Positions 1 to 64,000 of a stretch of 64,000 nt of DNA are shown here, piece by piece. The DNA comes from Rhodobacter sp. CZR27 (GTDB lineage Bacteria > Pseudomonadota > Alphaproteobacteria > Rhodobacterales > Rhodobacteraceae): NCBI RefSeq assembly GCF_002407205.1, contig NZ_CP023549.1, positions 1 through 64,000 on the forward strand. Reading direction: 5' to 3'. The position numbers and the translations under genes are program-made. The notes below the pieces were generated by a model. That model saw only the letters and a program-made list of their open reading frames with translations, did no database searches and was not told the origin of the DNA. The number at the start of each line of letters is the position of its first letter. Position 1 is the stretch's first letter.

Positions 1-281
1 ATGGTGCGCCGCGGGGTCCGGCGGACGGGCCGCGTGCGGGCCAGGCGCGCGACGGGCGACATCGCGCCGGCAGGCAAGGGCCCGTGCGGAAGCAGGCAGA
101 GCGGGCAGTTCCCGTCGTGGCGGGCCGGCTGCGCGTGATCCTCGCACAGCGCGCCTGCGGCCGCGACCCAGCCCGCCCGCTCGGCCTGGGCCATCTCGGC
201 CGCCATCCGACCGCCCGCGTGAAGCGCGAGGGTCAGGGCGAGCACGAGGCTCAGGCGGAGAAGGCGCTGAAGGTTGGGCAT
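1..281 (-). CDS. DUF2946-like secreted protein (3' end cut by window)
   Basis: The frame opens at an ATG (positions 281-279) and runs off the left edge, so only the first 93 codons are visible. A hydrophobic segment at about residues 7-21 after a basic start looks like a signal peptide. It is followed by a Cys/His set (C46, H49, H55, C59, C62) that ends in CPLCLL. That Cys-His-CPLC arrangement is typical of DUF2946-type small periplasmic proteins, often found near copper or TonB genes. Family assignment is by motif resemblance only. A weak AGAGAA lies just upstream of the start. Metal binding is inferred from the cysteines and histidines. Confidence 0.6.
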   Translation of the reverse strand, partial: MPNLQRLLRLSLVLALTLALHAGGRMAAEMAQAERAGWVAAAGALCEDHAQPARHDGNCPLCLLPHGPLPAGAMSPVARLARTRPVRRTPRRT

Positions 282-801
282 GGCGGTTCTCTGGGTCGGT
301 AACCGCTGACTAGGGCCCTGCCCGGTCGCCGTCGTTGCGCAACGGCAAGGATCGTGCCGGTCCTTCCGGTGCCGGGCGCAGGCACGGGAACCGCCGGTTG
401 GCCCCATGTTCGGGCCGATGGCGACACACGCCTTGCGCGTCCCACCTCCGTTGCCGGGTCAGCGCCATGGGTCGAATCCGGCGCCCGATCCGGCGGTTGC
501 GCGCGCAGGGTCACCCCGAGTCGTTCGGCCGGGCCGTGCACGCGGTGTCGCAGCGGCGGCCGGATTGTGGCGCGATTGGGGCAGGCTGACGGGCGCCGCT
601 GTGGAATCCGTGACTCCTGATGCGGTTGCCGCCCGCGGCCGGGCCGCGGCATCCCGTTATCCAGTCTCCAAATTGCCGGGGTTGCGGACAATTTGGATCA
701 CATTCCCGGGGGATGACTCATCCTGCATGCGGACTGCGGCGCAGCAAGCCACGGGCGGACCCTCTGCGAGAGCAGGCGGCTGCCGGCGACGGGAATGCCG
801 A
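282..801. other. Intergenic region upstream of the dynamin-like cluster
   Basis: This 520-base stretch separates the divergent DUF2946-like gene from the first GTPase. Open frames exist on both strands but none has a recognisable protein or a good ribosome site, so I treat it as non-coding. The only strong structure seen is the inverted repeat at 667-697. Promoters for both flanking genes should lie here. Confidence 0.5.
667..697. promoter_or_regulatory. Interrupted inverted repeat, candidate operator
   Basis: Two perfect 9-base arms, TCCAAATTG and CAATTTGGA, are separated by 13 bases. The arms are AT-rich in a very GC-rich surrounding and end about 105 bases before the likely start of the first GTPase. 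This is the form of a dimeric repressor or activator site, or the stem of a leader hairpin. No regulator is identified. Confidence 0.45.
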
Positions 802-2832
802 ATGCGGAGATTGGAAGTGCGCGATTTTGCAGACAGGGACGATGTCGTGCCGACCGTTCAGGGGCCGGCCTTCGAAGAACTCGACGCCTACTGGGCCGGC
901 CTGAACCGGATCCGCGACGCCCTGCTGGAGCTTTCCAACGACGCGGCGCCGCTGCTGCAGGGCGAACTGGATCGCATCGTCGAGCGGATCGACGCGTTCG
1001 AGCCCTCGGTCAGCGTGCTGGGTCAGGTGAAGGCGGGCAAGAGCACGCTGCTCAATGCGCTGATCGGACAGCCGGGCCTGCTGCCGTCGGACGTGAACCC
1101 CTGGACCTCGGTGATCACCAACGTCCACCTGAACTCGCCGCGGCGGCCCGGCGACACGCGGGCGCTGTTCCGCTTCTTCGACGCGATGGAATGGGACCGG
1201 CTGGTCACGACCGGTGGCCGGCTGGGCGAGATGGCGCAGCGCGCCGGATTCGCGGCCGAGGCGGACCAGATCCGCGCGCAGGTCATGCAGATGCGCCACT
1301 CGACCGAAAGCCGGCTGGGCGAGTCCTTCGAGAAGCTGCTTGGCACCAGCCATGCCTTCCCCGACCTCTCGCGCGACGTGATCGACCGCTACATCTGCTA
1401 CGGCGATGCCGGGGACACGCTGGGCCGTGCGCAGGGCTTCTATGCCGACCTGACCAAGACCGCCGACCTTTATGTCGATCTGCCGGGCTATCCGCAGAAC
1501 CTGTGCATCCGCGACACGCCCGGCGTGAACGACACCTTCATGATGCGCGAGCAGATCACCATCAACGCGATCAGCGAAAGCCGGGTCTGCGTGATCGTGC
1601 TGTCGGCGCATCAGGCGCTGTCGACGATGGACATGGCGCTTCTGCGCATCATCGGCAACGTCGAGGCGCGCGAGATCCTGATCTTCGTCAACCGCATCGA
1701 CGAGCTGGCCGAGCCTGTCGCCCAGTCGCGCGAGATCGTGACCTCGATCCGTCGCACGCTGGATCGCGCCAAGGTCGGTGAAGGTGCCACGATCCTGTTC
1801 GGCAGCGCGCTCTGGGCGATCCGGGCGCTGGAAGACCGCTGCGACGACATCCCGGCCGCCAGCCGCCGCGCGATGCTGGACTGGGCCGCGGCCCGTGCCG
1901 GCGCGCCGGTGGACGCGGCGATCGGCGGCGCGGAACTGCGCGCCCTCGCGATCGAGGCCTCGGGCGTGCCCGAGCTGAACCGCGCCATCTCGCGGCGGGT
2001 GGTCGAGGGGCCGGGACAGGCCATGCTGGCCGATATCCAGGCCGAGGCCGGCAACGTGATCTCCGAGGTCGAGACCATCGACATCGTCGCCCGCAGCGGT
2101 CACTCGGCCGCGGTCGCGGTGGACCGCGCGGCGGTCGAGGCGCGCGTGGCCGAGGTGGCGCGGCTCTGCGACGAGCGGCTGCGCCAGCGCATGGCCGAGG
2201 CGGGGGCCGCGCTTGCGGAACGTCTGGGCCGCGCGCAGGAGCAGTTCGTGGAAAGTGCCGTGGCGACGCTCGCCTCGCACATCGCCACCTATGGCGAGAC
2301 CGAGGGCTGGCGCTGCGATCCGACCACGCTGCGCATGATGGTCCGCTCGGCCTTCCTGTCGGGCTGCAAGACCGTCCGCGGCGCGCTGGCCGACTGCACC
2401 GGCGAGGCCGCCGAGGCCTATGCCCGGTTGCTGTGCCAGGACCTTTCGGTGCCGGAGGGCAGCGTTGCCTTCCACCTGCCGCACGGACCGGTGCCGCATG
2501 CGCCGGGCATCATCGCGCAGACGATCTCGCTCGACATGCAGACCTCGTGGTGGCGGCGCTTCTTCCTGCGGCGCGGCTCGCCCGAGGATCGCGCCCGGCG
2601 CTATCGCGACCTCATCCTGTCCGAGACGGTTCCGCTCGTGGAAGCGGTGGGCGGAGAGAGCTTCGCCGGGTTCTGCGAGCAGGTCGCGGCCTCGGCGCAG
2701 GCGTTCTGCACCAAGCAGTCGGCCTTTGTCGCGGCCGTGCTCGACGCGATGGAACGGCCGGCGAGGGATGAACGTGCCATGGCCGGTGTGGCCGAGGCGC
2801 TGGACGACGTTGCAAGGAGGGGAGCGGCATGA
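802..2832 (+). CDS. Large dynamin-like GTPase, copy 1
   Basis: A predicted 676-residue dynamin-superfamily GTPase. The G1/P-loop is GQVKAGKST (residues 74-82), followed by a conserved LLPSDVNPWTSV stretch that carries the G2 threonine. G3 is DTPGVND (238-244) and G4 is NRID (297-300). The C-terminal half is long and helical. It holds an aromatic/basic patch, WWRRFFLRR, near residue 583, which could contact membrane (inference). The ATG at 802 was chosen because homology to copy 2 starts soon after it; a GTG at 847 with an AGGGAC upstream is an alternative, and the frame is open further upstream. It overlaps the next gene by ATGA, so the two are translationally coupled. Bacterial dynamin-like proteins remodel or tether membranes; the specific job here is unknown. 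Confidence 0.85.
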   Translation: MRRLEVRDFADRDDVVPTVQGPAFEELDAYWAGLNRIRDALLELSNDAAPLLQGELDRIVERIDAFEPSVSVLGQVKAGKSTLLNALIGQPGLLPSDVNPWTSVITNVHLNSPRRPGDTRALFRFFDAMEWDRLVTTGGRLGEMAQRAGFAAEADQIRAQVMQMRHSTESRLGESFEKLLGTSHAFPDLSRDVIDRYICYGDAGDTLGRAQGFYADLTKTADLYVDLPGYPQNLCIRDTPGVNDTFMMREQITINAISESRVCVIVLSAHQALSTMDMALLRIIGNVEAREILIFVNRIDELAEPVAQSREIVTSIRRTLDRAKVGEGATILFGSALWAIRALEDRCDDIPAASRRAMLDWAAARAGAPVDAAIGGAELRALAIEASGVPELNRAISRRVVEGPGQAMLADIQAEAGNVISEVETIDIVARSGHSAAVAVDRAAVEARVAEVARLCDERLRQRMAEAGAALAERLGRAQEQFVESAVATLASHIATYGETEGWRCDPTTLRMMVRSAFLSGCKTVRGALADCTGEAAEAYARLLCQDLSVPEGSVAFHLPHGPVPHAPGIIAQTISLDMQTSWWRRFFLRRGSPEDRARRYRDLILSETVPLVEAVGGESFAGFCEQVAASAQAFCTKQSAFVAAVLDAMERPARDERAMAGVAEALDDVARRGAA

Positions 2833-4364
2833 ACCTGCCTCTAGAACTGTCCCAGATCGTCGGCTGGGCGGCCGAGGCCTCGCCTCTCGCGGTGGCGCGT
2901 GCCCGGATCCTCGTCGCCGGCGAGTTCAGCTCGGGCAAGACCTGCCTGGTGAACGGCCTGCTGGGCGAGACGCTGCTGCCCTCGTCGGTGACCTCGACCT
3001 CGCTTCCGCCGATCTGGATCAGCCAGGGCGACGGCGCACCGGAATGCGTGGGCGTCGACGGGCAGGTGCAGGGCTTCGCCTCGCTTGCCGGCCTGATCGA
3101 GCATGCGAGCGCCGCGGATCTGGAGCGCATCCACCACTGCCGCATCGCCCACCCCAGCCCGGCCTTGCAGCACTTCGACCTGATCGACACGCCCGGCAGT
3201 TCCGATCCGAACATCCCCTCGGCGTGCTGGGAGCGGATGGTCGATCACGCCGACATGATCGTCTGGTGCTCGTCCTCGGTCCAGGCCTGGCGGCAGAGCG
3301 AGAAGTCGGCCTGGCTTGCCGTGCCCGAAGAGGTCGCGGCCCGGAGCATCCTGGTGCTGTCGCATGCCGACCGGCTGACCGATCCGGTGGACCGCGAGAA
3401 GGTCCTGCGCCGCGTGACGCGCGAGGCCGAGGGCCTCTTTGCCTCCATCCGCCTTGCCTCGTTCGTCTCCGACGATGACGTGGCCGGTCTGCTCGCCGAT
3501 CTGCGCAGCACGGCCGCCACGCTGCCGCGGCGCCCCTCGAAACCCGTGGTCCCGACCGACGCGACCGCCCCGGAATCGGCGGATGCCGCCGCGCCGCGCA
3601 TCGTGCCGCGCCGGATCCGCCTGAACTCCGCGGGCGCGGAGCCGCTTCTGCTGGTGACCCCGATTGCCGCTCCGGCCGAACCGACTGCGCAGGATCCGGC
3701 ACACTTACCGGCGGACGAGGCTGCCGAAGGCATGGCACCCTCGCCGGCCGAGGCCGAAGCGGTGGCCGAACCGCCGATGCGGGACGGGGCCACGGCCGAA
3801 GCGCCCGCCGTCGAGCCCGAGACCGACGACCTGCTCGACCTTGTGAGCCATCTCGCCGGCACGGCCGAGACCGCCCAGGCGCCGCTTCCCGAGGCCGGGC
3901 CAGACGAGGCCGAGGACAGCTTCATGGCCCTCCTGCGCGGCGCGATCGAGGCGGTCGAGGATACGCCGGAACCCGAACCCCAGTTTCCGGCGCAGCCGGC
4001 GGCCCCTGACAGCATGGCAGGGCCGGCCCAAGGCCTTGACGGGGACCTCGAGGAGGCGGCCGCGCTGGTTGTCGCCGATCCGCCGGTCGAAGCCGCTGCC
4101 GGATCCGTTCCCGTTGAACCCGTTCCCGCCGACTCGGCGGTCGAGGCCGCCCGGCCTGCCGGACGCACCCTGGCTGCGCCGGCAATCTTCGGGCCGGCGC
4201 GGATGCTCTGGACGCAGATCCTGCCGACGCTCGACCTCGACGACCCGGATTCGCTTCTGGACGGGATCGAGCAGCTGGTGGGCGAACTCGACCTCAACTG
4301 GGCGCAGGCCTGCCTTGCGCAGTCGGCTCCCGCCCCACGGCGCCGCCGTGGCAGTGCGACCTGA
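2829..4364 (+). CDS. Small dynamin-like GTPase, copy 1, with acidic Pro/Ala-rich tail
   Basis: A 511-residue protein with an N-terminal GTPase domain. G1 is GEFSSGKT (residues 31-38), G2 lies in the SSVTSTSLPPIW stretch, G3 is DTPG (120-123) and a G4-like SHAD is at 178-181. After about residue 235 it becomes a long low-complexity region rich in Ala, Pro and Glu. A short ordered C-terminal segment follows (around ARMLWTQILPTLDLDDPDSL, then an aromatic LNWAQ) and the tail is basic. The start overlaps the stop of the large GTPase upstream. Its pairing with a large partner suggests a heteromeric GTPase, as in bacterial dynamin pairs (inference). The linker length is unlike the small copy 2 gene at 6499. 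Confidence 0.82.
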   Translation: MNLPLELSQIVGWAAEASPLAVARARILVAGEFSSGKTCLVNGLLGETLLPSSVTSTSLPPIWISQGDGAPECVGVDGQVQGFASLAGLIEHASAADLERIHHCRIAHPSPALQHFDLIDTPGSSDPNIPSACWERMVDHADMIVWCSSSVQAWRQSEKSAWLAVPEEVAARSILVLSHADRLTDPVDREKVLRRVTREAEGLFASIRLASFVSDDDVAGLLADLRSTAATLPRRPSKPVVPTDATAPESADAAAPRIVPRRIRLNSAGAEPLLLVTPIAAPAEPTAQDPAHLPADEAAEGMAPSPAEAEAVAEPPMRDGATAEAPAVEPETDDLLDLVSHLAGTAETAQAPLPEAGPDEAEDSFMALLRGAIEAVEDTPEPEPQFPAQPAAPDSMAGPAQGLDGDLEEAAALVVADPPVEAAAGSVPVEPVPADSAVEAARPAGRTLAAPAIFGPARMLWTQILPTLDLDDPDSLLDGIEQLVGELDLNWAQACLAQSAPAPRRRRGSAT

Positions 4365-4383
4365 CCCGCGGCGGAGAGACACC

Positions 4384-6486
4384 ATGCAGATCGGCTCGCT
4401 GCAGAGGAAAGAGATCGCGGCGCTTCGCTCGGTCGTCGAGGCCATCGAGACGGCGGCGGGCCGCGAATCCCGCGAGCCCTTCAGCCGCATCCGCGCCCGC
4501 CTCGACGCCTGGACGGCGCGGGTGGCGGTGATCGGGCAGGTGAAGGCGGGGAAATCCTCGTTCCTCAACGCCTTCATCGGCCAGATCGGCCTGCTGCCCT
4601 CGGACGTCAATCCTTGGACCTCGGTGGTCACCAACCTGCGCATCAACGTGCCGAGCGACCCGCCGGAGGGGGCCTCGTTCCGCTTCTTCGACGAGTCGTC
4701 CTGGGACGAGATCGTGAACGGCGACCCGCGGGTGCGGCGTCTGGCCGAGGAGATGCTGCCGGGCTTCGATACCGGCATCCTGCTGCGCCAGGCGCAGGAA
4801 ATGCGCGAGCGCGCGAAGCGCCGTCTGGGCCGGGCCTATGCCTCGCTGCTGGGCACGACGCATGACTATGACTTCCTCTCGCCCGAACTGCTGCAAAGCT
4901 ATGTCTGCGCCGGCCCGGGTGCCGACGAGGGGCTCGAGGCGCAGGCGCTCGGCCGCTATGCCTCGATCACCCGCGAGGCGGATGTCTATCTTCGCCTGCC
5001 GGAATTCTCGGTGCCGGTCGTGCTGACCGACACGCCCGGGGTGAACGATCCCTTCCTCGTCCGGGACGAGTTCACCTGCCGCAGCCTCGACCGCTCGGAC
5101 ATCTTCATCGTCATCCTCTCGGCCCACCAGCCGCTGACCGAGGCCGACATCGCGCTGATGCGGATGCTTTCGGCGGAACGGGCGAAGAACGTCATCGTCT
5201 TCATCAACCGGATCGACGAACTGGAGGACCTGGATACCGAGATCGACGCGCTGGTGGCCGACGTCGCGGCGCGGCTGCGGGCGGCGATACCGCACGCGGC
5301 CTTCTCGATCCATGCCGGAAGCGCCTGGCTCGCGGAACTCTCGCAGCGCGACGATCCCGCGGCGCAGGCGATCCGCGACGATCTGGACAGCGAGATGCTG
5401 CCGCGCTTCCTTGCCAGCCGCTACGGCGAGGTGCCGGACAGCCAGTCCGACCGTCTGATGCTCGCCTCGGGGATCGCCGAGGTGAAGCAGACGCTCGGCA
5501 GCCTGATCGATCTGGGCGCGGGCTATCGCCAGCTTGCCGCGATCCACGAGGACCTGCGCTCCGAGGTCGGCGCGCTGATCTCGCTGTGCAAGCGCGAGCG
5601 GGATTCGGTGGCGCAGCAGGTGGAGTCGGTCAGCGGCCGCAGCGCCTCGCGCTTCCTGCTCGAGATCCGGGGCGAGCTGGGGCAGCTCTCGGACCTGCGC
5701 CGCCGGCTCGACCAGCGGTTCGAGGCCATGGCCAGCGCCACCGACCGGCTGCTCGCCCGCGCTGGGATCGCGCTGCAGCAGGCGATGGACGCCACGATCC
5801 GCGACTTCGTCGAGGAGCAGCGCGCCGCCGTCCTGGCGCGGGCCTCGGGCAACGACCGGCGGCCGATGACCGTGGACCTGCTGACGCTGAGCCGCAAGCT
5901 CGACCGGGACATCTCGGACATCTACCGGCGTTACCGCGCCGCCGTGGACACCGCCCTGAACGATTGCCTCGTGGCGGCGGCCAGCATCGCGGGCGAGCGG
6001 TTCGAGGGCATTGCCGAGGGCGTCTCGCTGCGCGAACTGCCCAACGACGAGTTCATGACGGCGCTGACGCTCAGCCGCAAGGCGCTGACGGTGGATGTCA
6101 TCTCCGCTCGCGGCTGGGCGTTCTGGCGCCGGCCGGGCATGGACGCGCAGAAGACTTTCGATGCCTTGCGCAGGATCACCCTTGCGGAACTGCTGCCCTG
6201 GTCGCAGAAGATCCTGAAGGCCTGCAACGAGGCCCAGGCTCAGCGGGTGCTGGCGGGCAAGGAGAGGATCCAGATCATCCTGTCGATGGTGGACAAGGCG
6301 ATCGAGGAACGCGCGCAGCGGCTGCGCAGCGATTCCGCGGTGCTGGCCCAGCTTGCGGCCGATCCCTCGCGCGCGGCGCAGATGGCGAACCGGCTGCAGA
6401 GCCGGATGGAGGTGCTGGAGCGGCGGCTTCAGCTTCTGTCGGTCAGCGACAGCCACCTGTCGAAATCCCACCTGGCCGCGGCCTAG
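4384..6486 (+). CDS. Large dynamin-like GTPase, copy 2
   Basis: A 700-residue paralogue of the large GTPase at 802. G1 is GQVKAGKSS (residues 51-59), followed by the same LLPSDVNPWTSV stretch. G3 is DTPGVND (216-222) and G4 is NRID (275-278). An FWRR patch near residue 577 sits at the position of the aromatic/basic patch of copy 1. The C-terminal half is helical and probably coiled coil (about 370-690). The start at 4384 is supported by GGAGAGACACC just upstream and by alignment with copy 1. It lies 19 bases after the small copy 1 gene and 12 bases before the small copy 2 gene, so all four belong to one transcription unit. All GTPase motifs are intact, so catalysis is expected. Confidence 0.87.
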   Translation: MQIGSLQRKEIAALRSVVEAIETAAGRESREPFSRIRARLDAWTARVAVIGQVKAGKSSFLNAFIGQIGLLPSDVNPWTSVVTNLRINVPSDPPEGASFRFFDESSWDEIVNGDPRVRRLAEEMLPGFDTGILLRQAQEMRERAKRRLGRAYASLLGTTHDYDFLSPELLQSYVCAGPGADEGLEAQALGRYASITREADVYLRLPEFSVPVVLTDTPGVNDPFLVRDEFTCRSLDRSDIFIVILSAHQPLTEADIALMRMLSAERAKNVIVFINRIDELEDLDTEIDALVADVAARLRAAIPHAAFSIHAGSAWLAELSQRDDPAAQAIRDDLDSEMLPRFLASRYGEVPDSQSDRLMLASGIAEVKQTLGSLIDLGAGYRQLAAIHEDLRSEVGALISLCKRERDSVAQQVESVSGRSASRFLLEIRGELGQLSDLRRRLDQRFEAMASATDRLLARAGIALQQAMDATIRDFVEEQRAAVLARASGNDRRPMTVDLLTLSRKLDRDISDIYRRYRAAVDTALNDCLVAAASIAGERFEGIAEGVSLRELPNDEFMTALTLSRKALTVDVISARGWAFWRRPGMDAQKTFDALRRITLAELLPWSQKILKACNEAQAQRVLAGKERIQIILSMVDKAIEERAQRLRSDSAVLAQLAADPSRAAQMANRLQSRMEVLERRLQLLSVSDSHLSKSHLAAA

Positions 6487-6498
6487 GTCGCTTCGCGC

Positions 6499-7665
6499 AT
6501 GAACCTGCATTCCTCCCTGCAAGGCCTGGATGACCCGGTGTCGGTGCGCGCACTGGGCCGCCGGCTGCGGGTGGTCGTCGCGGGAGAATTCAAGTCGGGC
6601 AAGTCCAGCGTCGTGAACGCGCTGCTGCGCCAGCCGATCCTGCCGATGCAGTCGCGCCAGGCCTCGCGTCCGGCCTTTCTGGTGCGCCATTCCGAGGATC
6701 GGGCCGGCACGGTCCTTCTGCGCCACGGCAGCGGGGCTACCGAACAGGCCGAACGGCTGGACGATGCGACCGACTTCGGCGGCGCCGGTCTCTGCGAGGT
6801 CTATGTCAACGCCCCGCATCTCGAAGGGGTCGAACTGGTCGAACTGCCCTTCCCCTGCGACGGCGAGGTCGGGGCCGAGGCGCTGGCCCTGATGTCCGGC
6901 GCGGACCTGCTGATCTGGGTCTCGATCGCCTCGCAGGCCTGGCGGCTGTCCGAGAAGGCCATCCTGTCCCAGCTTCCGCCGATGCGGGCGCGCTCGGTGA
7001 TCGTGCTGTCGCGCGCCGACAAGCTGCGCAGCGCCGGCGACTGGGACCGCATCGAGGAGCGGGTGCAACGCGAGGCCGGGCCGTTCTTTGCTGCCGTGGC
7101 CTTCGTGCAGGCCTCGCGCGAGACGATCCGGCAGTCCACCGACGATCCGCGCGCATGGGAGGCATCGGGCGGCAAGATCCTTGCGGATCTGATCGCGGGG
7201 CGCCGCCAGCGCATCGTGCCGGAAGCCGGGCCGAAGCCGCCGCCGGCGGAGGTTCGCGCCGCGCCCGAACCGGAGGCGGCACCGCCATCGGCCGCGCCGC
7301 TTCCTCCCGAGAAGCAGGAGGAGATGGAGGAGCTCGCCGCCTCGCTGGCCGGGCTGGTCTGCGGCGGCATCGCTGACAGGGAGAGCGGCACCTGCCTTGC
7401 GGCCTTCGGACCGCAGCGGGAGCAGGCCGCGCATCTTGCGCCGGCCGTCCGGGACGCCGCACGCGGTCACGCCGCGATCGAGGCCGCGACCCGTGCCCCG
7501 GTCGAAGGGGCGGTGCTGCGGGTCGGATCTCAGCTGCTGATCGTCTCGCGCCTTCCGGATGGCCAGAGCCTCGCCTTCCTTCTGCTGCGCCACGACCGGA
7601 CGAACACGGCGCTTGCCGATACGGCGCTGCGCCGGATCGCCGGCATCTGGTCCGACTCTCCCTGA
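6499..7665 (+). CDS. Small dynamin-like GTPase, copy 2, with degenerate G3 and C-terminal roadblock-like domain
   Basis: A 388-residue relative of the small GTPase at 2829. G1 GEFKSGKSS is intact (residues 29-37) and SRAD (171-174) is the G4-like motif. Where the paralogue has DTPG, this protein reads ELPFPCDG (115-122), so the G3 aspartate and glycine are missing. GTP hydrolysis is therefore doubtful and it may be a pseudo-GTPase. After a Pro/Ala linker (about 230-270), residues 275-385 form a compact domain with alternating hydrophobic strands (LVCGGIADRESGTCLAAFG; later LLIVSRLPDGQSLAFLLL). This resembles Roadblock/LC7 folds that regulate small GTPases. That fold call is from pattern only. 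Confidence 0.78.
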   Translation: MNLHSSLQGLDDPVSVRALGRRLRVVVAGEFKSGKSSVVNALLRQPILPMQSRQASRPAFLVRHSEDRAGTVLLRHGSGATEQAERLDDATDFGGAGLCEVYVNAPHLEGVELVELPFPCDGEVGAEALALMSGADLLIWVSIASQAWRLSEKAILSQLPPMRARSVIVLSRADKLRSAGDWDRIEERVQREAGPFFAAVAFVQASRETIRQSTDDPRAWEASGGKILADLIAGRRQRIVPEAGPKPPPAEVRAAPEPEAAPPSAAPLPPEKQEEMEELAASLAGLVCGGIADRESGTCLAAFGPQREQAAHLAPAVRDAARGHAAIEAATRAPVEGAVLRVGSQLLIVSRLPDGQSLAFLLLRHDRTNTALADTALRRIAGIWSDSP

Positions 7666-7752
7666 TCCATCCTCGCGCAATCGCGTTTTCGCGCGTCTTG
7701 CAATACCCCCGTCTTGATGTAGCCTCGCGCAGATCGGGCAAGGGGTCGGAAC

Positions 7753-8844
7753 TTGGGGACAGAAGCTCTGGACAGGCCGGATCGGCCAAGCCGGTTTGCC
7801 TTGCGCTGGTCGGTGCCGCGATCCGCGCGGTTCCAGATCGTCTTCTCCGTGGCGGCGATCGCGATCTCGACCGCGCTGCGCTTCGGCGTGGACTTCGTGC
7901 TGCCGCCGGGGTTCCCGTTCCTGACCTACTTTCCGGCGATCATCCTGACGGCCTTCTTCGCCGGGCCGCGGGCGGGCGCTGCGGTCGCGGTGGCCACGGG
8001 TCTGGTCGCCTGGTCCTTCTTCATCTTTCCGGCCGGCGCGCCCGGGGTCTCGCCCGCGGCCACAATCGCCATGCTGTTCTTCGCCCTGATCGCCGGCACG
8101 GACATCCTGCTGATCCATGTCATGAAGGTCGCGCTGCGCCGCATGGTCGATGCCGAGGCGCGAAGCTCGGCGCTGGCCGCCTCGCGCTCGCTGATGTTCA
8201 ACGAGCTGCAGCACCGCGTCTCGAACAACATCGGCACGGTTGGCTCGCTGCTGAGGCTGCAGGAGCGGCGGATGACGGATCCGAAGGCCCGGGCCGCGCT
8301 GGCGGATGCACGGGCGCGTCTGGAAGTCGTAGCGCGGCTGCAGCGCCGCCTGCATGATCCCGCGCGGCAATCGGTCGACATGGGGGAGTTCATCCGCGGC
8401 CTCGCGCAGGACACGATCGAGGCGATGGATGCTGGCCGGCGGATCGCCTGTCTCTACGAGCTGGAGCCCTTTGTGTCGGAGCCCGATCAGGCCATGCCGC
8501 TGGGGCTGGTGACCAGCGAGCTTCTGATGAACGCCTGCGAGCACGGCATTCCTGCCGAGTCCGAGGGCCTTATCGCGATCCGCCTTGCCCGGCTTTCCGA
8601 TCGGGCGATGGTGCGCCTCGCGATCGAGGATGACGGCCGCGGCGTGCCGGACGGCTTCTCGCCGGGCGAGGCCGGTAGCCTCGGGCTGAGCATCGCGGCG
8701 CAATTCGCCCATCAGCTTGGCGGCCGCCTGACCGTCCGCCCTCGCCCGCAGGGCGGCACGGTGGCCGAGCTCGTGTTCCCCGAAGCCGGCCCCGCCGCGC
8801 GGCCTGCCCCCGCCGCCGCGCCGCAGCCGCACGAGACCGTCTGA
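7753..8844 (+). CDS. HWE/HisKA_2-type membrane sensor histidine kinase
   Basis: A predicted 363-residue kinase. The N-terminal third has about four membrane helices (residues 25-135) and resembles DUF4118/KdpD-type membrane domains. The dimerisation segment carries ELQHRVSNN with phospho-acceptor His154, the HisKA_2/HWE pattern. A HATPase domain follows, with LVTSELLMNACEHG (N box), DDGRGVP and a GSLGLS loop. The start is a TTG at 7753 preceded by AGGGG at a suitable distance; no better ATG is in frame. It begins 87 bases after the GTPase cluster on the same strand, so it may share that transcript. No response regulator is adjacent. Such kinases often signal to PhyR-like or single-domain regulators. 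Confidence 0.82.
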   Translation: MGTEALDRPDRPSRFALRWSVPRSARFQIVFSVAAIAISTALRFGVDFVLPPGFPFLTYFPAIILTAFFAGPRAGAAVAVATGLVAWSFFIFPAGAPGVSPAATIAMLFFALIAGTDILLIHVMKVALRRMVDAEARSSALAASRSLMFNELQHRVSNNIGTVGSLLRLQERRMTDPKARAALADARARLEVVARLQRRLHDPARQSVDMGEFIRGLAQDTIEAMDAGRRIACLYELEPFVSEPDQAMPLGLVTSELLMNACEHGIPAESEGLIAIRLARLSDRAMVRLAIEDDGRGVPDGFSPGEAGSLGLSIAAQFAHQLGGRLTVRPRPQGGTVAELVFPEAGPAARPAPAAAPQPHETV

Positions 8845-8895
8845 GCGGCAACCGCCGTCATTGATTTGCGATCCGAAATGCCCAAGCATCGGCGC

Positions 8896-8914
8896 GATCC
8901 GGTTCGGCCGGATC
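8896..8914. repeat. Small inverted repeat before the amphipathic-helix gene
   Basis: GATCCGG and CCGGATC form a perfect 7-base stem with a 5-base loop, 17 bases before the GGGAGGAG ribosome site of the next gene. It could be a leader hairpin or an operator. Nothing else supports a function. Confidence 0.3.
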
Positions 8915-8937
8915 ATCGCAGACGGGAGGAGAACCGC

Positions 8938-9588
8938 ATGCACAATCCGAAGGACAGCCACGACTCCGATCTTGACGACAGGGTGCGCGCGGCCGTGGCC
9001 GCGGGCGACAGGATCCGCGAGACGGTGCGCGATCTGGTGATCGCGGCCCTGACGCGCGAGCCGATGACGGCCGACCATGTCCGCGCCGTCTCCTCGGCGG
9101 TGCTGGACGCGGTGGCCACGGCCGCGCCGGGCACCTCGCGCGCCCTGAAGGAGGCCGCGGAGGGGGTGGACGATGCCCTCGAACGCGCGGGAGAGGCCTC
9201 GCGTCTCGCCATGGAAGAGGCGCGCGCCCGGGCCGGCAAGTTCACCGAGACGGACCTGAAGCGGGCGGCCGAGGATTTCCGCCAGCTTGAAGGCATGACG
9301 CAGGAGGTTCTGGCATCGCTGGCGCGCAGCGGCTCGGCGATGACCAGGGGCATGGTCGAGGACATGGCGCGGCACATGCGCCGCGCCAGCGGCGACTCGG
9401 CCCGCACCCTGCGCGAGGCGTTCGAGGCCGGGCGCGGCCGGGCGCATCTCGAGCCGGGCGATCTGGGACAGGGCGCCCGCACCGGATTTGCCGCCATCGC
9501 CGCCATCGGCAGCGGCATCCTCGCCGGCATGTCCGAAGCCCTGGCGCGGCGCCCCGGTCATCCGCCGCCGCCCGCGGACGGCGAATGA
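8938..9588 (+). CDS. Amphipathic-helical (DUF6781/apolipoprotein-like) protein
   Basis: A 216-residue protein that is almost entirely predicted helix. It is rich in Ala, Glu, Arg and Met and lacks tryptophan, tyrosine and cysteine. It has no signal peptide or membrane helix apart from a short glycine/alanine-rich hydrophobic segment near residues 182-200. Repeating amphipathic helices of this sort occur in phasins, apolipoprotein-like proteins and DUF6781 members, which coat lipid or polymer surfaces. The ATG follows an excellent GGGAGGAGAACC site. The stop overlaps the next start (ATGA), so it is translationally coupled to the ABC1/UbiB kinase. I infer an accessory role for that kinase at the membrane. 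Confidence 0.7.
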   Translation: MHNPKDSHDSDLDDRVRAAVAAGDRIRETVRDLVIAALTREPMTADHVRAVSSAVLDAVATAAPGTSRALKEAAEGVDDALERAGEASRLAMEEARARAGKFTETDLKRAAEDFRQLEGMTQEVLASLARSGSAMTRGMVEDMARHMRRASGDSARTLREAFEAGRGRAHLEPGDLGQGARTGFAAIAAIGSGILAGMSEALARRPGHPPPPADGE

Positions 9589-11267
9589 TCCCGGGCGATC
9601 CGGTCCGGGCCCTGCACGACCTGGGCCGGGTCGCGGAACTGGCGCGCATCCTGATCCGGCACGGGTCGGGCGACGTGCTCCGCCGCCTCGGACTGGAGCG
9701 CGTGGCCCGGGTGGCGGGTCTTGGAACCGGCATGGATGCCTCCGGCGCCCGCCTGCCGCCGCAGGCGCGGCTGCGGCTCGCGCTCGAGGAGATGGGGCCG
9801 ACCTTCGTGAAGCTCGGCCAGATCCTGTCGACCCGGGTGGACCTGCTGCCGCCGGACTGGATCGAGGAACTGTCGAAGCTGCAGAACGCCGTGCCGCCGG
9901 TGCCCTTCGCCGACCTCGTGGCCGAGATCGAGGCCGAGCTGGGCCACCCGCTGCTTGACGACTTCGAGAGGATCGACACCGAGCCCCTCGGCGCCGGTTC
10001 GATCGCGCAGGTGCACCGGGCCTGGCTGGCGGGCGGCCGGGCGGTGATCCTGAAGATCCGCCGGCCGGGGATCCGCGAGGTGATCGAGTCCGACCTGCGG
10101 CTGTTGATGCGGCTGGCCGACATGGCCTCGGCGGAGAGCGCGATGGCGGCGCGCTTCCATCCCCGCGCCATCGCCGAGGAGATCGCACGCTCGATCCGCA
10201 GCGAGCTGGACCTTGCCAACGAGGGGCGCAACGCCGAGCGCATCGCCGCCAGTTTCGGCGACCGGCCGGACATCCACATTCCGGCCATCCACTGGCAGTG
10301 GACGAACGAGCGGATGAACGTGCAGGACATCGTGACGGGCCTGCCCGGCACCGATCTCGATGCCGTGCGGGCCGCCGGGCTTGACCTGCAACTGATCGCG
10401 GCGCGCGGCGCCTCGGCCGTGCTGCAGATGATGTTCGACGACCGCTTCTTCCACGCCGATCCCCATCCCGGCAACGTGTTCTACCTGCCGGGCAACGAGA
10501 TCGCCTTCATCGACTTCGGCATGGTGGGCCACCTGTCGCGCCAGCGCCGGGACGAGCTGGTGGACCTGCTGTTCGGCATCGTGGAGGAGCGGCCCGACCG
10601 CGTGGCCCGCATCCTGCTCGGCTGGTCGGGTGCCGGGCCGGGGCCGGATCCGGCGCTGGAGACCCGGATCGACCGGTTCATCGACCGCGTCCATCGCGTA
10701 CCCCTGAAGGCGATCCGGCCCGCGGCGCTTGCCGGCGAACTCGTCGCGCTGATCCGCGAGCACGATCTGGTGCTGCCCTCGGACCTTGCGATGCTGATCA
10801 AGGCGTTCACGACGCTCGAGGGGATGGGGCGCACGCTCGACCCCGAGTTCGACATGGTGGCCGCGGCGGAACCGTTCCTGCGCCGCGTGATTCTGGAGCG
10901 GCACCGGCCGTCGCGCCTTGTCCGCCAGCTGCGAGACGCGGCGGCGAGTGGCGCGGGCCTTGCGATCCGGTTGCCCGAGGATCTGGGCGAGCTGTTGGCG
11001 GCGGCGCAGCGCGGGGATCTTCGCGCGCGGCTCGACATGCGCCAGATCGAGGACCTGCCGGGCCACATCGACCGCGCGGCGACCCGCGTGGCGCTTGCGA
11101 TCCTGATCGCGGCGCTGATCCTCGGCTCGTCCATCGTCATGACGGCGATCGAGACCGGCCTTCCGATGGGTCTGGGCGCCTTCGCCACGCTCGGCTTTCT
11201 TGCCGCGGTGGCGGGGGGGCTGTGGCTGCTCTGGTCGATCCTGCGCGGCGGTCCGGGCCACCGCTGA
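9585..11267 (+). CDS. ABC1/AarF/UbiB-family atypical protein kinase
   Basis: A 560-residue member of the UbiB/ADCK family. The signature KxGQ motif (KLGQ, residues 76-79) in the N-terminal extension is present. It is followed by an alanine/glycine-rich nucleotide loop (GAGSIAQVHRA), an ion-pair lysine in VILKIRRPG, the catalytic HADPHPGN loop and IDFGMVG. Two transmembrane helices close the protein (about 507-555), as in UbiB. Known members support ubiquinone synthesis and lipid handling at the inner membrane. No other ubi gene is nearby, so this may be a paralogue rather than the housekeeping UbiB. It overlaps the helical protein upstream by four bases. Confidence 0.9.
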   Translation: MIPGDPVRALHDLGRVAELARILIRHGSGDVLRRLGLERVARVAGLGTGMDASGARLPPQARLRLALEEMGPTFVKLGQILSTRVDLLPPDWIEELSKLQNAVPPVPFADLVAEIEAELGHPLLDDFERIDTEPLGAGSIAQVHRAWLAGGRAVILKIRRPGIREVIESDLRLLMRLADMASAESAMAARFHPRAIAEEIARSIRSELDLANEGRNAERIAASFGDRPDIHIPAIHWQWTNERMNVQDIVTGLPGTDLDAVRAAGLDLQLIAARGASAVLQMMFDDRFFHADPHPGNVFYLPGNEIAFIDFGMVGHLSRQRRDELVDLLFGIVEERPDRVARILLGWSGAGPGPDPALETRIDRFIDRVHRVPLKAIRPAALAGELVALIREHDLVLPSDLAMLIKAFTTLEGMGRTLDPEFDMVAAAEPFLRRVILERHRPSRLVRQLRDAAASGAGLAIRLPEDLGELLAAAQRGDLRARLDMRQIEDLPGHIDRAATRVALAILIAALILGSSIVMTAIETGLPMGLGAFATLGFLAAVAGGLWLLWSILRGGPGHR

Positions 11268-11494
11268 CACCCGCATCAAGCCACCGGACGTGCGGTCACG
11301 CCTGCGGGGAAGGCTGCGATCGGCAGTCCGACGCCGCCCCCTGCGCAGGATGCCGCGCAGGAGGGCCTTGGGTGACTGGCCAGCCGACGGCTGCTGCACT
11401 ACTCTCCCCTCTCCCACGCGTGGTGCCGAAGGTGCCATGGAGACCAGTTCCCGTTCCCGATGTTTCTTGGCCCATACAGGAACAGGATCACCTG
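11268..11494. other. Intergenic region before the acyltransferase
   Basis: A gap of 227 bases separates the UbiB-family gene and the acyltransferase. No recognisable gene, terminator with a T-run, or clear operator was seen. The promoter for the glycan locus on the plus strand should lie here. Confidence 0.4.
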
Positions 11495-12643
11495 ATGTTC
11501 CCTCTTGCCCAGCCTTCGCCGCGCATTGCGGCCTTCGACGGCCTGCGCGGCGTGGCAGCGGCCATTGTCGTGCTCTATCACTACCTTTGCCTGCTTCATC
11601 CGCATCTTGCCCCGTCCATGGGCCAGAGCCTCACGGGGCTTGCGGACACGCCGCTGCACCTGCTGTGGAACGGCCGCTTTGCGGTGGCCGTGTTCTTCGT
11701 GCTGTCGGGCTTCGTCATGGCGGCGGCGGCCGAGCGGCGGGCCGGGGCGCTGGTGGCGAATGTCGTGACGCGCTACCTTCGCCTTGCCCTGCCGGTTGCG
11801 GCGAGCTGCATGCTCGCCTGGCTGTGGCTGACCGCCTTTCCCGACAGCGCGGACCGGATGCAGGCCACGCTGGCAATGCCCTCGCGGTGGCTGAACTTCA
11901 CCTATCAGGAGCCGCTCAAGCCGCTGTGGATGGCGGTGGCGGACGGGATGGCGGGGGCCTTCGTCCGCGGCTACTCACGCTTCAACAACGTGCTCTGGAC
12001 CATGCGGTTCGAGCTGATCGGCTCGCTCGCGATCTTCGCGCTGTATTTCCTCGTGGCCGGTCGCTGGCGGCTTCCCGCCCTTGCAGCGGCCGGGGTGGCG
12101 GTTCTGGCCGGGCTGCCCGACCCCTATCTGGCCTTCGTACTCGGTGCGGGCCTTTACGAGATGCACCGGCGCGGCCTGCTTCTTCCGTTGCCGGGGGCGC
12201 TGCCGGTCGCCGCACTTGTCGCGGCCATCCTGCTGGGATCGCCGGGCGAGGGCGCGCATCTGCGCCTTGATCTGCCGCAAGTGCCCGAGGGCTGGCAGAT
12301 CGGCGAGCCGCGCGGCCTCGTGCCGGTGCTGGCGGCGGCCTTCCTGCTCTATGCGGTCCTGACGCTGCCGGTGCTTGGCCGGATCTTCTCGGCGCGGTTG
12401 CCTGTATTCCTGGGACGGATCTCGTTCGGGCTCTACCTCGTGCATGTCCCGCCGCTTTACACCGTCGTCGCCTGGGCGCATCTGGAGGGCCTGCCCGAAC
12501 CGCTGATCGCCACCGCTTTCTTCGCGGGAACCCTCATCCTTGCCCTGGGCTTCACCCTGGCCATCGACGAGCCCCTGCTGCGCCGCCTTGCCCTGCTGCG
12601 CGACCGCCTGTCCCCCGAGCCTGCCCACGGCCGCGGCGCTTGA
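11495..12643 (+). CDS. Acyltransferase family 3 (OafA/WecH-type) membrane protein
   Basis: A 382-residue integral membrane acyltransferase with about ten helices. The N-terminal IAAFDGLRGVAA and the following VLYHY carry the FDGLRG/H signature of acyltransferase 3. FFVLSGFVM and the C-terminal GRISFGLYLVHVP are also typical. These enzymes transfer acetyl or other acyl groups to surface sugars. I place the start at the ATG at 11495, with AGGAACAGG upstream, because homology begins just after it. The frame is open farther back but without family similarity. Its neighbours (glycosyltransferase, flippase) suggest it decorates an exopolysaccharide or O-antigen. Confidence 0.85.
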   Translation: MFPLAQPSPRIAAFDGLRGVAAAIVVLYHYLCLLHPHLAPSMGQSLTGLADTPLHLLWNGRFAVAVFFVLSGFVMAAAAERRAGALVANVVTRYLRLALPVAASCMLAWLWLTAFPDSADRMQATLAMPSRWLNFTYQEPLKPLWMAVADGMAGAFVRGYSRFNNVLWTMRFELIGSLAIFALYFLVAGRWRLPALAAAGVAVLAGLPDPYLAFVLGAGLYEMHRRGLLLPLPGALPVAALVAAILLGSPGEGAHLRLDLPQVPEGWQIGEPRGLVPVLAAAFLLYAVLTLPVLGRIFSARLPVFLGRISFGLYLVHVPPLYTVVAWAHLEGLPEPLIATAFFAGTLILALGFTLAIDEPLLRRLALLRDRLSPEPAHGRGA

Positions 12644-12721
12644 CGCAGCGGGCCGGCCTTCCCATCCTGCCCGTGGGCCGCGCCATCCGCCGCGGGCGCC
12701 ATCCCGAACCGGAGACTGCCG

Positions 12722-13672
12722 ATGAACTACCGCTCGATCGCCGACATGAACCGGGCCATTCTTGCGAACCTGCACCGGCTGCCGCGCGATCTCGACCTGG
12801 TGGTCGGCGTGCCGCGCAGTGGCCTGCTGGCCGCCTCGATCCTCGGCGCGTCCACCGGCCTGCCCGTGGTGGCGCTGGACGACTTCCTTGAGGGGCGCAC
12901 CCCCGCGGGCGGGGCGGAGCGGCGGATTCTGGTACTCGAGGACAGCCTGAGCTCCGGCATCGCCATGCAGGAGGCGCGGGACCGCGTCGCGGCGGCGGGC
13001 CGGTCGGAGGGTGTGCTGTTCGCCGCCATCTACGGCACGCGCCCGCACCATCCCGAGGCCGACCTGATCTTCGAGGTCGTCCCGCAGCCGCGGATGTTCC
13101 AGTGGAACGCGATGCACCACCCGTTCCTGAGCCGATGCTGCGTGGATATCGACGGGATCCTTTGCCACGATCCGACCGCGGCCGAGAATGACGATGGCCC
13201 GGCCTATTTGGAGTTTCTACTGGGCGCCCGCCCGCTCTGCCGCACGCGGCAAAGGATCGGCATGCTGGTGACCAGCCGGCTGGAGAAATACCGGCCGCAG
13301 ACCGAGGCATGGCTGGCGGCCCAGGGAATTGCCTTCGACCGTCTGGTCATGCTGGACCTGCCCAGCCGCGAGGAGCGGCTTCGGCTTAGCGCGCATGGCA
13401 GCTTCAAGGCCGGGATCTACCGGCAGAGCGATGCCATCCTGTTCATCGAGAGCGAACCGGATCAGGCCGAGCGGATCATGCGCCTTTCGGGTCGGCCGGT
13501 GCTGTGCCTGCCGGACCAGCGCGTGTTGCAGCCGGGGGTCGCCAGCATCGTGGCGCAGATCCCGAGGGTGCGGAGCCGCGCCGCCGCCCGCCATGTCGCT
13601 CGGCAGGCGGCCTGGACCCTCCTGGGGCCGCATCGCTTCGCGGCACTCGGCCAGCGCATCCGGACGGGCTGA
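12722..13672 (+). CDS. Phosphoribosyltransferase-HAD fusion protein, copy 1
   Basis: A 316-residue two-domain protein. Residues 1-125 look like a type I phosphoribosyltransferase: LVVGVPRSGLLAA forms a core strand-loop and ILVLEDSLSSG resembles the PRPP-binding loop with its acidic pair and SSG turn. From about 135 it reads CVDIDGILCHDP, a DxD nucleophile motif of the HAD superfamily. GMLVTSRLEKY and a late LFIESE segment follow. This fusion is seen around capsule and exopolysaccharide loci. The reaction is not known to me. It is paralogous to the gene at 15326-16300 (similar throughout), yet lies on the opposite strand, with the glycosyltransferase gene between them. The start has GGAGACTGCCG upstream. 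Confidence 0.75.
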   Translation: MNYRSIADMNRAILANLHRLPRDLDLVVGVPRSGLLAASILGASTGLPVVALDDFLEGRTPAGGAERRILVLEDSLSSGIAMQEARDRVAAAGRSEGVLFAAIYGTRPHHPEADLIFEVVPQPRMFQWNAMHHPFLSRCCVDIDGILCHDPTAAENDDGPAYLEFLLGARPLCRTRQRIGMLVTSRLEKYRPQTEAWLAAQGIAFDRLVMLDLPSREERLRLSAHGSFKAGIYRQSDAILFIESEPDQAERIMRLSGRPVLCLPDQRVLQPGVASIVAQIPRVRSRAAARHVARQAAWTLLGPHRFAALGQRIRTG

Positions 13673-13699
13673 GCCCCGCAACCGGCCGAGGCGCGGCCC

Positions 13700-15049
13700 T
13701 CAGGACAGCGGAAGGGCGATGGTCGCCGCGCGGGCGGCCACCTGTCCCGCGCGTCGCGCGAGGTCGCTGCCCGCCGCCCGCAGGATGCCGAGGAAGGACT
13801 GCAGCTGATGCTGGCCCGAGATCTCGGGGCGTCGCGCATGGGAATAGGCGGCGCCGGAAAGGCGCGCATAGGTCTCGCGATCGTCCCACAGGCGGCGGAC
13901 CTCGCTGACCCAGCGCTCGACCGGCGCCTCGGCGGGCAGCACGACGCCTCCCGGTCCGATGGCCTCGGGCAGGCCGCCGCGTGTCGATCCGATCACCGGG
14001 ATGCCGCAGAACTGCGCCTCGGTCGCCACGCGTCCCCAGGCCTCCTGCCAGATGCTGGGCGCCAGCAGCATCTTCGCCTGACCATAGACCGACTTCATGT
14101 CGCTGGTGCGGGGCCGCAGCGTGACGTTCGGCATCGTGGCAAGGCGGGTCTCCAGATATTGCCGCCCCTCGGGGGTCAGGGGCCAGCTTTCCACGAAGAC
14201 GAAGGGAATGTCCGGGCAGCGCTCGGCAACCGACAGCGCGATGTCGAGCCCCTTCACCGGTACCGGATTGATGAAGGTCACGTTCTCGCGCGTGGTGGCG
14301 GTCCGGTAGAGATCGGGCTCCACCAGAGGCGGGATGACCGTCGCCTGCACGCCGAACGCCTTTTCATAGACGCGCGCGGTAAAGCGCGAATTTGCCACGA
14401 ACCGCGCGCCGCGCACGGCGGCCGGGTTGCCGCCAAGGTCCTGCAACTCGACGTTCCGGAAGTAGAAGACCACCGGGACGCCCGCGGCTTCCAGCGTCTG
14501 CGCCAGCGGCACCGCGCGCTGCGTGTTGTCGTTCTGCACCACGGCCACGTCCGGCCGGAACAGCCGCACCACCTCGGAGGCGTCGAGGGGGTCCCAGGTC
14601 CGGTAGACGCGGTAGCCGCCGCTCATCCGGTTGCACGCATAGGTCCGGCGCAGCAGGCGCCGCTGCACCCGCGAACGAAGCTCGGTCCAGCCGCCACCTT
14701 CCAGCCCCGCGAGCACCGCGACCTCATGGCCCTCGGCCTGCAGCGCGGTGGCAAGCTGGTCGGTGCTGGACTGGGCGCCCCCGCTGCGCTGCGGCAGGAA
14801 CGGATCGCCCAGGGTGAACAGGATGCGCAGCCTCGGCGATGCCGCGTCCTGCTCTCCGTCCTCGGCCGATTGTCGGAAGGGGAACGGCACAGGAGTTGGT
14901 CGAATCCACCTGGAGTTGAGTCCCGTCTGTCGAAGCAAGCCATGCCAGGCCGGGATCGGCCGGGACGCCGCCTGGGTAGCGTCCGCGCCTGACGAGGTTC
15001 CGTTACCCGGAAGGCGGATCGGTCGAGTGGGGATTTTTGACAAGGCCAT
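13700..15049 (-). CDS. GT4-type glycosyltransferase
   Basis: A 449-residue predicted glycosyltransferase of the GT-B fold. Homology starts near LRILFTLGDPFLPQRSGGAQ (about residue 75), with a glycine-rich acceptor-domain loop. Residues 1-70 have no family match, so the true start could be internal. The C-terminal domain has INPVPVKGLD, a sugar-nucleotide pocket, and SIWQEAWGRVATEAQ, the E-x7-E-like signature of GT4 enzymes. The cytosolic enzyme would extend a surface glycan. It converges with copy 1 of the PRT-HAD protein (27-base gap), and the flippase and PRT-HAD copy 2 lie upstream on the same strand. Confidence 0.82.
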   Translation of the reverse strand: MALSKIPTRPIRLPGNGTSSGADATQAASRPIPAWHGLLRQTGLNSRWIRPTPVPFPFRQSAEDGEQDAASPRLRILFTLGDPFLPQRSGGAQSSTDQLATALQAEGHEVAVLAGLEGGGWTELRSRVQRRLLRRTYACNRMSGGYRVYRTWDPLDASEVVRLFRPDVAVVQNDNTQRAVPLAQTLEAAGVPVVFYFRNVELQDLGGNPAAVRGARFVANSRFTARVYEKAFGVQATVIPPLVEPDLYRTATTRENVTFINPVPVKGLDIALSVAERCPDIPFVFVESWPLTPEGRQYLETRLATMPNVTLRPRTSDMKSVYGQAKMLLAPSIWQEAWGRVATEAQFCGIPVIGSTRGGLPEAIGPGGVVLPAEAPVERWVSEVRRLWDDRETYARLSGAAYSHARRPEISGQHQLQSFLGILRAAGSDLARRAGQVAARAATIALPLS

Positions 15050-15325
15050 TGTATTCCTGTGCTTTCTTCAGATCCGGAACGTGCCTGAAGGTCCTCGCCG
15101 TCAAGAGGATGCTTCAGGCTTGACCTTCCGGCACGGTGCGGCCGGAGGAACGAAGGCTCGGGCAGGGCCCGACAGCGTCTGCCGAAAATACAACCTAGAG
15201 ATACATACACCAGAAAGACAACAGCCCGGCACATTTTCTCAGGAAGATGTAGAAGGGCTGTGATGGAACCGGCGGCTTTCAGCAAATTTGCTGCTGCTTC
15301 ATGCTGCATGGCAGCAAGTCTTCGC
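15050..15325. other. Intergenic region between PRT-HAD copy 2 and the glycosyltransferase
   Basis: A 276-base stretch with locally lower GC content, especially around 15185-15260. No protein is recognisable on either strand. A 7-base imperfect stem-loop (ACAGCCC at 15222, GGGCTGT at 15255) is the only symmetry noticed. A promoter for the glycosyltransferase is likely here. Confidence 0.4.
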
Positions 15326-16300
15326 CTATCGGACGAGCCTTCGCTTCAGGGCATCAACCCCCCGCGGCCCGATAAGGTCCCGAATCATGCGCTTCAGCAG
15401 CCGCATGGTCGCCGGCGTGCCCGCGGGGACCGGCGCCTCGGCGGCCAGCATGGCGGGGGTGATCAGCCGGTGCGTCTCGAGGCAGAGCACGGGCTTGCCC
15501 GAAAGCGCGGCGATGCGGCGCGCCTGGCGGTTCTCGCTCTCGATGAACAGCGGCGCGTCGCTCTGCCGGTAGACCTCGGCCTTGAAACTGCCATGGGCGC
15601 CCAGCCGGATCCGCTCGGCCTGGCTCGGCAGGTCCAGCATGACGAGCCGGTCGTGGCGGATGCCGCGGGCGGCAAGCCAGTCCTCGGTCTCGCGGCGGTA
15701 TTTCTCGAGACGGCTGGTGACCAGCATCCCGATCCGGCGCGCGGGGCGGTAAAGCGGCCGGGCGGTCGCGAGGAACTCGAGATAGGCGGCGCCGTCGTCG
15801 TTCTGCTCCTGCGTGGGGTCGAGGCAGAGCACGCCGTCGATGTCCACGCAGGCACGCTCGAGGATCTCGTGCTGCATGAAGCTCCACTGGAAGATGCAGG
15901 GGTCGGGCACAGTCTCGAACACCAGATCGGCGCCCGGCAGCGCCTCCTGCGGGCCATAGGCGAGGACGAAGATCGCCTCCACCTCCGGCGCCATGGCGGT
16001 CAAGCGGTCGCGGGCAGCCTGCAGGGACGCGCCATCCGGCGCGGTATCCCCGATCACCACGATACGGCGCGGCCGGGGCGGCACCCCGCCGGGATCGAGC
16101 TTGGTCCGCCCGACCGAGAAGCTGCGCCCGGCAAGGAAGCTGTCCAGATCGGACATCGGCAGGTTCAGGATCAGGCACAGCAGGTTCGCGGCAAGAATGC
16201 CCCCGCCCGGCAGGCCGACGACCAGATCCACCTCGCGCGGCAGGCGGTGCAGGTTGTGCTGCAGCGTCTCGGCCAGATCGGGGATGGAGCGGTAATGCAT
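15326..16300 (-). CDS. Phosphoribosyltransferase-HAD fusion protein, copy 2
   Basis: A 324-residue paralogue of the protein at 12722. The N-terminal half keeps LVVGLPGGGILAAN, but the PRPP-loop equivalent reads VVIGDTAPDG. One of the two acidic residues is thus glycine, and the transferase site may be impaired. The HAD half keeps CVDIDGVLCLDP, GMLVTSRLEKY and LFIESE. The ATG at 16300 is preceded by AAGGAG at a good distance; the longer frame upstream only overlaps the flippase. It lies 14 bases after the flippase gene, so the two form an operon. A role in making or controlling a nucleotide-linked sugar is possible; the substrate is unknown. Confidence 0.75.
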   Translation of the reverse strand: MHYRSIPDLAETLQHNLHRLPREVDLVVGLPGGGILAANLLCLILNLPMSDLDSFLAGRSFSVGRTKLDPGGVPPRPRRIVVIGDTAPDGASLQAARDRLTAMAPEVEAIFVLAYGPQEALPGADLVFETVPDPCIFQWSFMQHEILERACVDIDGVLCLDPTQEQNDDGAAYLEFLATARPLYRPARRIGMLVTSRLEKYRRETEDWLAARGIRHDRLVMLDLPSQAERIRLGAHGSFKAEVYRQSDAPLFIESENRQARRIAALSGKPVLCLETHRLITPAMLAAEAPVPAGTPATMRLLKRMIRDLIGPRGVDALKRRLVR

Positions 16301-16314
16301 GGGGTCTGTCTCCT

Positions 16315-17832
16315 TCAGCCCGGCGTCGGTGCGGTCCGCCGCCCCCGCAGGACGGCGCCGCGCAGAAGCGACCACGCCTCGCGCAGGACCGCGCGACCTT
16401 GCGGGAACGGCAGGATCATCAGGATGGTCGCGAGATAGCAGAACAGCGTGCCCTGCAGCAGCGACTCGATGCGGCCTTCGGCCAGCCACGGCCGCAGGAG
16501 CCACAGCATCCCCAGCGCGGCATGGGCAGCCAGCACGATCGGTCCGCAGGCGCGGGCGACATCGGCCGGCCCGACCGCGCCGCGCCGGCCGACATAAAGC
16601 CAGAGCACCGGGGTCTTGAGGTATTCGCTGACCGAATAGGCCACCGCGACGCCCAGGGCCCCGTAGGGCAGGCCGAGAACGAAGGCCGCCACAGCGAAGC
16701 CCGCGGTGGCGAAGCCCCAGACCATGAACTCGGTCGATCGTCCCTGGCTGATGAACAGCCATCCGGCCGGGTTGTTCAGCGGCTGCAGGAGGCCCGCGAA
16801 GCCGAGGGCCATGAAGATCGGGGCGCTGCCCGCCCATTGCTCTCCCAGCGCGAGGGGGATCAGCGTCTGGGCCAGCGCCGTGGCGGTTGCGACGCCGGGA
16901 AGCACCAGCAGCAGCGACAGCGCAAGGACCCGCAGATAGGCGCTGCGGTAGCGCCCGGGCTCGTCCAGCATGCGGGACAATGCCGGGATCATCACCCGCG
17001 ACAGCGGATTCGCGACCTGGTTGAGCGGCATGAGCAGAAGCTTGTAGGCCCGGTCGTAAAGGCCGAGCTGCGCCCCTCCCCACACCCGGCCGATCAGCAC
17101 GTTGTCGAGGTTGCGGGCGAAGAAGTTGGCGAAGTTGAAGCCGGTGATGCCGGCGCCGAAGCCGATCAGCGCCCGCCCGCCCTCGGCGCCGCGGGGCAGG
17201 CCCGGCCGCCAGCGCGAGGCAACCCACATGAGGCCTGTCGGCAGCAGCGTCCCGGCCAGCTGGCCGCCGAACAGGGCCCAGTAGCTTGGCTGCACCAGCG
17301 CCCATACGATGGCCACCGCAAGCGAGGTCCCCGCCCCCGCCACGTTGATCAGGGCGATGCGCCCGTATTCCATCTTCCGGTTGAGCAGGGCCGCATGCTG
17401 TGCGCCGAACCCGTTCATCGCGACGATCAGCGCCATCGCCGCGATCAGCGGGCCGATCCGGGGCTCGTGGTAGAAGGCGGCGACCAGCGGCGAGATCAGG
17501 AACAGCAGGACCCCCAGCGTCACGCTGAGCGCGACGTTGATCCAGAACAGGAAATTGACCTCCTCGTGCCGCAGGCCCGGCTTCTGCACCGTCGCCTGCA
17601 CCAGTCCGAAGTCCTGCAGCATGCCGATCAGCGCCAGCACCGGCGCGCACATCGCGACGAGGCCGAATTCCTCGGGCGCGAGCAGGCGCGACAGGACGAT
17701 GACCGAGGCCATCTGCGTGGCCACCATCACGGCCTGCGAGGCGGCCGTGACCACCGCGCCACGCCCGACGGAGGCGCGCAGAGAGCCGGCAGGCGGGTCG
17801 AACGGGCTTTGGGCGCTCACCGGATCGGCCAT
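16315..17832 (-). CDS. Wzx/MOP-type polysaccharide flippase
   Basis: A 505-residue membrane protein with about 12-14 helices. It carries the N-terminal GAVVTAASQAVMVATQMAS and SRLLAPEEFGLVAM pattern of lipopolysaccharide/exopolysaccharide translocases (MOP superfamily, polysaccharide_synt_3-like). ARNLDNVLIGRVWG in the middle is a recurring element of this family. It should flip lipid-linked glycan repeats across the inner membrane. It is the first gene of the minus-strand glycan operon and is divergent from the GMC oxidoreductase gene. Confidence 0.88.
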   Translation of the reverse strand: MADPVSAQSPFDPPAGSLRASVGRGAVVTAASQAVMVATQMASVIVLSRLLAPEEFGLVAMCAPVLALIGMLQDFGLVQATVQKPGLRHEEVNFLFWINVALSVTLGVLLFLISPLVAAFYHEPRIGPLIAAMALIVAMNGFGAQHAALLNRKMEYGRIALINVAGAGTSLAVAIVWALVQPSYWALFGGQLAGTLLPTGLMWVASRWRPGLPRGAEGGRALIGFGAGITGFNFANFFARNLDNVLIGRVWGGAQLGLYDRAYKLLLMPLNQVANPLSRVMIPALSRMLDEPGRYRSAYLRVLALSLLLVLPGVATATALAQTLIPLALGEQWAGSAPIFMALGFAGLLQPLNNPAGWLFISQGRSTEFMVWGFATAGFAVAAFVLGLPYGALGVAVAYSVSEYLKTPVLWLYVGRRGAVGPADVARACGPIVLAAHAALGMLWLLRPWLAEGRIESLLQGTLFCYLATILMILPFPQGRAVLREAWSLLRGAVLRGRRTAPTPG

Positions 17833-18146
17833 GCGGCACCGGGGCTGGGGGATCGCGTCAAGACTTCATCTCCTTCGGGTCGCGGCAGAGGGTCGACCGG
17901 CGGCCCGGCAGGTTGCGGCAACAACGCCAGAAGGGAGGGCGAAAGTTCCCCGGATACAACCCCCGGTCGCGGATGCGGTGCGCAACTTCCTGCCTGTGCC
18001 TGAACATCAGGCAGGGATGCAACATTTCCGTGAAATCGCGCCAAGGTTGTGCAGCCTGTCGGCGGAGGGCTGCCGACCGGGCCGCCCGGGCTGGACAGGG
18101 GATGCCGCGTCGTCTCTGGTAAAAAAGTATACAAGGGATGAATCAT
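17833..18146. other. Divergent intergenic region between flippase and GMC oxidoreductase
   Basis: This 314-base region carries the promoters of two divergent operons. No coding frame with family resemblance was found, and no perfect long palindrome was noticed. The end nearest the GMC gene is AT-rich (GGTAAAAAAGTATACAAGGG), which fits a core promoter and ribosome site. Confidence 0.45.
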
Positions 18147-19589
18147 ATGAACACGGCTCCGCCCGAAAGCGTCGCCGGCATGCATTTTGACGTCGTGATC
18201 GTGGGGTCGGGCTTCGGCTCGTCGTTTTTCATGCACCGACTGCTGCGAAAGCCGGGCCAGAGGGTGCTCGTGCTGGAATGGGGAGGCCACGCCACCCACG
18301 ACTGGCAACTCGAGCACGAACGGAATTCGCCCGTCGCAGACGACAGCACCTATGTCACCCGCTCGGAGAAGGAGTGGAACTTCACCATCGGCTTCGGCGG
18401 CGGCACGAACTGCTGGTTCGCCCAGACGCCGCGCCTGCATCCGGGCGATTTCAGGCTGCGCTCCGTGCACGGCGTCGCCGAGGACTGGCCGATCGGCTAT
18501 GACGACCTCGAGCCCTACTGGTGCGACGCCGAGGAGATCATGGCGGTGTCGGGCGACCCGGACATGGCGCAGGTCATGCCGCGCTCGCGTCCCTTTCCGC
18601 AACCGCCGCACCGGATGTCCGGGCCGGACCGGTTGATGAAGCAGGCCCGGCCTGTCAGCCATTTCGTGATGCCGACCGCGAGGGCCCGGATCGCCACCGA
18701 GACGCGCGCCGCCTGCTGCGCCTCGCTGCGGTGCCAGATCTGTCCGGCGGACGCGAAGTTCACCGCGAACAACAGCCTCGTGCCGCTTTACGAGGCCGAG
18801 GGCGTTACCCTCTGCCTCGGCGCCGAAGTCCGGCGGTTCGAGGCGGCGGGTTCGTCGGTGCAGGCAGCGATCTTCGCCGACCAAGAAGGGCGCGAGCATC
18901 GCGTGACGGGCGATCTCTTCGTGCTTGGCGCCAATGCGATCCACAGCCCGGCGATCCTGCTGCGTTCCGATCTGGGCGGCGGGATGACCGGGCTGGGGCT
19001 GCACGAATCCTACGGCTGGTCGGTCGAAGCCTATCTGGACGGCGTCGACAATTTCGACGGCAGCACGATCACCACCGGGCTGGACCTCGGCCTGTATGAC
19101 GGGCCGCACCGCGCAACCGAAGGCGCGGCGCTGGTGTATTTCGAGAACCGCTGGTCGCACGGGCTGCGACTGGGCGCCGAGCGGATGCGGCAGACGCTGC
19201 CGCTGGTCGTGGTGACCGAGGATCTTCCCGAGGATCGCAACCGGGTGACGCTGGATGACGAGGGGCGCGCCTTCGTGGAGTATCACGGCCCCTCGGATTA
19301 TGCCGTGCGCGGGATGAAGCGGGCGCTGGCCGCGCTGCCCGACCTGCTTTCGCCGCTTCCGGTGCAGCGGATCATCGACCGCGGCATCCGTGGAACGGAA
19401 TCCCACCTGCAGGGCACCCTGCGCATGGGGAGCGACCCCGCACATTCGGTGGTCGATGCGGATCTGCTGCATCACAGGCTGCGCAATCTCGTCGTGGTCG
19501 GCACGAGCACCTTCCCGACCTGTTCGGCGGCGAACCCCTCGCTGACCGCGGCGGCGCTGTCGCTGCGCGCCGCCGACCGCCTGATCTGA
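18147..19589 (+). CDS. GMC-family FAD oxidoreductase with Cys-rich insert
   Basis: A 480-residue flavoprotein. A Rossmann FAD motif (VIVGSGFGSS) starts near residue 17, and FGGGTNCW resembles the second GMC signature. The C-terminal GTLRMG...VDADLLHH and GTSTFPTCSAANPSLT segments form the GMC_oxred_C region with the usual His/Asn-side residues. A cluster, CCASLRCQICPADAKF (about 190-205), could bind metal or form disulfides. I chose the ATG at 18147 because AAGGGATGA lies 9 bases before it; the ATG at 18138 overlaps that site. The next gene encodes a Tat-exported small protein, so the pair resembles membrane sugar/alcohol dehydrogenases with a small subunit. The substrate is unknown. Confidence 0.82.
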   Translation: MNTAPPESVAGMHFDVVIVGSGFGSSFFMHRLLRKPGQRVLVLEWGGHATHDWQLEHERNSPVADDSTYVTRSEKEWNFTIGFGGGTNCWFAQTPRLHPGDFRLRSVHGVAEDWPIGYDDLEPYWCDAEEIMAVSGDPDMAQVMPRSRPFPQPPHRMSGPDRLMKQARPVSHFVMPTARARIATETRAACCASLRCQICPADAKFTANNSLVPLYEAEGVTLCLGAEVRRFEAAGSSVQAAIFADQEGREHRVTGDLFVLGANAIHSPAILLRSDLGGGMTGLGLHESYGWSVEAYLDGVDNFDGSTITTGLDLGLYDGPHRATEGAALVYFENRWSHGLRLGAERMRQTLPLVVVTEDLPEDRNRVTLDDEGRAFVEYHGPSDYAVRGMKRALAALPDLLSPLPVQRIIDRGIRGTESHLQGTLRMGSDPAHSVVDADLLHHRLRNLVVVGTSTFPTCSAANPSLTAAALSLRAADRLI

Positions 19590-19599
19590 GGAGACCGGC

Positions 19600-20037
19600 A
19601 TGAGACTGAACCGACGCCGGGCGCTGCAACTGGCGGGTGCAACCGCGCTTCTTTCGGCGGCGGGGGGCTATGCCCTGACCCGCCGTCCCGAGGATCTGGT
19701 CCATTCGGTGCTTGAGCGCCACTTCGGGCCGCTCCGCATGGCCCGGGCCGATCTGGTGGCCTTCACCGAGGCCAGCCTGGCCCGTCACCGCTGGATCGAG
19801 CCGCCCTGGAAACTCGCCGCGGCCTTCGGCGCCGCCTATGACGCCGCGCTGGAAGGGCCGGCGCGGAAGCTGCTGCCCGAGGACTCTGCCGCGCAACTCG
19901 AGCGGTTCGAGCGGCATGTGCTGGGCGATGCGGTGCGCCTGACGGATATCGCGATGCGCAGCGACCCCGAAGGAGGGGTGAGCTTCCTCGGACCCTCGGC
20001 CTGCCTCAACCCCTATGCCCGGTTCGAGGAAGCCTGA
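19600..20037 (+). CDS. Tat-signal small protein, probable GMC dehydrogenase partner
   Basis: A 145-residue protein that begins MRLNRRRALQLAGAT, a twin-arginine signal followed by an alanine-rich hydrophobic stretch. The mature part is helical and carries no cofactor motif. Size, Tat signal and position 10 bases after a GMC oxidoreductase match the gluconate 2-dehydrogenase subunit 3-like group, which escorts the flavoprotein to the periplasm. That parallel is an inference; sequence similarity cannot be tested here. GAGGAGACCGGC precedes the start. No cytochrome c subunit gene follows; the neighbour downstream is convergent selD. Confidence 0.65.
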   Translation: MRLNRRRALQLAGATALLSAAGGYALTRRPEDLVHSVLERHFGPLRMARADLVAFTEASLARHRWIEPPWKLAAAFGAAYDAALEGPARKLLPEDSAAQLERFERHVLGDAVRLTDIAMRSDPEGGVSFLGPSACLNPYARFEEA

Positions 20038-20040
20038 CCC

Positions 20041-21099
20041 TCAGCGGATCACCAGCCGCCCCGCACCCGCGGTCGCCTCGCCAATGACCGCCGCGGTCTG
20101 GAAGTCGTGCCGCGCGAAGATCGACAGCACCTCGTCCACCGCCGTTGCGGCACAGCTGACCAGAAGGCCGCCGCTGGTCTGCGGATCGGTGAGCAGCGCA
20201 CGCTCATGGTCGGCGAAGCCCTGCGGCAGGTCGACGGCCGCGCCGTAGCTGTCCCAGTTCCGGCCCGAGGCGCCGGTGACGAAGCCGCGCCCCAGCAGCC
20301 CGCGGACAATGGACATGACCGGCACCCTGTCCCAGTCGATCCGAAGGTCGCAGCCCGATCCCCGCGCCATCTCCAGCGCATGGCCGGCAAGGCCGAAGCC
20401 GGTGACGTCGGTCAGCGCATGCACGCCCTCGACCGCGGCCAGATCCGGGCCGGGCGTGTTCAGCTTGGTGGTCGTGGCGATCATCTCGGCATAGCCCGCG
20501 GGATCCAGCTGTCCCTTCTTCAGCGCCGCCGACAGGATGCCGGTGCCCAAGGGCTTGCCAAGCACCAGCACGTCCCCCGGACGCGCGCCCGCGTTCTTGC
20601 GCACCCGGTCGGGATGGACGAGACCGAGCGCCACGAGACCATAGATCGGCTCCACAGAATCGATGGTGTGGCCCCCCGCCACAGGGATGCCGGCCGCGGC
20701 GCAGGCGGCGGCGCCGCCTTCGAGGATCCGTCCGATGGTCGTCCGCGACAGCACCGAGATCGGCATCCCCACCAGCGCCAGCGCCATGATCGGCCGTCCG
20801 CCCATGGCATAGACGTCGCTGATCGCGTTCGTCGCCGCGATGCGGCCGAAATCGTGCGGGTCGTCGACGATCGGCATGAAGAAATCGGTGGTGGCCACCA
20901 GCGCCTGCTCGTCGTTCAGCCGCCAGACGGCCGCATCGTCCGAGGTTGCCGTTCCGACCAGCAGATCGGGGGGCACCGGCAGCGCCGGGGCGGCGCGGAG
21001 AAGCTCGGACAGCACACCGGGCGCGATCTTGCAGCCGCACCCGCCCCCGTGCGAGAGCGAGGTGAGCCTCGGTTCGGCAGCGGTATCGGTGTCGTTCAT
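20041..21099 (-). CDS. selD: Selenide, water dikinase (selenophosphate synthetase)
   Basis: A 352-residue SelD. The N-terminal glycine-rich loop GGGCGCKIAPG carries the catalytic position as cysteine (not selenocysteine), followed by the conserved lysine. GTATSDDAAV, TTDFFMPIVDDPHDFGRI, NAISDVYAMGG and VAGGHTIDS are typical AIR-synthase-fold segments that bind ATP and metal. The enzyme makes selenophosphate from selenide and ATP for selenocysteine or selenouridine. The ATG at 21099 is preceded by AGGAGAGGCCAG. No selA, selB, selenocysteine tRNA or mnmH is in the window. It converges with the Tat-signal gene, with a 3-base gap. Confidence 0.95.
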   Translation of the reverse strand: MNDTDTAAEPRLTSLSHGGGCGCKIAPGVLSELLRAAPALPVPPDLLVGTATSDDAAVWRLNDEQALVATTDFFMPIVDDPHDFGRIAATNAISDVYAMGGRPIMALALVGMPISVLSRTTIGRILEGGAAACAAAGIPVAGGHTIDSVEPIYGLVALGLVHPDRVRKNAGARPGDVLVLGKPLGTGILSAALKKGQLDPAGYAEMIATTTKLNTPGPDLAAVEGVHALTDVTGFGLAGHALEMARGSGCDLRIDWDRVPVMSIVRGLLGRGFVTGASGRNWDSYGAAVDLPQGFADHERALLTDPQTSGGLLVSCAATAVDEVLSIFARHDFQTAAVIGEATAGAGRLVIR

Positions 21100-21192
21100 C
21101 TGGCCTCTCCTGGCAGTCCGGCTCCGGGCGAAGGGATGGGCCGGTTGGCCGGCCATGTCAACGCAGGCCCCACCGCACGGCCTGCCGCGTCG

Positions 21193-21543
21193 TCAGCCCG
21201 CCAGCAGGGACCGCGCCAGCAGCGTGTCCGCGTCCGGATCGCCGGGAGCGGGCCGGGCCGTGTCATCATGCAGGAACACGAGCCGCAGGCCACCGCGCGC
21301 CGCCATGGGGTCAGCGCCCAGCCCGTCGCGAAGCAGGCCCGCCAGCCCCGGCGTCGTGCCGATCAACGAGGCGAGGCGCTCGCACAGCTGGCTGTCCGCG
21401 GCCAGTTCGGCCGCGGTCGCGCCAAGGGCGAAGCCGTCGTCGAAGGCGTCTACCCGGTCCTCGAACCAGGCATCCGCACGGCGCAGGGCGGTCCAGAGCG
21501 CCCGCGCCGGAAGCGCGATCTCGATGATGAGGAGGCTGTCCAT
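21193..21543 (-). CDS. Small protein of unknown function between selD and a chemoreceptor
   Basis: A 116-residue reading frame with protein-like composition. It has a hydrophobic start (SLLIIEIALPARALW) and an acidic, helix-rich middle. RLVFLHDD lies near residue 88. It has no signal peptide, cysteine motif or family I recognise. AGAGGTC lies upstream of the ATG. It sits on the same strand as the chemoreceptor (68-base gap) and selD (93-base gap). It could be a real small gene or a chance frame in high-GC DNA; I favour a gene. Confidence 0.5.
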   Translation of the reverse strand: MDSLLIIEIALPARALWTALRRADAWFEDRVDAFDDGFALGATAAELAADSQLCERLASLIGTTPGLAGLLRDGLGADPMAARGGLRLVFLHDDTARPAPGDPDADTLLARSLLAG

Positions 21544-21611
21544 GCCGACCTCTACCGCCCCCTGCGCCGGCCGGGCAACGCGGGGTTCTGCCGCAGCCGC
21601 CGGCGGGCGGA

Positions 21612-22877
21612 TCAGGCGGCGGCCCGGACCCGCGCGACCATCGCCCCGCCATCGGCCGATGCAGGGCGCGGCGCGGTCTGGCCGTCGTCCACCGCGATGT
21701 CGTCGATCCGCGAGATCGCGATGCCGACTTCGGCCAGGCCCGCCGACTGCTGCGCCGCGCCGGCGGCGATGGCACCCACCAGATCGTCGAGGTCCGACAC
21801 CGCCGTCGCGATCCGGGTCAGCGCCTCGCCGGTCTCGACCACCAGCCCCGCGCCCTCGGACACCCGATGCGAGGAGGTCGTCACCAGACCGCGGATCTGC
21901 TGCGTCGCATCCGCGGACCGCTGCGCGAGCTTGCGCACCTCGGCGGCCACGACCGAGAACCCGCGACCGGCCTCGCCCGCGCGTGCCGATTCCACAGCGG
22001 CGTTCAGCGCAAGCAGGTCGGTCTGGCGCGCGATCTCGTCGATCACGGTCACGATCCGGCCGATCTGGCCGGCCGAGTCCTCGATGCCCTTCATCGCGGC
22101 CGTGGCCCGCTCGACGATCGCCTGGGATCGTGCGGCATCCTCGCGGGCGCGGGTCGCGACGGCGCGGGCACTGGCGGAACCGTCCGCGGCCGATCGCGAG
22201 GTCGCGGCGATCTGCTCCACGGCGGCGGCGGCGCGCTGGCCTTCGGCGCGCGTGCGTTCCGCCGCGGCGACCGCCCGTTCCCGCGCAGCCTCGGCCTCCA
22301 TCCGCGCGGCCGCGGCCTGTTCGGCACTCTCGGCGAGCCGTGCCCGGGCGGCGCTGACCTCGGCCGCGGTCCGGGCGCGCTGAAGGATCGACAGCAGCAG
22401 GACCGCTGCCTCGAACACGACGATGGCGGCATGGAACACCGTCCGGATCAGGTTCTCCGACAGGTCCGCCGAGGGATAGACCAGCGCCGGCAGCGCGACC
22501 GCGAGCACGAGGTGATGCACGGCCGTCACGCCGACCGCGAGCAGCAGCGCCGGGATGCTGGACATCATCGCCACGATGGCGAGCATCGCGAAGAACAGCA
22601 TGTGCGTGTCGATCTGCCAGCGGTGCCCGGCGAAGGCCGCCGTGAAGGCGATGCAGTGCCCGATCAGCGAGACCGCCAGAAGCATCGGCCGCGAGCGCGG
22701 GCTCACGCGCACCGCGATCAGGCCGAGCGCGGCGAAAAGCGGGGACGCCAGCAGGACAGGGAGCAGCGGACCCCCGACCAGCAGCGCCGCAAGTGGAGCT
22801 ACGGGTAGCATTCCCATCGCGACCACACGTGCGACAGTCGTCGGATCGGCGGCTTCGGGTTCAATCGGATCTGACAT
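21612..22877 (-). CDS. Methyl-accepting chemotaxis protein with multi-helix membrane sensor
   Basis: A 421-residue receptor. Residues 20-190 hold about six membrane helices; one loop reads AGHRWQIDTHM, a His/Asp-bearing segment shared by a group of polytopic receptors. The cytoplasmic half has the MCP signalling tip: IDEIARQTDLLALNAAVE followed by EAGRGFSVVAAEVRKLA. There is no HAMP motif that I can see and no large periplasmic domain. It may therefore sense something in the membrane or use energy state as input (inference). The ATG at 22877 follows a short gene by about five bases, with which it should be co-transcribed. The C-terminal end lacks a CheR-docking pentapeptide. Confidence 0.88.
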   Translation of the reverse strand: MSDPIEPEAADPTTVARVVAMGMLPVAPLAALLVGGPLLPVLLASPLFAALGLIAVRVSPRSRPMLLAVSLIGHCIAFTAAFAGHRWQIDTHMLFFAMLAIVAMMSSIPALLLAVGVTAVHHLVLAVALPALVYPSADLSENLIRTVFHAAIVVFEAAVLLLSILQRARTAAEVSAARARLAESAEQAAAARMEAEAARERAVAAAERTRAEGQRAAAAVEQIAATSRSAADGSASARAVATRAREDAARSQAIVERATAAMKGIEDSAGQIGRIVTVIDEIARQTDLLALNAAVESARAGEAGRGFSVVAAEVRKLAQRSADATQQIRGLVTTSSHRVSEGAGLVVETGEALTRIATAVSDLDDLVGAIAAGAAQQSAGLAEVGIAISRIDDIAVDDGQTAPRPASADGGAMVARVRAAA

Positions 22878-22881
22878 CGGG

Positions 22882-23184
22882 TTACCTGTCGGGGTTACAG
22901 AGGAAATCGAGGGCCGCGGGGCTGAGCACGGCCCAGGCCCCCGCCGCCCGGAGAGCTTCGACCGAGGCCCCGCCTGCCAGCATCGCCATGGGGGCGCCGG
23001 CAGGTCCGACCGCTTCCCCGCCGGCCGCCGCAATGACGCCTGCAGGTCCGCCGCCCCAGGGGGCGGAGACGACCAGGAACGGCCCGTCACCAGGGGGCGC
23101 AGCGCCGGAGGCCAGCGCCGCAACCTCGAGCCCGAGGCAGGCGGCCAGACCGACAAGAAGCGCGGGCAGAATCGGAACTCTCAT
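22882..23184 (-). CDS. Short secreted protein upstream of the chemoreceptor
   Basis: A 100-residue protein starting MRVPILPALLVGLAACLGLEVAALASGA, read as a signal peptide or a single membrane anchor. The mature part is glycine/alanine-rich and ends LDFLCNPDR. It lies only about five bases before the chemoreceptor start, which argues that it is real and functionally tied to it, perhaps as a periplasmic partner. No family is recognised. The start is preceded by a weak ribosome site. Confidence 0.55.
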   Translation of the reverse strand: MRVPILPALLVGLAACLGLEVAALASGAAPPGDGPFLVVSAPWGGGPAGVIAAAGGEAVGPAGAPMAMLAGGASVEALRAAGAWAVLSPAALDFLCNPDR

Positions 23185-23339
23185 CCGATCTGCATAATCC
23201 CATGAAGTTAACGGACAAGCGGCCTAACCCTAATCGCGAAAGGCGCACATCCGGATGGATGTTCACCCCCTGCGTGCAAGGGGGCAAACGCCCGAGGCGG
23301 AGGTCGGGAGGCGGGCTCCTCAGCCGCCCGCAGGGTGAC

Positions 23340-23359
23340 GCGCCGGGGGCGCCCGGCGC
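23340..23359. terminator. GC-rich hairpin after the sensor kinase gene
   Basis: GCGCCGGG and CCCGGCGC form a perfect 8-base stem with a 4-base loop. It lies about 27 bases past the stop of the minus-strand sensor kinase and before the next minus-strand gene. No T-run follows, so intrinsic termination is uncertain. Confidence 0.35.
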
Positions 23360-23385
23360 CGACGCGCCGGCCGTCCCCCCCCGGA

Positions 23386-25488
23386 TCAGCGGGCTGCCAC
23401 CCGGCCCTGCCGGGTGCGCGGGATGCGCAGGGTGAACACCGTGCCCTTGCCGACCTCGCTGTCGAAGGTCAGCCGGCAGCCGGTAACCTCGGCCAGGCGG
23501 CTTGCGATCGTCATGCCGATGCCGGCGCCGCTGATCGTGCCATTCTCGTGGCCGAGCCGCTGGAACGCCTTGAAGACATCCGCCTTCAGGTCCGGCGCGA
23601 TGCCGACACCCGTGTCCTGCACGAACAGGTCCACGGCATCGGGGGAGGTCAGTGCGAAGCCCACCTTCACGGTGCCGCCGGGGACGTTGTACTTGACGGC
23701 ATTCGAAAGCAGCTGGTCGAGGATGCGGCTCAGCATCTCGGTATCGCCGATCACCGAGGGCAGCGGCTCCTCCGGCTTCACGAGGGTGATGGTCACGTCG
23801 CGCCGCTGCGCCTCGGGGCGGGCGCGGTCACAGGCGCCCTGCACCAGCGGCAGCACGTCCATCGAGGAGGTGGACAGCCGCTGGTCCTGCCGCTCGAGAC
23901 GGCTGAGCTCCAGCACGGCATCCACCAGCCGCACGAGGTTCCAGCCGGCCGTCGAGATGGCCTGCACATGCTTCATCCGCTCGCCCTCGAGCTTGCGGCC
24001 CTCGGAGATCTCCAGCAGTTCGGCATAGCCGATGATCGAGGTGAGCGGTGTCCGCAGCTCGTGGCTCATCGCCGACAGGAAGTTCGACTTCGCGCGGTTC
24101 GCGGCATCGAGCTTGTCGCCCATCGTGGTCAGGTGCTCGCCCACGGTCTGCAGCTCGCCGATCTCATAGGGCGGCGCGGGCGGGACCGTGTTGCCTTCGC
24201 TGATCAGCACCATCCGCTGCTCGAGATCGGCCAGCGGCCGGGCCACACGCTCGCTCATCACCGAGGAGCGGCGCCAGAGATAGGCGAAGAAGACGGCATA
24301 GAACAGCACGAGGATGCCCAGCATCACCTTGCTGACGAAGCTGAGCTGCTCGCGCAGGTTGCTTGCCTCGACCAGCAGGCTGTCCTCGCTGGTCAGCAGC
24401 AGCAGCCGCCAGTTCGGCCCCGCGATGGTCGACCATGCCGCGATCATCGGGCGCTGCATGTCGACCTTGCGCACCCCGTCCGGCTGGGACTGCATCGCGA
24501 TCGCGATCTGGGACAGCTCCGAGCGGCGGAAGATGTTGAACTCGGCCGGCTTGAACGTGTCCTTGAGGATCGCCTCCTCGTAGCCGTGGTCCAGCAGTTC
24601 ATTCACGCCAAGGTCGCTTTCCGCCTCGGAGGGCAGGGCGAGGATCGTGCCGTCGCGCCCGACGAGGATGGCGTAGCCGTCGCCGGGCAGCTTGATGTTC
24701 AGCACCTGCTCGACGATCGTCTTGATCGTCACGTCGATGCCGACCACCGCCTCGAGCCGGTCCGGGCCACTGTAGACCGGCGCGATCGATGAAACCATCC
24801 AGCCATCGCCCGCCGGATCGACATAGGCATCGGTCCAGACCGGCCGGCGCGAGGGATTATGCTCCTGATCCGCCTCGTAATAGAAATTGTAGCTGGGGAT
24901 GTCCATCTTCGGCGCATAGATGTCCAGCACGTCGAAGTAGGGATAGATCCGGTTATAGGAGTCGTGGGTATTGAGGTAGAGCTGCGCAATGAGCGGATCG
25001 CTCTCCTTGATCGATTTCATGATCGGGTCGAGGCGCACCGTGCGCCAGACCTTTTCCCTTTCGGCTTCGCCAATCGGAACGACGCCCGAAAAGAACACGG
25101 CCGATCCGCCGGTGTCGCGCGTCGTGTAGAAAACCCCGTCCGGCGAATAGGCATGGCGGGCCTTCTCGGCTTCCGACACCTCCGCCGGCGTCGCAAGGGC
25201 ACGACCGGTCTCGTCGGCATAAATCCGGGTGGCGGCGGAGATGCTTTGCAGCCGGTGAGCGATGATGTTGGCCTCGCGCACCGAGACATCGCGCAGCGTA
25301 TCCGTCGAGATCCGCGTCAGGGCCGATGCGCTGCGGTCATAGACCACCTGGCTCGTGAACCAGTAGATCCCGACGAACCCGAGTTCGATCAGAAGCAAGG
25401 GGACCAGCGCCGCCTTGATGTAGGATCGCCAGAGCCATTTCTTCAATGGCACCGGAGAAACAGCCGCCGCTTCCATGCTCCGGACCAT
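23386..25488 (-). CDS. Cache-domain sensor histidine kinase
   Basis: A 700-residue kinase. A membrane helix at about 21-45 is followed by a roughly 300-residue periplasmic domain of dCache type (GWMVSSIAPVYSG and VVGIDVTI are typical strands), then a second helix near 380-400. The coupling region (roughly 410-460) is followed by HisKA, with SHELRTPL (phospho-acceptor His476). The HATPase domain has LLSNAVKYN (N box), DTGVGIAPD (G1 box) and GAGIGMTI (G2 box). It should autophosphorylate in response to a small periplasmic ligand. No receiver gene is adjacent. Translation could instead begin at the ATG four codons downstream. Confidence 0.93.
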   Translation of the reverse strand: MVRSMEAAAVSPVPLKKWLWRSYIKAALVPLLLIELGFVGIYWFTSQVVYDRSASALTRISTDTLRDVSVREANIIAHRLQSISAATRIYADETGRALATPAEVSEAEKARHAYSPDGVFYTTRDTGGSAVFFSGVVPIGEAEREKVWRTVRLDPIMKSIKESDPLIAQLYLNTHDSYNRIYPYFDVLDIYAPKMDIPSYNFYYEADQEHNPSRRPVWTDAYVDPAGDGWMVSSIAPVYSGPDRLEAVVGIDVTIKTIVEQVLNIKLPGDGYAILVGRDGTILALPSEAESDLGVNELLDHGYEEAILKDTFKPAEFNIFRRSELSQIAIAMQSQPDGVRKVDMQRPMIAAWSTIAGPNWRLLLLTSEDSLLVEASNLREQLSFVSKVMLGILVLFYAVFFAYLWRRSSVMSERVARPLADLEQRMVLISEGNTVPPAPPYEIGELQTVGEHLTTMGDKLDAANRAKSNFLSAMSHELRTPLTSIIGYAELLEISEGRKLEGERMKHVQAISTAGWNLVRLVDAVLELSRLERQDQRLSTSSMDVLPLVQGACDRARPEAQRRDVTITLVKPEEPLPSVIGDTEMLSRILDQLLSNAVKYNVPGGTVKVGFALTSPDAVDLFVQDTGVGIAPDLKADVFKAFQRLGHENGTISGAGIGMTIASRLAEVTGCRLTFDSEVGKGTVFTLRIPRTRQGRVAAR

Positions 25489-25998
25489 TGAACGAAATCC
25501 TCAATGCCATTAACAAGCAAGGTCGGCTTTTATCGCCTTTCGGGCAATGTGTAAAGTTTACAGGCCCATAGGAGGCTTAATCCTGACCTAACGTGGGTCG
25601 GGATACATCCTTTCGGATCGGGGCCCTTTGTGGTGCCGGCTTTTGGCCGGACGTGCGGCGCGGAAACGCTTATTCTCGGAATGGTGGCAGACTTTCCGGA
25701 AAAGCGTCCTTCGTCAAGGCGTCCTGAGTCCGGACTGATCATTCGTGCCGGCATCCGCTACGTCGCTGAGGGGCCAGTCCGTGCAGCCCCGTCCCCATGG
25801 CCTTCCCCCTCGGCCAGAGGTCCGACCCCGCTTTCTCGGCCTTCGCCTGCCGGGCGGCGGGCGAAGCGGCCCCGGCGCAGGTCGCGGCCGGCAGCCTCCG
25901 GCGGTCCCGATCCGGCCCCCTGCGGCCCGAGCGCGGATTGCGCCCGCCACGGCTTTCGGCGATGGTCGAGGCATGAGGGGTCCCCCCCGGAGCGCATC
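25489..25998. other. Divergent intergenic region between two sensor kinases
   Basis: A 510-base region with two halves. The part near the minus-strand kinase (25489-25640) is comparatively AT-rich and holds a palindrome at 25550-25562. The part near the plus-strand kinase (25760-25990) is very GC-rich. An upstream extension of the plus-strand frame covers it but shows no protein-like sequence. No RNA gene was recognised. Confidence 0.45.
25550..25562. promoter_or_regulatory. Perfect palindrome TGTAAAGTTTACA, candidate operator
   Basis: TGTAAA and TTTACA are exact inverted copies around a single G. The site is 62 bases from the start of the minus-strand sensor kinase, in AT-rich DNA. It has the size of a dimeric regulator site. 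It does not fit the TGT-N12-ACA spacing of PpsR/CrtJ or the FnrL consensus. Confidence 0.4.
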
Positions 25999-27588
25999 AT
26001 GAGATCGGTTCCCTTTACCACCCTGAGACTTGGCGCCGGGCTCTTCGCCCTGTGCGGGATGGTGATCTGGGCGGCCTGGTCCTGGCGCGACGCGCTGTCG
26101 GGCTTCGAAGAGCAGGGCGTCGGCAATGCGCGGCTGATCTCCCTCTATGCCGAGCGGCTGGTCCAGACCCAGATCATCCTGCAGCAGGCCACGCTCCGGG
26201 ACCTGAAGGTCGCGCCTCAGGGGCACGTCAGTTCGAGGGATTTCCGCAATTTCCTCACGGCGATCGGATCGGCGCAGGAAGCCTCGGCCGGGCTTGCCGT
26301 CTATTCGAACAGTGGTCAGCTTCTCGCGGCGAGCGAGACCTTTCCGGAGGGGTTCCGCTTCCCGCACGAAAGCTTCCGCGCCGCGCGGGCGGCCGGCACG
26401 CGCGTCTATATCGACCGCCACCGCACGGCGGACCCGCTCAATGACCTGCTGTTCGTCGCGATTCCCCTCGACGAGGCCGGTGCCGGCGGCATCTTCGTGT
26501 CGATGCTGACGCTGAACTCGATGCGCCGCTTCCTGATCCAGGTCGCGCCGGCACCGGGCGAGGCGGCCTCGCTTCTGCGCTCGGATGGGCTCCTGATCCT
26601 GCGACGCGACGTGACGAAACCCGTCGTGCTGGAGCCGCACTCGCCGGCGCGGCAGGCGATCGCCGAAGCGGACCACGGCGCCTTCCGCAGCGTTGCGGTC
26701 ACGGACGGGATCGACCGGCTCTACACCTACACCCGCGTGGGGCAGTTGCCGCTTTATGCCAATTACGGCGTTCCCGTCGCGTCGGTCCGGGCGGACTGGC
26801 TGGTGCGCGTCATCCCGGTCTGGCTGTTTCTCGGCTCGCTCGCGGTCTTCACCTTCGTGCTGACCGGCCGGATGCGCCGCGCACTGCAGAAGGACATCGA
26901 GGCGCTGGCCACCCGGCAGGAACTGGAAGCGACGCAGAAGATCGCCGAGCAGCGCGCGCAGCTCATGCAGGAGCTGAGCCATCGGGTGAAGAACAACCTG
27001 GCGCTGGTGCTCGCGCTGATCGACCGGCAGGTCCGGCGGCTTGGCCAGGTGCATGCGCAGGATCTCAAGGGCCGGATCCAGGCCATTGCCGAGGTCCATT
27101 CCATGCTCTTCGCCGCCGGGGGCAGATTCGAGCTGGACTTCGGCGGCCTCATCGACCGGCTGGGCAAGAGCCCGGCGCTGATTCCCCCGGAACGGCGGAT
27201 CACCGTGGACAGCCGGATCGAACCGGGCATCTGCCTTGGTCCCGACAGCGCGGTGCCGCTGGCGCTGGTCGCGGCGGAGTTGCTGACCAATGCGGTCAAG
27301 TATGCCTTTCCCGACGGGCGGCCGGGGTGTATCCGCGTTGCCCTTGAACGGGTAGGCACGGACGAGGCGCGGCTCACCATCGCCGATGACGGCGTGGGAA
27401 TGTCCAAGGAGGCGGAGGCCCGCAGCTCGGGCCTTCAGATCGTCGCGGCCCTCGTCCAGCAGGCCGAGGCCACCCTTGAGCGGACGACAGGCACGGGCAC
27501 GAGCTATGAATTGACCTTTCCGATCCGGGGGCACGTGCCGCTGCCGATCTCGGCCGGGCAGGACCGGAGGACGGTCGGGGCGGGCTGA
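25999..27588 (+). CDS. Cache/HisKA_2 sensor histidine kinase
   Basis: A 529-residue kinase. An N-terminal membrane helix (about 10-30) and a second near 272-295 bracket a periplasmic sensing domain of about 240 residues with Cache-like strands (GLAVYSNSGQLLAAS; DLLFVAIPL). The dimerisation element reads ELSHRVKNN with phospho-acceptor His328, the HisKA_2 type. The HATPase domain carries LVAAELLTNAVKYAFP and DDGVGM. It belongs to the same broad class as the kinase at 7753. The ATG at 25999 was chosen because the membrane helix follows immediately; upstream codons look non-coding. It is divergent from the dCache kinase and convergent with ilvD. Confidence 0.88.
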   Translation: MRSVPFTTLRLGAGLFALCGMVIWAAWSWRDALSGFEEQGVGNARLISLYAERLVQTQIILQQATLRDLKVAPQGHVSSRDFRNFLTAIGSAQEASAGLAVYSNSGQLLAASETFPEGFRFPHESFRAARAAGTRVYIDRHRTADPLNDLLFVAIPLDEAGAGGIFVSMLTLNSMRRFLIQVAPAPGEAASLLRSDGLLILRRDVTKPVVLEPHSPARQAIAEADHGAFRSVAVTDGIDRLYTYTRVGQLPLYANYGVPVASVRADWLVRVIPVWLFLGSLAVFTFVLTGRMRRALQKDIEALATRQELEATQKIAEQRAQLMQELSHRVKNNLALVLALIDRQVRRLGQVHAQDLKGRIQAIAEVHSMLFAAGGRFELDFGGLIDRLGKSPALIPPERRITVDSRIEPGICLGPDSAVPLALVAAELLTNAVKYAFPDGRPGCIRVALERVGTDEARLTIADDGVGMSKEAEARSSGLQIVAALVQQAEATLERTTGTGTSYELTFPIRGHVPLPISAGQDRRTVGAG

Positions 27589-27678
27589 GCCGCGCGTGCG
27601 AGCGCCCGGCATCGACCGGGAAGACGGCCCCCCGCCGGATCGACAGGCCCGCCGCACCGGCGGCGGACCCGGAGTGGA

Positions 27679-29517
27679 TCACTGGGGAAGGATGCGGATC
27701 GCACCCTTGTCCGCGGAGGCCGCGAAGCGGGCATAGACCTTCAGCGCCTGCGACACATGGCGCTTGCGCGGCGCGGAGGGCTTCCAGCCGGCGGCATCCT
27801 GTTCCGTCCGCCGCGCGGCCAGCTCGGCCTCGGGCACCGCGAGGGTGATGGTGCGGTTCGGGATGTCGATCTCGATCCGATCCCCCTCGCGCACGAGGCC
27901 GATGGCGCCACCCGAGGCCGCCTCGGGCGAGACATGGCCGATCGAGAGGCCCGAGGTGCCGCCCGAGAACCGCCCGTCGGTGATCAGCGCGCAGGCTTTG
28001 CCCAGGCCCTTCGACTTGAGATAGGAGGTGGGATAGAGCATCTCCTGCATGCCCGGCCCGCCCTTCGGGCCCTCGTAGCGGATCACCACCACGTCGCCCG
28101 CCTGCACGCCGCCGTTCAGGATGCCCAGCACCGCGGCATCCTGGCTTTCGAACACCCGGGCCGGACCGGAGAACACGAGGATCGACTCGTCCACCCCCGC
28201 GGTCTTCACGATGCAGCCGTCAGGGGCAAGATTGCCCTTCAGCACCGCCAGCCCGCCGTCCTTCGAGAACGGCGTCGCGGCCGAACGGATCACCCCATGC
28301 GTGCGGTCGGTGTCGAGCGACGGCCAGGTCGAGGACTGGCTGAACGCGACCTGCGTGGGCACGCCGCCCGGCGCCGCAAGGAACAGCTCGCGCGCCTCGG
28401 GATCGTTCGAGCGCGCGATGTCCCAGCGGTCAATGGCATCGCCCAGCGAGGGCGCATGAACCGTGAAGCAGGCGCGATGGATCAGGCCGGCGCGATCCAG
28501 CTCGCCCAGGATCGCCATGATGCCGCCCGCACGATGCACGTCCTCGATATGCACGTCGGCCTTGTTCGGCGCGACCTTGCACAGGCACGGCACCTTGCGC
28601 GACAGCGCGTCGATGTCGTCCATGGTGAAGTCCACCCCGCCTTCCTGCGCGGTGGCCAGGATGTGCAGCACGGTGTTGGTCGAGCCGCCCATCGCGATGT
28701 CCAGCGCCATGGCATTCTCGAACGCGGCCTTGGTGGCGATGGCGCGGGGCAAGACGCTTTCGTCATCCTGTTCGTAGTAGCGGCGGCAGAGATCCACGAT
28801 CCGGCGGCCCGCTTCCAGGAACAGCCCCTTGCGGAAGCCGTGCGTGGCCAGCGTCGAGCCGTTGCCGGGCAGCGACAGACCCAGCGCCTCGGTCAGGCAG
28901 TTCATCGAGTTCGCGGTGAACATCCCCGAGCAGGAGCCGCAGGTCGGGCAGGCGGCCTTCTCGATGGCGCTCAGGTCGGCATCGCTCACCTTGTCGTCGG
29001 CGGCCGCCACCATCGCATCGACAAGGTCGAGCGCGACGGTGCGCCCGTCGCCCAGCGTGACCTTGCCGGCCTCCATCGGCCCGCCCGAGACGAAGATCGC
29101 CGGGATGTTCAGCCGCATCGCGGCCATCAGCATGCCGGGGGTGATCTTGTCGCAGTTCGAGATGCAGATCATCGCATCCGCGCAATGCGCGTTGACCATG
29201 TATTCGACCGAATCCGCGATCAGCTCGCGCGAAGGCAGCGAGTAGAGCATCCCGTCATGGCCCATGGCGATGCCGTCGTCGACCGCGATGGTGTTGAACT
29301 CCTTCGCGACGCCGCCGGCGGCCTCGACCTCGCGCGCGACCATCTGGCCAAGGTCCTTGAGGTGGACGTGGCCGGGCACGAACTGGGTGAAGGAGTTGAC
29401 GATGGCGATGATCGGCTTGCCGAAGTCGCCGTCCTTCATGCCCGTCGCCCGCCAGAGGCCACGGGCGCCGGCCATGTTGCGGCCATGGGTGCTGGTGCGG
29501 GAACGATATGCGGGCAT
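27679..29517 (-). CDS. ilvD: Dihydroxy-acid dehydratase
   Basis: A 612-residue IlvD, the usual length. It dehydrates 2,3-dihydroxy-isovalerate and -methylvalerate in isoleucine/valine synthesis in the cytosol. The iron-sulfur ligands are visible in [11 protein letters not shown] and [24 protein letters not shown]-like LSLPGNGST and [20 protein letters not shown] near the C-terminus are family hallmarks. The start at 29517 ([19 protein letters not shown]) matches the family N-terminus; the frame extends 19 codons upstream without family similarity. It stands alone, convergent with the sensor kinase. Confidence 0.97.
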
Positions 29518-29676
29518 GTCTGGACTTTCCGGCTGGCAACTCTCGGCGCTGACGACTGCGCCTTCGGCACCCAAAAATCAACCCTTTTGCTGAGTGCCTG
29601 GATGCCCGCATCCGGCACGCCCTCCCTCCACGCGCCGGAAAGGGAGGGCGTTGCGGGGCCGGTGGCTCCGCGCCCG

Positions 29677-30804
29677 TCAGGCCCGCTGCAGGACCTTCAC
29701 GCTGAAGACGGTGGGCAGGTGGCGCGCGATCTCGGTCCAGTGCTCGCCCTCGTCGGTGCTGGCGAAGATCGAGCCGCTGTTGGTGCCGAAATAGACCCCG
29801 GCCGGGGTGGCCTCGTCGGTGGCCATCGCCTGCCGCAACACCGTGAAGAAGCAGTCGCGTGCAGGCAGGCCCTCCTGCCGGGCCGACCAGCTTTCGCCCC
29901 CGTCCGAGGTCTTCCAGACCGCAGCCGAGGCGCCGGGCGGGAAGCGCCCAGCCGTGTCGCCGTTCAGCGGCAGCACCCAGACCGTCGCTGGATCGCGCGG
30001 ATGGACCGCCACGGGAAAGCCGAAGGTCGAGGGCAATCCTGCGGTGATCTCGTGCCAGCTGCGCCCGCCGTCCGGGCTGCGGAACACGCCCTGATGGTTC
30101 TGCTGGTAGAGAAGGTCGCTGCCCGGCGCACGCACCATGTTGTGAACGCAGAGCCCCACCTCGTCGCTGCCGGCCGGCGCGTTGGAGCGGCGGTTGCGCC
30201 GGTCCCATGTCGCACCGCCGTCCTCGCTGGCGAAGACCCCCGCGGCCGAGATCGCAAGCCAGATCCGCGACGGGTCGTCGGGCGCCGCAACGATCGTGTG
30301 CAGCGTCAGCCCCACACCGCCCGGCTCCCATCCGGGGGCCGAGGGGTGATCGGTCAGCGTCTCGACCGCTGTCCAGCTTTCGCCGTCGTCGTCGCTGGCC
30401 AGCAGCATGGCAGGACGCGCCCCGGCATGGAGGCGCCGCCCCGCGCGGCCGAGCGACCAGATCGAGTCGATGCGCCCGTCGAACGGGGCAGGCGGGTCGG
30501 GCTGCCGGCCGATCTGGTCCGCGAAGGCCGGATCCTCGCGCAGGAAGGCGTCGAACTTGCCGGTGGCGAGCTTCGACAGCCGCCAGGTTTCGCCGCCATC
30601 GACGGATCGCCACACGCCCGCACCGGGCCATTCGCCGCCGCCGCCGGCCCAGATCGTCCCGCTCTCGGGGTCGCCGATGACATGGTTGATCGGCCAGCCG
30701 TCGCAGAACGGGCCGCGCAGGGCCCAGCTTTCGCGTCGGGCGTCCCCGTCGATAAGGAAGGCACCCTTCGAGGTTCCGATCAGCAGGGTCAGTGCTCCGG
30801 GCAT
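29677..30804 (-). CDS. BNR/Asp-box repeat beta-propeller protein
   Basis: A 375-residue protein with repeated Asp-box-type motifs of the S-x-D-x-G-x-T-W form: SVDGGETW, SDDDGESW, SEDGGATW, SPDGGRSW, TSDGGESW and STDEGEHW. These predict a six- or seven-bladed propeller, as in sialidase-like and VPS10/YCF48-like proteins. No sialidase catalytic Arg triad is evident. No signal peptide is visible, so it is likely cytosolic. GGGAGGAGAGCG precedes the ATG at 30804. It is divergent from egtB, sharing a 218-base promoter region. Similar propeller proteins are usually annotated as WD40/YVTN/BNR-like with unknown function. Confidence 0.75.
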   Translation of the reverse strand: MPGALTLLIGTSKGAFLIDGDARRESWALRGPFCDGWPINHVIGDPESGTIWAGGGGEWPGAGVWRSVDGGETWRLSKLATGKFDAFLREDPAFADQIGRQPDPPAPFDGRIDSIWSLGRAGRRLHAGARPAMLLASDDDGESWTAVETLTDHPSAPGWEPGGVGLTLHTIVAAPDDPSRIWLAISAAGVFASEDGGATWDRRNRRSNAPAGSDEVGLCVHNMVRAPGSDLLYQQNHQGVFRSPDGGRSWHEITAGLPSTFGFPVAVHPRDPATVWVLPLNGDTAGRFPPGASAAVWKTSDGGESWSARQEGLPARDCFFTVLRQAMATDEATPAGVYFGTNSGSIFASTDEGEHWTEIARHLPTVFSVKVLQRA

Positions 30805-31022
30805 CGCTCTCCTCCCTTCCACGCAGCCGGGCGAGGCTAGCACGGCGCGGACGAGTCGGCCGGATTTTCTCGGATGGACAATCGCACCGCGCCGCGTCCG
30901 GACCCGGCACCGCATCGGCGGCGTTCTGCCTGCAGGGCCGGCCCGGCCCGGCGCGGGACATCCGAAGGTGGACCCGCACCGGCCCGGCCCTAGTTGCACA
31001 GGACCCTGAGGAGGATCGCCGG

Positions 31023-32270
31023 ATGGCACAGCTTCACCCCGCAGAGCCCCTGTCACGGACGGATGCGCATGAACTTTTCGTGCAGACCCGCGCCATGACC
31101 GGCCGGCTCGCCGCGCCGCTGGCGCCCGAGGACATGATGCTCCAGTCGATGGAGGATGCGAGCCCGGCCAAGTGGCATCTGGCCCATACGACATGGTTCT
31201 TCGAGGAATTCATCCTCAAGGTCCACCAGCCGGGCTATCGCTCGCCCGACGACCGCTTCGCCTTCCTGTTCAACTCCTATTACGTGCAGGCCGGCCCGCG
31301 CCACACCCGGTCCCGGCGCGGGCTGGTCTCGCGTCCGGGGGTGCAGGCAGTGCTCGACTACCGCGCCCATGTCGATGCGGCGCTGTCCGGCCTGCTGGAT
31401 CGCACCGACGCGCCCGAGGTGACGGCGCTGGTCGAACTGGGCTGTCACCACGAGATGCAGCATCAGGAACTGCTGGTGACCGACCTGCTGCACGGGTTCT
31501 CGTTCAACCCGCTGCTGCCGACCTACCGCGACCCCGAGCCGATGCCGGTCACGGCCGAGGTGCCGCTGACCTTCACGCAGCATCCGGGCGGGCTGGTCGA
31601 GATCGGCCATGCCGGCGGCGACTTCGCCTATGACTGCGAGGGGCCGCGGCACCGCTGCTGGCTCGATCCCTACCGGATCGCGAACCGGCCGGTAACGAAC
31701 CGCGACTGGATCGCCTTCATCGAGGACGGCGGCTATGCGACCCCGACGCTCTGGCTGATGGAGGGCTGGGCGGTGCGCGAGCGCGAGGGTTGGGACTGCC
31801 CGCTCTACTGGTGGCAGCAGGACGGGGCGTGGTGGACCTATACGTTGCGCGGCCCGCAGCCGGTCAACCTCGACGCTCCGGTCTGCCACGTGAGCTACTA
31901 CGAGGCCGACGCCTACGCCCGCTGGGCGGAAGCGCGCCTGCCCACCGAAGCGGAATGGGAGGTGGCCTTCCGCGACCGTCCGATTTCCGGCAACTTCCTC
32001 GAGTCCGGTGCCCTGCGCCCGCTGCCGGGGGGCGGGCCATGGGGCGACGTCTGGGAATGGACGCAGAGCTCCTTCAGCCCCTATCCCGGTTTCCGCCCGC
32101 CCGAGGGCGCGCTTGGCGAATACAACGGCAAGTTCATGGTGAACCAGCAGGTCCTGCGCGGCGGGTCCTGCGCGACGCCGCGTCTGCAGATGCGGCCCAC
32201 CTACCGCACCTTCTTCTACCCGCACCAGCGCTGGCAGATGCTCGGGCTGCGGCTGGCGAGGGAAGCCTGA
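31023..32270 (+). CDS. egtB: Ergothioneine biosynthesis sulfoxide synthase
   Basis: A 415-residue EgtB. The N-terminal DinB-like four-helix domain carries HLAHTTWFFEEF and the iron ligands of HHEMQHQE (His143, His147, with Glu149). The C-terminal half is the FGE-sulfatase fold, ending LRGGSCATP and RPTYRTFFYPHQRWQ. The enzyme joins hercynine to a thiol donor (gamma-Glu-Cys or Cys) using oxygen and Fe(II). The ATG at 31023 has GAGGAGGATCGCC just before it; upstream codons in frame are promoter DNA. It is followed after one base by egtD. No egtA, egtC or egtE is in the window, so the C-S lyase must be elsewhere. Confidence 0.95.
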   Translation: MAQLHPAEPLSRTDAHELFVQTRAMTGRLAAPLAPEDMMLQSMEDASPAKWHLAHTTWFFEEFILKVHQPGYRSPDDRFAFLFNSYYVQAGPRHTRSRRGLVSRPGVQAVLDYRAHVDAALSGLLDRTDAPEVTALVELGCHHEMQHQELLVTDLLHGFSFNPLLPTYRDPEPMPVTAEVPLTFTQHPGGLVEIGHAGGDFAYDCEGPRHRCWLDPYRIANRPVTNRDWIAFIEDGGYATPTLWLMEGWAVREREGWDCPLYWWQQDGAWWTYTLRGPQPVNLDAPVCHVSYYEADAYARWAEARLPTEAEWEVAFRDRPISGNFLESGALRPLPGGGPWGDVWEWTQSSFSPYPGFRPPEGALGEYNGKFMVNQQVLRGGSCATPRLQMRPTYRTFFYPHQRWQMLGLRLAREA

Positions 32271-32271
32271 C

Positions 32272-33204
32272 ATGGACACCCTCGTCATCCGCAACCCCGA
32301 GTTGCTGGCCGCCGCCCTGCGCGGCCTGTCCCTGCCGCAGAAGCGCATGGAGCCGAAGTGGTTCTACGATGCGCAGGGCAGCGCGCTGTTCGAGCGCATC
32401 ACCGACCTGCCGGAATACTACCCCACCCGGACCGAGATCGGCATCCTGACCGCCGAGGTCGACCGCCTTGCCGCCCATGTGCCCGAAGGGGCGGAACTGG
32501 TCGAACTGGGCAGCGGGGCGAGCGTCAAGACGCGCCTGCTGCTCGACCACCTGACGGGGCTGTCGGCCTATGTGCCCGTCGACATCTCGGCCGAGTTCCT
32601 TGCACGGACTGCGGGGCGGCTGTCGGCGACCTATCCCGACCTTCCGATCCACCCCGTGGTCGCCGACTTCACCCTGCCGCTGACCCTTGCCGACGAAGGG
32701 CATCCGCGGGTGGCCTTCTTCCCCGGCTCGACCATCGGCAACCTCGACCGGGACGGGGCGCTCGCGCTGATGCGCTCGGTCCGGCGCTGGCCGGGCGTGG
32801 AGAGCTTCATCGTCGGCATCGACCTGATCAAGGACGAGGCCACGCTGGTGCGGGCCTATGACGATGCCGCCGGCGTGACGGCGGCGTTCAACCTGAACCT
32901 GCTCCACCGGATGAACCGCGAGATCGGCGCGGATTTCGAGCCGGACCGCTTCGCCCATCTCGCGCGCTGGAACGCCGAAGACGCCCGGATCGAGATGCAC
33001 CTCGTCAGCCGCGAGGATCAGACGGTGCGGATCGCCGGCCGCCTGTTCCGCTTCGCGGCAGGCGAGACGATCCACACCGAGAACAGCCACAAGTTCTCGC
33101 GCGGATCTTTCGCCGCGATGGGACGCGAGGCCGGCTGGAACCTGCGGGACTTCCTGACCGACCGGGAAGAGAAGTTCGGGATCGCGGTGCTGGGCCGCGA
33201 CTGA
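32272..33204 (+). CDS. egtD: L-histidine N-alpha-trimethyltransferase
   Basis: A 310-residue EgtD. The start MDTLVIRNPELLAAALRGLS and KWFYDAQGSALFERIT are characteristic, and LVELGSGASVKTRLLL is the SAM-binding loop. FFPGSTIGNLDRD is another conserved block, and ENSHKFS near the C-terminus is part of the histidine site. It converts histidine to hercynine, which EgtB then uses. Only one base separates it from the egtB stop, so the two are co-translated. A terminator-like hairpin lies about 50 bases downstream. Confidence 0.96.
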   Translation: MDTLVIRNPELLAAALRGLSLPQKRMEPKWFYDAQGSALFERITDLPEYYPTRTEIGILTAEVDRLAAHVPEGAELVELGSGASVKTRLLLDHLTGLSAYVPVDISAEFLARTAGRLSATYPDLPIHPVVADFTLPLTLADEGHPRVAFFPGSTIGNLDRDGALALMRSVRRWPGVESFIVGIDLIKDEATLVRAYDDAAGVTAAFNLNLLHRMNREIGADFEPDRFAHLARWNAEDARIEMHLVSREDQTVRIAGRLFRFAAGETIHTENSHKFSRGSFAAMGREAGWNLRDFLTDREEKFGIAVLGRD

Positions 33205-33256
33205 CGGGGCAGACCCTTGCCGCGACGGCGGGCTTTGCGGCAGACAACAGCGGGGC

Positions 33257-33279
33257 GCCCGGTGACTGCATCACCGGGC
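33257..33279. terminator. Hairpin between convergent egtD and the 151-residue protein gene
   Basis: GCCCGGTGA and TCACCGGGC form a perfect 9-base stem with a 5-base loop. It lies between two convergent genes, which fits a bidirectional terminator. There is no T-run on either side. Confidence 0.55.
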
Positions 33280-33305
33280 ACCCGAGCGGTGGGCGACGCT
33301 TCGTG

Positions 33306-33761
33306 TCAGATCCGGTCTTCTTCCCAGTTGAGGAACAGCCCGACATCGCCGGGCATCCCGCCCGGGAAGTTGATGATGCTGGCCTTCAGCTTGTAGCCCT
33401 GCGGTTTCGCCACCTCGACATAGCGGTCATAAAGCTCCCGCGCCTTGCCTTGCAGCGTCTCCGGCCAGAAGGACTCATGGTTGTGGATCGCGCGGCCGCT
33501 GTCGGTACAGAGGTCCGAGGGGAAGCTGTAGACCAGCGCCTCGAACTTGCCGTTGTTGACGGCATTCTGCACCAGCTTCTGAATGGCCGCGCGCTCTTCG
33601 TCGGTGACGTGCTTGGTCAGGAAATCATCGGCAAACTTGCGCAGCTGGTCGTCCTTCTTGCTGCGCTCGGCATCGCGCTTCGCCATTTCCTCCAACTCGC
33701 GCTTCAGGATCATCATGCGAAGGTCCTCGGCGCTTTTCACATTCGGCGTCGTCTCGTTCAT
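33306..33761 (-). CDS. Small conserved-looking protein downstream of fabI
   Basis: A 151-residue soluble protein with a charged, coiled-coil-like N-terminal third (KRELEEMAKRDAERSKKDD). A compact C-terminal domain follows with several aromatic residues (NHESFWPETLQGKARELYDR; FLNWEEDRI). I recognise no family. The ATG at 33761 has AGGGGGAACTGCTG upstream. It lies 47 bases after fabI on the same strand and may be the last gene of the DUF3141-pta-ackA-fabI operon. That position suggests a role in acyl metabolism, but this is only context. Confidence 0.65.
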   Translation of the reverse strand: MNETTPNVKSAEDLRMMILKRELEEMAKRDAERSKKDDQLRKFADDFLTKHVTDEERAAIQKLVQNAVNNGKFEALVYSFPSDLCTDSGRAIHNHESFWPETLQGKARELYDRYVEVAKPQGYKLKASIINFPGGMPGDVGLFLNWEEDRI

Positions 33762-33808
33762 CAGCAGTTCCCCCTTCAGGCGTTCGCGGCCGGTCCCGTG
33801 TGCCGGCC

Positions 33809-34594
33809 TCAGTCGATGATGTGATAGCCCCCGTCGACATAGATGACCTGGCCCGTCATCAGCCGCGCCGCATCCATGGCGAGAAAGGCAGTGGCGGCGC
33901 CGACGTCGTCGATGCTGACAAGGGACCGCGCCGGCGCATCCTTGCGGGCCTTGTCCAGAAGCTCGTCGAACTCGGGAATGCCCGAGGCGGCCCGCGTCGC
34001 CAGCGGACCGGGCGAAATCGCATGCACGCGGATCCCCTTCGGCCCCAGTTCGGCCGCCATGTAGCGCACGGCACTTTCCAGCGCGGCCTTGGCCACCCCC
34101 ATGATGTTGTAGTTCTCCACCACCATCTGCGAGCCATAGTAGGTCATGGTGAAGAGCGTCCCGCCCTTCGGCATCAGCGGCTCTGCCAGATGCGCCATCC
34201 GCAGGAAGGACCAGCACGAGACGTCCATCGTCTTCAGGAACCCATCGCGCGGGGCATCCGTCACCCGGCCCTGCAGCGTGTCCTTTGGCGAGAAGGCGAT
34301 GGAGTGCAGCACGAAGTCGAGCGTGCCCCAGTCCTGCGCGATGCGGTCGAACACGGCCTCGAGCTGGCCTTCCACCATCACGTCCATCGGCATGACGATG
34401 GGCGCCTCAAGCTCGCGCGCCAGCGGCTCGACATGCGGGCGGGCCTTCTCGTTGAGGTAGGTCACCGCAAGCTCGGCGCCGAGCGCCCGGAAGGCGCGGG
34501 CGCAGCCCCATGCGATGGACTGGTCGTTGGCGATCCCGACGACCAGTCCGCGCTTGCCCTCAAGCAGTTTCGCTCTGGCGGTCGGGATTGTCAT
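33809..34594 (-). CDS. fabI: Enoyl-[acyl-carrier-protein] reductase, NADH type
   Basis: A 261-residue short-chain dehydrogenase of the FabI group. [16 protein letters not shown] is the nucleotide-binding loop. HSIAFSPKD follows, and the catalytic Tyr-x6-Lys is YNIMGVAK. It ends [13 protein letters not shown]. It reduces the enoyl thioester in fatty-acid elongation. Its start lies inside the 3' end of ackA (35-base overlap). It therefore belongs to the ackA operon rather than a fab cluster, and it may be a second FabI serving a dedicated pathway. Confidence 0.93.
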
Positions 34595-35801
34595 GGCGGT
34601 CTCCGGCGGGATGAGGGGAAAGGTTCAGCAGGGCGGCGGTGTGGCGGGCGATCATCAGCCCTTCGTCGGTCGGGATGACGAAGACGCCGACGCGGCTCTC
34701 GTCCGACGAGATCCGGGTCTCGCCGGCCGCGTTGCGCGCGGGGTCGAGCGCGGCGCCGAGCCAGCCCAGACGGTCCACGATCGCGGCGCGGATCGCGGGG
34801 GCGTTCTCGCCCACGCCCGCGGTGAAGACGATGCCGTCCAGGCCGCCAAGCGCCGCCGCCAGCATCCCGGCATTCAGCGCACAGCGATAGACGAAATGCC
34901 CGACCGCGAATGCCGCGCGTTCGTCCGGACTGTCAAGAAGGTCGCGCATGTCGTTGGACACGCCTGACAATCCCTTGAGGCCGCTCGACCTGTAGAGCAT
35001 GTCGCTCACCTCGTCCGCGCTCATGCCCTTCTGTGCGATCAGGTGGAGCACCACGCCGGGGTCGAGTTGCCCGGGACGGCTGCCCATCGGCAGGCCGTCG
35101 AGCGCGGTGAAGCCCATGGTGCTCTCGATGCTGCGGCCGTTGCGCAGGGCGCACATCGATGCGCCACTGCCCAGATGCGCGACGATCACCCGGCCGGTCG
35201 CAAGGTCCGGGGCGACCTGCGGAAGCCGGCTGGCGATGAATTCATAGGAAAGGCCGTGAAAGCCGTAGCGGCGGATGCCCTCGTCGTGCAGGTGGCGGGG
35301 CAGCGCATACCAGTCGGCGTGTTCCGGGTGGTTGCGGTGGAAGGCCGTGTCGAAGCAGGCGACCTGCGGCAGGTCCGGTTCGGCCTGCAGCAGCAGCCGG
35401 ATCGGCGCGAGATTGTGCGGCTGGTGCAGCGGCGCCAGATGCTGAAGCGCGGAAAGGCGGTCCAGCACCTCGGGCGTGACGCGCACGGGGCCGTCATGGG
35501 CTGGCCCGCCATGCACGACACGGTGGCCCACCGCCTTCAGGGCAAGGCCGGGAAGCTGGCGCAGCCAGTCCCGCGCGATGGCGATGCCGGCGGGCACGTC
35601 GGGCACGGCTTCGGCTGGATGGCTCTCGTCCACCAGCACGGCCCCCGACCCATCCGTGGCCACCAGCCGCGGATGGGTGCCGATGCCATCCACCTGTCCC
35701 TTGAAGCGGCGCGAAAGTCCTTTCGCTTCAATGTCGAACAGCTGGAACTTCAGGCTCGACGATCCCGCATTCACCACCAGGAGGATGTCCTGCAGACTCA
35801 T
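34560..35801 (-). CDS. ackA: Acetate (acyl) kinase
   Basis: A 413-residue acetate-kinase-family protein. [11 protein letters not shown] opens the sequence. [36 protein letters not shown] and FTAGVGENA are the family blocks for phosphate and nucleotide binding. It interconverts acetyl (or another short acyl) phosphate and the free acid with ADP/ATP. Its ATG overlaps the phosphotransacylase stop by four bases, and its end overlaps fabI. The pairing with a short Ptb-like transferase leaves open a substrate longer than acetate. Confidence 0.93.
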
Positions 35802-36745
35802 TCCGCGGCCACCTTGATGGTCCTGCGACAGGCCGCGGCATAGAGTGCGGCCGCCGCGCAGGAGGCCATGCGCGCCCGCACCGGATCGGCGCGCGAGGTC
35901 AGGATGATCGGCACCCGCGCCCCCAGCACCAGCCCCGCGGCATCGGCATGTGTCAGGAAGGTCAGGTTCTTTGCCAGCATGTTCCCCGCCTCCAGATCCG
36001 GCACCACGAGGATCTGCGCATGTCCCGCCACCTCGGAATCGATGCCCTTGATCCGCGCGGCCTCGGGGTCGATCGCATTGTCGAAGGCGAGCGGGCCGTC
36101 CAGCAGCCCGCCGGTGATCTGGCCGCGCTCGGCCATCTTGCAGAGTGCGGCGGCATCGAGGGTCGAGGGGATCTTGGTGGTGACGGTCTCGACCGCCGAC
36201 AGGATGGCGACGCGCGGCTTGGTGCGCAGGATGGCCGTCCAGAGGTCGATGGCGTTCTGGACGATGTCGCGCTTGTCATCGAGATCGGGGAAGATGTTGA
36301 TCGCGGCGTCGGTGATGAACAGCGTCTCCTCGTGGCCCGGCACGTCCATCACGAAGACATGGCTGATCCGGCGCGCGGTGCGCAGCCCGGTCTGCTTGTC
36401 GGTCACCTCGCGCATCAGCTCGTCGGTGTGCAGGCTCCCCTTCATCAGCAGCTCGCCCCGCCCGGCCCGGATCATCGCCACCGCCTGCGCTGCGGCCGCA
36501 TGGCTGTGCGGCGCGTCGACGATCTCGGTTCCGCCAAGGTCAAGGCCGCATTGCGCGGCGACGGCGCGGATCCGCGCCTCGGGCCCGACGAGGATCGGCA
36601 CGATCAGCCCGGCCGCGGCGGCCTCCATCGCCCCGCGCAGCGAGGTCTCGTCGCAGGGATGCACCACGAGCGTGACCGGCGGAACCTCGGCCTGGGCCGC
36701 GGCGATCAGCCGGTCGTATTTGGAAGGCGTGGCAGGGATCTGCAT
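35798..36745 (-). CDS. pta: Phosphate acetyl/butyryltransferase (short form)
   Basis: A 315-residue phosphotransacylase without the extra N-terminal domains of long Pta, similar in size to Ptb. Recognisable blocks are [47 protein letters not shown] and [15 protein letters not shown], and a C-terminal [13 protein letters not shown]. It moves an acyl group from CoA to phosphate. Together with the downstream kinase it forms an acyl-CoA to acid plus ATP route. GGAAGGAGAGAG precedes the start, and the DUF3141 gene ends 42 bases upstream. Whether it prefers acetyl-, butyryl- or hydroxyacyl-CoA cannot be read from sequence. Confidence 0.9.
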
Positions 36746-36787
36746 GAACTCTCTCCTTCCCGTGGCAGGCGCCGGCGCGCCCGCGGA

Positions 36788-39001
36788 CTATTTCGTCACC
36801 GCCTTGACCTTGGACGGTTCCCGCGCGGGCTGGTCCGCCGCCGGCCCGGACAACTCCGGCGTGGTCGGCGCAAAGATCGCCTCGACCCGGCGGAGCCGGC
36901 GCCCGGCCTCGGCAGTCAGCGGCCCGCGCGCGGCGACGATCTCCCGGATCACCTCGAGTGCGGCCCGGCGCACCTCGGGCCGGTCGGGCAGCAGCCCCGG
37001 CACGGCGGCCATGGCGGCCTCCTCGTCGATCTCGAGCATGTAGTTCTGCCGCCGGACCAGCAGCTTGAACTGGTCGAGCGGCAGCCGGTCGCGGGCCTTC
37101 TGTGCCTTCCTCAGCCGCCGGATGACCTCGAAGGCGCGTTCGTCGGCCGAGCCGAGGGCGCGCGAGACGTGCAGGAGGCTGCGGATCACCGCCGCATCGA
37201 TCCCGCCGGCAGAGAAGTCGGCGCGCAGCTCCTTCATCCGCTCCTCGACCAGCAGGCGGTGCAGCAGGCTCCGCGGCGCGGCCTTGGGCCTGCGGTTCGA
37301 TCCCCGCTCGATCCCGAGCGCGGCCTGCAGGACCGGTGAGCCGTAGATCTGGCGGAACGTCTCCTCCGACAGCTTCTCGACGGACTTGCGCCAATCGTCG
37401 AGTCCGCGGACGATCTGGCGCGACATCTGCTCCTGCAGGGCGAGGAAGGGGTTGTCGGGCGCGGCCGGCCGGCGGTTGGTGCGGACCTGAGCCGCGGCCC
37501 CTGTGATCCAGGCCATGAACGGGTTGGACCTGCCGAACATCCCGTATTGCAGGCGCAGCGGATGCAGTTCGCGCATCGTGCGCGCCACCGGCTCGCTGAC
37601 CATCGCACGCACCGCCGGCTGGGCGAAGGTGCGATAGAGCGCAAGGTTGATCTCGGACACCCGTGCCGCGGCGGCGAAGCGGCGCTCGTCCTCGAGATCA
37701 TTGCAGCCAAGGGCGCGGATGTCGTCGAGGCCGCGAGGCTCCAGCCGCAGCCGCCAGTCGCCTCCCACAAGCTCGGGCCGGTGCGTCTCCTCCTCCCGCG
37801 GGGTCAGCACCGCCTCGTAAAGCCCGGGCGGCAGCACGTCGATCAGGTCGATGTTCGAGGCGAACTCGTCATGCTCCTTCCGCGCGACGCCGGACGAGAC
37901 GAAGATGCCGAGATGCCCGACGGTATCGTGGACGGTGTAGACGATGGTCTGGCCGTAGCGGCGGATCTCGTCCTCGCTCTCGTAGAGGTCGAGGATCCAG
38001 TCCAGCGCCTGGGCCGGCGGGGTGATGTTGTCGCCCTTCGAGCAGAACACCACGATGGGCGAGCGGATGTTGCGCAGGTCGATCACGGTCCCGGCGTCGT
38101 CCCGGATCTCGCCGGCGGCCAGCTTGTTGCCGACGAAGAGGTCGTCCACGATGAACTGCATCTCCTCGGCGTTCAGCGTGACATGGCCGCCCCACCATTT
38201 CTCGAAGCCGAGGTAACGCTCGGCCTCGGTATCGATCTTGGAATAGAGGTTATACTGCTTGGTCCAGAGCGTGTTGGCGGGGTTCTGGTTCTCGAAGTTC
38301 TGCACGAGCCAGGCGCCGTCGAAGGTGCCGGCGCCCAGATCGCCCGCCAGCGCGGTCAGCCAGCTGCCGCCGAGCAGCCCGCCCGAGTAGCGCATCGGAT
38401 ACTGCCCCGTGACGCCAGCCCAGTAGGAGAGCGGCGTGCCCGCCACGATGACCGGCCCGAACAGCTCCGGCCTCAGCGCGGCAAGCATCATGACCGACCA
38501 GCCTGCCTGGCAGTTGCCGATCACGCAGGGCCTGCCCTCCGCCTCGGGGTGAAGGGCGATCACCTTCTCGAGAAAGACCGCCTCGGCGGCGATCACGTCG
38601 GGGATGGTCTGGCCCGGCACGGCGTCGGGCAGGAAGCCCACGAAGTAGCAGGGATGGCCCGCCTTCATCGCGACGCCGATCTCGCTGTCGGCCTTGAAGC
38701 CGCCGATGCCCGGCCCGTGACCCGCACGGGGATCGACCACGACAAAGGGCCGCATCTGCGGATCGGGTGCGGCGCCTTCCTCGGGCAGGATCCTTGCCAG
38801 AATGTAGTTGACCGGCCGGGGCAGGGTGCGGCCGTCGCAGACCAGCTCGGCGCGGAAGTTCAGGACATGCGGGGCGATCCCCTCGGCCTGCTCGGCATAC
38901 TGCTCCGCCCGCTGGCGCATCACGTCGAGGAACAGGGTGGCCCGCTGGGCCGCGTCGAGGACATATTCCGACGCATCGGTCGGCTTCGGCATGGTGGGCA
39001 T
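36788..39001 (-). CDS. DUF3141 PHA-synthase-like alpha/beta hydrolase
   Basis: A 737-residue protein. Residues 60-400 resemble a class III PHA synthase or acyltransferase of the alpha/beta-hydrolase fold. The nucleophile elbow is GNCQAGW with Cys164, the acid is in CSKGDNITPP (Asp324), and the histidine is in TVGHLGIF (His363). Family placement is DUF3141. Residues 450-720 are a helical extension with many charged residues, ending in a Pro/Ala/Lys tail. The ATG at 39001 has AAGGAG upstream; an ATG three codons later is possible. It heads the pta-ackA-fabI operon. I infer a thioester-handling enzyme using hydroxyacyl- or acyl-CoA; polymer synthesis is a hypothesis. Confidence 0.82.
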   Translation of the reverse strand: MPTMPKPTDASEYVLDAAQRATLFLDVMRQRAEQYAEQAEGIAPHVLNFRAELVCDGRTLPRPVNYILARILPEEGAAPDPQMRPFVVVDPRAGHGPGIGGFKADSEIGVAMKAGHPCYFVGFLPDAVPGQTIPDVIAAEAVFLEKVIALHPEAEGRPCVIGNCQAGWSVMMLAALRPELFGPVIVAGTPLSYWAGVTGQYPMRYSGGLLGGSWLTALAGDLGAGTFDGAWLVQNFENQNPANTLWTKQYNLYSKIDTEAERYLGFEKWWGGHVTLNAEEMQFIVDDLFVGNKLAAGEIRDDAGTVIDLRNIRSPIVVFCSKGDNITPPAQALDWILDLYESEDEIRRYGQTIVYTVHDTVGHLGIFVSSGVARKEHDEFASNIDLIDVLPPGLYEAVLTPREEETHRPELVGGDWRLRLEPRGLDDIRALGCNDLEDERRFAAAARVSEINLALYRTFAQPAVRAMVSEPVARTMRELHPLRLQYGMFGRSNPFMAWITGAAAQVRTNRRPAAPDNPFLALQEQMSRQIVRGLDDWRKSVEKLSEETFRQIYGSPVLQAALGIERGSNRRPKAAPRSLLHRLLVEERMKELRADFSAGGIDAAVIRSLLHVSRALGSADERAFEVIRRLRKAQKARDRLPLDQFKLLVRRQNYMLEIDEEAAMAAVPGLLPDRPEVRRAALEVIREIVAARGPLTAEAGRRLRRVEAIFAPTTPELSGPAADQPAREPSKVKAVTK

Positions 39002-39074
39002 GGTCGTCTCTGCTCCTTCGGGATCAGGCGGCACGCTTGCCCGGCAAGATTTTCGGGCAGGACCCCCGGCCGCA

Positions 39075-39088
39075 TTGATCCTGATCAA
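39075..39088. promoter_or_regulatory. FNR/FnrL-type box TTGATCCTGATCAA
   Basis: TTGAT-N4-ATCAA is a perfect match to the FNR consensus. It is centred about 80 bases upstream of the DUF3141 start on the minus strand. In Rhodobacter-type bacteria FnrL activates genes when oxygen is low. The site fits an operon whose pta-ackA genes conserve energy under oxygen limitation. It is about 290 bases from the DUF3300 start, so it is more likely to act on the DUF3141 side. Confidence 0.7.
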
Positions 39089-39161
39089 CCGGAACCCTGC
39101 GGTTTGCGCGGACCGGCAGGGATGTGGTTTTCCCTTTGGAGGGCCGGACGCAAGGCTTAAC

Positions 39162-39179
39162 ATGTTACACGCGTAACAT
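39162..39179. promoter_or_regulatory. LacI-family-type palindrome with central CpG
   Basis: ATGTTAC and GTAACAT are exact inverted arms around ACGC, with CG at the centre. This even-length, CG-centred form is typical of LacI/GalR regulators such as GntR of E. coli and carbon regulators of Rhodobacter. The site lies between the two divergent operons. The cognate regulator is not in the window. Confidence 0.5.
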
Positions 39180-39376
39180 CGCTTGGCGGGTCTGGCCCGC
39201 TGGACGTATCCTGCCCGAGCCGGAGGCGCTGGCGGTTCCCGCCGCCTTCCCGCCTTGGGCGACAGGAGCGGAGAGGCGGCGCTTTCCGCGATCATCAGGT
39301 GAACATCCGTCCCGCAGGGGCCGGGGGTCGAGTGCCCCCGTCGCGCCATGGGACGGTGGCCCTTCGGGAGGACAGG

Positions 39377-40720
39377 ATGCTGCGCAAGTTCAATCCGGTG
39401 CTCGTGGCGATGACGGTCGCGGCCGGCATGACGGCAGGGGCGCCCCTTTGGGCGCAGGAGGCGACGGTGACACCGGCTCCCGCCGCCGCGCCGGCCGCGC
39501 CGGCCGCGCCCGCGCCCTCGCTGCTGTCGCCGGACGAGATCGACACGCTGATGGCGCCGGTCGCGCTTTTTCCCGACCAGTTGCTCACGCAGATCTTCAT
39601 GGCCACGACCTATCCGCTGGACGTGGTGAAGGCGGACCGCTTCCTGAAGTCGTCCACGGCGCTGTCCGACAAGGAGCGCGCCGATGCCGTCGAGACGAAG
39701 GATTGGGACCAGAGCGTGCAGGCACTGGCCGCAGGCTTTCCCGACCTGATCGGGCGCATGGCAGAGCACATCGACTGGACCGAACAGGTGGGCGATGCCG
39801 TCCTTGTCCAGACCGACGACGTGCTCGACTCGATCCAGCGGCTGCGCGCGCAGGCGGAGGAGGCCGGCCATCTCGCCTCGAACGAGGCGCAGACGGTGAC
39901 GGTGGCGGCGGACGACACCATCACCATCGCGCCGGCCAATCCCCAGGTCGTCTATGTCCCGACCTATGACACCGAAACCGTCTATGTCCCCTCGACGGCT
40001 CCGCCGCCGACCGAGACGGTGATCTACGGGGACGGTGGCGCCGATGTGGGCGACGCGCTGCTGACCGGCGCCATGGTCTTCGGCAGCGCCATGATCCTTG
40101 ACGAGATCTTCGACGACGACGACGACCACTGGCACGGCTACTGGGGTTCGGGCGACATCGACTGGGATGACGGCGACCTGCGGGTGGGTCGCGACATCGA
40201 CATCGACGGCGACGTCAACATCGACCGCAACCGCGTGGACATCGATCGCAACCGGATCAGCGGCGACCGGATCACGGCGGGCGGCGACCGGACGGCCATC
40301 GCCGGCAACCGGATCGGCGACCTCGACCGCGAGGGCCTCGACCGCGAGCGCGACCGGAACTTCCGGCCCGACATGGCAAAGCGCGACGAAGCCCGGAAGA
40401 AGATCGAGACGCGGAAATCCACCGGCCAGCCGGTGGCTCGCCTGAACGACGGCGTGCAGCGTCCCGCCGGTGCGGGCCAAAGGGCCGGCACCAGCCCGAG
40501 GCCGAAGCAGGCCGCGGCCAAGCGGCCGTCGAAGCCGAAGGCATCCGCCTCGTCGCGGCCGACCAAGGTCTCGAAGCCTTCGCGGCCCTCCAAGCCCCGC
40601 GCTCATGCGGCGTCGAAGCCGCCGCCCGCCTTCCAGCGCAGCGGCGGGTCGCGGGCCAAGGCGGCATCGAGCCGCGGCCGCTCCAGTGCCGGTCGGTCCG
40701 GTGGGCGTGGGAGGCGCTGA
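39377..40720 (+). CDS. DUF3300 secreted protein with acidic repeats and basic tail
   Basis: A 447-residue protein with a signal peptide ending near AGAPLWAQE, then an Ala/Pro linker. The DUF3300 domain spans about 45-230, with LLSPDEIDTLMAPVALFPD and QLLTQIFMATTYPLDVV. VVYVPTYDTETVYVP follows. After a hydrophobic segment an acidic stretch (DDDDDHWHGYW) appears. A tandem array of Asp/Asn/Arg hexads (DIDIDGDVNIDRNRVDIDRN) follows near 275-305. The last 110 residues are rich in Lys, Arg, Ser and Pro. It is paired with DUF2950 just downstream, a known combination of unknown function. GGGAGGACAGG precedes the ATG at 39377. Confidence 0.85.
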   Translation: MLRKFNPVLVAMTVAAGMTAGAPLWAQEATVTPAPAAAPAAPAAPAPSLLSPDEIDTLMAPVALFPDQLLTQIFMATTYPLDVVKADRFLKSSTALSDKERADAVETKDWDQSVQALAAGFPDLIGRMAEHIDWTEQVGDAVLVQTDDVLDSIQRLRAQAEEAGHLASNEAQTVTVAADDTITIAPANPQVVYVPTYDTETVYVPSTAPPPTETVIYGDGGADVGDALLTGAMVFGSAMILDEIFDDDDDHWHGYWGSGDIDWDDGDLRVGRDIDIDGDVNIDRNRVDIDRNRISGDRITAGGDRTAIAGNRIGDLDREGLDRERDRNFRPDMAKRDEARKKIETRKSTGQPVARLNDGVQRPAGAGQRAGTSPRPKQAAAKRPSKPKASASSRPTKVSKPSRPSKPRAHAASKPPPAFQRSGGSRAKAASSRGRSSAGRSGGRGRR

Positions 40721-40724
40721 CATC

Positions 40725-41636
40725 ATGACGAACATCCCGACCAGAGGCTTGACGACCGCGCTGCTCGGATGTCTCGCGGCATCCGCGGCGGCGGAACCCG
40801 CCCGCTTCGCCAGCCCTGAAGAGGCCGTCGAGGCGCTCGTCGCGGCGGGAGAGGCGGCGGACCGCGCGGCCATCCTCAGGATCTTCGGACCGGAGTTCGA
40901 GGATCTGATCTTCACCGGGGATGCCGAAGCGGATGCGGCGGCACGGACCGGCTTCCTGCACGACTACGGCGTGCGGCACCGGATCGACCGCGGCCCCGAC
41001 GAGGCGATCCTGCATATCGGACGCGAGGACTGGCCGTTCCCGGCCCCCATCGTGCGCAAGGACGAGGGCTGGTCCTTCGATGGCGAAAGCGCGCGCGAGG
41101 AAGTCCGGCTGCGCCGCATCGGCCTGAACGAACTGGACGTGATCGATGTGATGCGGGCGGCCGTCAGGGTGCAGGCGCTCTATCGCCAGACCGACCATGA
41201 CGGCGACGGCGTGCTGGAATTCGCCGCCGGCATCCTCAGCACGGCGGGCACGCGGGATGGCCTCTACTGGCCCGACGAACCGGGAACGGAGCAGAGCCCG
41301 ATCGGGGCCTTCATCGCGCGCGCCTCGGCGGATGGCTACAATTTCGACGGCACCGACAGCGCGCCCGAACCCTATCTCGACTACTACTTCCGCATCCTGC
41401 AGAAGCAGGGTCCCTCGGCCCCCGGCGGCGAGATGGACTACATGGTCAATGGCAACATGCTCGCCGGGCACGCGATCCTGGCCTATCCCGCCAATTACGG
41501 CGAGACCGGGATCATGAGCTTCATGGTCGGCGAGAACGGGATCGTGCTCGAGGCCGACCTCGGTCCGGACACGCTGGCCATCGGCAACGAGACCACCGTC
41601 TTCGACCCGGGAGAGGGCTGGACAGCCGTGGAATGA
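40725..41636 (+). CDS. DUF2950 secreted protein
   Basis: A 303-residue protein with a signal peptide (LTTALLGCLAASAAAEPA). DUF2950 hallmarks follow: FASPEEAVEALVAAGEAAD, DWPFPAPIVRKDEGWSFD and RRIGLNELDVI, then a calcium-like DHDGDGVLEF. FRILQKQGPSAPGG and YPANYGETGIMSFMV follow near the C-terminus. It is always found next to DUF3300 in the genomes I know of; here only four bases separate them. GGGAGG lies ten bases before the ATG at 40725. The role is unknown; a periplasmic or outer-membrane-linked complex is plausible. Confidence 0.87.
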   Translation: MTNIPTRGLTTALLGCLAASAAAEPARFASPEEAVEALVAAGEAADRAAILRIFGPEFEDLIFTGDAEADAAARTGFLHDYGVRHRIDRGPDEAILHIGREDWPFPAPIVRKDEGWSFDGESAREEVRLRRIGLNELDVIDVMRAAVRVQALYRQTDHDGDGVLEFAAGILSTAGTRDGLYWPDEPGTEQSPIGAFIARASADGYNFDGTDSAPEPYLDYYFRILQKQGPSAPGGEMDYMVNGNMLAGHAILAYPANYGETGIMSFMVGENGIVLEADLGPDTLAIGNETTVFDPGEGWTAVE

Positions 41637-41715
41637 ACCTGTTGAGGGCCGGGAGGGTCGGCTGCCGGCCCCCCGTCGCCCGCCGGGTCGTGGCCGCGGC
41701 GCTGGCTGAGCTTCG

Positions 41716-42069
41716 TCACTCCTCGGGGGCGTCCCGGTCGGTCCGCTCGCGGTGCGCGTTGCGGATCATGTGGTCGGCCAGCGCCGCGGCGAAGGTCACG
41801 AACAGCCCGATCCCCGTCAGGATGTAGAACACGGTGAAGAGCTTGCCGACATCGGTCCGCGGTGCCAGGTCGCCGAAGCCGACCGTCGCGATGGTCACGA
41901 CCGAGAAATAGAACGCATCCACCCAGCGCCAGCCCTCCACCAGCCGGTAGAAGACGGTCGCCCCGCCGATCTCGGTCGCCGTCAGGCCCGCGATCACTGC
42001 CAGCCGCGGATCGCCAAGAACCCCCTTGAGGCCGAAGACCGCGTTCCCGACAAGCCTGACCCGCGGCAT
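41716..42069 (-). CDS. Two-helix potassium-channel-type protein
   Basis: A 117-residue protein with two membrane helices (about 22-45 and 75-98) flanking a pore loop TIATVGFGDLAP. The TVGFGD filter is that of K+ channels (Ion_trans_2). No RCK or cyclic-nucleotide domain follows, so it may form a simple tetrameric pore or pair with another subunit. It lies six bases after the HdeD-like gene on the same strand, with which it probably forms an operon. Confidence 0.87.
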   Translation of the reverse strand: MPRVRLVGNAVFGLKGVLGDPRLAVIAGLTATEIGGATVFYRLVEGWRWVDAFYFSVVTIATVGFGDLAPRTDVGKLFTVFYILTGIGLFVTFAAALADHMIRNAHRERTDRDAPEE

Positions 42070-42075
42070 GCCCGG

Positions 42076-42591
42076 TCAGGCCCGGCGCCGGATCTGCAAG
42101 GCCAGCGCGGTCAGCATCGCCCCGCTGGAGATCAGCTCGATGGCCAGCAGCACGCCGAGCAGGATCGCGGCCGAGGCCGGGAAGTCCGAAAGAACCATCG
42201 CGCCGAGCAGCACCGACAGCGCGCCGGACAGCAGCATCGGCCAGAAGATCGGCGTCGTCCGCAGCACGAAGGACAGCGCCACCTTGGCCAGGCCGCTGAC
42301 CAGGAAGAATATCGCGGCCAGCAGCGTCAGCGCGATCAACCCCTCGAGCGGCCGCGCCAGCAGCGAGATGCCGATGACGAGGCCGAAGGCCCCCACCACG
42401 CCGGTCCAGAAGCGGGCGGCGCCAGGACCGCCGCGGAAGGCTGAGAAAAGCTGCAGCGCCCCGGCCACGAGGAACAGCAGGCCGGTCAGATGCTCTGCCG
42501 TCAGGCTGGCCGCAAACGGATTGACCAGCGCAAGGATGCCGCCGGTCAGCGAGACCAGACCGGCTATCAGACACAGGACCCAGAAGCTCAT
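42076..42591 (-). CDS. HdeD-family (DUF308) membrane protein
   Basis: A 171-residue membrane protein with about six helices arranged as three pairs. GGILALVNPFAAS and GAMVLSDFPASA recur at equivalent positions, the internal repeat typical of HdeD/DUF308. In enterobacteria HdeD contributes to acid resistance. Here it is next to a K+ channel gene and divergent from phnA. Confidence 0.88.
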   Translation of the reverse strand: MSFWVLCLIAGLVSLTGGILALVNPFAASLTAEHLTGLLFLVAGALQLFSAFRGGPGAARFWTGVVGAFGLVIGISLLARPLEGLIALTLLAAIFFLVSGLAKVALSFVLRTTPIFWPMLLSGALSVLLGAMVLSDFPASAAILLGVLLAIELISSGAMLTALALQIRRRA

Positions 42592-42756
42592 GAACAGTCA
42601 CCCTTGAAATCCCGGCATCTGCCGGCAGGGCCATACTGGGCGAAACCATCCCTCCTTGTCCATCTGCGCCGGGCCGCGGCGGCATCGTCGCATTGCGCGT
42701 CCGCATGGCGGGATGTAGGGGAACCATCCGCCCCACGGGAACGACAGGAGACGCCG

Positions 42757-43272
42757 ATGCCGCAATGCTCCCTCTGCCAAGGCCAGGAGGCGACCCTGCT
42801 GGAGGTGGGGCCGCGGGGCGACAGTGTCCCGGTATGCGCGACCTGCCGGGCAGGCATCGAGGCGGGTCCCGTGGACGCGCCGCACTGGCAATGCCTGAAC
42901 GAGGCGATCTGGAGCCCGGAACCCGCGGTTCAGGTGCTGGCCTGGCGTCTCCTGAAGGCCATGCCGGAAGCGCCCTGGGCGCGCGACCTGCTCGACATAG
43001 CAATGCTGGAGGCGGACACGCTCGCCTGGGCCGAGGCGGGGGCTTCGGGCGCTGCCACGATCGTGCACCGCGACACCCACGGCGCCGTGCTGTCGAGCGG
43101 AGACACCGTCACGCTGATCAAGGACCTGCCGGTGAAGGGTGCGGGCTTCACCGCCAAGCGCGGCACCGCCGTGCGCAACATCAGCCTTGTGCCTGACAAC
43201 GAGCGCCAGATCGAAGGGCGTGTCGAAGGCCAGCGCATCGTGATCCTGACCGAGTTCGTCAAGAAGTCCTGA
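42757..43272 (+). CDS. phnA: PhnA/YjdM-family zinc-ribbon protein
   Basis: A 171-residue protein with an N-terminal zinc ribbon (CSLCQG and CATCRAG). The C-terminal PhnA domain carries SGDTVTLIKDLPVKGAGFTAKRGTAVRNI, split here by glycines, and ends RIVILTEFVKKS. The family was named for phosphonate use but the true role (possibly phosphonoacetate-related or a general stress role) is unsettled. ACAGGAG precedes the ATG. No phn lyase genes are nearby. Confidence 0.87.
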   Translation: MPQCSLCQGQEATLLEVGPRGDSVPVCATCRAGIEAGPVDAPHWQCLNEAIWSPEPAVQVLAWRLLKAMPEAPWARDLLDIAMLEADTLAWAEAGASGAATIVHRDTHGAVLSSGDTVTLIKDLPVKGAGFTAKRGTAVRNISLVPDNERQIEGRVEGQRIVILTEFVKKS

Positions 43273-43545
43273 GGCGCCCGACGGCCCTGGCCGTGGTGCC
43301 CTGAACCGGGCTCGGTCCAACCGGCGCGGGAAGATGATGCCTCCTGCGACCTCCGTCCGGTCTTCAGCGCCACCTCGGGCGAAGAAACTGCTTGCCGCGG
43401 CAGCAGATCCCGGCCGATGCGTCCACCCATCGGCAGAAGCCATGCCAAACGGCTTGGCAGACTGCGCCCGACGGCCATATTGTGCCGCAGGCTTTGCCCA
43501 AGGGGCTGGAGGCTCAACATTCACCATCACCGGAGGGAGACCCTC

Positions 43546-43809
43546 ATGAACGACGACCGCGAAGTCCGCATCCGCCAGCGCGCCTACGAACTCTGGGAGA
43601 CGGCAGGACAGCCCGAGGGCTGCGAGCAGGAGCATTGGTATCTCGCCGAGGCCTCGGTCGCCGCCGAGGAGGAGCCGGCAGCGCCCGCTCCGAAGCCGCG
43701 CGCCCGCAAGGCCAAGGTCGAGGCCGAAGACGCCGCGCCGGCACGGACAAAGGCGGCCGCTGCGCCGAAGAAGCCGCGCCGGAGCAAGTCGGCCGAGAAC
43801 GCGGCCTGA
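43546..43809 (+). CDS. DUF2934 protein with histone-H1-like tail
   Basis: An 87-residue protein. Residues 1-40 carry the DUF2934 signature (RIRQRAYELWE...G and EQEHWYLAE). The rest is an Ala/Pro/Lys/Arg tail with PKPRARKAK and PKKPRRSKS patches, like bacterial H1-type DNA-binding tails. DUF2934 proteins are often stress-associated and of unknown function. CGGAGGGAGACC precedes the ATG. The 273 bases upstream hold no gene I can recognise. Confidence 0.82.
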   Translation: MNDDREVRIRQRAYELWETAGQPEGCEQEHWYLAEASVAAEEEPAAPAPKPRARKAKVEAEDAAPARTKAAAAPKKPRRSKSAENAA

Positions 43810-43891
43810 CATCAGGGTGAATCCACTCGGGGATCAGCGCCTGTCGTGGTCGCTGGTCCCGCGATCCGGAAGACGGTCGGTCCGCTTCGCC

Positions 43892-44965
43892 CTAATCGCC
43901 CCGGTCCTGCCCGACCTCGACCCGCCGGCCGGTCGCCGCGTCGAAGATATGGACAGCCCGCAAGTCCGGCGTCACCCTGAGGCGGTCCCCATCGCGCACC
44001 GAGGCCTGTCCGGGCAGACGCACCACGAGCTCCGCGCCCTGCGGCAGGCGCCCGTGCGCGAAGGCATCCGCCCCCAGCCACTCCACCGCCTGCACATGAA
44101 GATCGAAGGCGGGCTCGTCCGCCTCGGCCGGATGAAGATGCTCGGGCCGGATGCCGAGGATGAGCTCGCCGGACGTGGGGACGGGCAGGGGCAGGCGCAG
44201 ACCGTCCACCGCGATCCCTTCGCCCTCGTGACGCGCGGGCAGCATGTTCATCGCCGGCGATCCGATGAACCCGGCAACGAAGGTCGAGGCGGGCCGCTCG
44301 TAGATCTCGGCCGGTGTCGCGATCTGCTCGGCATGGCCCGCGTTCATCACCACCAGACGGTCGGCCAGCGTCATCGCCTCGACCTGATCGTGGGTCACGT
44401 AGATGGACGTCGTGCGAACCTTGCGCTGCAACCCCTTGATCTGAAGCCGCATCTGCACCCTGAGCTTCGCATCGAGATTGGACAGCGGCTCGTCCAGCAG
44501 GAAGGCCGCCGGATCGCGCACCAACGCCCGGCCCATCGCCACGCGCTGCCGCTGGCCCCCGGAAAGCTGCCGTGGCTTGCGGTCAAGGAAGCCCTCCAGC
44601 TCCAGCATCGCGGCGGCCCGCGCCACACGCGCATCGATCTCGGCCCGGGGAAGGCGCGCGATCTTCAGGCCATAGGCCATGTTCTCGCGCACCGTCATGT
44701 GCGGATAGAGCGCGTAGTTCTGGAACACCATGGCGATGTCGCGCTCGCGCGGCTCCAGCCCGTTGACCACCCGCCCGCCGATCGAGATCGTGCCCGAGGT
44801 GATCTCTTCCAGCCCCGCCACCATGCGCAGCAGGGTCGATTTCCCGCAGCCCGAGGGGCCGACGATCACCACGAACTCTCCATCCGCGATGTCGAGGCTG
44901 ACCCCGTGGATCACCTCGAGCCCGGCATAGGTCTTGCGCACGTCCTTCAGCGAGATCCCGGCCAC
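43892..44965 (-). CDS. ugpC: ABC transporter ATPase, UgpC/MalK type
   Basis: A 357-residue ATPase. Walker A is GPSGCGKST, the signature [17 protein letters not shown], Walker [12 protein letters not shown], and the switch His is in VTHDQ. The C-terminal OB-type domain (about 240-350) is that of MalK/UgpC and may receive regulatory input. The start is a GTG that directly follows the ugpE stop. It would power uptake of sn-glycerol-3-phosphate or glycerophosphodiesters with UgpA, UgpE and UgpB; a related sugar substrate is possible. Confidence 0.9.
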
Positions 44966-45826
44966 CTATTTCTCCGTCTCCACAAGGCCCTTCACGAACC
45001 AGCGCTGCATCAGGACCACCACGAGGATCGGCGGCAGGATCGCCAGGACACAGGTCACCATCACCAGGTCCCAAGGCGTGTCGGCATCCGCGAACGAGAT
45101 CATCTTTCTCAGCGCGATCACGATGGTGTTCATCGAATTCGAGTTCGTGACCAGCAGCGGCCAGAGGTACTGCGTCCAGCCGTAGATGAAGAGGATCACG
45201 AACAGCGCCGCGATGTTGGTGGCCGAGAGCGGCAGCAGGATGTCCTTGAAGAACCGCCAGGGGCCCGCGCCATCGACGCGGGCGGCCTCCATCAGCTCGT
45301 TCGGGATGGTCATGAAGAACTGGCGGAACAGCAGCGTTCCGGTGGCCGAGGCCACCAGCGGCAGGATCAGCCCGGCATAGGTGTCGATCAGGCGCAGGTC
45401 GACCATCACCTTGTAGGTCGGAAGGATCCGCACCTCGACCGGCAGCATCAGGGTGATGAAGATCAGCCAGAAGCAGGCCATCCGCAGCGGAAAGCGGAAG
45501 AAGACGATGGCGTAGGCCGAGGCCATCGAGATCACGATCTTGCCCGCCGCGATCCCGAAGGCCACCACAGCCGTGTTCAGAAGCAGCCGGTCCACGCCGA
45601 CGCCGCCGATCCGTCCGATGCCGCCGGACAGCGCGCGGGCGTAATTCTCGGGACCCTCGGCGCCCGGCAGCATCGGCAGCGGCGGGCGCAGGATCTGCTG
45701 CAGCGTATGGGTGGAGGCCACGAAGACATACCAGATCGGGAAGGCCACGACGATCACGCCCGCCACCAGCAGGATGTGCGCCACGAGACGGCTGCGCGCC
45801 GAGGTGCCGACCATGTTGTCAGCCAT
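44966..45826 (-). CDS. ugpE: ABC transporter permease UgpE
   Basis: A 286-residue permease with six membrane helices. The EAA coupling loop reads [36 protein letters not shown] and [14 protein letters not shown] are close to UgpE. It overlaps ugpA by eight bases and abuts ugpC. It forms the inner-membrane channel with UgpA. Confidence 0.92.
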
Positions 45827-46700
45827 AGTGAACTTTCCGTTCTATATACTTGAACTGGCAGGCCGTCAGGGAAATCACGATCGCCATGAGGATGACCGAC
45901 TGCGCGGCGGAATCCCCGAAGCGCAGGTTCACGAAGCCGTCGTTGTAGACCTTGTAGACCAGCGTCTCGGTGGACTTGCCCGGGCCGCCTCCTGTCACGG
46001 CATGGATGATCCCGAAGGTGTCGAAGAGCGCATAGACCGAGTTCACCACCAGCAGGAAGAAGGTCGTGGGCGCGAGAAGGGGAAAGACGATGGTCCAGAA
46101 CCGCCTCCGCGCCGAGGCGCCGTCGATGGCGGCGGCTTCGAGCAATGAGCGAGGAATGGCCTGCAAGCCCGCCACGAAGAACAGGAAATTGTAGCTGATC
46201 TGCTTCCAGCTGGCCGCGGCCACCACCAGCGCCATGGCTTGGCTTCCATCGAGCAGCGGATCCCAGCGGATGCCGAGCTGCCGGAGCGGCCAGGCCAGCG
46301 TGCCGAAGGACGGGTTGAACAGGAACAGCCACAGCATCCCCGCGATGGCCGGCGCCACTGCATAGGGCCAGATCAGCAGCGTCCGGTAGAAGCCGCGGCC
46401 GCGCAGCACCTTCTCGGCCTGGACCGCCAGCAGAAGCGCGATGGCCATGGAGAAGAAGGCTGTCAGGATGGAAAAGACCGCCGTGACCTGGATCGAGTTG
46501 AGCCAGGCCGGATCGGACAGCACGCGGCGGAAGTTGGCGAGGCCGACGAAGGTGGTCTTCAGCCCGAAGGCATCCTCGCGCAGCAGCGATTGCCAGAGCG
46601 CCTGACCCGCCGGCCAGTAGAAGAACACGGCCGAGATCAGCAGCTGGGGGCCAACCAGCAACCAGGGCAGCAGGCGGTGGGGGAAGGTGGCGCGATGCAT
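45819..46700 (-). CDS. ugpA: ABC transporter permease UgpA
   Basis: A 293-residue permease. [22 protein letters not shown] opens the protein in typical UgpA form (the segment is a membrane helix). [20 protein letters not shown] is a periplasmic stretch. The EAA loop is [17 protein letters not shown]. It lies 38 bases after ugpB, and its end overlaps ugpE. AGGGCGGCC is the only purine-rich site upstream, so the start is moderately sure. Confidence 0.9.
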
Positions 46701-46738
46701 GGGGAAAGGCGGGCCGCCCTGAGGGCGGCCCTTCCGGC

Positions 46739-48034
46739 TCAGCCGCCGACGGCCTGGCGGATGGCCTCGTTCCCGCGCTGGACGGCATTGTCGAGCGCCT
46801 GCTGCGCGGTCTGCTGGCCTGCCAGCATCTTCTCGAACTCCTCGTTCTGAATGTCGCGCACCTGCGGCAGGTTCACGAGCCGCACGCCCCTGGAATTCGC
46901 GGTCGGCTCCTTGCCCATCATCTGGGTGATCGGCACTTCACGGCCGGGGTTCTGGTCGTAGAAGCCCGAGGACTTGGTTGACTCGTAGGCCTCCATCGTC
47001 ACCGGCAGGTAACCCGAGGTCTGATGGAGGTATTCCTGCACCTCGGTCTGCGAGAGATACTGGAAGAAGGCCGCGACGCCCTGATAGGTCTCGTCGGACT
47101 TGCCTCCCATCACCCAGAGGCTGGCGCCGCCGGGAACGGTGTTCTGCGGCCCGCCCGCCGTCTCGTCATAGGGAAGCTGACCGATGCCATAGTTCATGCC
47201 GGACTTCACGATATCGCCCAGACCACCTGAGCTTTCAGTGAAAATCCCGCATTCCCCCGCAAGGAAGATCTGCTTGGCCTCCGACGTCCGCCCGCCATAC
47301 TTGAACGTGCCGTCCTTGGCGAGATCGGCCAGTTTCTGGAAGTGGTTCACGAAGACGGGCGCGTTGATCTGCAATTCGGCGTTGGGGTCGGCAAGGCCGT
47401 TCTCGTTCGTGGCGTAGGGCACGTCGTTCCAGGCCGCGAAATTCTCGAGATGGATCCAGGTGAGCCAGGTCGAGGTATAGCCGCAGGGCGCAGCACCGCT
47501 TTCCCTGATCTTCGCAGCCATGTCCCAGACTTCGGCCCAGGTCTTCGGCGGGGTTTCGGTGTCGAGGCCGGCCTTCTCGAAGATGTCCTTGTTGTAATAC
47601 AGGATCGGCGAGGACGAGTTGTAGGGGAAGGACAGCATCGTGCCGTCCGGCTTCGAGTAATAGGCGACGATGCCCGGCAGGTAGCGCGACTTGTCGAATG
47701 CATCGCCCAGCACCTCGGCCACCGGCATGATCGCGCCCTCGGCCGCCATCATCACGCCCGTTCCCACGTCGAAGACCTGCATGATGTCGGGCGCCTGCCC
47801 GGCGCGGAAGGCAGCTATGCCCGCGTTCAGCGTCTCCGGATAGGTGCCCTTGAACACGGGCATGACCTTGTAGTCGGACTGGCTGGCGTTGAAGTCCGTG
47901 GCGATCTTCTCGACCACCTCGGCATTGGCGCCCGTCATGGCATGCCACCAGCTGATCTCCGTCTGGGCGGCCGCCGTGGTTGCCTGGGCTGCTACGGCCA
48001 GCGCCGTGACGGAAAGGAACGTGCGTCGGTTCAT
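46739..48034 (-). CDS. ugpB: Periplasmic binding protein UgpB
   Basis: A 431-residue family 1 solute-binding protein. A signal peptide ends near [46 protein letters not shown] and PFNSSSP-like [13 protein letters not shown] are characteristic UgpB blocks. It should bind sn-glycerol-3-phosphate or glycerophosphodiesters. It heads the ugpBAEC operon; no ugpQ follows. No Pho box was found in the 195 bases upstream. Confidence 0.92.
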
Positions 48035-48229
48035 GAGCTTCTCTCCCTGCTGGAGGACCGGACGCCCCGTGGCTTATCCGGTCCGCATGACGGGCGTGCG
48101 ACATGCGCCTCGGGCCGCGGGGTCTCCTCTCCCGCCGCGGCCACCGCCCGGCCGTCCATGTGGCTGATGTTCAACCCTTTCCCGTAAATGCGCAATATGA
48201 GAATAATACGTCGGGCGCCTTCCGCAGCG
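48035..48229. other. Promoter region of the ugp operon
   Basis: This 195-base gap sits upstream of ugpB and downstream of the Na/Pi cotransporter gene. An AT-rich patch at 48185-48215 (GCAATATGAGAATAATAC) is a candidate promoter. No repeated CTGTCAT Pho box was seen. Confidence 0.35.
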
Positions 48230-49927
48230 TCAGGCCTTGGTCCCCTGCGGCTGCCCGAGCCGCCGCGGCGGCACCTGCTTGCGCATCCGGCTTTCGCGCA
48301 GGGCGCCGATCTCGGTCAGGATCGGATGGGCGGCCGAGGTGACATGCGCGTTCAGCCGCTTCAGGTCGCGCAGAAGGTCGAGATGGATGGTGCTGGTCTC
48401 CATCGCCTCGGGGCGGCCCGCCCGCAACCGGCCAAGATGGCGCTCGGCCGACAGCGCCTCGAGGCGGCGGATCTCGACCTTCGACTCGACCAGCTGGCGC
48501 GCCAGATCGGCGTCGCGCCCCAGGAACACCGCCTGCGCAAGGCGAAGGTTCGCGATCGTGCGGTCGTGCACCTCGGCAAGTTCGGCGGCGCCTTCGGACG
48601 AGAAGGCCAGCCGCTTGCGGATCTTCTTCAGGGCTGCCTCGGCGATGCCGTTCTCAATGATGTCGCCCATGTGTTCGAGGTTGATCGCGAACGAGGTGAT
48701 CTCGTTCGCCCGGGCCACATCCGCCTCGTCAAGCTCGGCGCGCGAGAGGCGGGTGATGTAGAGCTTGATCGCTTCGGTCAGCAGGTCGACATCCGGTTCG
48801 AGCCGCGCCACCTCGAGGGCCGCGACCTCGTCGTTCTGCAGCAGCGCCTGCCGGCTCCGCTCCAGCATCGTGCCGATGATGTCGCCCACGCGCAGCGTCT
48901 CGCGCGCGGCGACGGCAAGCGCCATGCCGGGCGTGTCGAGCAGGCTTTCGTCGAGATATTCGGCGCCCCGCCCGCTCTCCGCCGGTTCCGGAAGCAGCCG
49001 CTCCATGAGCCGGCAGAGCAGGCCGGCCAGCGGCAGGAACACCACCAGAAGCACGGCGCTGAAGCCGAGATGGGCCACGATCACCTGCAGGCCGGGATCG
49101 GCAATCGCCGTGGCGAGCAGATCGGCAAGCGGCTCCGCCAGAAGCAGGACCGCCGCAGCCCCCACCATGCGCACCGCGAGATTGCCGAGCGTGATCCGAC
49201 GTGCCGCAGGCCCCTCGGCCGAGACGGCGAGCCAGGGCGTCACGGCGCCGCCGACATTGGCGCCGGCCACGAGGGCAAGCGCGGGCTCCGGCCCCACCAC
49301 GCCCGCGGTGGCCAGGATCATGACCAGCAGCACGACGGCCAGCGAGGAGGAACTGGCCACGGCGAGCCCCGCGGCGAGGATGGCCGCGATCAGCGGCGCC
49401 TCTCCCAGTCCGGCGATCACCAGCGCCACGGTCGCCGAGCCCTGCAGCGGCGCGGTCACTTCCGCCATCAGGCGCAGCGCGAGGAGCATGATGCCAAGCC
49501 CCAGCACCGCGCGGCCGATCCCGCGGCCGCGCGTTGCCTGTGCCACGGAAAAGGTGGCGACGCCCGCAAGGATGCAGAGGCTTGCCACCCAGTGCAGATC
49601 GACCGAGAGGATGGCTGCCACCAGTGCGGTTCCGAGGTTCGCCCCCAGCATCACCGCCTGCGCCATCGGCGCCGGCACGATGCCGCGCGCCGCGAAGGAT
49701 CCGGTGATCACCGCCGTCGCCGTGCTGGATTGCAGGCCGAGCGTGGCCAGCATCCCCCACAGCGCGGCGAGCAGCCGGTTCCTTGTGCCGCGCGAGATCC
49801 AGAGCCGCAGCGTCGCGCCGAACGCCCGCATGACGCCGGTGCGGATCAGGCGCAGCCCCCAGAGAAGCAGGGCGGCAGCGGCGAGCAGGTCGATGAACTG
49901 GACGGTGGGATGCACTTCGCTCACCAC
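48230..49927 (-). CDS. Na/Pi cotransporter family protein with PhoU-like tail
   Basis: A 565-residue membrane protein. Two Na_Pi_cotrans repeats are visible: GLQSSTATAVITGSF with the QSS motif, and a second, AVASSSSLAVVLLVMILA. GANLGTALVA and GANVGGAVTP are the paired repeats. Residues 350-550 are a helical PhoU-like domain (about 345-535, with INLEHMGDIIENGI). Such proteins export or import phosphate with sodium. Its position beside ugp genes gives a phosphorus theme, though it is a separate transcription unit. Confidence 0.9.
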   Translation of the reverse strand: MVSEVHPTVQFIDLLAAAALLLWGLRLIRTGVMRAFGATLRLWISRGTRNRLLAALWGMLATLGLQSSTATAVITGSFAARGIVPAPMAQAVMLGANLGTALVAAILSVDLHWVASLCILAGVATFSVAQATRGRGIGRAVLGLGIMLLALRLMAEVTAPLQGSATVALVIAGLGEAPLIAAILAAGLAVASSSSLAVVLLVMILATAGVVGPEPALALVAGANVGGAVTPWLAVSAEGPAARRITLGNLAVRMVGAAAVLLLAEPLADLLATAIADPGLQVIVAHLGFSAVLLVVFLPLAGLLCRLMERLLPEPAESGRGAEYLDESLLDTPGMALAVAARETLRVGDIIGTMLERSRQALLQNDEVAALEVARLEPDVDLLTEAIKLYITRLSRAELDEADVARANEITSFAINLEHMGDIIENGIAEAALKKIRKRLAFSSEGAAELAEVHDRTIANLRLAQAVFLGRDADLARQLVESKVEIRRLEALSAERHLGRLRAGRPEAMETSTIHLDLLRDLKRLNAHVTSAAHPILTEIGALRESRMRKQVPPRRLGQPQGTKA

Positions 49928-49969
49928 TGGAAAGGGAAGGACAACACGGTCGCGCGCGGTCCGGTTCCC

Positions 49970-51571
49970 TCAGGCCGAGGCGCGGGCGTCCGCGAGGATC
50001 ATCTCGGCCGCCTTCTCGGCGATCATCAGCGTGGGAGAGTTGGTGTTGCCGGAGGTGATCGTCGGCATGATCGAGGCATCGGCGATGCGCAGCCGCCCCA
50101 GCGCCCGGAAGCGGAGCCGCGGGTCCACCACGCTCGCCTCGTCCGCGCCCATGCGGCAGGTGCCGACCGGGTGGAAGATCGTGGTGCCGATCCGGCCCGC
50201 GGCCTCGACCAGCTCCTCGCGGGTCTGGAATTCGGAACCGGGGCGGTATTCCTCGGGGCGGAAGCGGGCGAAGGCGGGCTGCGAGGCGATGTGGCGCGCG
50301 ATGCGGATCGAGCGCACGGCAACCTCGCGGTCGCTCTCGGTCGAGAGGTAGTTCGGCGAGATGGCCGGCTGGCGGACCGGATCGGGCGACTTCAGGTGCA
50401 CGCTGCCCCGGCTGTCGGGTCGCAGGTTGCAGACGCTGGCGGTCATGCCGGGGAAAGGGTGGACCTTGTCGCCGAACTTGTCGAGCGAGACGGGCTGGAC
50501 GTGGAACTCGAGATCCGGGGTCGCCTTTTCGGGGCCCGAGCGGGTGAAGATGCCGGCCTGGCTCGGCGCCATCGACATGGGCCCCGAGCGGCGCAGCAGG
50601 TATTCCACCCCGATCGCGGCGCGTCCGAACAGGCTCGTGGCCTTCTCGTTCAGCGTCGGCACGCCGTGGACCTTGAACACGAGGCGCAGTTGCAGATGGT
50701 CCTGCAGGTTCGCGCCGACCGCGGGGGCGGCGGCCACGACCTCGACCCCGGCCGCCTTCAGCACCTCGGGATCGCCGATCCCTGACAACTCGAGGATATG
50801 CGGCGAACCGATGGCGCCCGCCGACAGCACGACCTCGCGTCCGGCACGCAGCTCGCGCAGTTCGCCCCCTTGCCGGCAGAGCACACCGCGGACCTCGCCG
50901 TCCTCCACGATCAGGCGGACCACCTGCGCCTCGGTCATCACCCGCAGGTTCGGCCGCTTCAGCGCGGGGCGCAGGAAGGCCTTGGCGGTGTTCCAGCGGA
51001 TGCCCGAGCGCTGGTTGACGTCGAAATAGCCGCCGCCCTCGTTCGAGCCGCGGTTGAAATCGTCGGTCCGGGGAATGCCGGCCTGCTCGGCCGCGTCGAG
51101 GAAGGCGTCGAGCACCGCCCAGCGGACGCGCGCCCGCTCCACCCGCCACTCGCCGCCCGCGCCATGGTGATCGCTCGCGCCCAGATGATGGTCCTGCTGG
51201 CGGCGGAACAGCGGCAGCACGTCTTCCCAACCCCAGCCGGTGCAGCCCATCTGCCGCCAGCCGTCGTAATCCTCGGCCTGGCCGCGCATGTAGATCATGC
51301 CGTTGATCGAGGAACAGCCGCCAAGCACCTTTCCGCGCGGGTAAATCAGCGCGCGGCCGTTCAGGCCCGCCTCCGGCTCCGTGGTGAAGCACCAGTCGGT
51401 GCGGGGATTGTTGATGCAGTAGAGGTAACCCACCGGGATGTGGACCCAGTGGTAGTTGTCGCGCTTGCCGGCCTCGATCAGCAGCACCCGGTTCCGCGGG
51501 TCCTGCGACAGGCGGTTGGCCAGCACGCAGCCCGCGCTGCCGGCCCCCACGATGATGTAGTCGGCGTCCAT
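49970..51571 (-). CDS. GMC dehydrogenase (choline/alcohol dehydrogenase-like) in the liv operon
   Basis: A 533-residue FAD enzyme. YIIVGAGSAGCVLANRLS is the dinucleotide motif. PRGKVLGGCSSINGMIYMRG is GMC signature 1, and GAIGSPHILELSGIG is signature 2. The C-terminal HPVGTCRMG carries the catalytic histidine, followed by TSGNTNSPTLMIAEKAA. It resembles BetA/AlkJ-type dehydrogenases. The ATG at 51571, with CGGAGCG upstream, lies one base after the livM stop. It is therefore co-translated with a branched-chain-type importer, and the imported compound may be its alcohol substrate (inference). Confidence 0.9.
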   Translation of the reverse strand: MDADYIIVGAGSAGCVLANRLSQDPRNRVLLIEAGKRDNYHWVHIPVGYLYCINNPRTDWCFTTEPEAGLNGRALIYPRGKVLGGCSSINGMIYMRGQAEDYDGWRQMGCTGWGWEDVLPLFRRQQDHHLGASDHHGAGGEWRVERARVRWAVLDAFLDAAEQAGIPRTDDFNRGSNEGGGYFDVNQRSGIRWNTAKAFLRPALKRPNLRVMTEAQVVRLIVEDGEVRGVLCRQGGELRELRAGREVVLSAGAIGSPHILELSGIGDPEVLKAAGVEVVAAAPAVGANLQDHLQLRLVFKVHGVPTLNEKATSLFGRAAIGVEYLLRRSGPMSMAPSQAGIFTRSGPEKATPDLEFHVQPVSLDKFGDKVHPFPGMTASVCNLRPDSRGSVHLKSPDPVRQPAISPNYLSTESDREVAVRSIRIARHIASQPAFARFRPEEYRPGSEFQTREELVEAAGRIGTTIFHPVGTCRMGADEASVVDPRLRFRALGRLRIADASIMPTITSGNTNSPTLMIAEKAAEMILADARASA

Positions 51572-51572
51572 C

Positions 51573-52577
51573 TCAGCGCTCCGGGTTGAAGCCGAGGCGG
51601 CGACCGAGCCGCGAGGCATAGAACTCGCCGACGATCCCGCGCCGGAAGAGCAGCACGCAGGCCATGAAGACGAGGCCGGTGATGATCGTCACCGGAAAGT
51701 CCGACGTGGCGAGGTAGTTCTGCAGCGTCACCACCAGCCCCGCGCCGATCACCGGGCCAACCAGTGTGCCGATTCCGCCAAGCAGCGTCATCAGGATCAC
51801 CTCGCCCGACATCTGCCATGTCACGTCGGTCAGCGTGGCGAACTGGAACACCAGCGCCTTGACGCCCCCCGCGAGGCCCGCCAGCGCAGCCGACATCACG
51901 AAGGCGCCCAGCTTGTATTCCGCAACCGAATACCCCAGCGAGATCGCCCGCGGCTCGTTCTCGCGGATCGCCTTGAGGATCATCCCGAAGGGAGAGTTCA
52001 CGAAGCGCCAGATCGCGAGCATTCCCAGCGCGAAGACGCCGAGCACGAAGTAATACATGTTGGTGGTGACCGAGAGGTCGATGACCCCGAACAGGTGGCC
52101 GCGGGGGACGGACTGGATGCCGTCCTCGCCATGGGTGAAGGACGCCTGCAGGCAGAAGAAGAAGAACATCTGGCTGAGGGCGAGGGTGATCATCGCGAAA
52201 TAGATCCCCTGCCGCCGGATGGCGATGGCGCCCATCACCAGCCCCAGCACCGCAGCCCCCGCCATGCCGAGCAGCAGCCCGAACTCGGGCGGCCAGCCCC
52301 AGACCTTCACCGCGTGGGCGGTGAAATAGGCCGAGCCGCCGAAGAAGGTGGCGTGGCCGAAGGACAGAAGGCCGGTGTAGCCGAGAAGCAGGTTGAAGGC
52401 CGCCGCAAAGAGCGCGAAGCACAGAAGCTTCATCAGGAAGATCGGATAGAGGAAGAACGGCGCCGCGATCAGGGCTACCGCCGCCGCCACCAGAATGGCG
52501 ATCTTCAGCGCGCCCACGCGCGGATGGGGTTTTGCGGCCTGCGCGGTCTGGGACGAGCCACTGGCCATGTCACGCAT
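51573..52577 (-). CDS. livM: ABC transporter permease LivM
   Basis: A 334-residue permease with about nine to ten helices. NLLLGYTGLLSFGHATFFG is the diagnostic LivM block. AIRENEPRAISLGYSVAEYK and GGIGTLVGPVIGAGLVV follow. It overlaps livH by eight bases; an ATG three codons in is an alternative start. It forms the channel with LivH. Confidence 0.92.
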   Translation of the reverse strand: MRDMASGSSQTAQAAKPHPRVGALKIAILVAAAVALIAAPFFLYPIFLMKLLCFALFAAAFNLLLGYTGLLSFGHATFFGGSAYFTAHAVKVWGWPPEFGLLLGMAGAAVLGLVMGAIAIRRQGIYFAMITLALSQMFFFFCLQASFTHGEDGIQSVPRGHLFGVIDLSVTTNMYYFVLGVFALGMLAIWRFVNSPFGMILKAIRENEPRAISLGYSVAEYKLGAFVMSAALAGLAGGVKALVFQFATLTDVTWQMSGEVILMTLLGGIGTLVGPVIGAGLVVTLQNYLATSDFPVTIITGLVFMACVLLFRRGIVGEFYASRLGRRLGFNPER

Positions 52578-53457
52578 CCTTTCCGAAGAGACCCGCGGGA
52601 CGCAGGATCAGCACGATCGCCATGATGACGAAGATCACGATGTTGGAAGCCTCGGGGTAGAAGACCTTGGTCAGCCCCTCCGCGATGCCCAGCATGTAGC
52701 CGGTGACGATGGCGCCGAGGATCGAGCCCATGCCGCCCACGACCACCACGGCGAAGACCACGATGATCAGGTTCGACCCCATCAGCGGCGAGACCTGATA
52801 GACCGGCGCCGCCAGCACCCCCGCAAAGCCCGCCAGCGCCGCACCAAGCCCGTAGGTGAAGGTCAGAAGCAGGGGCACGTTCACTCCGAAGCTCTGGACC
52901 AGCACCGGGTTCTCGGTCGCCGCCCTGAGGTAGGAGCCGAGCTTGGTCTTCTCGATCAGCAGCCAGATGCCAAGGCAGACCGCGAGCGAGGCCACCACCA
53001 CCCAGCCGCGGTAGATCGGCAGGAACATGAAGCCGAGGTTCACCGCCCCGGTCAGCGCGGCCGGCGGCGCATAGGGCTGGCCCGAGGTTCCGAAGAACCA
53101 GCGGAACGTCCCCTCGATGGTCAGGGCAAGACCGAAGGTGAACAGAAGCCCGTAGAGCGGATCGAGCTTGTAGAGCCGCGAGAGCATGGTCCGCTCGATC
53201 ACCGCGCCCAGAAGCCCCACTATCAGCGGCGCGATGAGCAGGGCGGGCCAGTAGCCGATCCCCGTCTGGGTCAGCAGCAGAAGCGCCGCGAAGGCGCCGG
53301 CCATGTATTGCGCGCCATGCGCGAAGTTGATGACGCGCAGCAGGCCGAAGATCACCGCCAGCCCCAGCGACAGCAGCGCATAGAACGACCCGTTGATCAG
53401 GCCGACCAGAAGCTGCCCGAACAGCGCCGCGGTCGGAATGCCGAAGATCGTCATCAT
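52570..53457 (-). CDS. livH: ABC transporter permease LivH
   Basis: A 295-residue permease. GLINGSFYALLSLGLAVIFG and INFAHGAQYMAGAF are the LivH hallmarks; VVVGGMGSILGAIVTGYMLG lies near the C-terminus. It begins one base after the livF stop. It pairs with LivM for uptake of amino acids or other small amphipathic solutes. Confidence 0.93.
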   Translation of the reverse strand: MMTIFGIPTAALFGQLLVGLINGSFYALLSLGLAVIFGLLRVINFAHGAQYMAGAFAALLLLTQTGIGYWPALLIAPLIVGLLGAVIERTMLSRLYKLDPLYGLLFTFGLALTIEGTFRWFFGTSGQPYAPPAALTGAVNLGFMFLPIYRGWVVVASLAVCLGIWLLIEKTKLGSYLRAATENPVLVQSFGVNVPLLLTFTYGLGAALAGFAGVLAAPVYQVSPLMGSNLIIVVFAVVVVGGMGSILGAIVTGYMLGIAEGLTKVFYPEASNIVIFVIMAIVLILRPAGLFGKDA

Positions 53458-53458
53458 C

Positions 53459-54157
53459 TCACACCCCCAGCACCGAGTTCAGCATCGGCATGTTCTCCGG
53501 CAGGTCCTCGACGGGGAATTCCGCCACCATCCGCCCGTGGTCCATCAGGTAGAAACGGTCCGCAACCTTCGAGGCGAAGCGGAAATTCTGCTCGACCAGC
53601 ACGACGGTCATGCCGCGATCCTTCAACTCCATCAGCACCTCGCCGATACGCTGGATGATGACCGGAGCAAGGCCCTCGGTCGGCTCGTCCAGAAGCAGGC
53701 AGCGCGCGCCCGTGCGCAGGATGCGGGCCATGGCAAGCATCTGCTGCTCGCCGCCCGAAAGCTTGGTTCCGGGACTTGAACGCCGCTCTGCAAGGTTCGG
53801 AAAAAGCTCGTAGATCTCGGCGACGGACATGCCCCCTGGAGCGACGATGGGGGGCAGCATCAGGTTCTCCTCGACCGACAGGGTCGCGAAGATGCCGCGC
53901 TCCTCGGGCACGAAGCCCAGGCCCGCGCGGGCGGTCCGGTGCAGCGGGACCGGCATCATGTCGCGTCCGTCGAACGCGATCCGCCCGGTCCGCTTCCTGA
54001 GGATGCCCATGATGGCGCGCAGGGTCGTGGTCTTGCCCATGCCGTTGCGGCCGAGGATGCAGATCGTCTCGCCCTCCTCGACGAACAGGTCGACCCCGTG
54101 CAGCACGTGGCTTTCGCCATACCAGGCGTGAAGGCCGGTGACCTCCAGCAGCGTCAT
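53459..54157 (-). CDS. livF: ABC transporter ATPase LivF
   Basis: A 232-residue ATPase. Walker A GRNGMGKTTT, signature LSGGEQQMLAMARIL, Walker B CLLLDEPTEGLAP, and the switch region VEQN are those of LivF. Its start overlaps the livG stop by four bases (ATGA). Confidence 0.94.
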   Translation of the reverse strand: MTLLEVTGLHAWYGESHVLHGVDLFVEEGETICILGRNGMGKTTTLRAIMGILRKRTGRIAFDGRDMMPVPLHRTARAGLGFVPEERGIFATLSVEENLMLPPIVAPGGMSVAEIYELFPNLAERRSSPGTKLSGGEQQMLAMARILRTGARCLLLDEPTEGLAPVIIQRIGEVLMELKDRGMTVVLVEQNFRFASKVADRFYLMDHGRMVAEFPVEDLPENMPMLNSVLGV

Positions 54158-54927
54158 GCGTCCTCCGTTCCCATGTAGGCCGTGCGCACGCGCGGGTCCG
54201 CGCTGACGGTGGCATAGTCGCCGTGGGCAAGGATCTCGCCCCGCTGCAGCACGGTGACGTGGTGGCAGATGTCGGCCACCACGCTCAGGTTGTGCTCGAC
54301 CATCAGGACCGCGCGGTGGCGGGCGACCTCGCGGATGATCTCGGACACCATGCGCACGTCCTCCTGGCCCATGCCGGCCATCGGCTCGTCCAAGAGCAGC
54401 ACCTCGGGGTCGAGCGCGAGGGTCGTCGCGATCTCCAGCACGCGCTTGCGGCCATAGGACAGGTCCGCCGCCCGCACGTCGCGGTAGCGGCTCAGGCCCA
54501 GCTCCTCGATCAGCACCTCGGCGCGGCCGTTCAGTCTGTCAAGCGCGCGGAGCGGCAGCCAGAACTGCACGGCCAGTTCCGCCGGGCGCTGCAGCGCCAC
54601 GCGGACATTCTCGAGCACCGTCAGATGCGGAAAGACCGCCGAGATCTGGAACGACCGCACCATCCCCATGCGCGCGACGCGGTCGGGGCGCATCCGGGTG
54701 ATGTCGGTGCCAAGCAGCGTGATCGTGCCGCGGCTTGGTTGAAGAAACTTCGTCAAAAGGTTGAAGACGGTTGTCTTTCCTGCACCGTTCGGGCCGATCA
54801 GCGCATGGATCCGCGCGTGGTGCACGTCGAGGTCGACGTTGTTCACCGCGGTGAAGCCGCCGAAATCCCGGCCGAGGCCGCGGGCGGACAGCACCACCCG
54901 CGGCTCGTGGTCTGCGACCATCGACAT
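54154..54927 (-). CDS. livG: ABC transporter ATPase LivG
   Basis: A 257-residue ATPase. Walker A is GPNGAGKTT, and MVRSFQISAVFPHLTVLENV is a typical LivG stretch. The signature is degenerate (LSYGRKRVLEIATTLA), as usual for LivG, with Walker B VLLLDEPMAGM. The ATG at 54927 lies two bases after the binding-protein stop; the frame continues upstream into that gene without LivG similarity. Confidence 0.92.
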   Translation of the reverse strand: MSMVADHEPRVVLSARGLGRDFGGFTAVNNVDLDVHHARIHALIGPNGAGKTTVFNLLTKFLQPSRGTITLLGTDITRMRPDRVARMGMVRSFQISAVFPHLTVLENVRVALQRPAELAVQFWLPLRALDRLNGRAEVLIEELGLSRYRDVRAADLSYGRKRVLEIATTLALDPEVLLLDEPMAGMGQEDVRMVSEIIREVARHRAVLMVEHNLSVVADICHHVTVLQRGEILAHGDYATVSADPRVRTAYMGTEDA

Positions 54928-54929
54928 GA

Positions 54930-56132
54930 TCAGTTCGTGACGAGCGGGCAGCCGCTCTCGGCGGGGTCGAGATAGGCCTGATCGCCCGGAATGGTGGCGA
55001 GGACGTTGTAGTAGTCCCACGGCACGTCGCTGTCGCCGGGCTTCTTCACCTCGAGCAGATAGACGTCCGAGATCATCCGGCCGTTTGGCGCAACCTTGCC
55101 GCCTTGCGCGAAGACATCCTCGACCGGCAGTTCGTGCAGCTTTGCGGCAACGGCCTCGGTCGCGTCGGTGCCGGCGGCCTCGATCGCCTTCAGATAGGAC
55201 AGGACGGCGGAATAGGTTCCGGCATGGACCATGTTCGGCATGGCGCCGGTGCGCTCCATGAAGCGCTTGCCGAAGGCGGCGCTGTCCTCGTTCCGGTTCC
55301 AGTAGAAGCTTTCGGTCAGCGTGAGGCCCTGCGCCGATTCGAGGCCCAGCCCGTGCACCTCGGCCAGCGTGAAGAGCAGCGCCGCAAGCCGCTGTCCGCC
55401 CTGCACGACGCCGAACTCGCCAGCCTGCTTGATGGCGTTCTGCGTGTCGAGGCCGGCATTGGCCAGCCCGATGACCTTGGCGCCCGAGGCCTGCGCCTGC
55501 AGCAGGAAGGACGAGAAATCCGTCGTCGCCAGCGGATGGCGCACCGCGCCCACGACCTGGCCGCCCTTCTCCTTCACGACGCCGCCGGTGTTCTCTTCCA
55601 GCGAATAGCCGAAGGCATAGTCCGCTGTCAGGAAATACCAGGAATCGCCGCCCTGTTCGACCAAGGCACCACCGGTCCCGATGGCAAGCGCATGGGTGTC
55701 ATAGGCCCAGTGGAATCCGTAGGGCGAGCATTGCTTGCCGGTCAGCTCGGTCGTGGCGGCGCCGGTCGTTATGGTGACCTTCTGCTTCTCCTGCGACAGC
55801 GCCTGCACGGCCAGCGCCACCGACGAGGTGGTCAGTTCCATGATCGCGTCCACCTGTTCGGTGTCATACCACTGGCGCGCGATGTTCGAGGCGATGTCGG
55901 GCTTGTTCTGGTGATCGGCGGTGACCACTTCCACCGGCTTGTCGAGCACCTTGCCGCCGAAATCCTCGACCGCCATGCGGGCGGCCTCGTAGCTGAACTT
56001 GCCGCCGAAATCGGCATAGACGCCGGACTGGTCGTTCAGGATGCCGATCTTGACCACGTCATCGGATACCTGAGCCGCCGCCGGGGCGGCCAGGGCGGCC
56101 AGAGACGCCGCCGACAAAAGGACTTTCCGCAT
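54930..56132 (-). CDS. Branched-chain-type periplasmic binding protein
   Basis: A 400-residue Peripla_BP_6/LivK-like protein. The signal peptide ends in APAAAQV. VKIGILNDQSGVYADFGGK is the family opening, where the SGVYADFGG segment lines the ligand pocket. HLGFHWA-like PYGFHWAYDTHALA and FSSFLLQAQASGAKVIGLA follow. AGGGAGGTAGC precedes the ATG at 56132. It heads the livKGFHM-GMC operon. The ligand is unknown; the co-transcribed GMC dehydrogenase argues for an alcohol- or aldehyde-bearing compound rather than leucine. Confidence 0.9.
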   Translation of the reverse strand: MRKVLLSAASLAALAAPAAAQVSDDVVKIGILNDQSGVYADFGGKFSYEAARMAVEDFGGKVLDKPVEVVTADHQNKPDIASNIARQWYDTEQVDAIMELTTSSVALAVQALSQEKQKVTITTGAATTELTGKQCSPYGFHWAYDTHALAIGTGGALVEQGGDSWYFLTADYAFGYSLEENTGGVVKEKGGQVVGAVRHPLATTDFSSFLLQAQASGAKVIGLANAGLDTQNAIKQAGEFGVVQGGQRLAALLFTLAEVHGLGLESAQGLTLTESFYWNRNEDSAAFGKRFMERTGAMPNMVHAGTYSAVLSYLKAIEAAGTDATEAVAAKLHELPVEDVFAQGGKVAPNGRMISDVYLLEVKKPGDSDVPWDYYNVLATIPGDQAYLDPAESGCPLVTN

Positions 56133-56336
56133 CAAAGCTACCTCCCTGGGACGGATGCCATAGGCGCCGTCTCGTGCGAACCTGCCGACCCCGTCCTGTT
56201 CATGAATATGCCGCCGAGGCCTCCTCAAACCTCTCGGACCGCTTGAGGATCAACGCTTTCGGCTCTGGACTCAAGCAAATTGTCGCATCTATTTCGCTAC
56301 ATGATCTGTACGTTTCTGAACAGCCAAGGGTGACGC
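56133..56336. other. Divergent promoter region between liv operon and LysR gene
   Basis: A 204-base region. The half near the LysR gene is less GC-rich. The LysR product most likely binds here. No unambiguous T-N11-A dyad was seen. Confidence 0.4.
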
Positions 56337-57275
56337 ATGGGCAACTTCACATGGGACGACCTGCAGTTCTTCCTGGCGGTGGCCCGCTCGGGACAGCTGT
56401 CGCGGGCCGCCCGGCAGCTGCGCACGAGCCATGTCACCGTCTCGCGGCGGATCGACCGGCTCGAGGCCGGGCTGAAGATGCGCCTGTTCGAGCGGAACCC
56501 CCGCGGATACGAACTTACCGCCGTCGGGCGGCGGCTGATCGAGACGGCCGAACGGATGGAGGCCGAGGCCGAGCGCATGCAGGTCGACCTTCTCGGCGAC
56601 GGCCCGGGCCAGCGCGGCGTCCTGCGCATGGCCGTGCCCGAGGGATTCGGAAGCTGGTTCAGCCGCGTCCTGCTGCCGCCCTTCACGCAGCGCTTCCCCA
56701 ACATCGCGCTGGAGCTGATCACCCTGCCGCAGATCATGTCGCTGTCGCGGCGCGAGGCGGACCTGACGGTGACGCTGGATCCGCCCAAGGCCAGCCCCTA
56801 CCATTCCGAAAGGATCACCGACTACAGCCTGCACATCTACGCCGCGCGCGACTACCTTGCCGCGCATGCGCCGATCCTCGGGCGGGCCGACCTGCTGAAG
56901 CATCCCTTCATCGGCTATATCGAGGAGATGATCTTCGCCCCCGGCCTCGACTACCTGGGAGAGATCCACCCTGGCATCCGCGCGCAGTTCAAGAGTTCGT
57001 CGATCTTCAACCAGTTGGCCGCGACGCGGAACGGGCTGGGGCTGTGCGTGCTGCCGTTCTACATCGCCGACATGTTCCCCGATCTCGAGATGGTGCTGCC
57101 GCAGGAGGTCGCGCTGCGGCGCACCTACTGGCTGACCTGCCATCGCGACGTCCGGCCGCTTCCCCGCGAACGTTCGGTGATGACCTTCCTCCTTGAGGCG
57201 GGGCACAGCCATGGGAGGAGCCTCCTCAACCTTTCCCTGTCCCGAAAATCGGAGGTGGCTACTCCTTTGGATTGA
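56337..57275 (+). CDS. LysR-family transcription regulator
   Basis: A 312-residue LysR-type regulator. The winged helix-turn-helix covers residues 5-64 (LQFFLAVARSGQLSRAARQL, then TVSRRIDRLEAGL and LFERNPRGYELT). The rest is the effector domain. Divergent placement from the liv-GMC operon suggests it controls that operon, with the imported compound or its oxidation product as co-inducer (inference). No strong ribosome site; CAAGGGTGACGC precedes the ATG. Confidence 0.9.
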   Translation: MGNFTWDDLQFFLAVARSGQLSRAARQLRTSHVTVSRRIDRLEAGLKMRLFERNPRGYELTAVGRRLIETAERMEAEAERMQVDLLGDGPGQRGVLRMAVPEGFGSWFSRVLLPPFTQRFPNIALELITLPQIMSLSRREADLTVTLDPPKASPYHSERITDYSLHIYAARDYLAAHAPILGRADLLKHPFIGYIEEMIFAPGLDYLGEIHPGIRAQFKSSSIFNQLAATRNGLGLCVLPFYIADMFPDLEMVLPQEVALRRTYWLTCHRDVRPLPRERSVMTFLLEAGHSHGRSLLNLSLSRKSEVATPLD

Positions 57276-57352
57276 TCACGGAACATTAGACAATGATCGA
57301 CGGTTGATGCATATCGTGTCATGTTAACCAACACGATTAATGCCATGCCGGG

Positions 57353-59113
57353 ATGACGGTCATGAGCCGGATATATTTTAGTTCCCTTTTTGCCATGTTC
57401 GCCGCACTCGGGCTGGCGGCGGGTGCTCTTGCGGCCGAGGAGAAGGGGTCCGCCGAGGACAAGGTGTCCATCGAGGTGCCCAAGCCGGGCCCGGACACGA
57501 TGGAGACCTCCTACCGTTCGATCATCAACCTGCTCGAAGACGAGATCGCGAGTCTCGAGGCGCGCATCACCGTCCTGACCACCGAACGGCGCCGGGAACT
57601 GTCCCGGCTGGAGCAGACGCGCGAGGAAACGGCGCGGGTGGAGCGGCAACTCGCCGATCTTCGGAAGATTCAATCGGGGCTCGAGGGGCCGGTCCGCGCC
57701 GGCTCGCCCCAGACGCTTTCGGCCGCGGCGGCGCCGGCGGGCGCCGTGCAGGTGCAGATGGCCGAAGCGCCGCGGGACGCGCGCAAGGCCGAACTGGACA
57801 CGTCGATTGCCAGGGCCGAGGCCGAGCGGGTGCGTCTGACGGATCTGGTCTCGCGGCTTGAACGGCAGGTCGAGGGCGCCGAGTCGCGGCTGAAGACGCT
57901 GAATGCCGCCGTTACCGACCGCGACGCCGCGATTCGCACCCTCGAGAGCCGGCATGGCAGCCTGGGGAAGGCGGTGGAGGTTCGCGAAGGGGAGCTTAAG
58001 ACGCTCGATAGTCGTCATGCCCAACTTTCCGGTGCCGTCACCACCCAGGAGGGCGAGCTGCGCACACTGGAGGATCGACGCAAGGCGCTGGAAAAGACGC
58101 TTGGCGAGCGGCAGGCGGCCGTCGCCGCGCTCGAAACCCGGCAGGCGGAGTTGACGAAGGCCGTGACCGCGGGCGAGGAGCGGCTGCGCGATCTCAAGGC
58201 CCAGCAGTCGACGGCGGAAGACGACCTCAAGCGGCGACAGGCCGAGATCGGCAAGATCGAGGCGCGACGGGCGGAACTCGACACGGCGATCGCCGCGCTG
58301 GAGGACCGCAAGTCCGCAGAAGAATCGCGGCTGGCCGAGGCGGAGGCGCGCATGGCGCTGCTGCAGGCGGCAGAGCGGGAACAGGCCTCGGCTGCCGAGC
58401 AGCGCACCCGCGCCTTGCGCGACAGCGAGGACGAGGCCGAAGCACGCGGCGCCACGCTGCTGGATCAGATCAAGGCGCAGGAGGAAGCCCTTGCCCGGAT
58501 CACTCAGGACGTGAAGAAGGCCGAGCAAAACCTTGTGGATGTACAGAATTCCGCGCAGGCCGAAGCATTTTCCGCCGCAGAACGGATGAAGGATCTGGAG
58601 GTGGCGGAGGCGGAGGCGCGGGCGCGCGTCGAGGCTGCCGAACGCGAGGCGCAGGAACGCGAAGAGGCGGTCGCCGGCACGACGCGCAGCCAGCGCGACA
58701 GCGAAGAGGCGCTGGCCCGGAACGCCAAGGCCGCCAGCGATCTGGAGGCGCGTCTTGCAGCGCTGTCTCAAGCCGAGCAGGAGGCTCTCGCCCGGATCGC
58801 CGAGGCCGAGGCGGAGCTTGCGCGGAAGCGCGAGGCTCTTGCCCGGCCGAAGGAACCGGCGCCTTCCGTTCCCGCCGCGGTCGTGGTGCCCGAGATCGCG
58901 GTGCCCGAGGGAGCCATCCCGCGCGAGGCGGAGGCGGTGGCCGGTGCCCTGCTGCTTGCCCCCGGCCTGCCCGCGCCCGGCTCCGCGGAACGCCAGCGGC
59001 TGGAGAGGCTGCTGGTGGCGGGGGCCTGCCCGGTCGATGCACTGCGCGAGGCGCTCGGCACGGTGAACCGCCAGACCCTTGTCTCCCTCGTAAGAACCCT
59101 GGGCGGCTGCTGA
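57353..59113 (+). CDS. Periplasmic coiled-coil protein of unknown function
   Basis: A 586-residue protein (583 if it starts at the second ATG, 57362). A signal peptide (SSLFAMFAALGLAAGALA) leads to a mature protein that is almost all coiled coil from about 55 to 500. It is rich in Glu, Arg, Ala and Leu, with many ARRAELD/RQAEL-like heptads. An Ala/Pro hinge (90-120) interrupts it. A small C-terminal domain (about 530-586) ends LVRTLGGC. It may be a periplasmic scaffold, but no family is recognised. It lies 26 bases before the TAXI protein gene and should be co-transcribed with it. Confidence 0.75.
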   Translation: MTVMSRIYFSSLFAMFAALGLAAGALAAEEKGSAEDKVSIEVPKPGPDTMETSYRSIINLLEDEIASLEARITVLTTERRRELSRLEQTREETARVERQLADLRKIQSGLEGPVRAGSPQTLSAAAAPAGAVQVQMAEAPRDARKAELDTSIARAEAERVRLTDLVSRLERQVEGAESRLKTLNAAVTDRDAAIRTLESRHGSLGKAVEVREGELKTLDSRHAQLSGAVTTQEGELRTLEDRRKALEKTLGERQAAVAALETRQAELTKAVTAGEERLRDLKAQQSTAEDDLKRRQAEIGKIEARRAELDTAIAALEDRKSAEESRLAEAEARMALLQAAEREQASAAEQRTRALRDSEDEAEARGATLLDQIKAQEEALARITQDVKKAEQNLVDVQNSAQAEAFSAAERMKDLEVAEAEARARVEAAEREAQEREEAVAGTTRSQRDSEEALARNAKAASDLEARLAALSQAEQEALARIAEAEAELARKREALARPKEPAPSVPAAVVVPEIAVPEGAIPREAEAVAGALLLAPGLPAPGSAERQRLERLLVAGACPVDALREALGTVNRQTLVSLVRTLGGC

Positions 59114-59139
59114 GCCGTCCCGCAGAGCAGGAGGAACCC

Positions 59140-60177
59140 TTGCCCGTTCTCAGACTGATAGCGATTGCCCTGATGCTCGCCGCCCTGCCGAAGCCCTCCG
59201 CGGCGGTGGAGACCAATATCCTCACCGGCGGACCGACCGGCACCTATATCCAGATCGGCCGCGACATTGCGGCCGCCGCCGGCGAATGCGGCATCTCGAT
59301 GACGGTCCATGAAAGCGCCGGATCGCTTGAGAATTTCCTCGGCGTGCGCCAGCGCCGGGCGACCCAGTTCGGCATCGTGCAATCGGACGTGCTGGAATAC
59401 CTCAAGACCTTCGCTGCCGACGATCCCGAGGTCGGCCGCGCGATCTTCGGCGTGCGCATCGCCTTCCCGCTCTATGACGAGGAGGTGCACGTTCTGGCGA
59501 AGAAGGAGATCGCGGATCTCAAGAGCCTCGCCGGCAAGCGCGTCTCGATCGGCGTCGAGAACTCCGGCACGTTCCTGACCGCGTCGCTGGTGCTGGATCT
59601 TGCACAGGTCGCGCCCGGCGAGCTGGTGCTGATGAATCAGGACGACTCGCTTGCCGCGCTGATGGAGGACCGGATCGACGCCTTCTTCTATGTGGCCGGC
59701 GCGCCGGCGAAGATCTTCGCCTCGCCGCAGATCGATGCGGCGCGCTTCCATCTGGTGCCGATCTCGGACCCGGTGCTGCGCGAGGTCTACAAGCCGACCA
59801 CGATCCCCGCCAACGCCTATCCGTTCCAGTCCGAGCCGGTCGAGGCCATCGCCGTGAAGGCGGTGCTGATGACCTACGGCTACGACCCGCGCCGCAACGC
59901 CTATCACCGCGAAAGCTGCAAGGCTGTGTCGGACATCTCGCATGTGATCAGCACGCGGTTCCAGAGCCTGCAGGAGAAGGGGCATCCGAAGTGGAAGCAG
60001 GTCGACCTGACCGATATTCCGCCCGGCTGGGACATCGGCGAATGCGTCAACGCCGGGCTTGACAGCGCCTATCGGCTGCCGTGCGACCCGGCGCCGGCGC
60101 CAGAGGCCGCGCCAACCGTCGAGAGCGAGGCGAACCGCGCCTACCGCCGGCAGATCTGCGCAGTCGTGGGTTGCTGA
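59140..60177 (+). CDS. TAXI-family (TRAP-associated) solute-binding protein
   Basis: A 345-residue periplasmic binding protein. A signal peptide ends near PSAAVET. NILTGGPTGTYIQIGRDIA is the TAXI opening, and SAGSLENFLGVRQ and FGIVQSDVLEYL follow. KRVSIGVENSGTFLTASLVL lies in the second lobe. The C-terminus has an added Cys-containing segment ending QICAVVGC. The start is a TTG with GCAGGAGGAACCC in front. TAXI proteins usually serve TRAP transporters, but no DctM-like permease is nearby. Its partner here is the coiled-coil protein upstream. It may signal rather than transport (inference). Confidence 0.85.
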   Translation: MPVLRLIAIALMLAALPKPSAAVETNILTGGPTGTYIQIGRDIAAAAGECGISMTVHESAGSLENFLGVRQRRATQFGIVQSDVLEYLKTFAADDPEVGRAIFGVRIAFPLYDEEVHVLAKKEIADLKSLAGKRVSIGVENSGTFLTASLVLDLAQVAPGELVLMNQDDSLAALMEDRIDAFFYVAGAPAKIFASPQIDAARFHLVPISDPVLREVYKPTTIPANAYPFQSEPVEAIAVKAVLMTYGYDPRRNAYHRESCKAVSDISHVISTRFQSLQEKGHPKWKQVDLTDIPPGWDIGECVNAGLDSAYRLPCDPAPAPEAAPTVESEANRAYRRQICAVVGC

Positions 60178-60667
60178 GCCCACCCATCGCCGGCCCTCGG
60201 TTCGTCAACGGGGGCCGGCCGCGCAGGCCAACGCACCATGGCTTCCGGTCAGCGCCCGGCCGGCGCTGATCCACGTCCCGGAACATCCCATTCCTTCGCA
60301 GGGGTCACCCCTGCGAAAGAGGCGTTCCACATTCCCCTTCATGCATCATCCTTGACGCCACCATGCGATACCTTCGGGGCAGGCAGGGAAGGCTGGACAT
60401 GATCAAGTTAGGCAAAATTGCGGACAAGCAATGATTGCGCGGACCCGATCATGCCATAAAACCCGAATGCAGGATCGCCCTGAAGCGCGAGGTTTCGATG
60501 ACCGGACCCGATAGCACCACGACCTGAGCCTGCCGCGGCCGTCCGGCCCACCGTGTGGTGGATCACATCGGTCGCACTCCGCAATTTCCAATGCTCATCG
60601 GGCGAACCCCGGCTGCCGCTTCGGTGCCGGCCGCCAGATGCTGTCTCCGAAGACCGAGGTTCACATC
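60178..60667. other. Intergenic region before the RTX glycosidase-like gene
   Basis: A 490-base gap with no recognisable gene. It contains a strong hairpin at 60295-60317 and an AT-richer stretch at 60395-60470 that may hold the promoter of the secreted protein gene. No riboswitch or tRNA was recognised. Confidence 0.45.
60295..60317. terminator. Ten-base-stem hairpin after the TAXI gene
   Basis: TTCGCAGGGG and CCCCTGCGAA form a perfect 10-base stem with a 3-base loop, 118 bases past the TAXI stop. No T-run follows. It may terminate transcription, protect an mRNA end, or be a repeated intergenic element. Confidence 0.4.
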
Positions 60668-62788
60668 ATGTATCGCATCGCAACGGCGACCAGCGGCGAC
60701 GACAGGATCGGATCGGTGATTGGCGACCACCACTTCGGGGTGAACTTCCTCTTCGACCGCGACCGGCTGGATGCCGGCGATTCCTACCTGCGCGCGGTCA
60801 ACGACCTCGGGATCTCGACGATCCGCTATCCGGGCGGGACGATCGCCGAGCGGATGTTCGATCTCTCCGATCCCGACGGCACGCTTCAGAACCATGCCTA
60901 CGGCGACCGGACGCGGATGTTCGACCCGGACGGCGGTGGCCCGCTGCAGGGCTCGACCCTCGGGCTGTGGAGCGCGCTTTCGGCGGCGGGCGCCGCGGGC
61001 CTGTCGCTCAGCTTCGTCATGCCCACCATCCGCTTCGCCGGGACCTCCCGCGACGCGGCCGGCAACCGGTACGAGGCGGTGGATGCCGATCTCGTCCGCG
61101 CCTTCACCCAGGAGTTCCTGGCCCGCGCCCTCGCGGCGGGCGTGGACATTCCCGCCATCGAGCTGGGCAACGAATGGTGGGCCGACAATTCCGATGTCTT
61201 CGGCGAGAACCTGAGCGCGGTGGAATACGGCCGCATCGCCAGCCGTCTGGCAATGGTCATCCAGGGCGCGATCGATGATTTCCGGGCCACGAACGACCTG
61301 CCTCGGGACTGGGTCGAACCCGAGATCCTGGTGCAGGTCGGCCCCGGCGGCCGGGCCGAACAGGTGCTGCCGAACGGCGAGCCCGTGCCCGAGGGCTACA
61401 CCGGACCCACGGTCAGCGCGACGCAGCTGATCTTCGCTGAATTCAACCTCGCGGCGGAACAGCGGGCGGTGGACGGTCTTCTCACCCATCGCTACCTCAC
61501 CGGGACCTCGGTCGATGGCTGGGCCTACAACCCCTTTGCAGCCTGGGACCGGATGGCGGATGGCAACGCGAACTTCGGCGACCTGTCCCGCTATGTGTCC
61601 GAGTGGAACGTCTCGGCGCGCAACGACGACATCTCGGGCCTGAAGATGGCGCCCTGGCTCGTCGCCATGTTCGCCGAGGCGGTCCAGGCCGGCGTCGACC
61701 ACGCCAATGTCTGGAGCGTCCAGCAGAACAACGCCACGCGGCTGTCCACCACCACCGGGCTGGCCGGGGAAACCTACCGCGGCCTGACCATCGCGGGCGA
61801 GACGCTGCGGATCATGAACGAGCAGCTGGTCGGGCTCCAGTCGCTGAACCTGCGCGCCATGCCCGAAACCATGATGGTCGAGGCGTTCGGCAGCACCTCG
61901 AAGACCGTGCTGTTCATCTCCAACATGACCGGCCAGACGATGACCGGAGAGTTCGACGTATCCGACATCGCGGCGGGCTACCAGCATGTCTGGGCGAGCA
62001 GCCTCGGGGCGGCGTCGGGCGATCCGCTGGCGGCCGACGCCGTGGCGCGGATCGGGTTCCTTGCTGCCGTCGACCTGATGAGCGGCAACCTGCTGTCGGT
62101 CTCGCTCGATGCCTACGAGACGCTCTGCATCGAGTTCACGCTGGACCGGTCGGGGGTGCGGATCAACGGCCGCAGCCTCGACGACACGCTGTCGGGCTCG
62201 GGCGCAGGCGATGCCATCACGGGCGGCAGCGGCAACGACCGGATCGACGGCAGCGCCGGCGCCGACTCGATCCGCGGCGGCGCGGGCGTGGACCGCCTGT
62301 TCGGCGGTGTCGGATCCGATGTGCTCGAAGGGGAAGACGGCAATGACGTGGTCAGCGGCGGCATCGGCGCGGACATCCTGCGCGGGGGCCGCGGCATCGA
62401 CTATCTCCGGGGCGATGCCGGCAGCGACCGGCTGATCGGCAACACGGGCGGCGACTACCTGACCGGTGGGGCAGGGGTGGACACCTTCGTCTTCGGCTCG
62501 ACCGAGGACAGCCGTCCCGGCACGGTCCGCGACACGATCACCGACTTCGTCCCCGGGATTGACACGATCCAGCTTTCGGGGATTGACGCCAACATCCGGC
62601 TTGCGGGCGATCAGGCCTTCCGCTTCATCGGCAGCGGCTCCTTCTCGGCCGAGGCGGGAGAGCTTCGCTGTGTGGCGCGGAACGGCGGCCGGCTGATCGA
62701 GGGCGACGTCGATGGCGACGGCGTCGCGGAATTCCAGATCTTCCTGGAAGATCCGGTCACCGTCGGCGCGGGCGACTTCCTGCTCTGA
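60668..62788 (+). CDS. Secreted clan-A glycosidase-like protein with RTX repeats
   Basis: A 706-residue protein. Residues 10-390 look like a (beta/alpha)8 glycoside hydrolase of clan A. STIRYPGGTIAERMF is like the LRYPGG stretch of GH39/51/79 enzymes, ELGNEWW carries a candidate acid/base Glu169, and YVSEWN a candidate nucleophile Glu312. A beta-sandwich-like linker (400-500) follows. From about 505 to 600 there are roughly ten RTX nonapeptides (GGSGNDRID, GGAGVDRLF, GDAGSDRLI), which bind calcium. The C-terminus is the usual export region of type I-secreted proteins. There is no N-terminal signal peptide. The ATG at 60668 has CGAGGTT upstream; an ATG 30 bases earlier is possible. The substrate is unknown. 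Confidence 0.8.
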   Translation: MYRIATATSGDDRIGSVIGDHHFGVNFLFDRDRLDAGDSYLRAVNDLGISTIRYPGGTIAERMFDLSDPDGTLQNHAYGDRTRMFDPDGGGPLQGSTLGLWSALSAAGAAGLSLSFVMPTIRFAGTSRDAAGNRYEAVDADLVRAFTQEFLARALAAGVDIPAIELGNEWWADNSDVFGENLSAVEYGRIASRLAMVIQGAIDDFRATNDLPRDWVEPEILVQVGPGGRAEQVLPNGEPVPEGYTGPTVSATQLIFAEFNLAAEQRAVDGLLTHRYLTGTSVDGWAYNPFAAWDRMADGNANFGDLSRYVSEWNVSARNDDISGLKMAPWLVAMFAEAVQAGVDHANVWSVQQNNATRLSTTTGLAGETYRGLTIAGETLRIMNEQLVGLQSLNLRAMPETMMVEAFGSTSKTVLFISNMTGQTMTGEFDVSDIAAGYQHVWASSLGAASGDPLAADAVARIGFLAAVDLMSGNLLSVSLDAYETLCIEFTLDRSGVRINGRSLDDTLSGSGAGDAITGGSGNDRIDGSAGADSIRGGAGVDRLFGGVGSDVLEGEDGNDVVSGGIGADILRGGRGIDYLRGDAGSDRLIGNTGGDYLTGGAGVDTFVFGSTEDSRPGTVRDTITDFVPGIDTIQLSGIDANIRLAGDQAFRFIGSGSFSAEAGELRCVARNGGRLIEGDVDGDGVAEFQIFLEDPVTVGAGDFLL

Positions 62789-63067
62789 TCGGGCGGGCCG
62801 GCCACCGCTGCGCCCGGGGTCTCACCCGCCACATCGGCGGCCGCAAGGGCCGAGAACCGTCGCGCCGCTGCCCCGTGGCCGCCGCTCTGGCCGCACCGCC
62901 GGAAGGCGCGAAGAAATACCCGCCAGCGGACTCAAATCCTGCACCGGACGGCCGTTGATCAGCCGTGAGTTGAGCGCGACATCCGTGCGCGCAGCAAGAG
63001 GCACCAGCATGGACGGAACTATGCAATCGGCAGCGGGCGGCCGGATCGGACCGGAAGAGGGGAAGGC
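62789..63067. other. Intergenic region before the CheY-type gene
   Basis: A 279-base gap. A sigma-28-like promoter is at 62932-62958. No gene is recognised; short open frames on both strands have no protein-like features. Confidence 0.4.
62932..62958 (+). promoter_or_regulatory. Candidate sigma-28 (FliA) promoter
   Basis: TCAA, a 15-base spacer, and GCCGTTGA match the motility sigma-factor consensus TAAA-N15-GCCGATAA at three of four and six of eight positions, with the exact spacing. It lies about 110 bases upstream of the CheY-type gene, the right kind of gene for FliA control. Confidence 0.4.
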
Positions 63068-63433
63068 ATGACACGCACGGTGCTTGCGGTCGACGACTCA
63101 CCCTCCATCCGCTGCATGGTGGCGCTGACGCTGCGCGAGGCGGGATACGAGGTGATCGAGGCCGCGGACGGGCAGCAGGCGCTGGAGATGGCGCTGTCGC
63201 GTCGCGTCGACGCGATCCTGACCGATCAGAACATGCCGCGTCTGGACGGTCTGGGCTTCATCCGCGCCTATCGCAGCCATCCGGAGGGGCGCGGCACGCC
63301 GATCGTCTTCCTCTCCACCGAATCCGCCGACCGGCTGAAGGCCGAGGCCCGCGAGGCAGGGGCGCTCGGCTGGATGGTCAAGCCCTTCACCCAGGCCCAG
63401 CTGCTTGCCGTGATGAAGAAGGTTCTCGGCTAG
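63068..63433 (+). CDS. CheY-type single-domain response regulator
   Basis: A 121-residue receiver. The acidic pocket is DD (residues 9-10), the phospho-acceptor is Asp in ILTDQNMPRLDG (about 53), and the switch Thr/Ser and Lys are in FLSTES and WMVKPF. No output domain follows. It resembles chemotaxis CheY proteins and lies 92 bases before a chemoreceptor gene. AAGAGGGGAAGGC precedes the ATG. The kinase partner is not in the window. Confidence 0.93.
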   Translation: MTRTVLAVDDSPSIRCMVALTLREAGYEVIEAADGQQALEMALSRRVDAILTDQNMPRLDGLGFIRAYRSHPEGRGTPIVFLSTESADRLKAEAREAGALGWMVKPFTQAQLLAVMKKVLG

Positions 63434-63525
63434 CCCCGCGTGGACGTCATCAGTGGGGCGGTGTTCACGAGGCCCCGGTTTATCTCGCCCGGCGCCCCGT
63501 CCCGGGCCATCCAGGAAAGTCCGAC

Positions 63526-64000
63526 ATGCGTCTCACCATCCGCAGCAAGCTGGGGGCCACCTTCCTCGCCATCTTCACCATGGCCGGCGGCACGAACCTC
63601 TACGCACTTTACACCATCGACCGGCTGAGCGACGACATCTCGACGCTGGTCCAGCGCGACTTCGAGCGGGTGCGACTCGCCGAGCGGTTGAACGCCGAAC
63701 AGCTGCGCATGAAGGGTGCGGTGCGCGATCACATGCTGTCGCCCGCGGGCGAGAAGGCCGCCATGCTCGAAGGCGTGAACGAGGCCCGGGCCGGCATGCG
63801 CGCGGCCTTCGACGGGCTGGTGAAGGTCTCGGACGCCGGGGATCGCGAGAAGCTCGCGGAATACGAGGACCTGTGGAAGCGGTCGATCGAGGTGAACGAC
63901 AGGGCCCTGCTGCTGTCGGGTCAGGGGCGGCTGGAAGACGCGCGCAAGCTGCTGTGGGCAAACTACTTCACCCAGCTTCAGAACGGCCGGATGGAGATCG
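63526..64000 (+). CDS. Methyl-accepting chemotaxis protein (3' end cut by window)
   Basis: The first 158 codons of a chemoreceptor. A membrane helix (about 8-29) is followed by a periplasmic four-helix-bundle domain of the 4HB_MCP type (RVRLAERLNAEQLRMKGAVR; ARAGMRAAFDG). The signalling domain lies beyond the window. CAGGAAAGTCC precedes the ATG. It is probably co-transcribed with the CheY-type gene. Confidence 0.85.
   Translation, partial: MRLTIRSKLGATFLAIFTMAGGTNLYALYTIDRLSDDISTLVQRDFERVRLAERLNAEQLRMKGAVRDHMLSPAGEKAAMLEGVNEARAGMRAAFDGLVKVSDAGDREKLAEYEDLWKRSIEVNDRALLLSGQGRLEDARKLLWANYFTQLQNGRMEI

What the first reader, a model, noticed from the sequence alone, without database searches (positions are those of the whole stretch)
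802..7665. Four tandem dynamin-like GTPases in large-small-large-small order
Four consecutive genes encode GTPases with dynamin-type motifs, overlapping or within 20 bases of each other. The two large ones share LLPSDVNPWTSV after the P-loop and an aromatic/basic patch near residue 580; the two small ones share a shorter GEF-x-SGK P-loop. The order implies duplication of an ancestral pair, then divergence. Bacterial dynamin pairs are known, but an alternating two-pair operon followed by a sensor kinase and a UbiB-type kinase is not one I recognise. Possible roles are membrane remodelling (including photosynthetic or stress membranes) or defence against phage; the sequence alone cannot choose.
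Basis: partly seen in the sequence, partly recalled or inferred. Interest (0 to 1): 0.82.

Follow-up and report, generated by a model that had tools for sequence, protein, structure and literature searches.

The report
Paired bacterial dynamins with Roadblock partner
Four neighbouring genes in a purple bacterium encode two membrane-machine proteins of the dynamin type, each with its own small partner, one of which seems to have lost GTP hydrolysis and carries a Roadblock-fold domain known from GTPase regulators; many relatives carry such a pair beside a protein kinase and phosphatase, which suggests a signal-controlled dynamin machine.

Summary
In detail: four co-directional genes (802-7665) hit Pfam Dynamin_N above its cut-off, spaced -4, +19 and +12 nt, on a Cereibacter-type replicon.

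The order is two old large(L)-small(S) pairs. L1 and L2 lie in separate deep clades, the S tree mirrors them, and the order recurs in other genera. L and S were found in the same 35 of 149 family genomes. The sensor kinase and UbiB are lineage-specific neighbours.

Best reading: a signal-regulated membrane-remodelling dynamin system with dedicated stalkless partners. Photosynthesis and phage defence found no support. New variant of a known kind; function untested.

The parts
802..2832 (+). D1 / L1: large bacterial dynamin-like GTPase (676 aa), in the clade that also holds the L of kinase-FHA-PP2C operons
   Evidence: Dynamin_N 2.4e-13; tree; G1-G4 intact
2545..2565 (+). D1 aromatic/basic patch SWWRRFF
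   Evidence: similar Trp/Arg-rich patch in most of the 37 L rows aligned
2829..4364 (+). D2 / S1: small stalkless dynamin-type GTPase with DTPG intact, then a low-complexity tail with PRRIR at 260 and an end segment shared with C. ovatus
   Evidence: Dynamin_N 1.8e-10; motifs; alignment
4384..6486 (+). D3 / L2: large bacterial dynamin-like GTPase (700 aa), second clade
   Evidence: Dynamin_N 1.2e-14; AF2 model pLDDT 80.7; matches CjDLP1, SynDLP, IniA, BDLP
6115..6132 (+). D3 aromatic/basic patch WAFWRR in a paddle-like loop between the long predicted helices
   Evidence: residues 576-582 have pLDDT under 50
6499..7665 (+). D4 / S2: small dynamin-type G domain (P-loop kept, G3 replaced by VELPF) fused to a Roadblock-fold domain
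   Evidence: Dynamin_N 6.9e-11; AF2 model
6838..6852 (+). degenerate G3 of D4 (VELPF where S1 has DTPG)
7300..7662 (+). Roadblock/LC7-fold domain of D4 (residues 268-388)

Best explanation
Shown by computation: two old, co-evolving pairs of a full-length bacterial dynamin-like GTPase (L1, L2) and a stalkless dynamin-type partner (S1, S2). S1 keeps the GTPase motifs; S2 has lost G2 and G3 and carries a C-terminal Roadblock-fold domain. In 24 of the 35 positive genomes a pair sits downstream of a PP2C gene, mostly in an operon with a Ser/Thr kinase and an FHA protein, usually with a separate small protein that may also be a Roadblock protein. Inferred mechanism: L1 and L2 bind and deform or tether membrane through the conserved Trp/Arg-rich paddle patch and assemble through trunk and G domains. 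Each S docks on the G domain of its own L and sets its nucleotide cycle (S1 as an active GTPase, S2 as a nucleotide-bound but non-hydrolysing partner). The Roadblock domains dimerise, bringing two S-L complexes together and acting as the docking point for the signal (kinase/phosphatase with FHA in many relatives; in the window's organism no such trio is linked, so an unlinked kinase-PP2C-FHA set or the adjacent histidine kinase is the candidate). Net effect: membrane remodelling switched by phosphorylation, most likely for envelope maintenance or stress. Confidence: anatomy about 0.9, S as dedicated regulatory partner of L about 0.6, membrane remodelling as output about 0.45.
Against: No experiment and no complex prediction. 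Membrane binding is inferred from a patch in a loop modelled with pLDDT under 50; the hydropathy scan shows no transmembrane segment in D1-D4. In E. coli a dynamin-like GTPase, RdcA, is reported as soluble and regulates an enzyme instead (PMC6510439, passages seen). The window itself has no linked kinase-FHA-PP2C. S-L docking is inferred from synteny and co-evolution; the permutations do not remove shared species history, and S rows were picked by a P-loop pattern, so their P-loop is no finding. The common stand-alone family (A5) is not tied to the Roadblock fold by hhalign here (1.6% against A4, 18.8% against the D4 domain). Four S partners of L2-type proteins (L086, L090, L109, L110) keep a G3-like D-x-PG, so loss of hydrolysis is not universal in S2-type partners. 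L086, an L-S-L-S locus, has no hit to any of the three Roadblock-type profiles.
Confidence: 0.55

Rival explanations
1. Soluble signalling switch: the L-S pairs sense GTP or phosphorylation and bind a signalling enzyme, as RdcA-RdcB does to the diguanylate cyclase DgcE in E. coli, without remodelling membrane.
For: RdcA is reported as a soluble cytosolic dynamin-like GTPase with a small partner RdcB that activates DgcE (PMC6510439, abstract and passages seen); no transmembrane segments in D1-D4; kinase, FHA and PP2C genes sit beside many relatives.
Against: L models as a full BDLP/SynDLP-type dynamin with long trunk and a conserved Trp/Arg patch at the paddle. The CrfC/RdcA model matched D1 only at 0.00068, 18 bits against a cut-off of 1146. 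Cyclases near the loci were not searched for.
Confidence: 0.25
2. Anti-phage defence system of the LeoABC or other dynamin-defence kind.
For: Patchy presence, 35 of 149 genomes; plasmid copies in Leisingera and Ruegeria; weak PADLOC LeoA hits, best 1.7e-8; a linked kinase matches PD-T4-6 kinase models, best 4.1e-47, along with 31 other models.
Against: 93 of 125 listed flanking genes scanned at E 1e-15: mad3 in 2 and mad8 in 1; one protein, in a cluster of ABC-type ATPases, explains one mad3 and the mad8 hit, the second mad3 hit was not traced. The 25 Pfam families shown of 80 in the flanks are mostly metabolic or transport. No match of D1 in 50,697 phage records at E 1e-5. The 17 plasmids are typed non-mobilizable.
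Confidence: 0.08
3. Photosynthetic (intracytoplasmic) membrane biogenesis.
For: The window's organism has reaction-centre genes.
Against: 18 of 35 positive and 43 of 114 negative genomes have Photo_RC, p 0.17; the L-S-L-S genomes G007 and G140 are not among the 61 with a match.
Confidence: 0.03
4. Chance run of unrelated GTPases or a recent local tandem duplication.
For: The large and the small types each resemble each other.
Against: Deep separate clades and recurring order across genera; same 35 of 149 genomes.
Confidence: 0.01

Closest known systems
Bacterial dynamin-like pairs (Campylobacter Cj-DLP1/2; DynA/DynB)
   Same: Large dynamin GTPases encoded side by side; D3 fold matches CjDLP1
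   Different: Here each large protein has a stalkless partner, one with degenerate G motifs and a Roadblock-fold domain; the word roadblock does not occur in the Cj-DLP paper
BDLP / SynDLP / IniA
   Same: G domain, long trunk, paddle-like tip
   Different: Only 13-16% identity in the structural alignments
RdcA (CrfC/YjdA)-RdcB of E. coli
   Same: Dynamin-like GTPase with a small partner in one operon
   Different: RdcB has no similarity to proteins of known function according to the paper; no kinase/FHA/PP2C in the passages seen
Rag/Gtr GTPases with Ragulator; Asgard Rag-like fusions
   Same: GTPase domain followed by a C-terminal Roadblock domain; Foldseek lists Gtr1p-Gtr2p and RagA/RagC for D4
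   Different: D4's G domain is dynamin-type by sequence, so the likeness is of architecture; superposition over both domains is poor (rmsd about 20)
MglA-MglB
   Different: MglA is Ras-like, and MglB is a separate GAP
Kinase-PP2C-FHA (threonine phosphorylation) module of type VI secretion (recalled)
   Same: Same trio of domains
   Different: In the loci read here the trio lies beside dynamins; secretion genes near them were not searched for

Membership tests
Bacterial dynamin-like proteins (D1, D3) | Dynamin_N G domain with G1-G4 | tested here: met
Bacterial dynamin-like proteins (D1, D3) | Long helical trunk folding back with a tip paddle | tested here: met
   D3 model; D1 not modelled, by homology only
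Bacterial dynamin-like proteins (D1, D3) | Membrane binding and GTP-dependent assembly | not testable with these tools
   needs protein
Dynamin-like GTPases (D2, D4) | Dynamin-type G domain | tested here: met
Dynamin-like GTPases (D4) | Helical stalk | tested here: not met
   disordered linker, then the Roadblock-fold domain
Dynamin-like GTPases (D2) | Helical stalk | not tested
   D2 was not modelled; its tail looks of low complexity
Active GTPase (D4) | G2 Thr and G3 DxxG | tested here: not met
Roadblock/LC7 fold (D4 C-terminus) | alpha-beta-beta-alpha-beta-beta-beta-alpha fold | tested here: met
Pfam Robl_LC7 sequence family (D4 C-terminus) | PF03259 match | tested here: not met
   only Dynamin_N is listed for D4 at E up to 0.1; so it is filed by fold, not as a member of that Pfam family
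Roadblock/LC7 (stand-alone A5 proteins) | Link to the Roadblock fold | tested here: inconclusive
   hhalign weak; no Robl_LC7 hit in 25 members at E 1; six of 120 listed homologues are named Roadblock by a source; best PDB hit Rv3364c E 0.36
LeoABC defence | Specific match to LeoA or LeoBC models | tested here: inconclusive
   best 32 bits, partial
Rag/Gtr GTPase | Ras/Rag-type G domain by sequence | tested here: not met
   Dynamin_N is the only Pfam match of D4 at E up to 0.1

The most novel reading that the evidence does not exclude
A family-wide, phosphorylation-controlled dynamin system in which stalkless dynamin-type partners, some of them non-hydrolysing and carrying Roadblock domains, act for bacterial dynamins as Rag/Ragulator and MglB act for small GTPases: the first link of Roadblock regulators to dynamins, with the L-S-L-S array as a two-dynamin version.
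Probability: 0.35. Interest if true: 0.8.

Novelty: new variant of a known kind. Interest (0 to 1): 0.6.

Why it matters
To my knowledge, how bacterial dynamins are switched on is largely open. A conserved set that joins a dynamin, a dedicated stalkless partner, a Roadblock-fold domain and a kinase/phosphatase/FHA trio would give a genetically simple system in which dynamin control by phosphorylation and by a pseudo-GTPase can be tested. It would also extend Roadblock regulation from Ras-like GTPases to dynamins.

Tried and rejected
Photosynthetic role: no significant association. Defence: PADLOC on D1-D4 and on 93 of 125 listed flanking genes (20 proteins, flanking and core, also one by one), and phage records for D1 only; nothing specific, one mad3 hit untraced. 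For the batch scan I aligned unrelated flanking proteins (A8) only so that they could be scanned together in one search each; that alignment means nothing else. Histidine kinase as conserved partner: the blast cluster k8 joins the window kinase to kinases beside related operons, but the one read in full (L078_14) has a HELRTPL motif and another layout, so I did not count it. Spread beyond the family: 2 of 289 class genomes matched at E 1e-20, both of the family, with at most 4 candidates per genome scored. The A5 family as Roadblock is left open. One row in the S' group (L109_6) lies in a cluster of ABC-type ATPases (k12) and was let in by its P-loop; S' is then 15 of the 16 rows. S and S' rows were chosen by a P-loop pattern, so a kept P-loop in them is by construction. 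Gene calls in the relatives come from my own codon-usage script, so starts are approximate; L074, L085 and L104 needed a lower threshold. In L107 no L was called; the search shows that L as two pieces. A domain of about 260 aa (A9) was aligned but not identified.

Literature, PMC open library only: searches listed no paper that I recognised as describing dynamins with Roadblock proteins or this operon. Passages seen: PMC6510439, PMC6104087, PMC10933270, PMC4917890 and PMC9481161; all other papers were seen as listings only. Motif names (LOV signature, Walker A, HisKA type) and the identity of Rv3364c as a Roadblock protein are recalled.

Full report
Observation. The four genes are present, intact and tightly packed. 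Each encodes a protein with a Dynamin_N domain above Pfam's cut-off. D1 and D3 (large, L) are 32% identical over 604 columns and D2 and D4 (small, S) 30% over the G domain. The replicon is contig C2 (860,520 bases) of a 4.4 Mb genome in 4 contigs; the nearest named relatives found are Cereibacter and a Rhodobacter sp..

Conservation. In 149 genomes of the family, 35 have an L and the same 35 have an S. I fetched 40 loci from the 34 positive genomes other than the window's own and called genes with a script. An S directly follows the L in 47 of 49 cases, overlapping it in 25 of 47 and within 20 nt in 37 of 47. For 25 of 49 L genes, in 24 of the 35 genomes, a PP2C gene lies two genes upstream; the usual order is kinase-FHA-PP2C-S'-L-S-small protein-260 aa protein. 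Pfam confirms kinase, FHA and PP2C in the one such operon that I scanned, and the annotation of Ruegeria and Leisingera plasmids shows the trio too. L-S-L-S with no gene called between occurs in the window, in C. ovatus and in three further genomes (L073, L075, L086); two more (L074, L090) and two Ruegeria plasmids have the two pairs with two small genes between. Among 289 class genomes L matched in 2, both of the family, at E 1e-20.

History. In the tree of 60 L proteins (quick method), L1 and L2 fall into two groups, each with support 99*; in all five L-S-L-S loci, and in the two interrupted ones, the first L is in one group and the second in the other, and the PP2C-operon L proteins group with L1. 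The S tree shows matching groups, though only 14 of its 60 inner branches are starred. L and S distances correlate at 0.92 over 47 pairs, 0 of 2000 permutations as high; species history contributes to this. So the array is two old pairs, not a recent tandem copy. Each pair can stand alone: G004 keeps L1-S1 and no second L was found in it, and G008 has only an L2-type pair.

Motifs. All 60 L rows keep G1-G4. S1 and the PP2C-operon S rows keep D-x-PG and the presumed G2 Thr in 29 of 29. The S2 core clade (D4, C. ovatus, L073, L074, L075, L105) has lost both in 6 of 6, and the 12 D4-like database proteins from P0004 to P0028 in the alignment lack the DxxG too. Against a general rule, four S partners of L2-type proteins (L086, L090, L109, L110) keep a D-x-PG. 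D4 is therefore a probable pseudo-GTPase.

Function. Two membrane-active dynamins with dedicated small partners under signal control is the reading that best fits anatomy and context, but it is inference. The window's own cluster has no linked kinase-FHA-PP2C; on contig C1 a kinase (37% identical) and a PP2C (39%) lie together, beside genes that by eye encode FHA and vWA proteins, and could serve in trans. The next best reading is a soluble switch like E. coli RdcA-RdcB. Defence and photosynthesis are not supported.

Novelty. Dynamin pairs are known, as are Roadblock-GTPase fusions of Ras/Rag type in Asgard archaea. The combination of dynamins with Roadblock domains and a kinase/FHA/PP2C trio was not found in the ten searches of the open PMC library named under Tried and rejected.

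Noticed in passing
window 8938-11267: DUF6781 protein overlapping a UbiB/ABC1-type kinase gene (410 bits, under the UbiB cut-off of 487), so perhaps a UbiB paralogue; absent at this place in G004.
   Followed up: partly
window 7753-8844: HisKA_2 histidine kinase with a weak DUF4118 membrane part; its relative (68% identical) also follows L1-S1 in G004.
   Followed up: partly
window 12722-13672 and 15326-16300: Two related genes (cluster k18) whose start looks by eye like a phosphoribosyltransferase, on opposite strands around a gene that looks like a glycosyltransferase; both families also occur in G004.
   Followed up: no
L079:4897-5439, L108:6854-7390: Small proteins with NCRFLQG, recalled as a LOV photosensor signature, next to L-S pairs whose S or next gene has an A4-type Roadblock domain: possible light input.
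   Followed up: no
L075:4250-6094; L088:10458-11003; L109:4103-4519: DSP-type phosphatase domain between small GTPase and A5-type domain in L075; stand-alone genes of cluster k43 near the L in L088 and L109, of which the L088 one shows a HCHGGHGRTG motif.
   Followed up: partly
L083:6141-6905 and 25 relatives (A9): Protein of about 260 aa that closes many of the kinase-dynamin operons; no Pfam match in the one scanned, one invariant Arg in 26 sequences. Role unknown.
   Followed up: partly
S' genes, e.g. L083:10506-11726: A third small GTPase-like protein upstream of L in PP2C operons lacks D-x-PG in 15 of 15 rows; the rows were picked by their P-loop.
   Followed up: partly
L126 (G000:C1:2714000-2733500), L127, L129: The organism has an unlinked kinase-PP2C set with FHA- and vWA-like genes on C1 and genes that by eye look like type VI secretion on C2.
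   Followed up: partly
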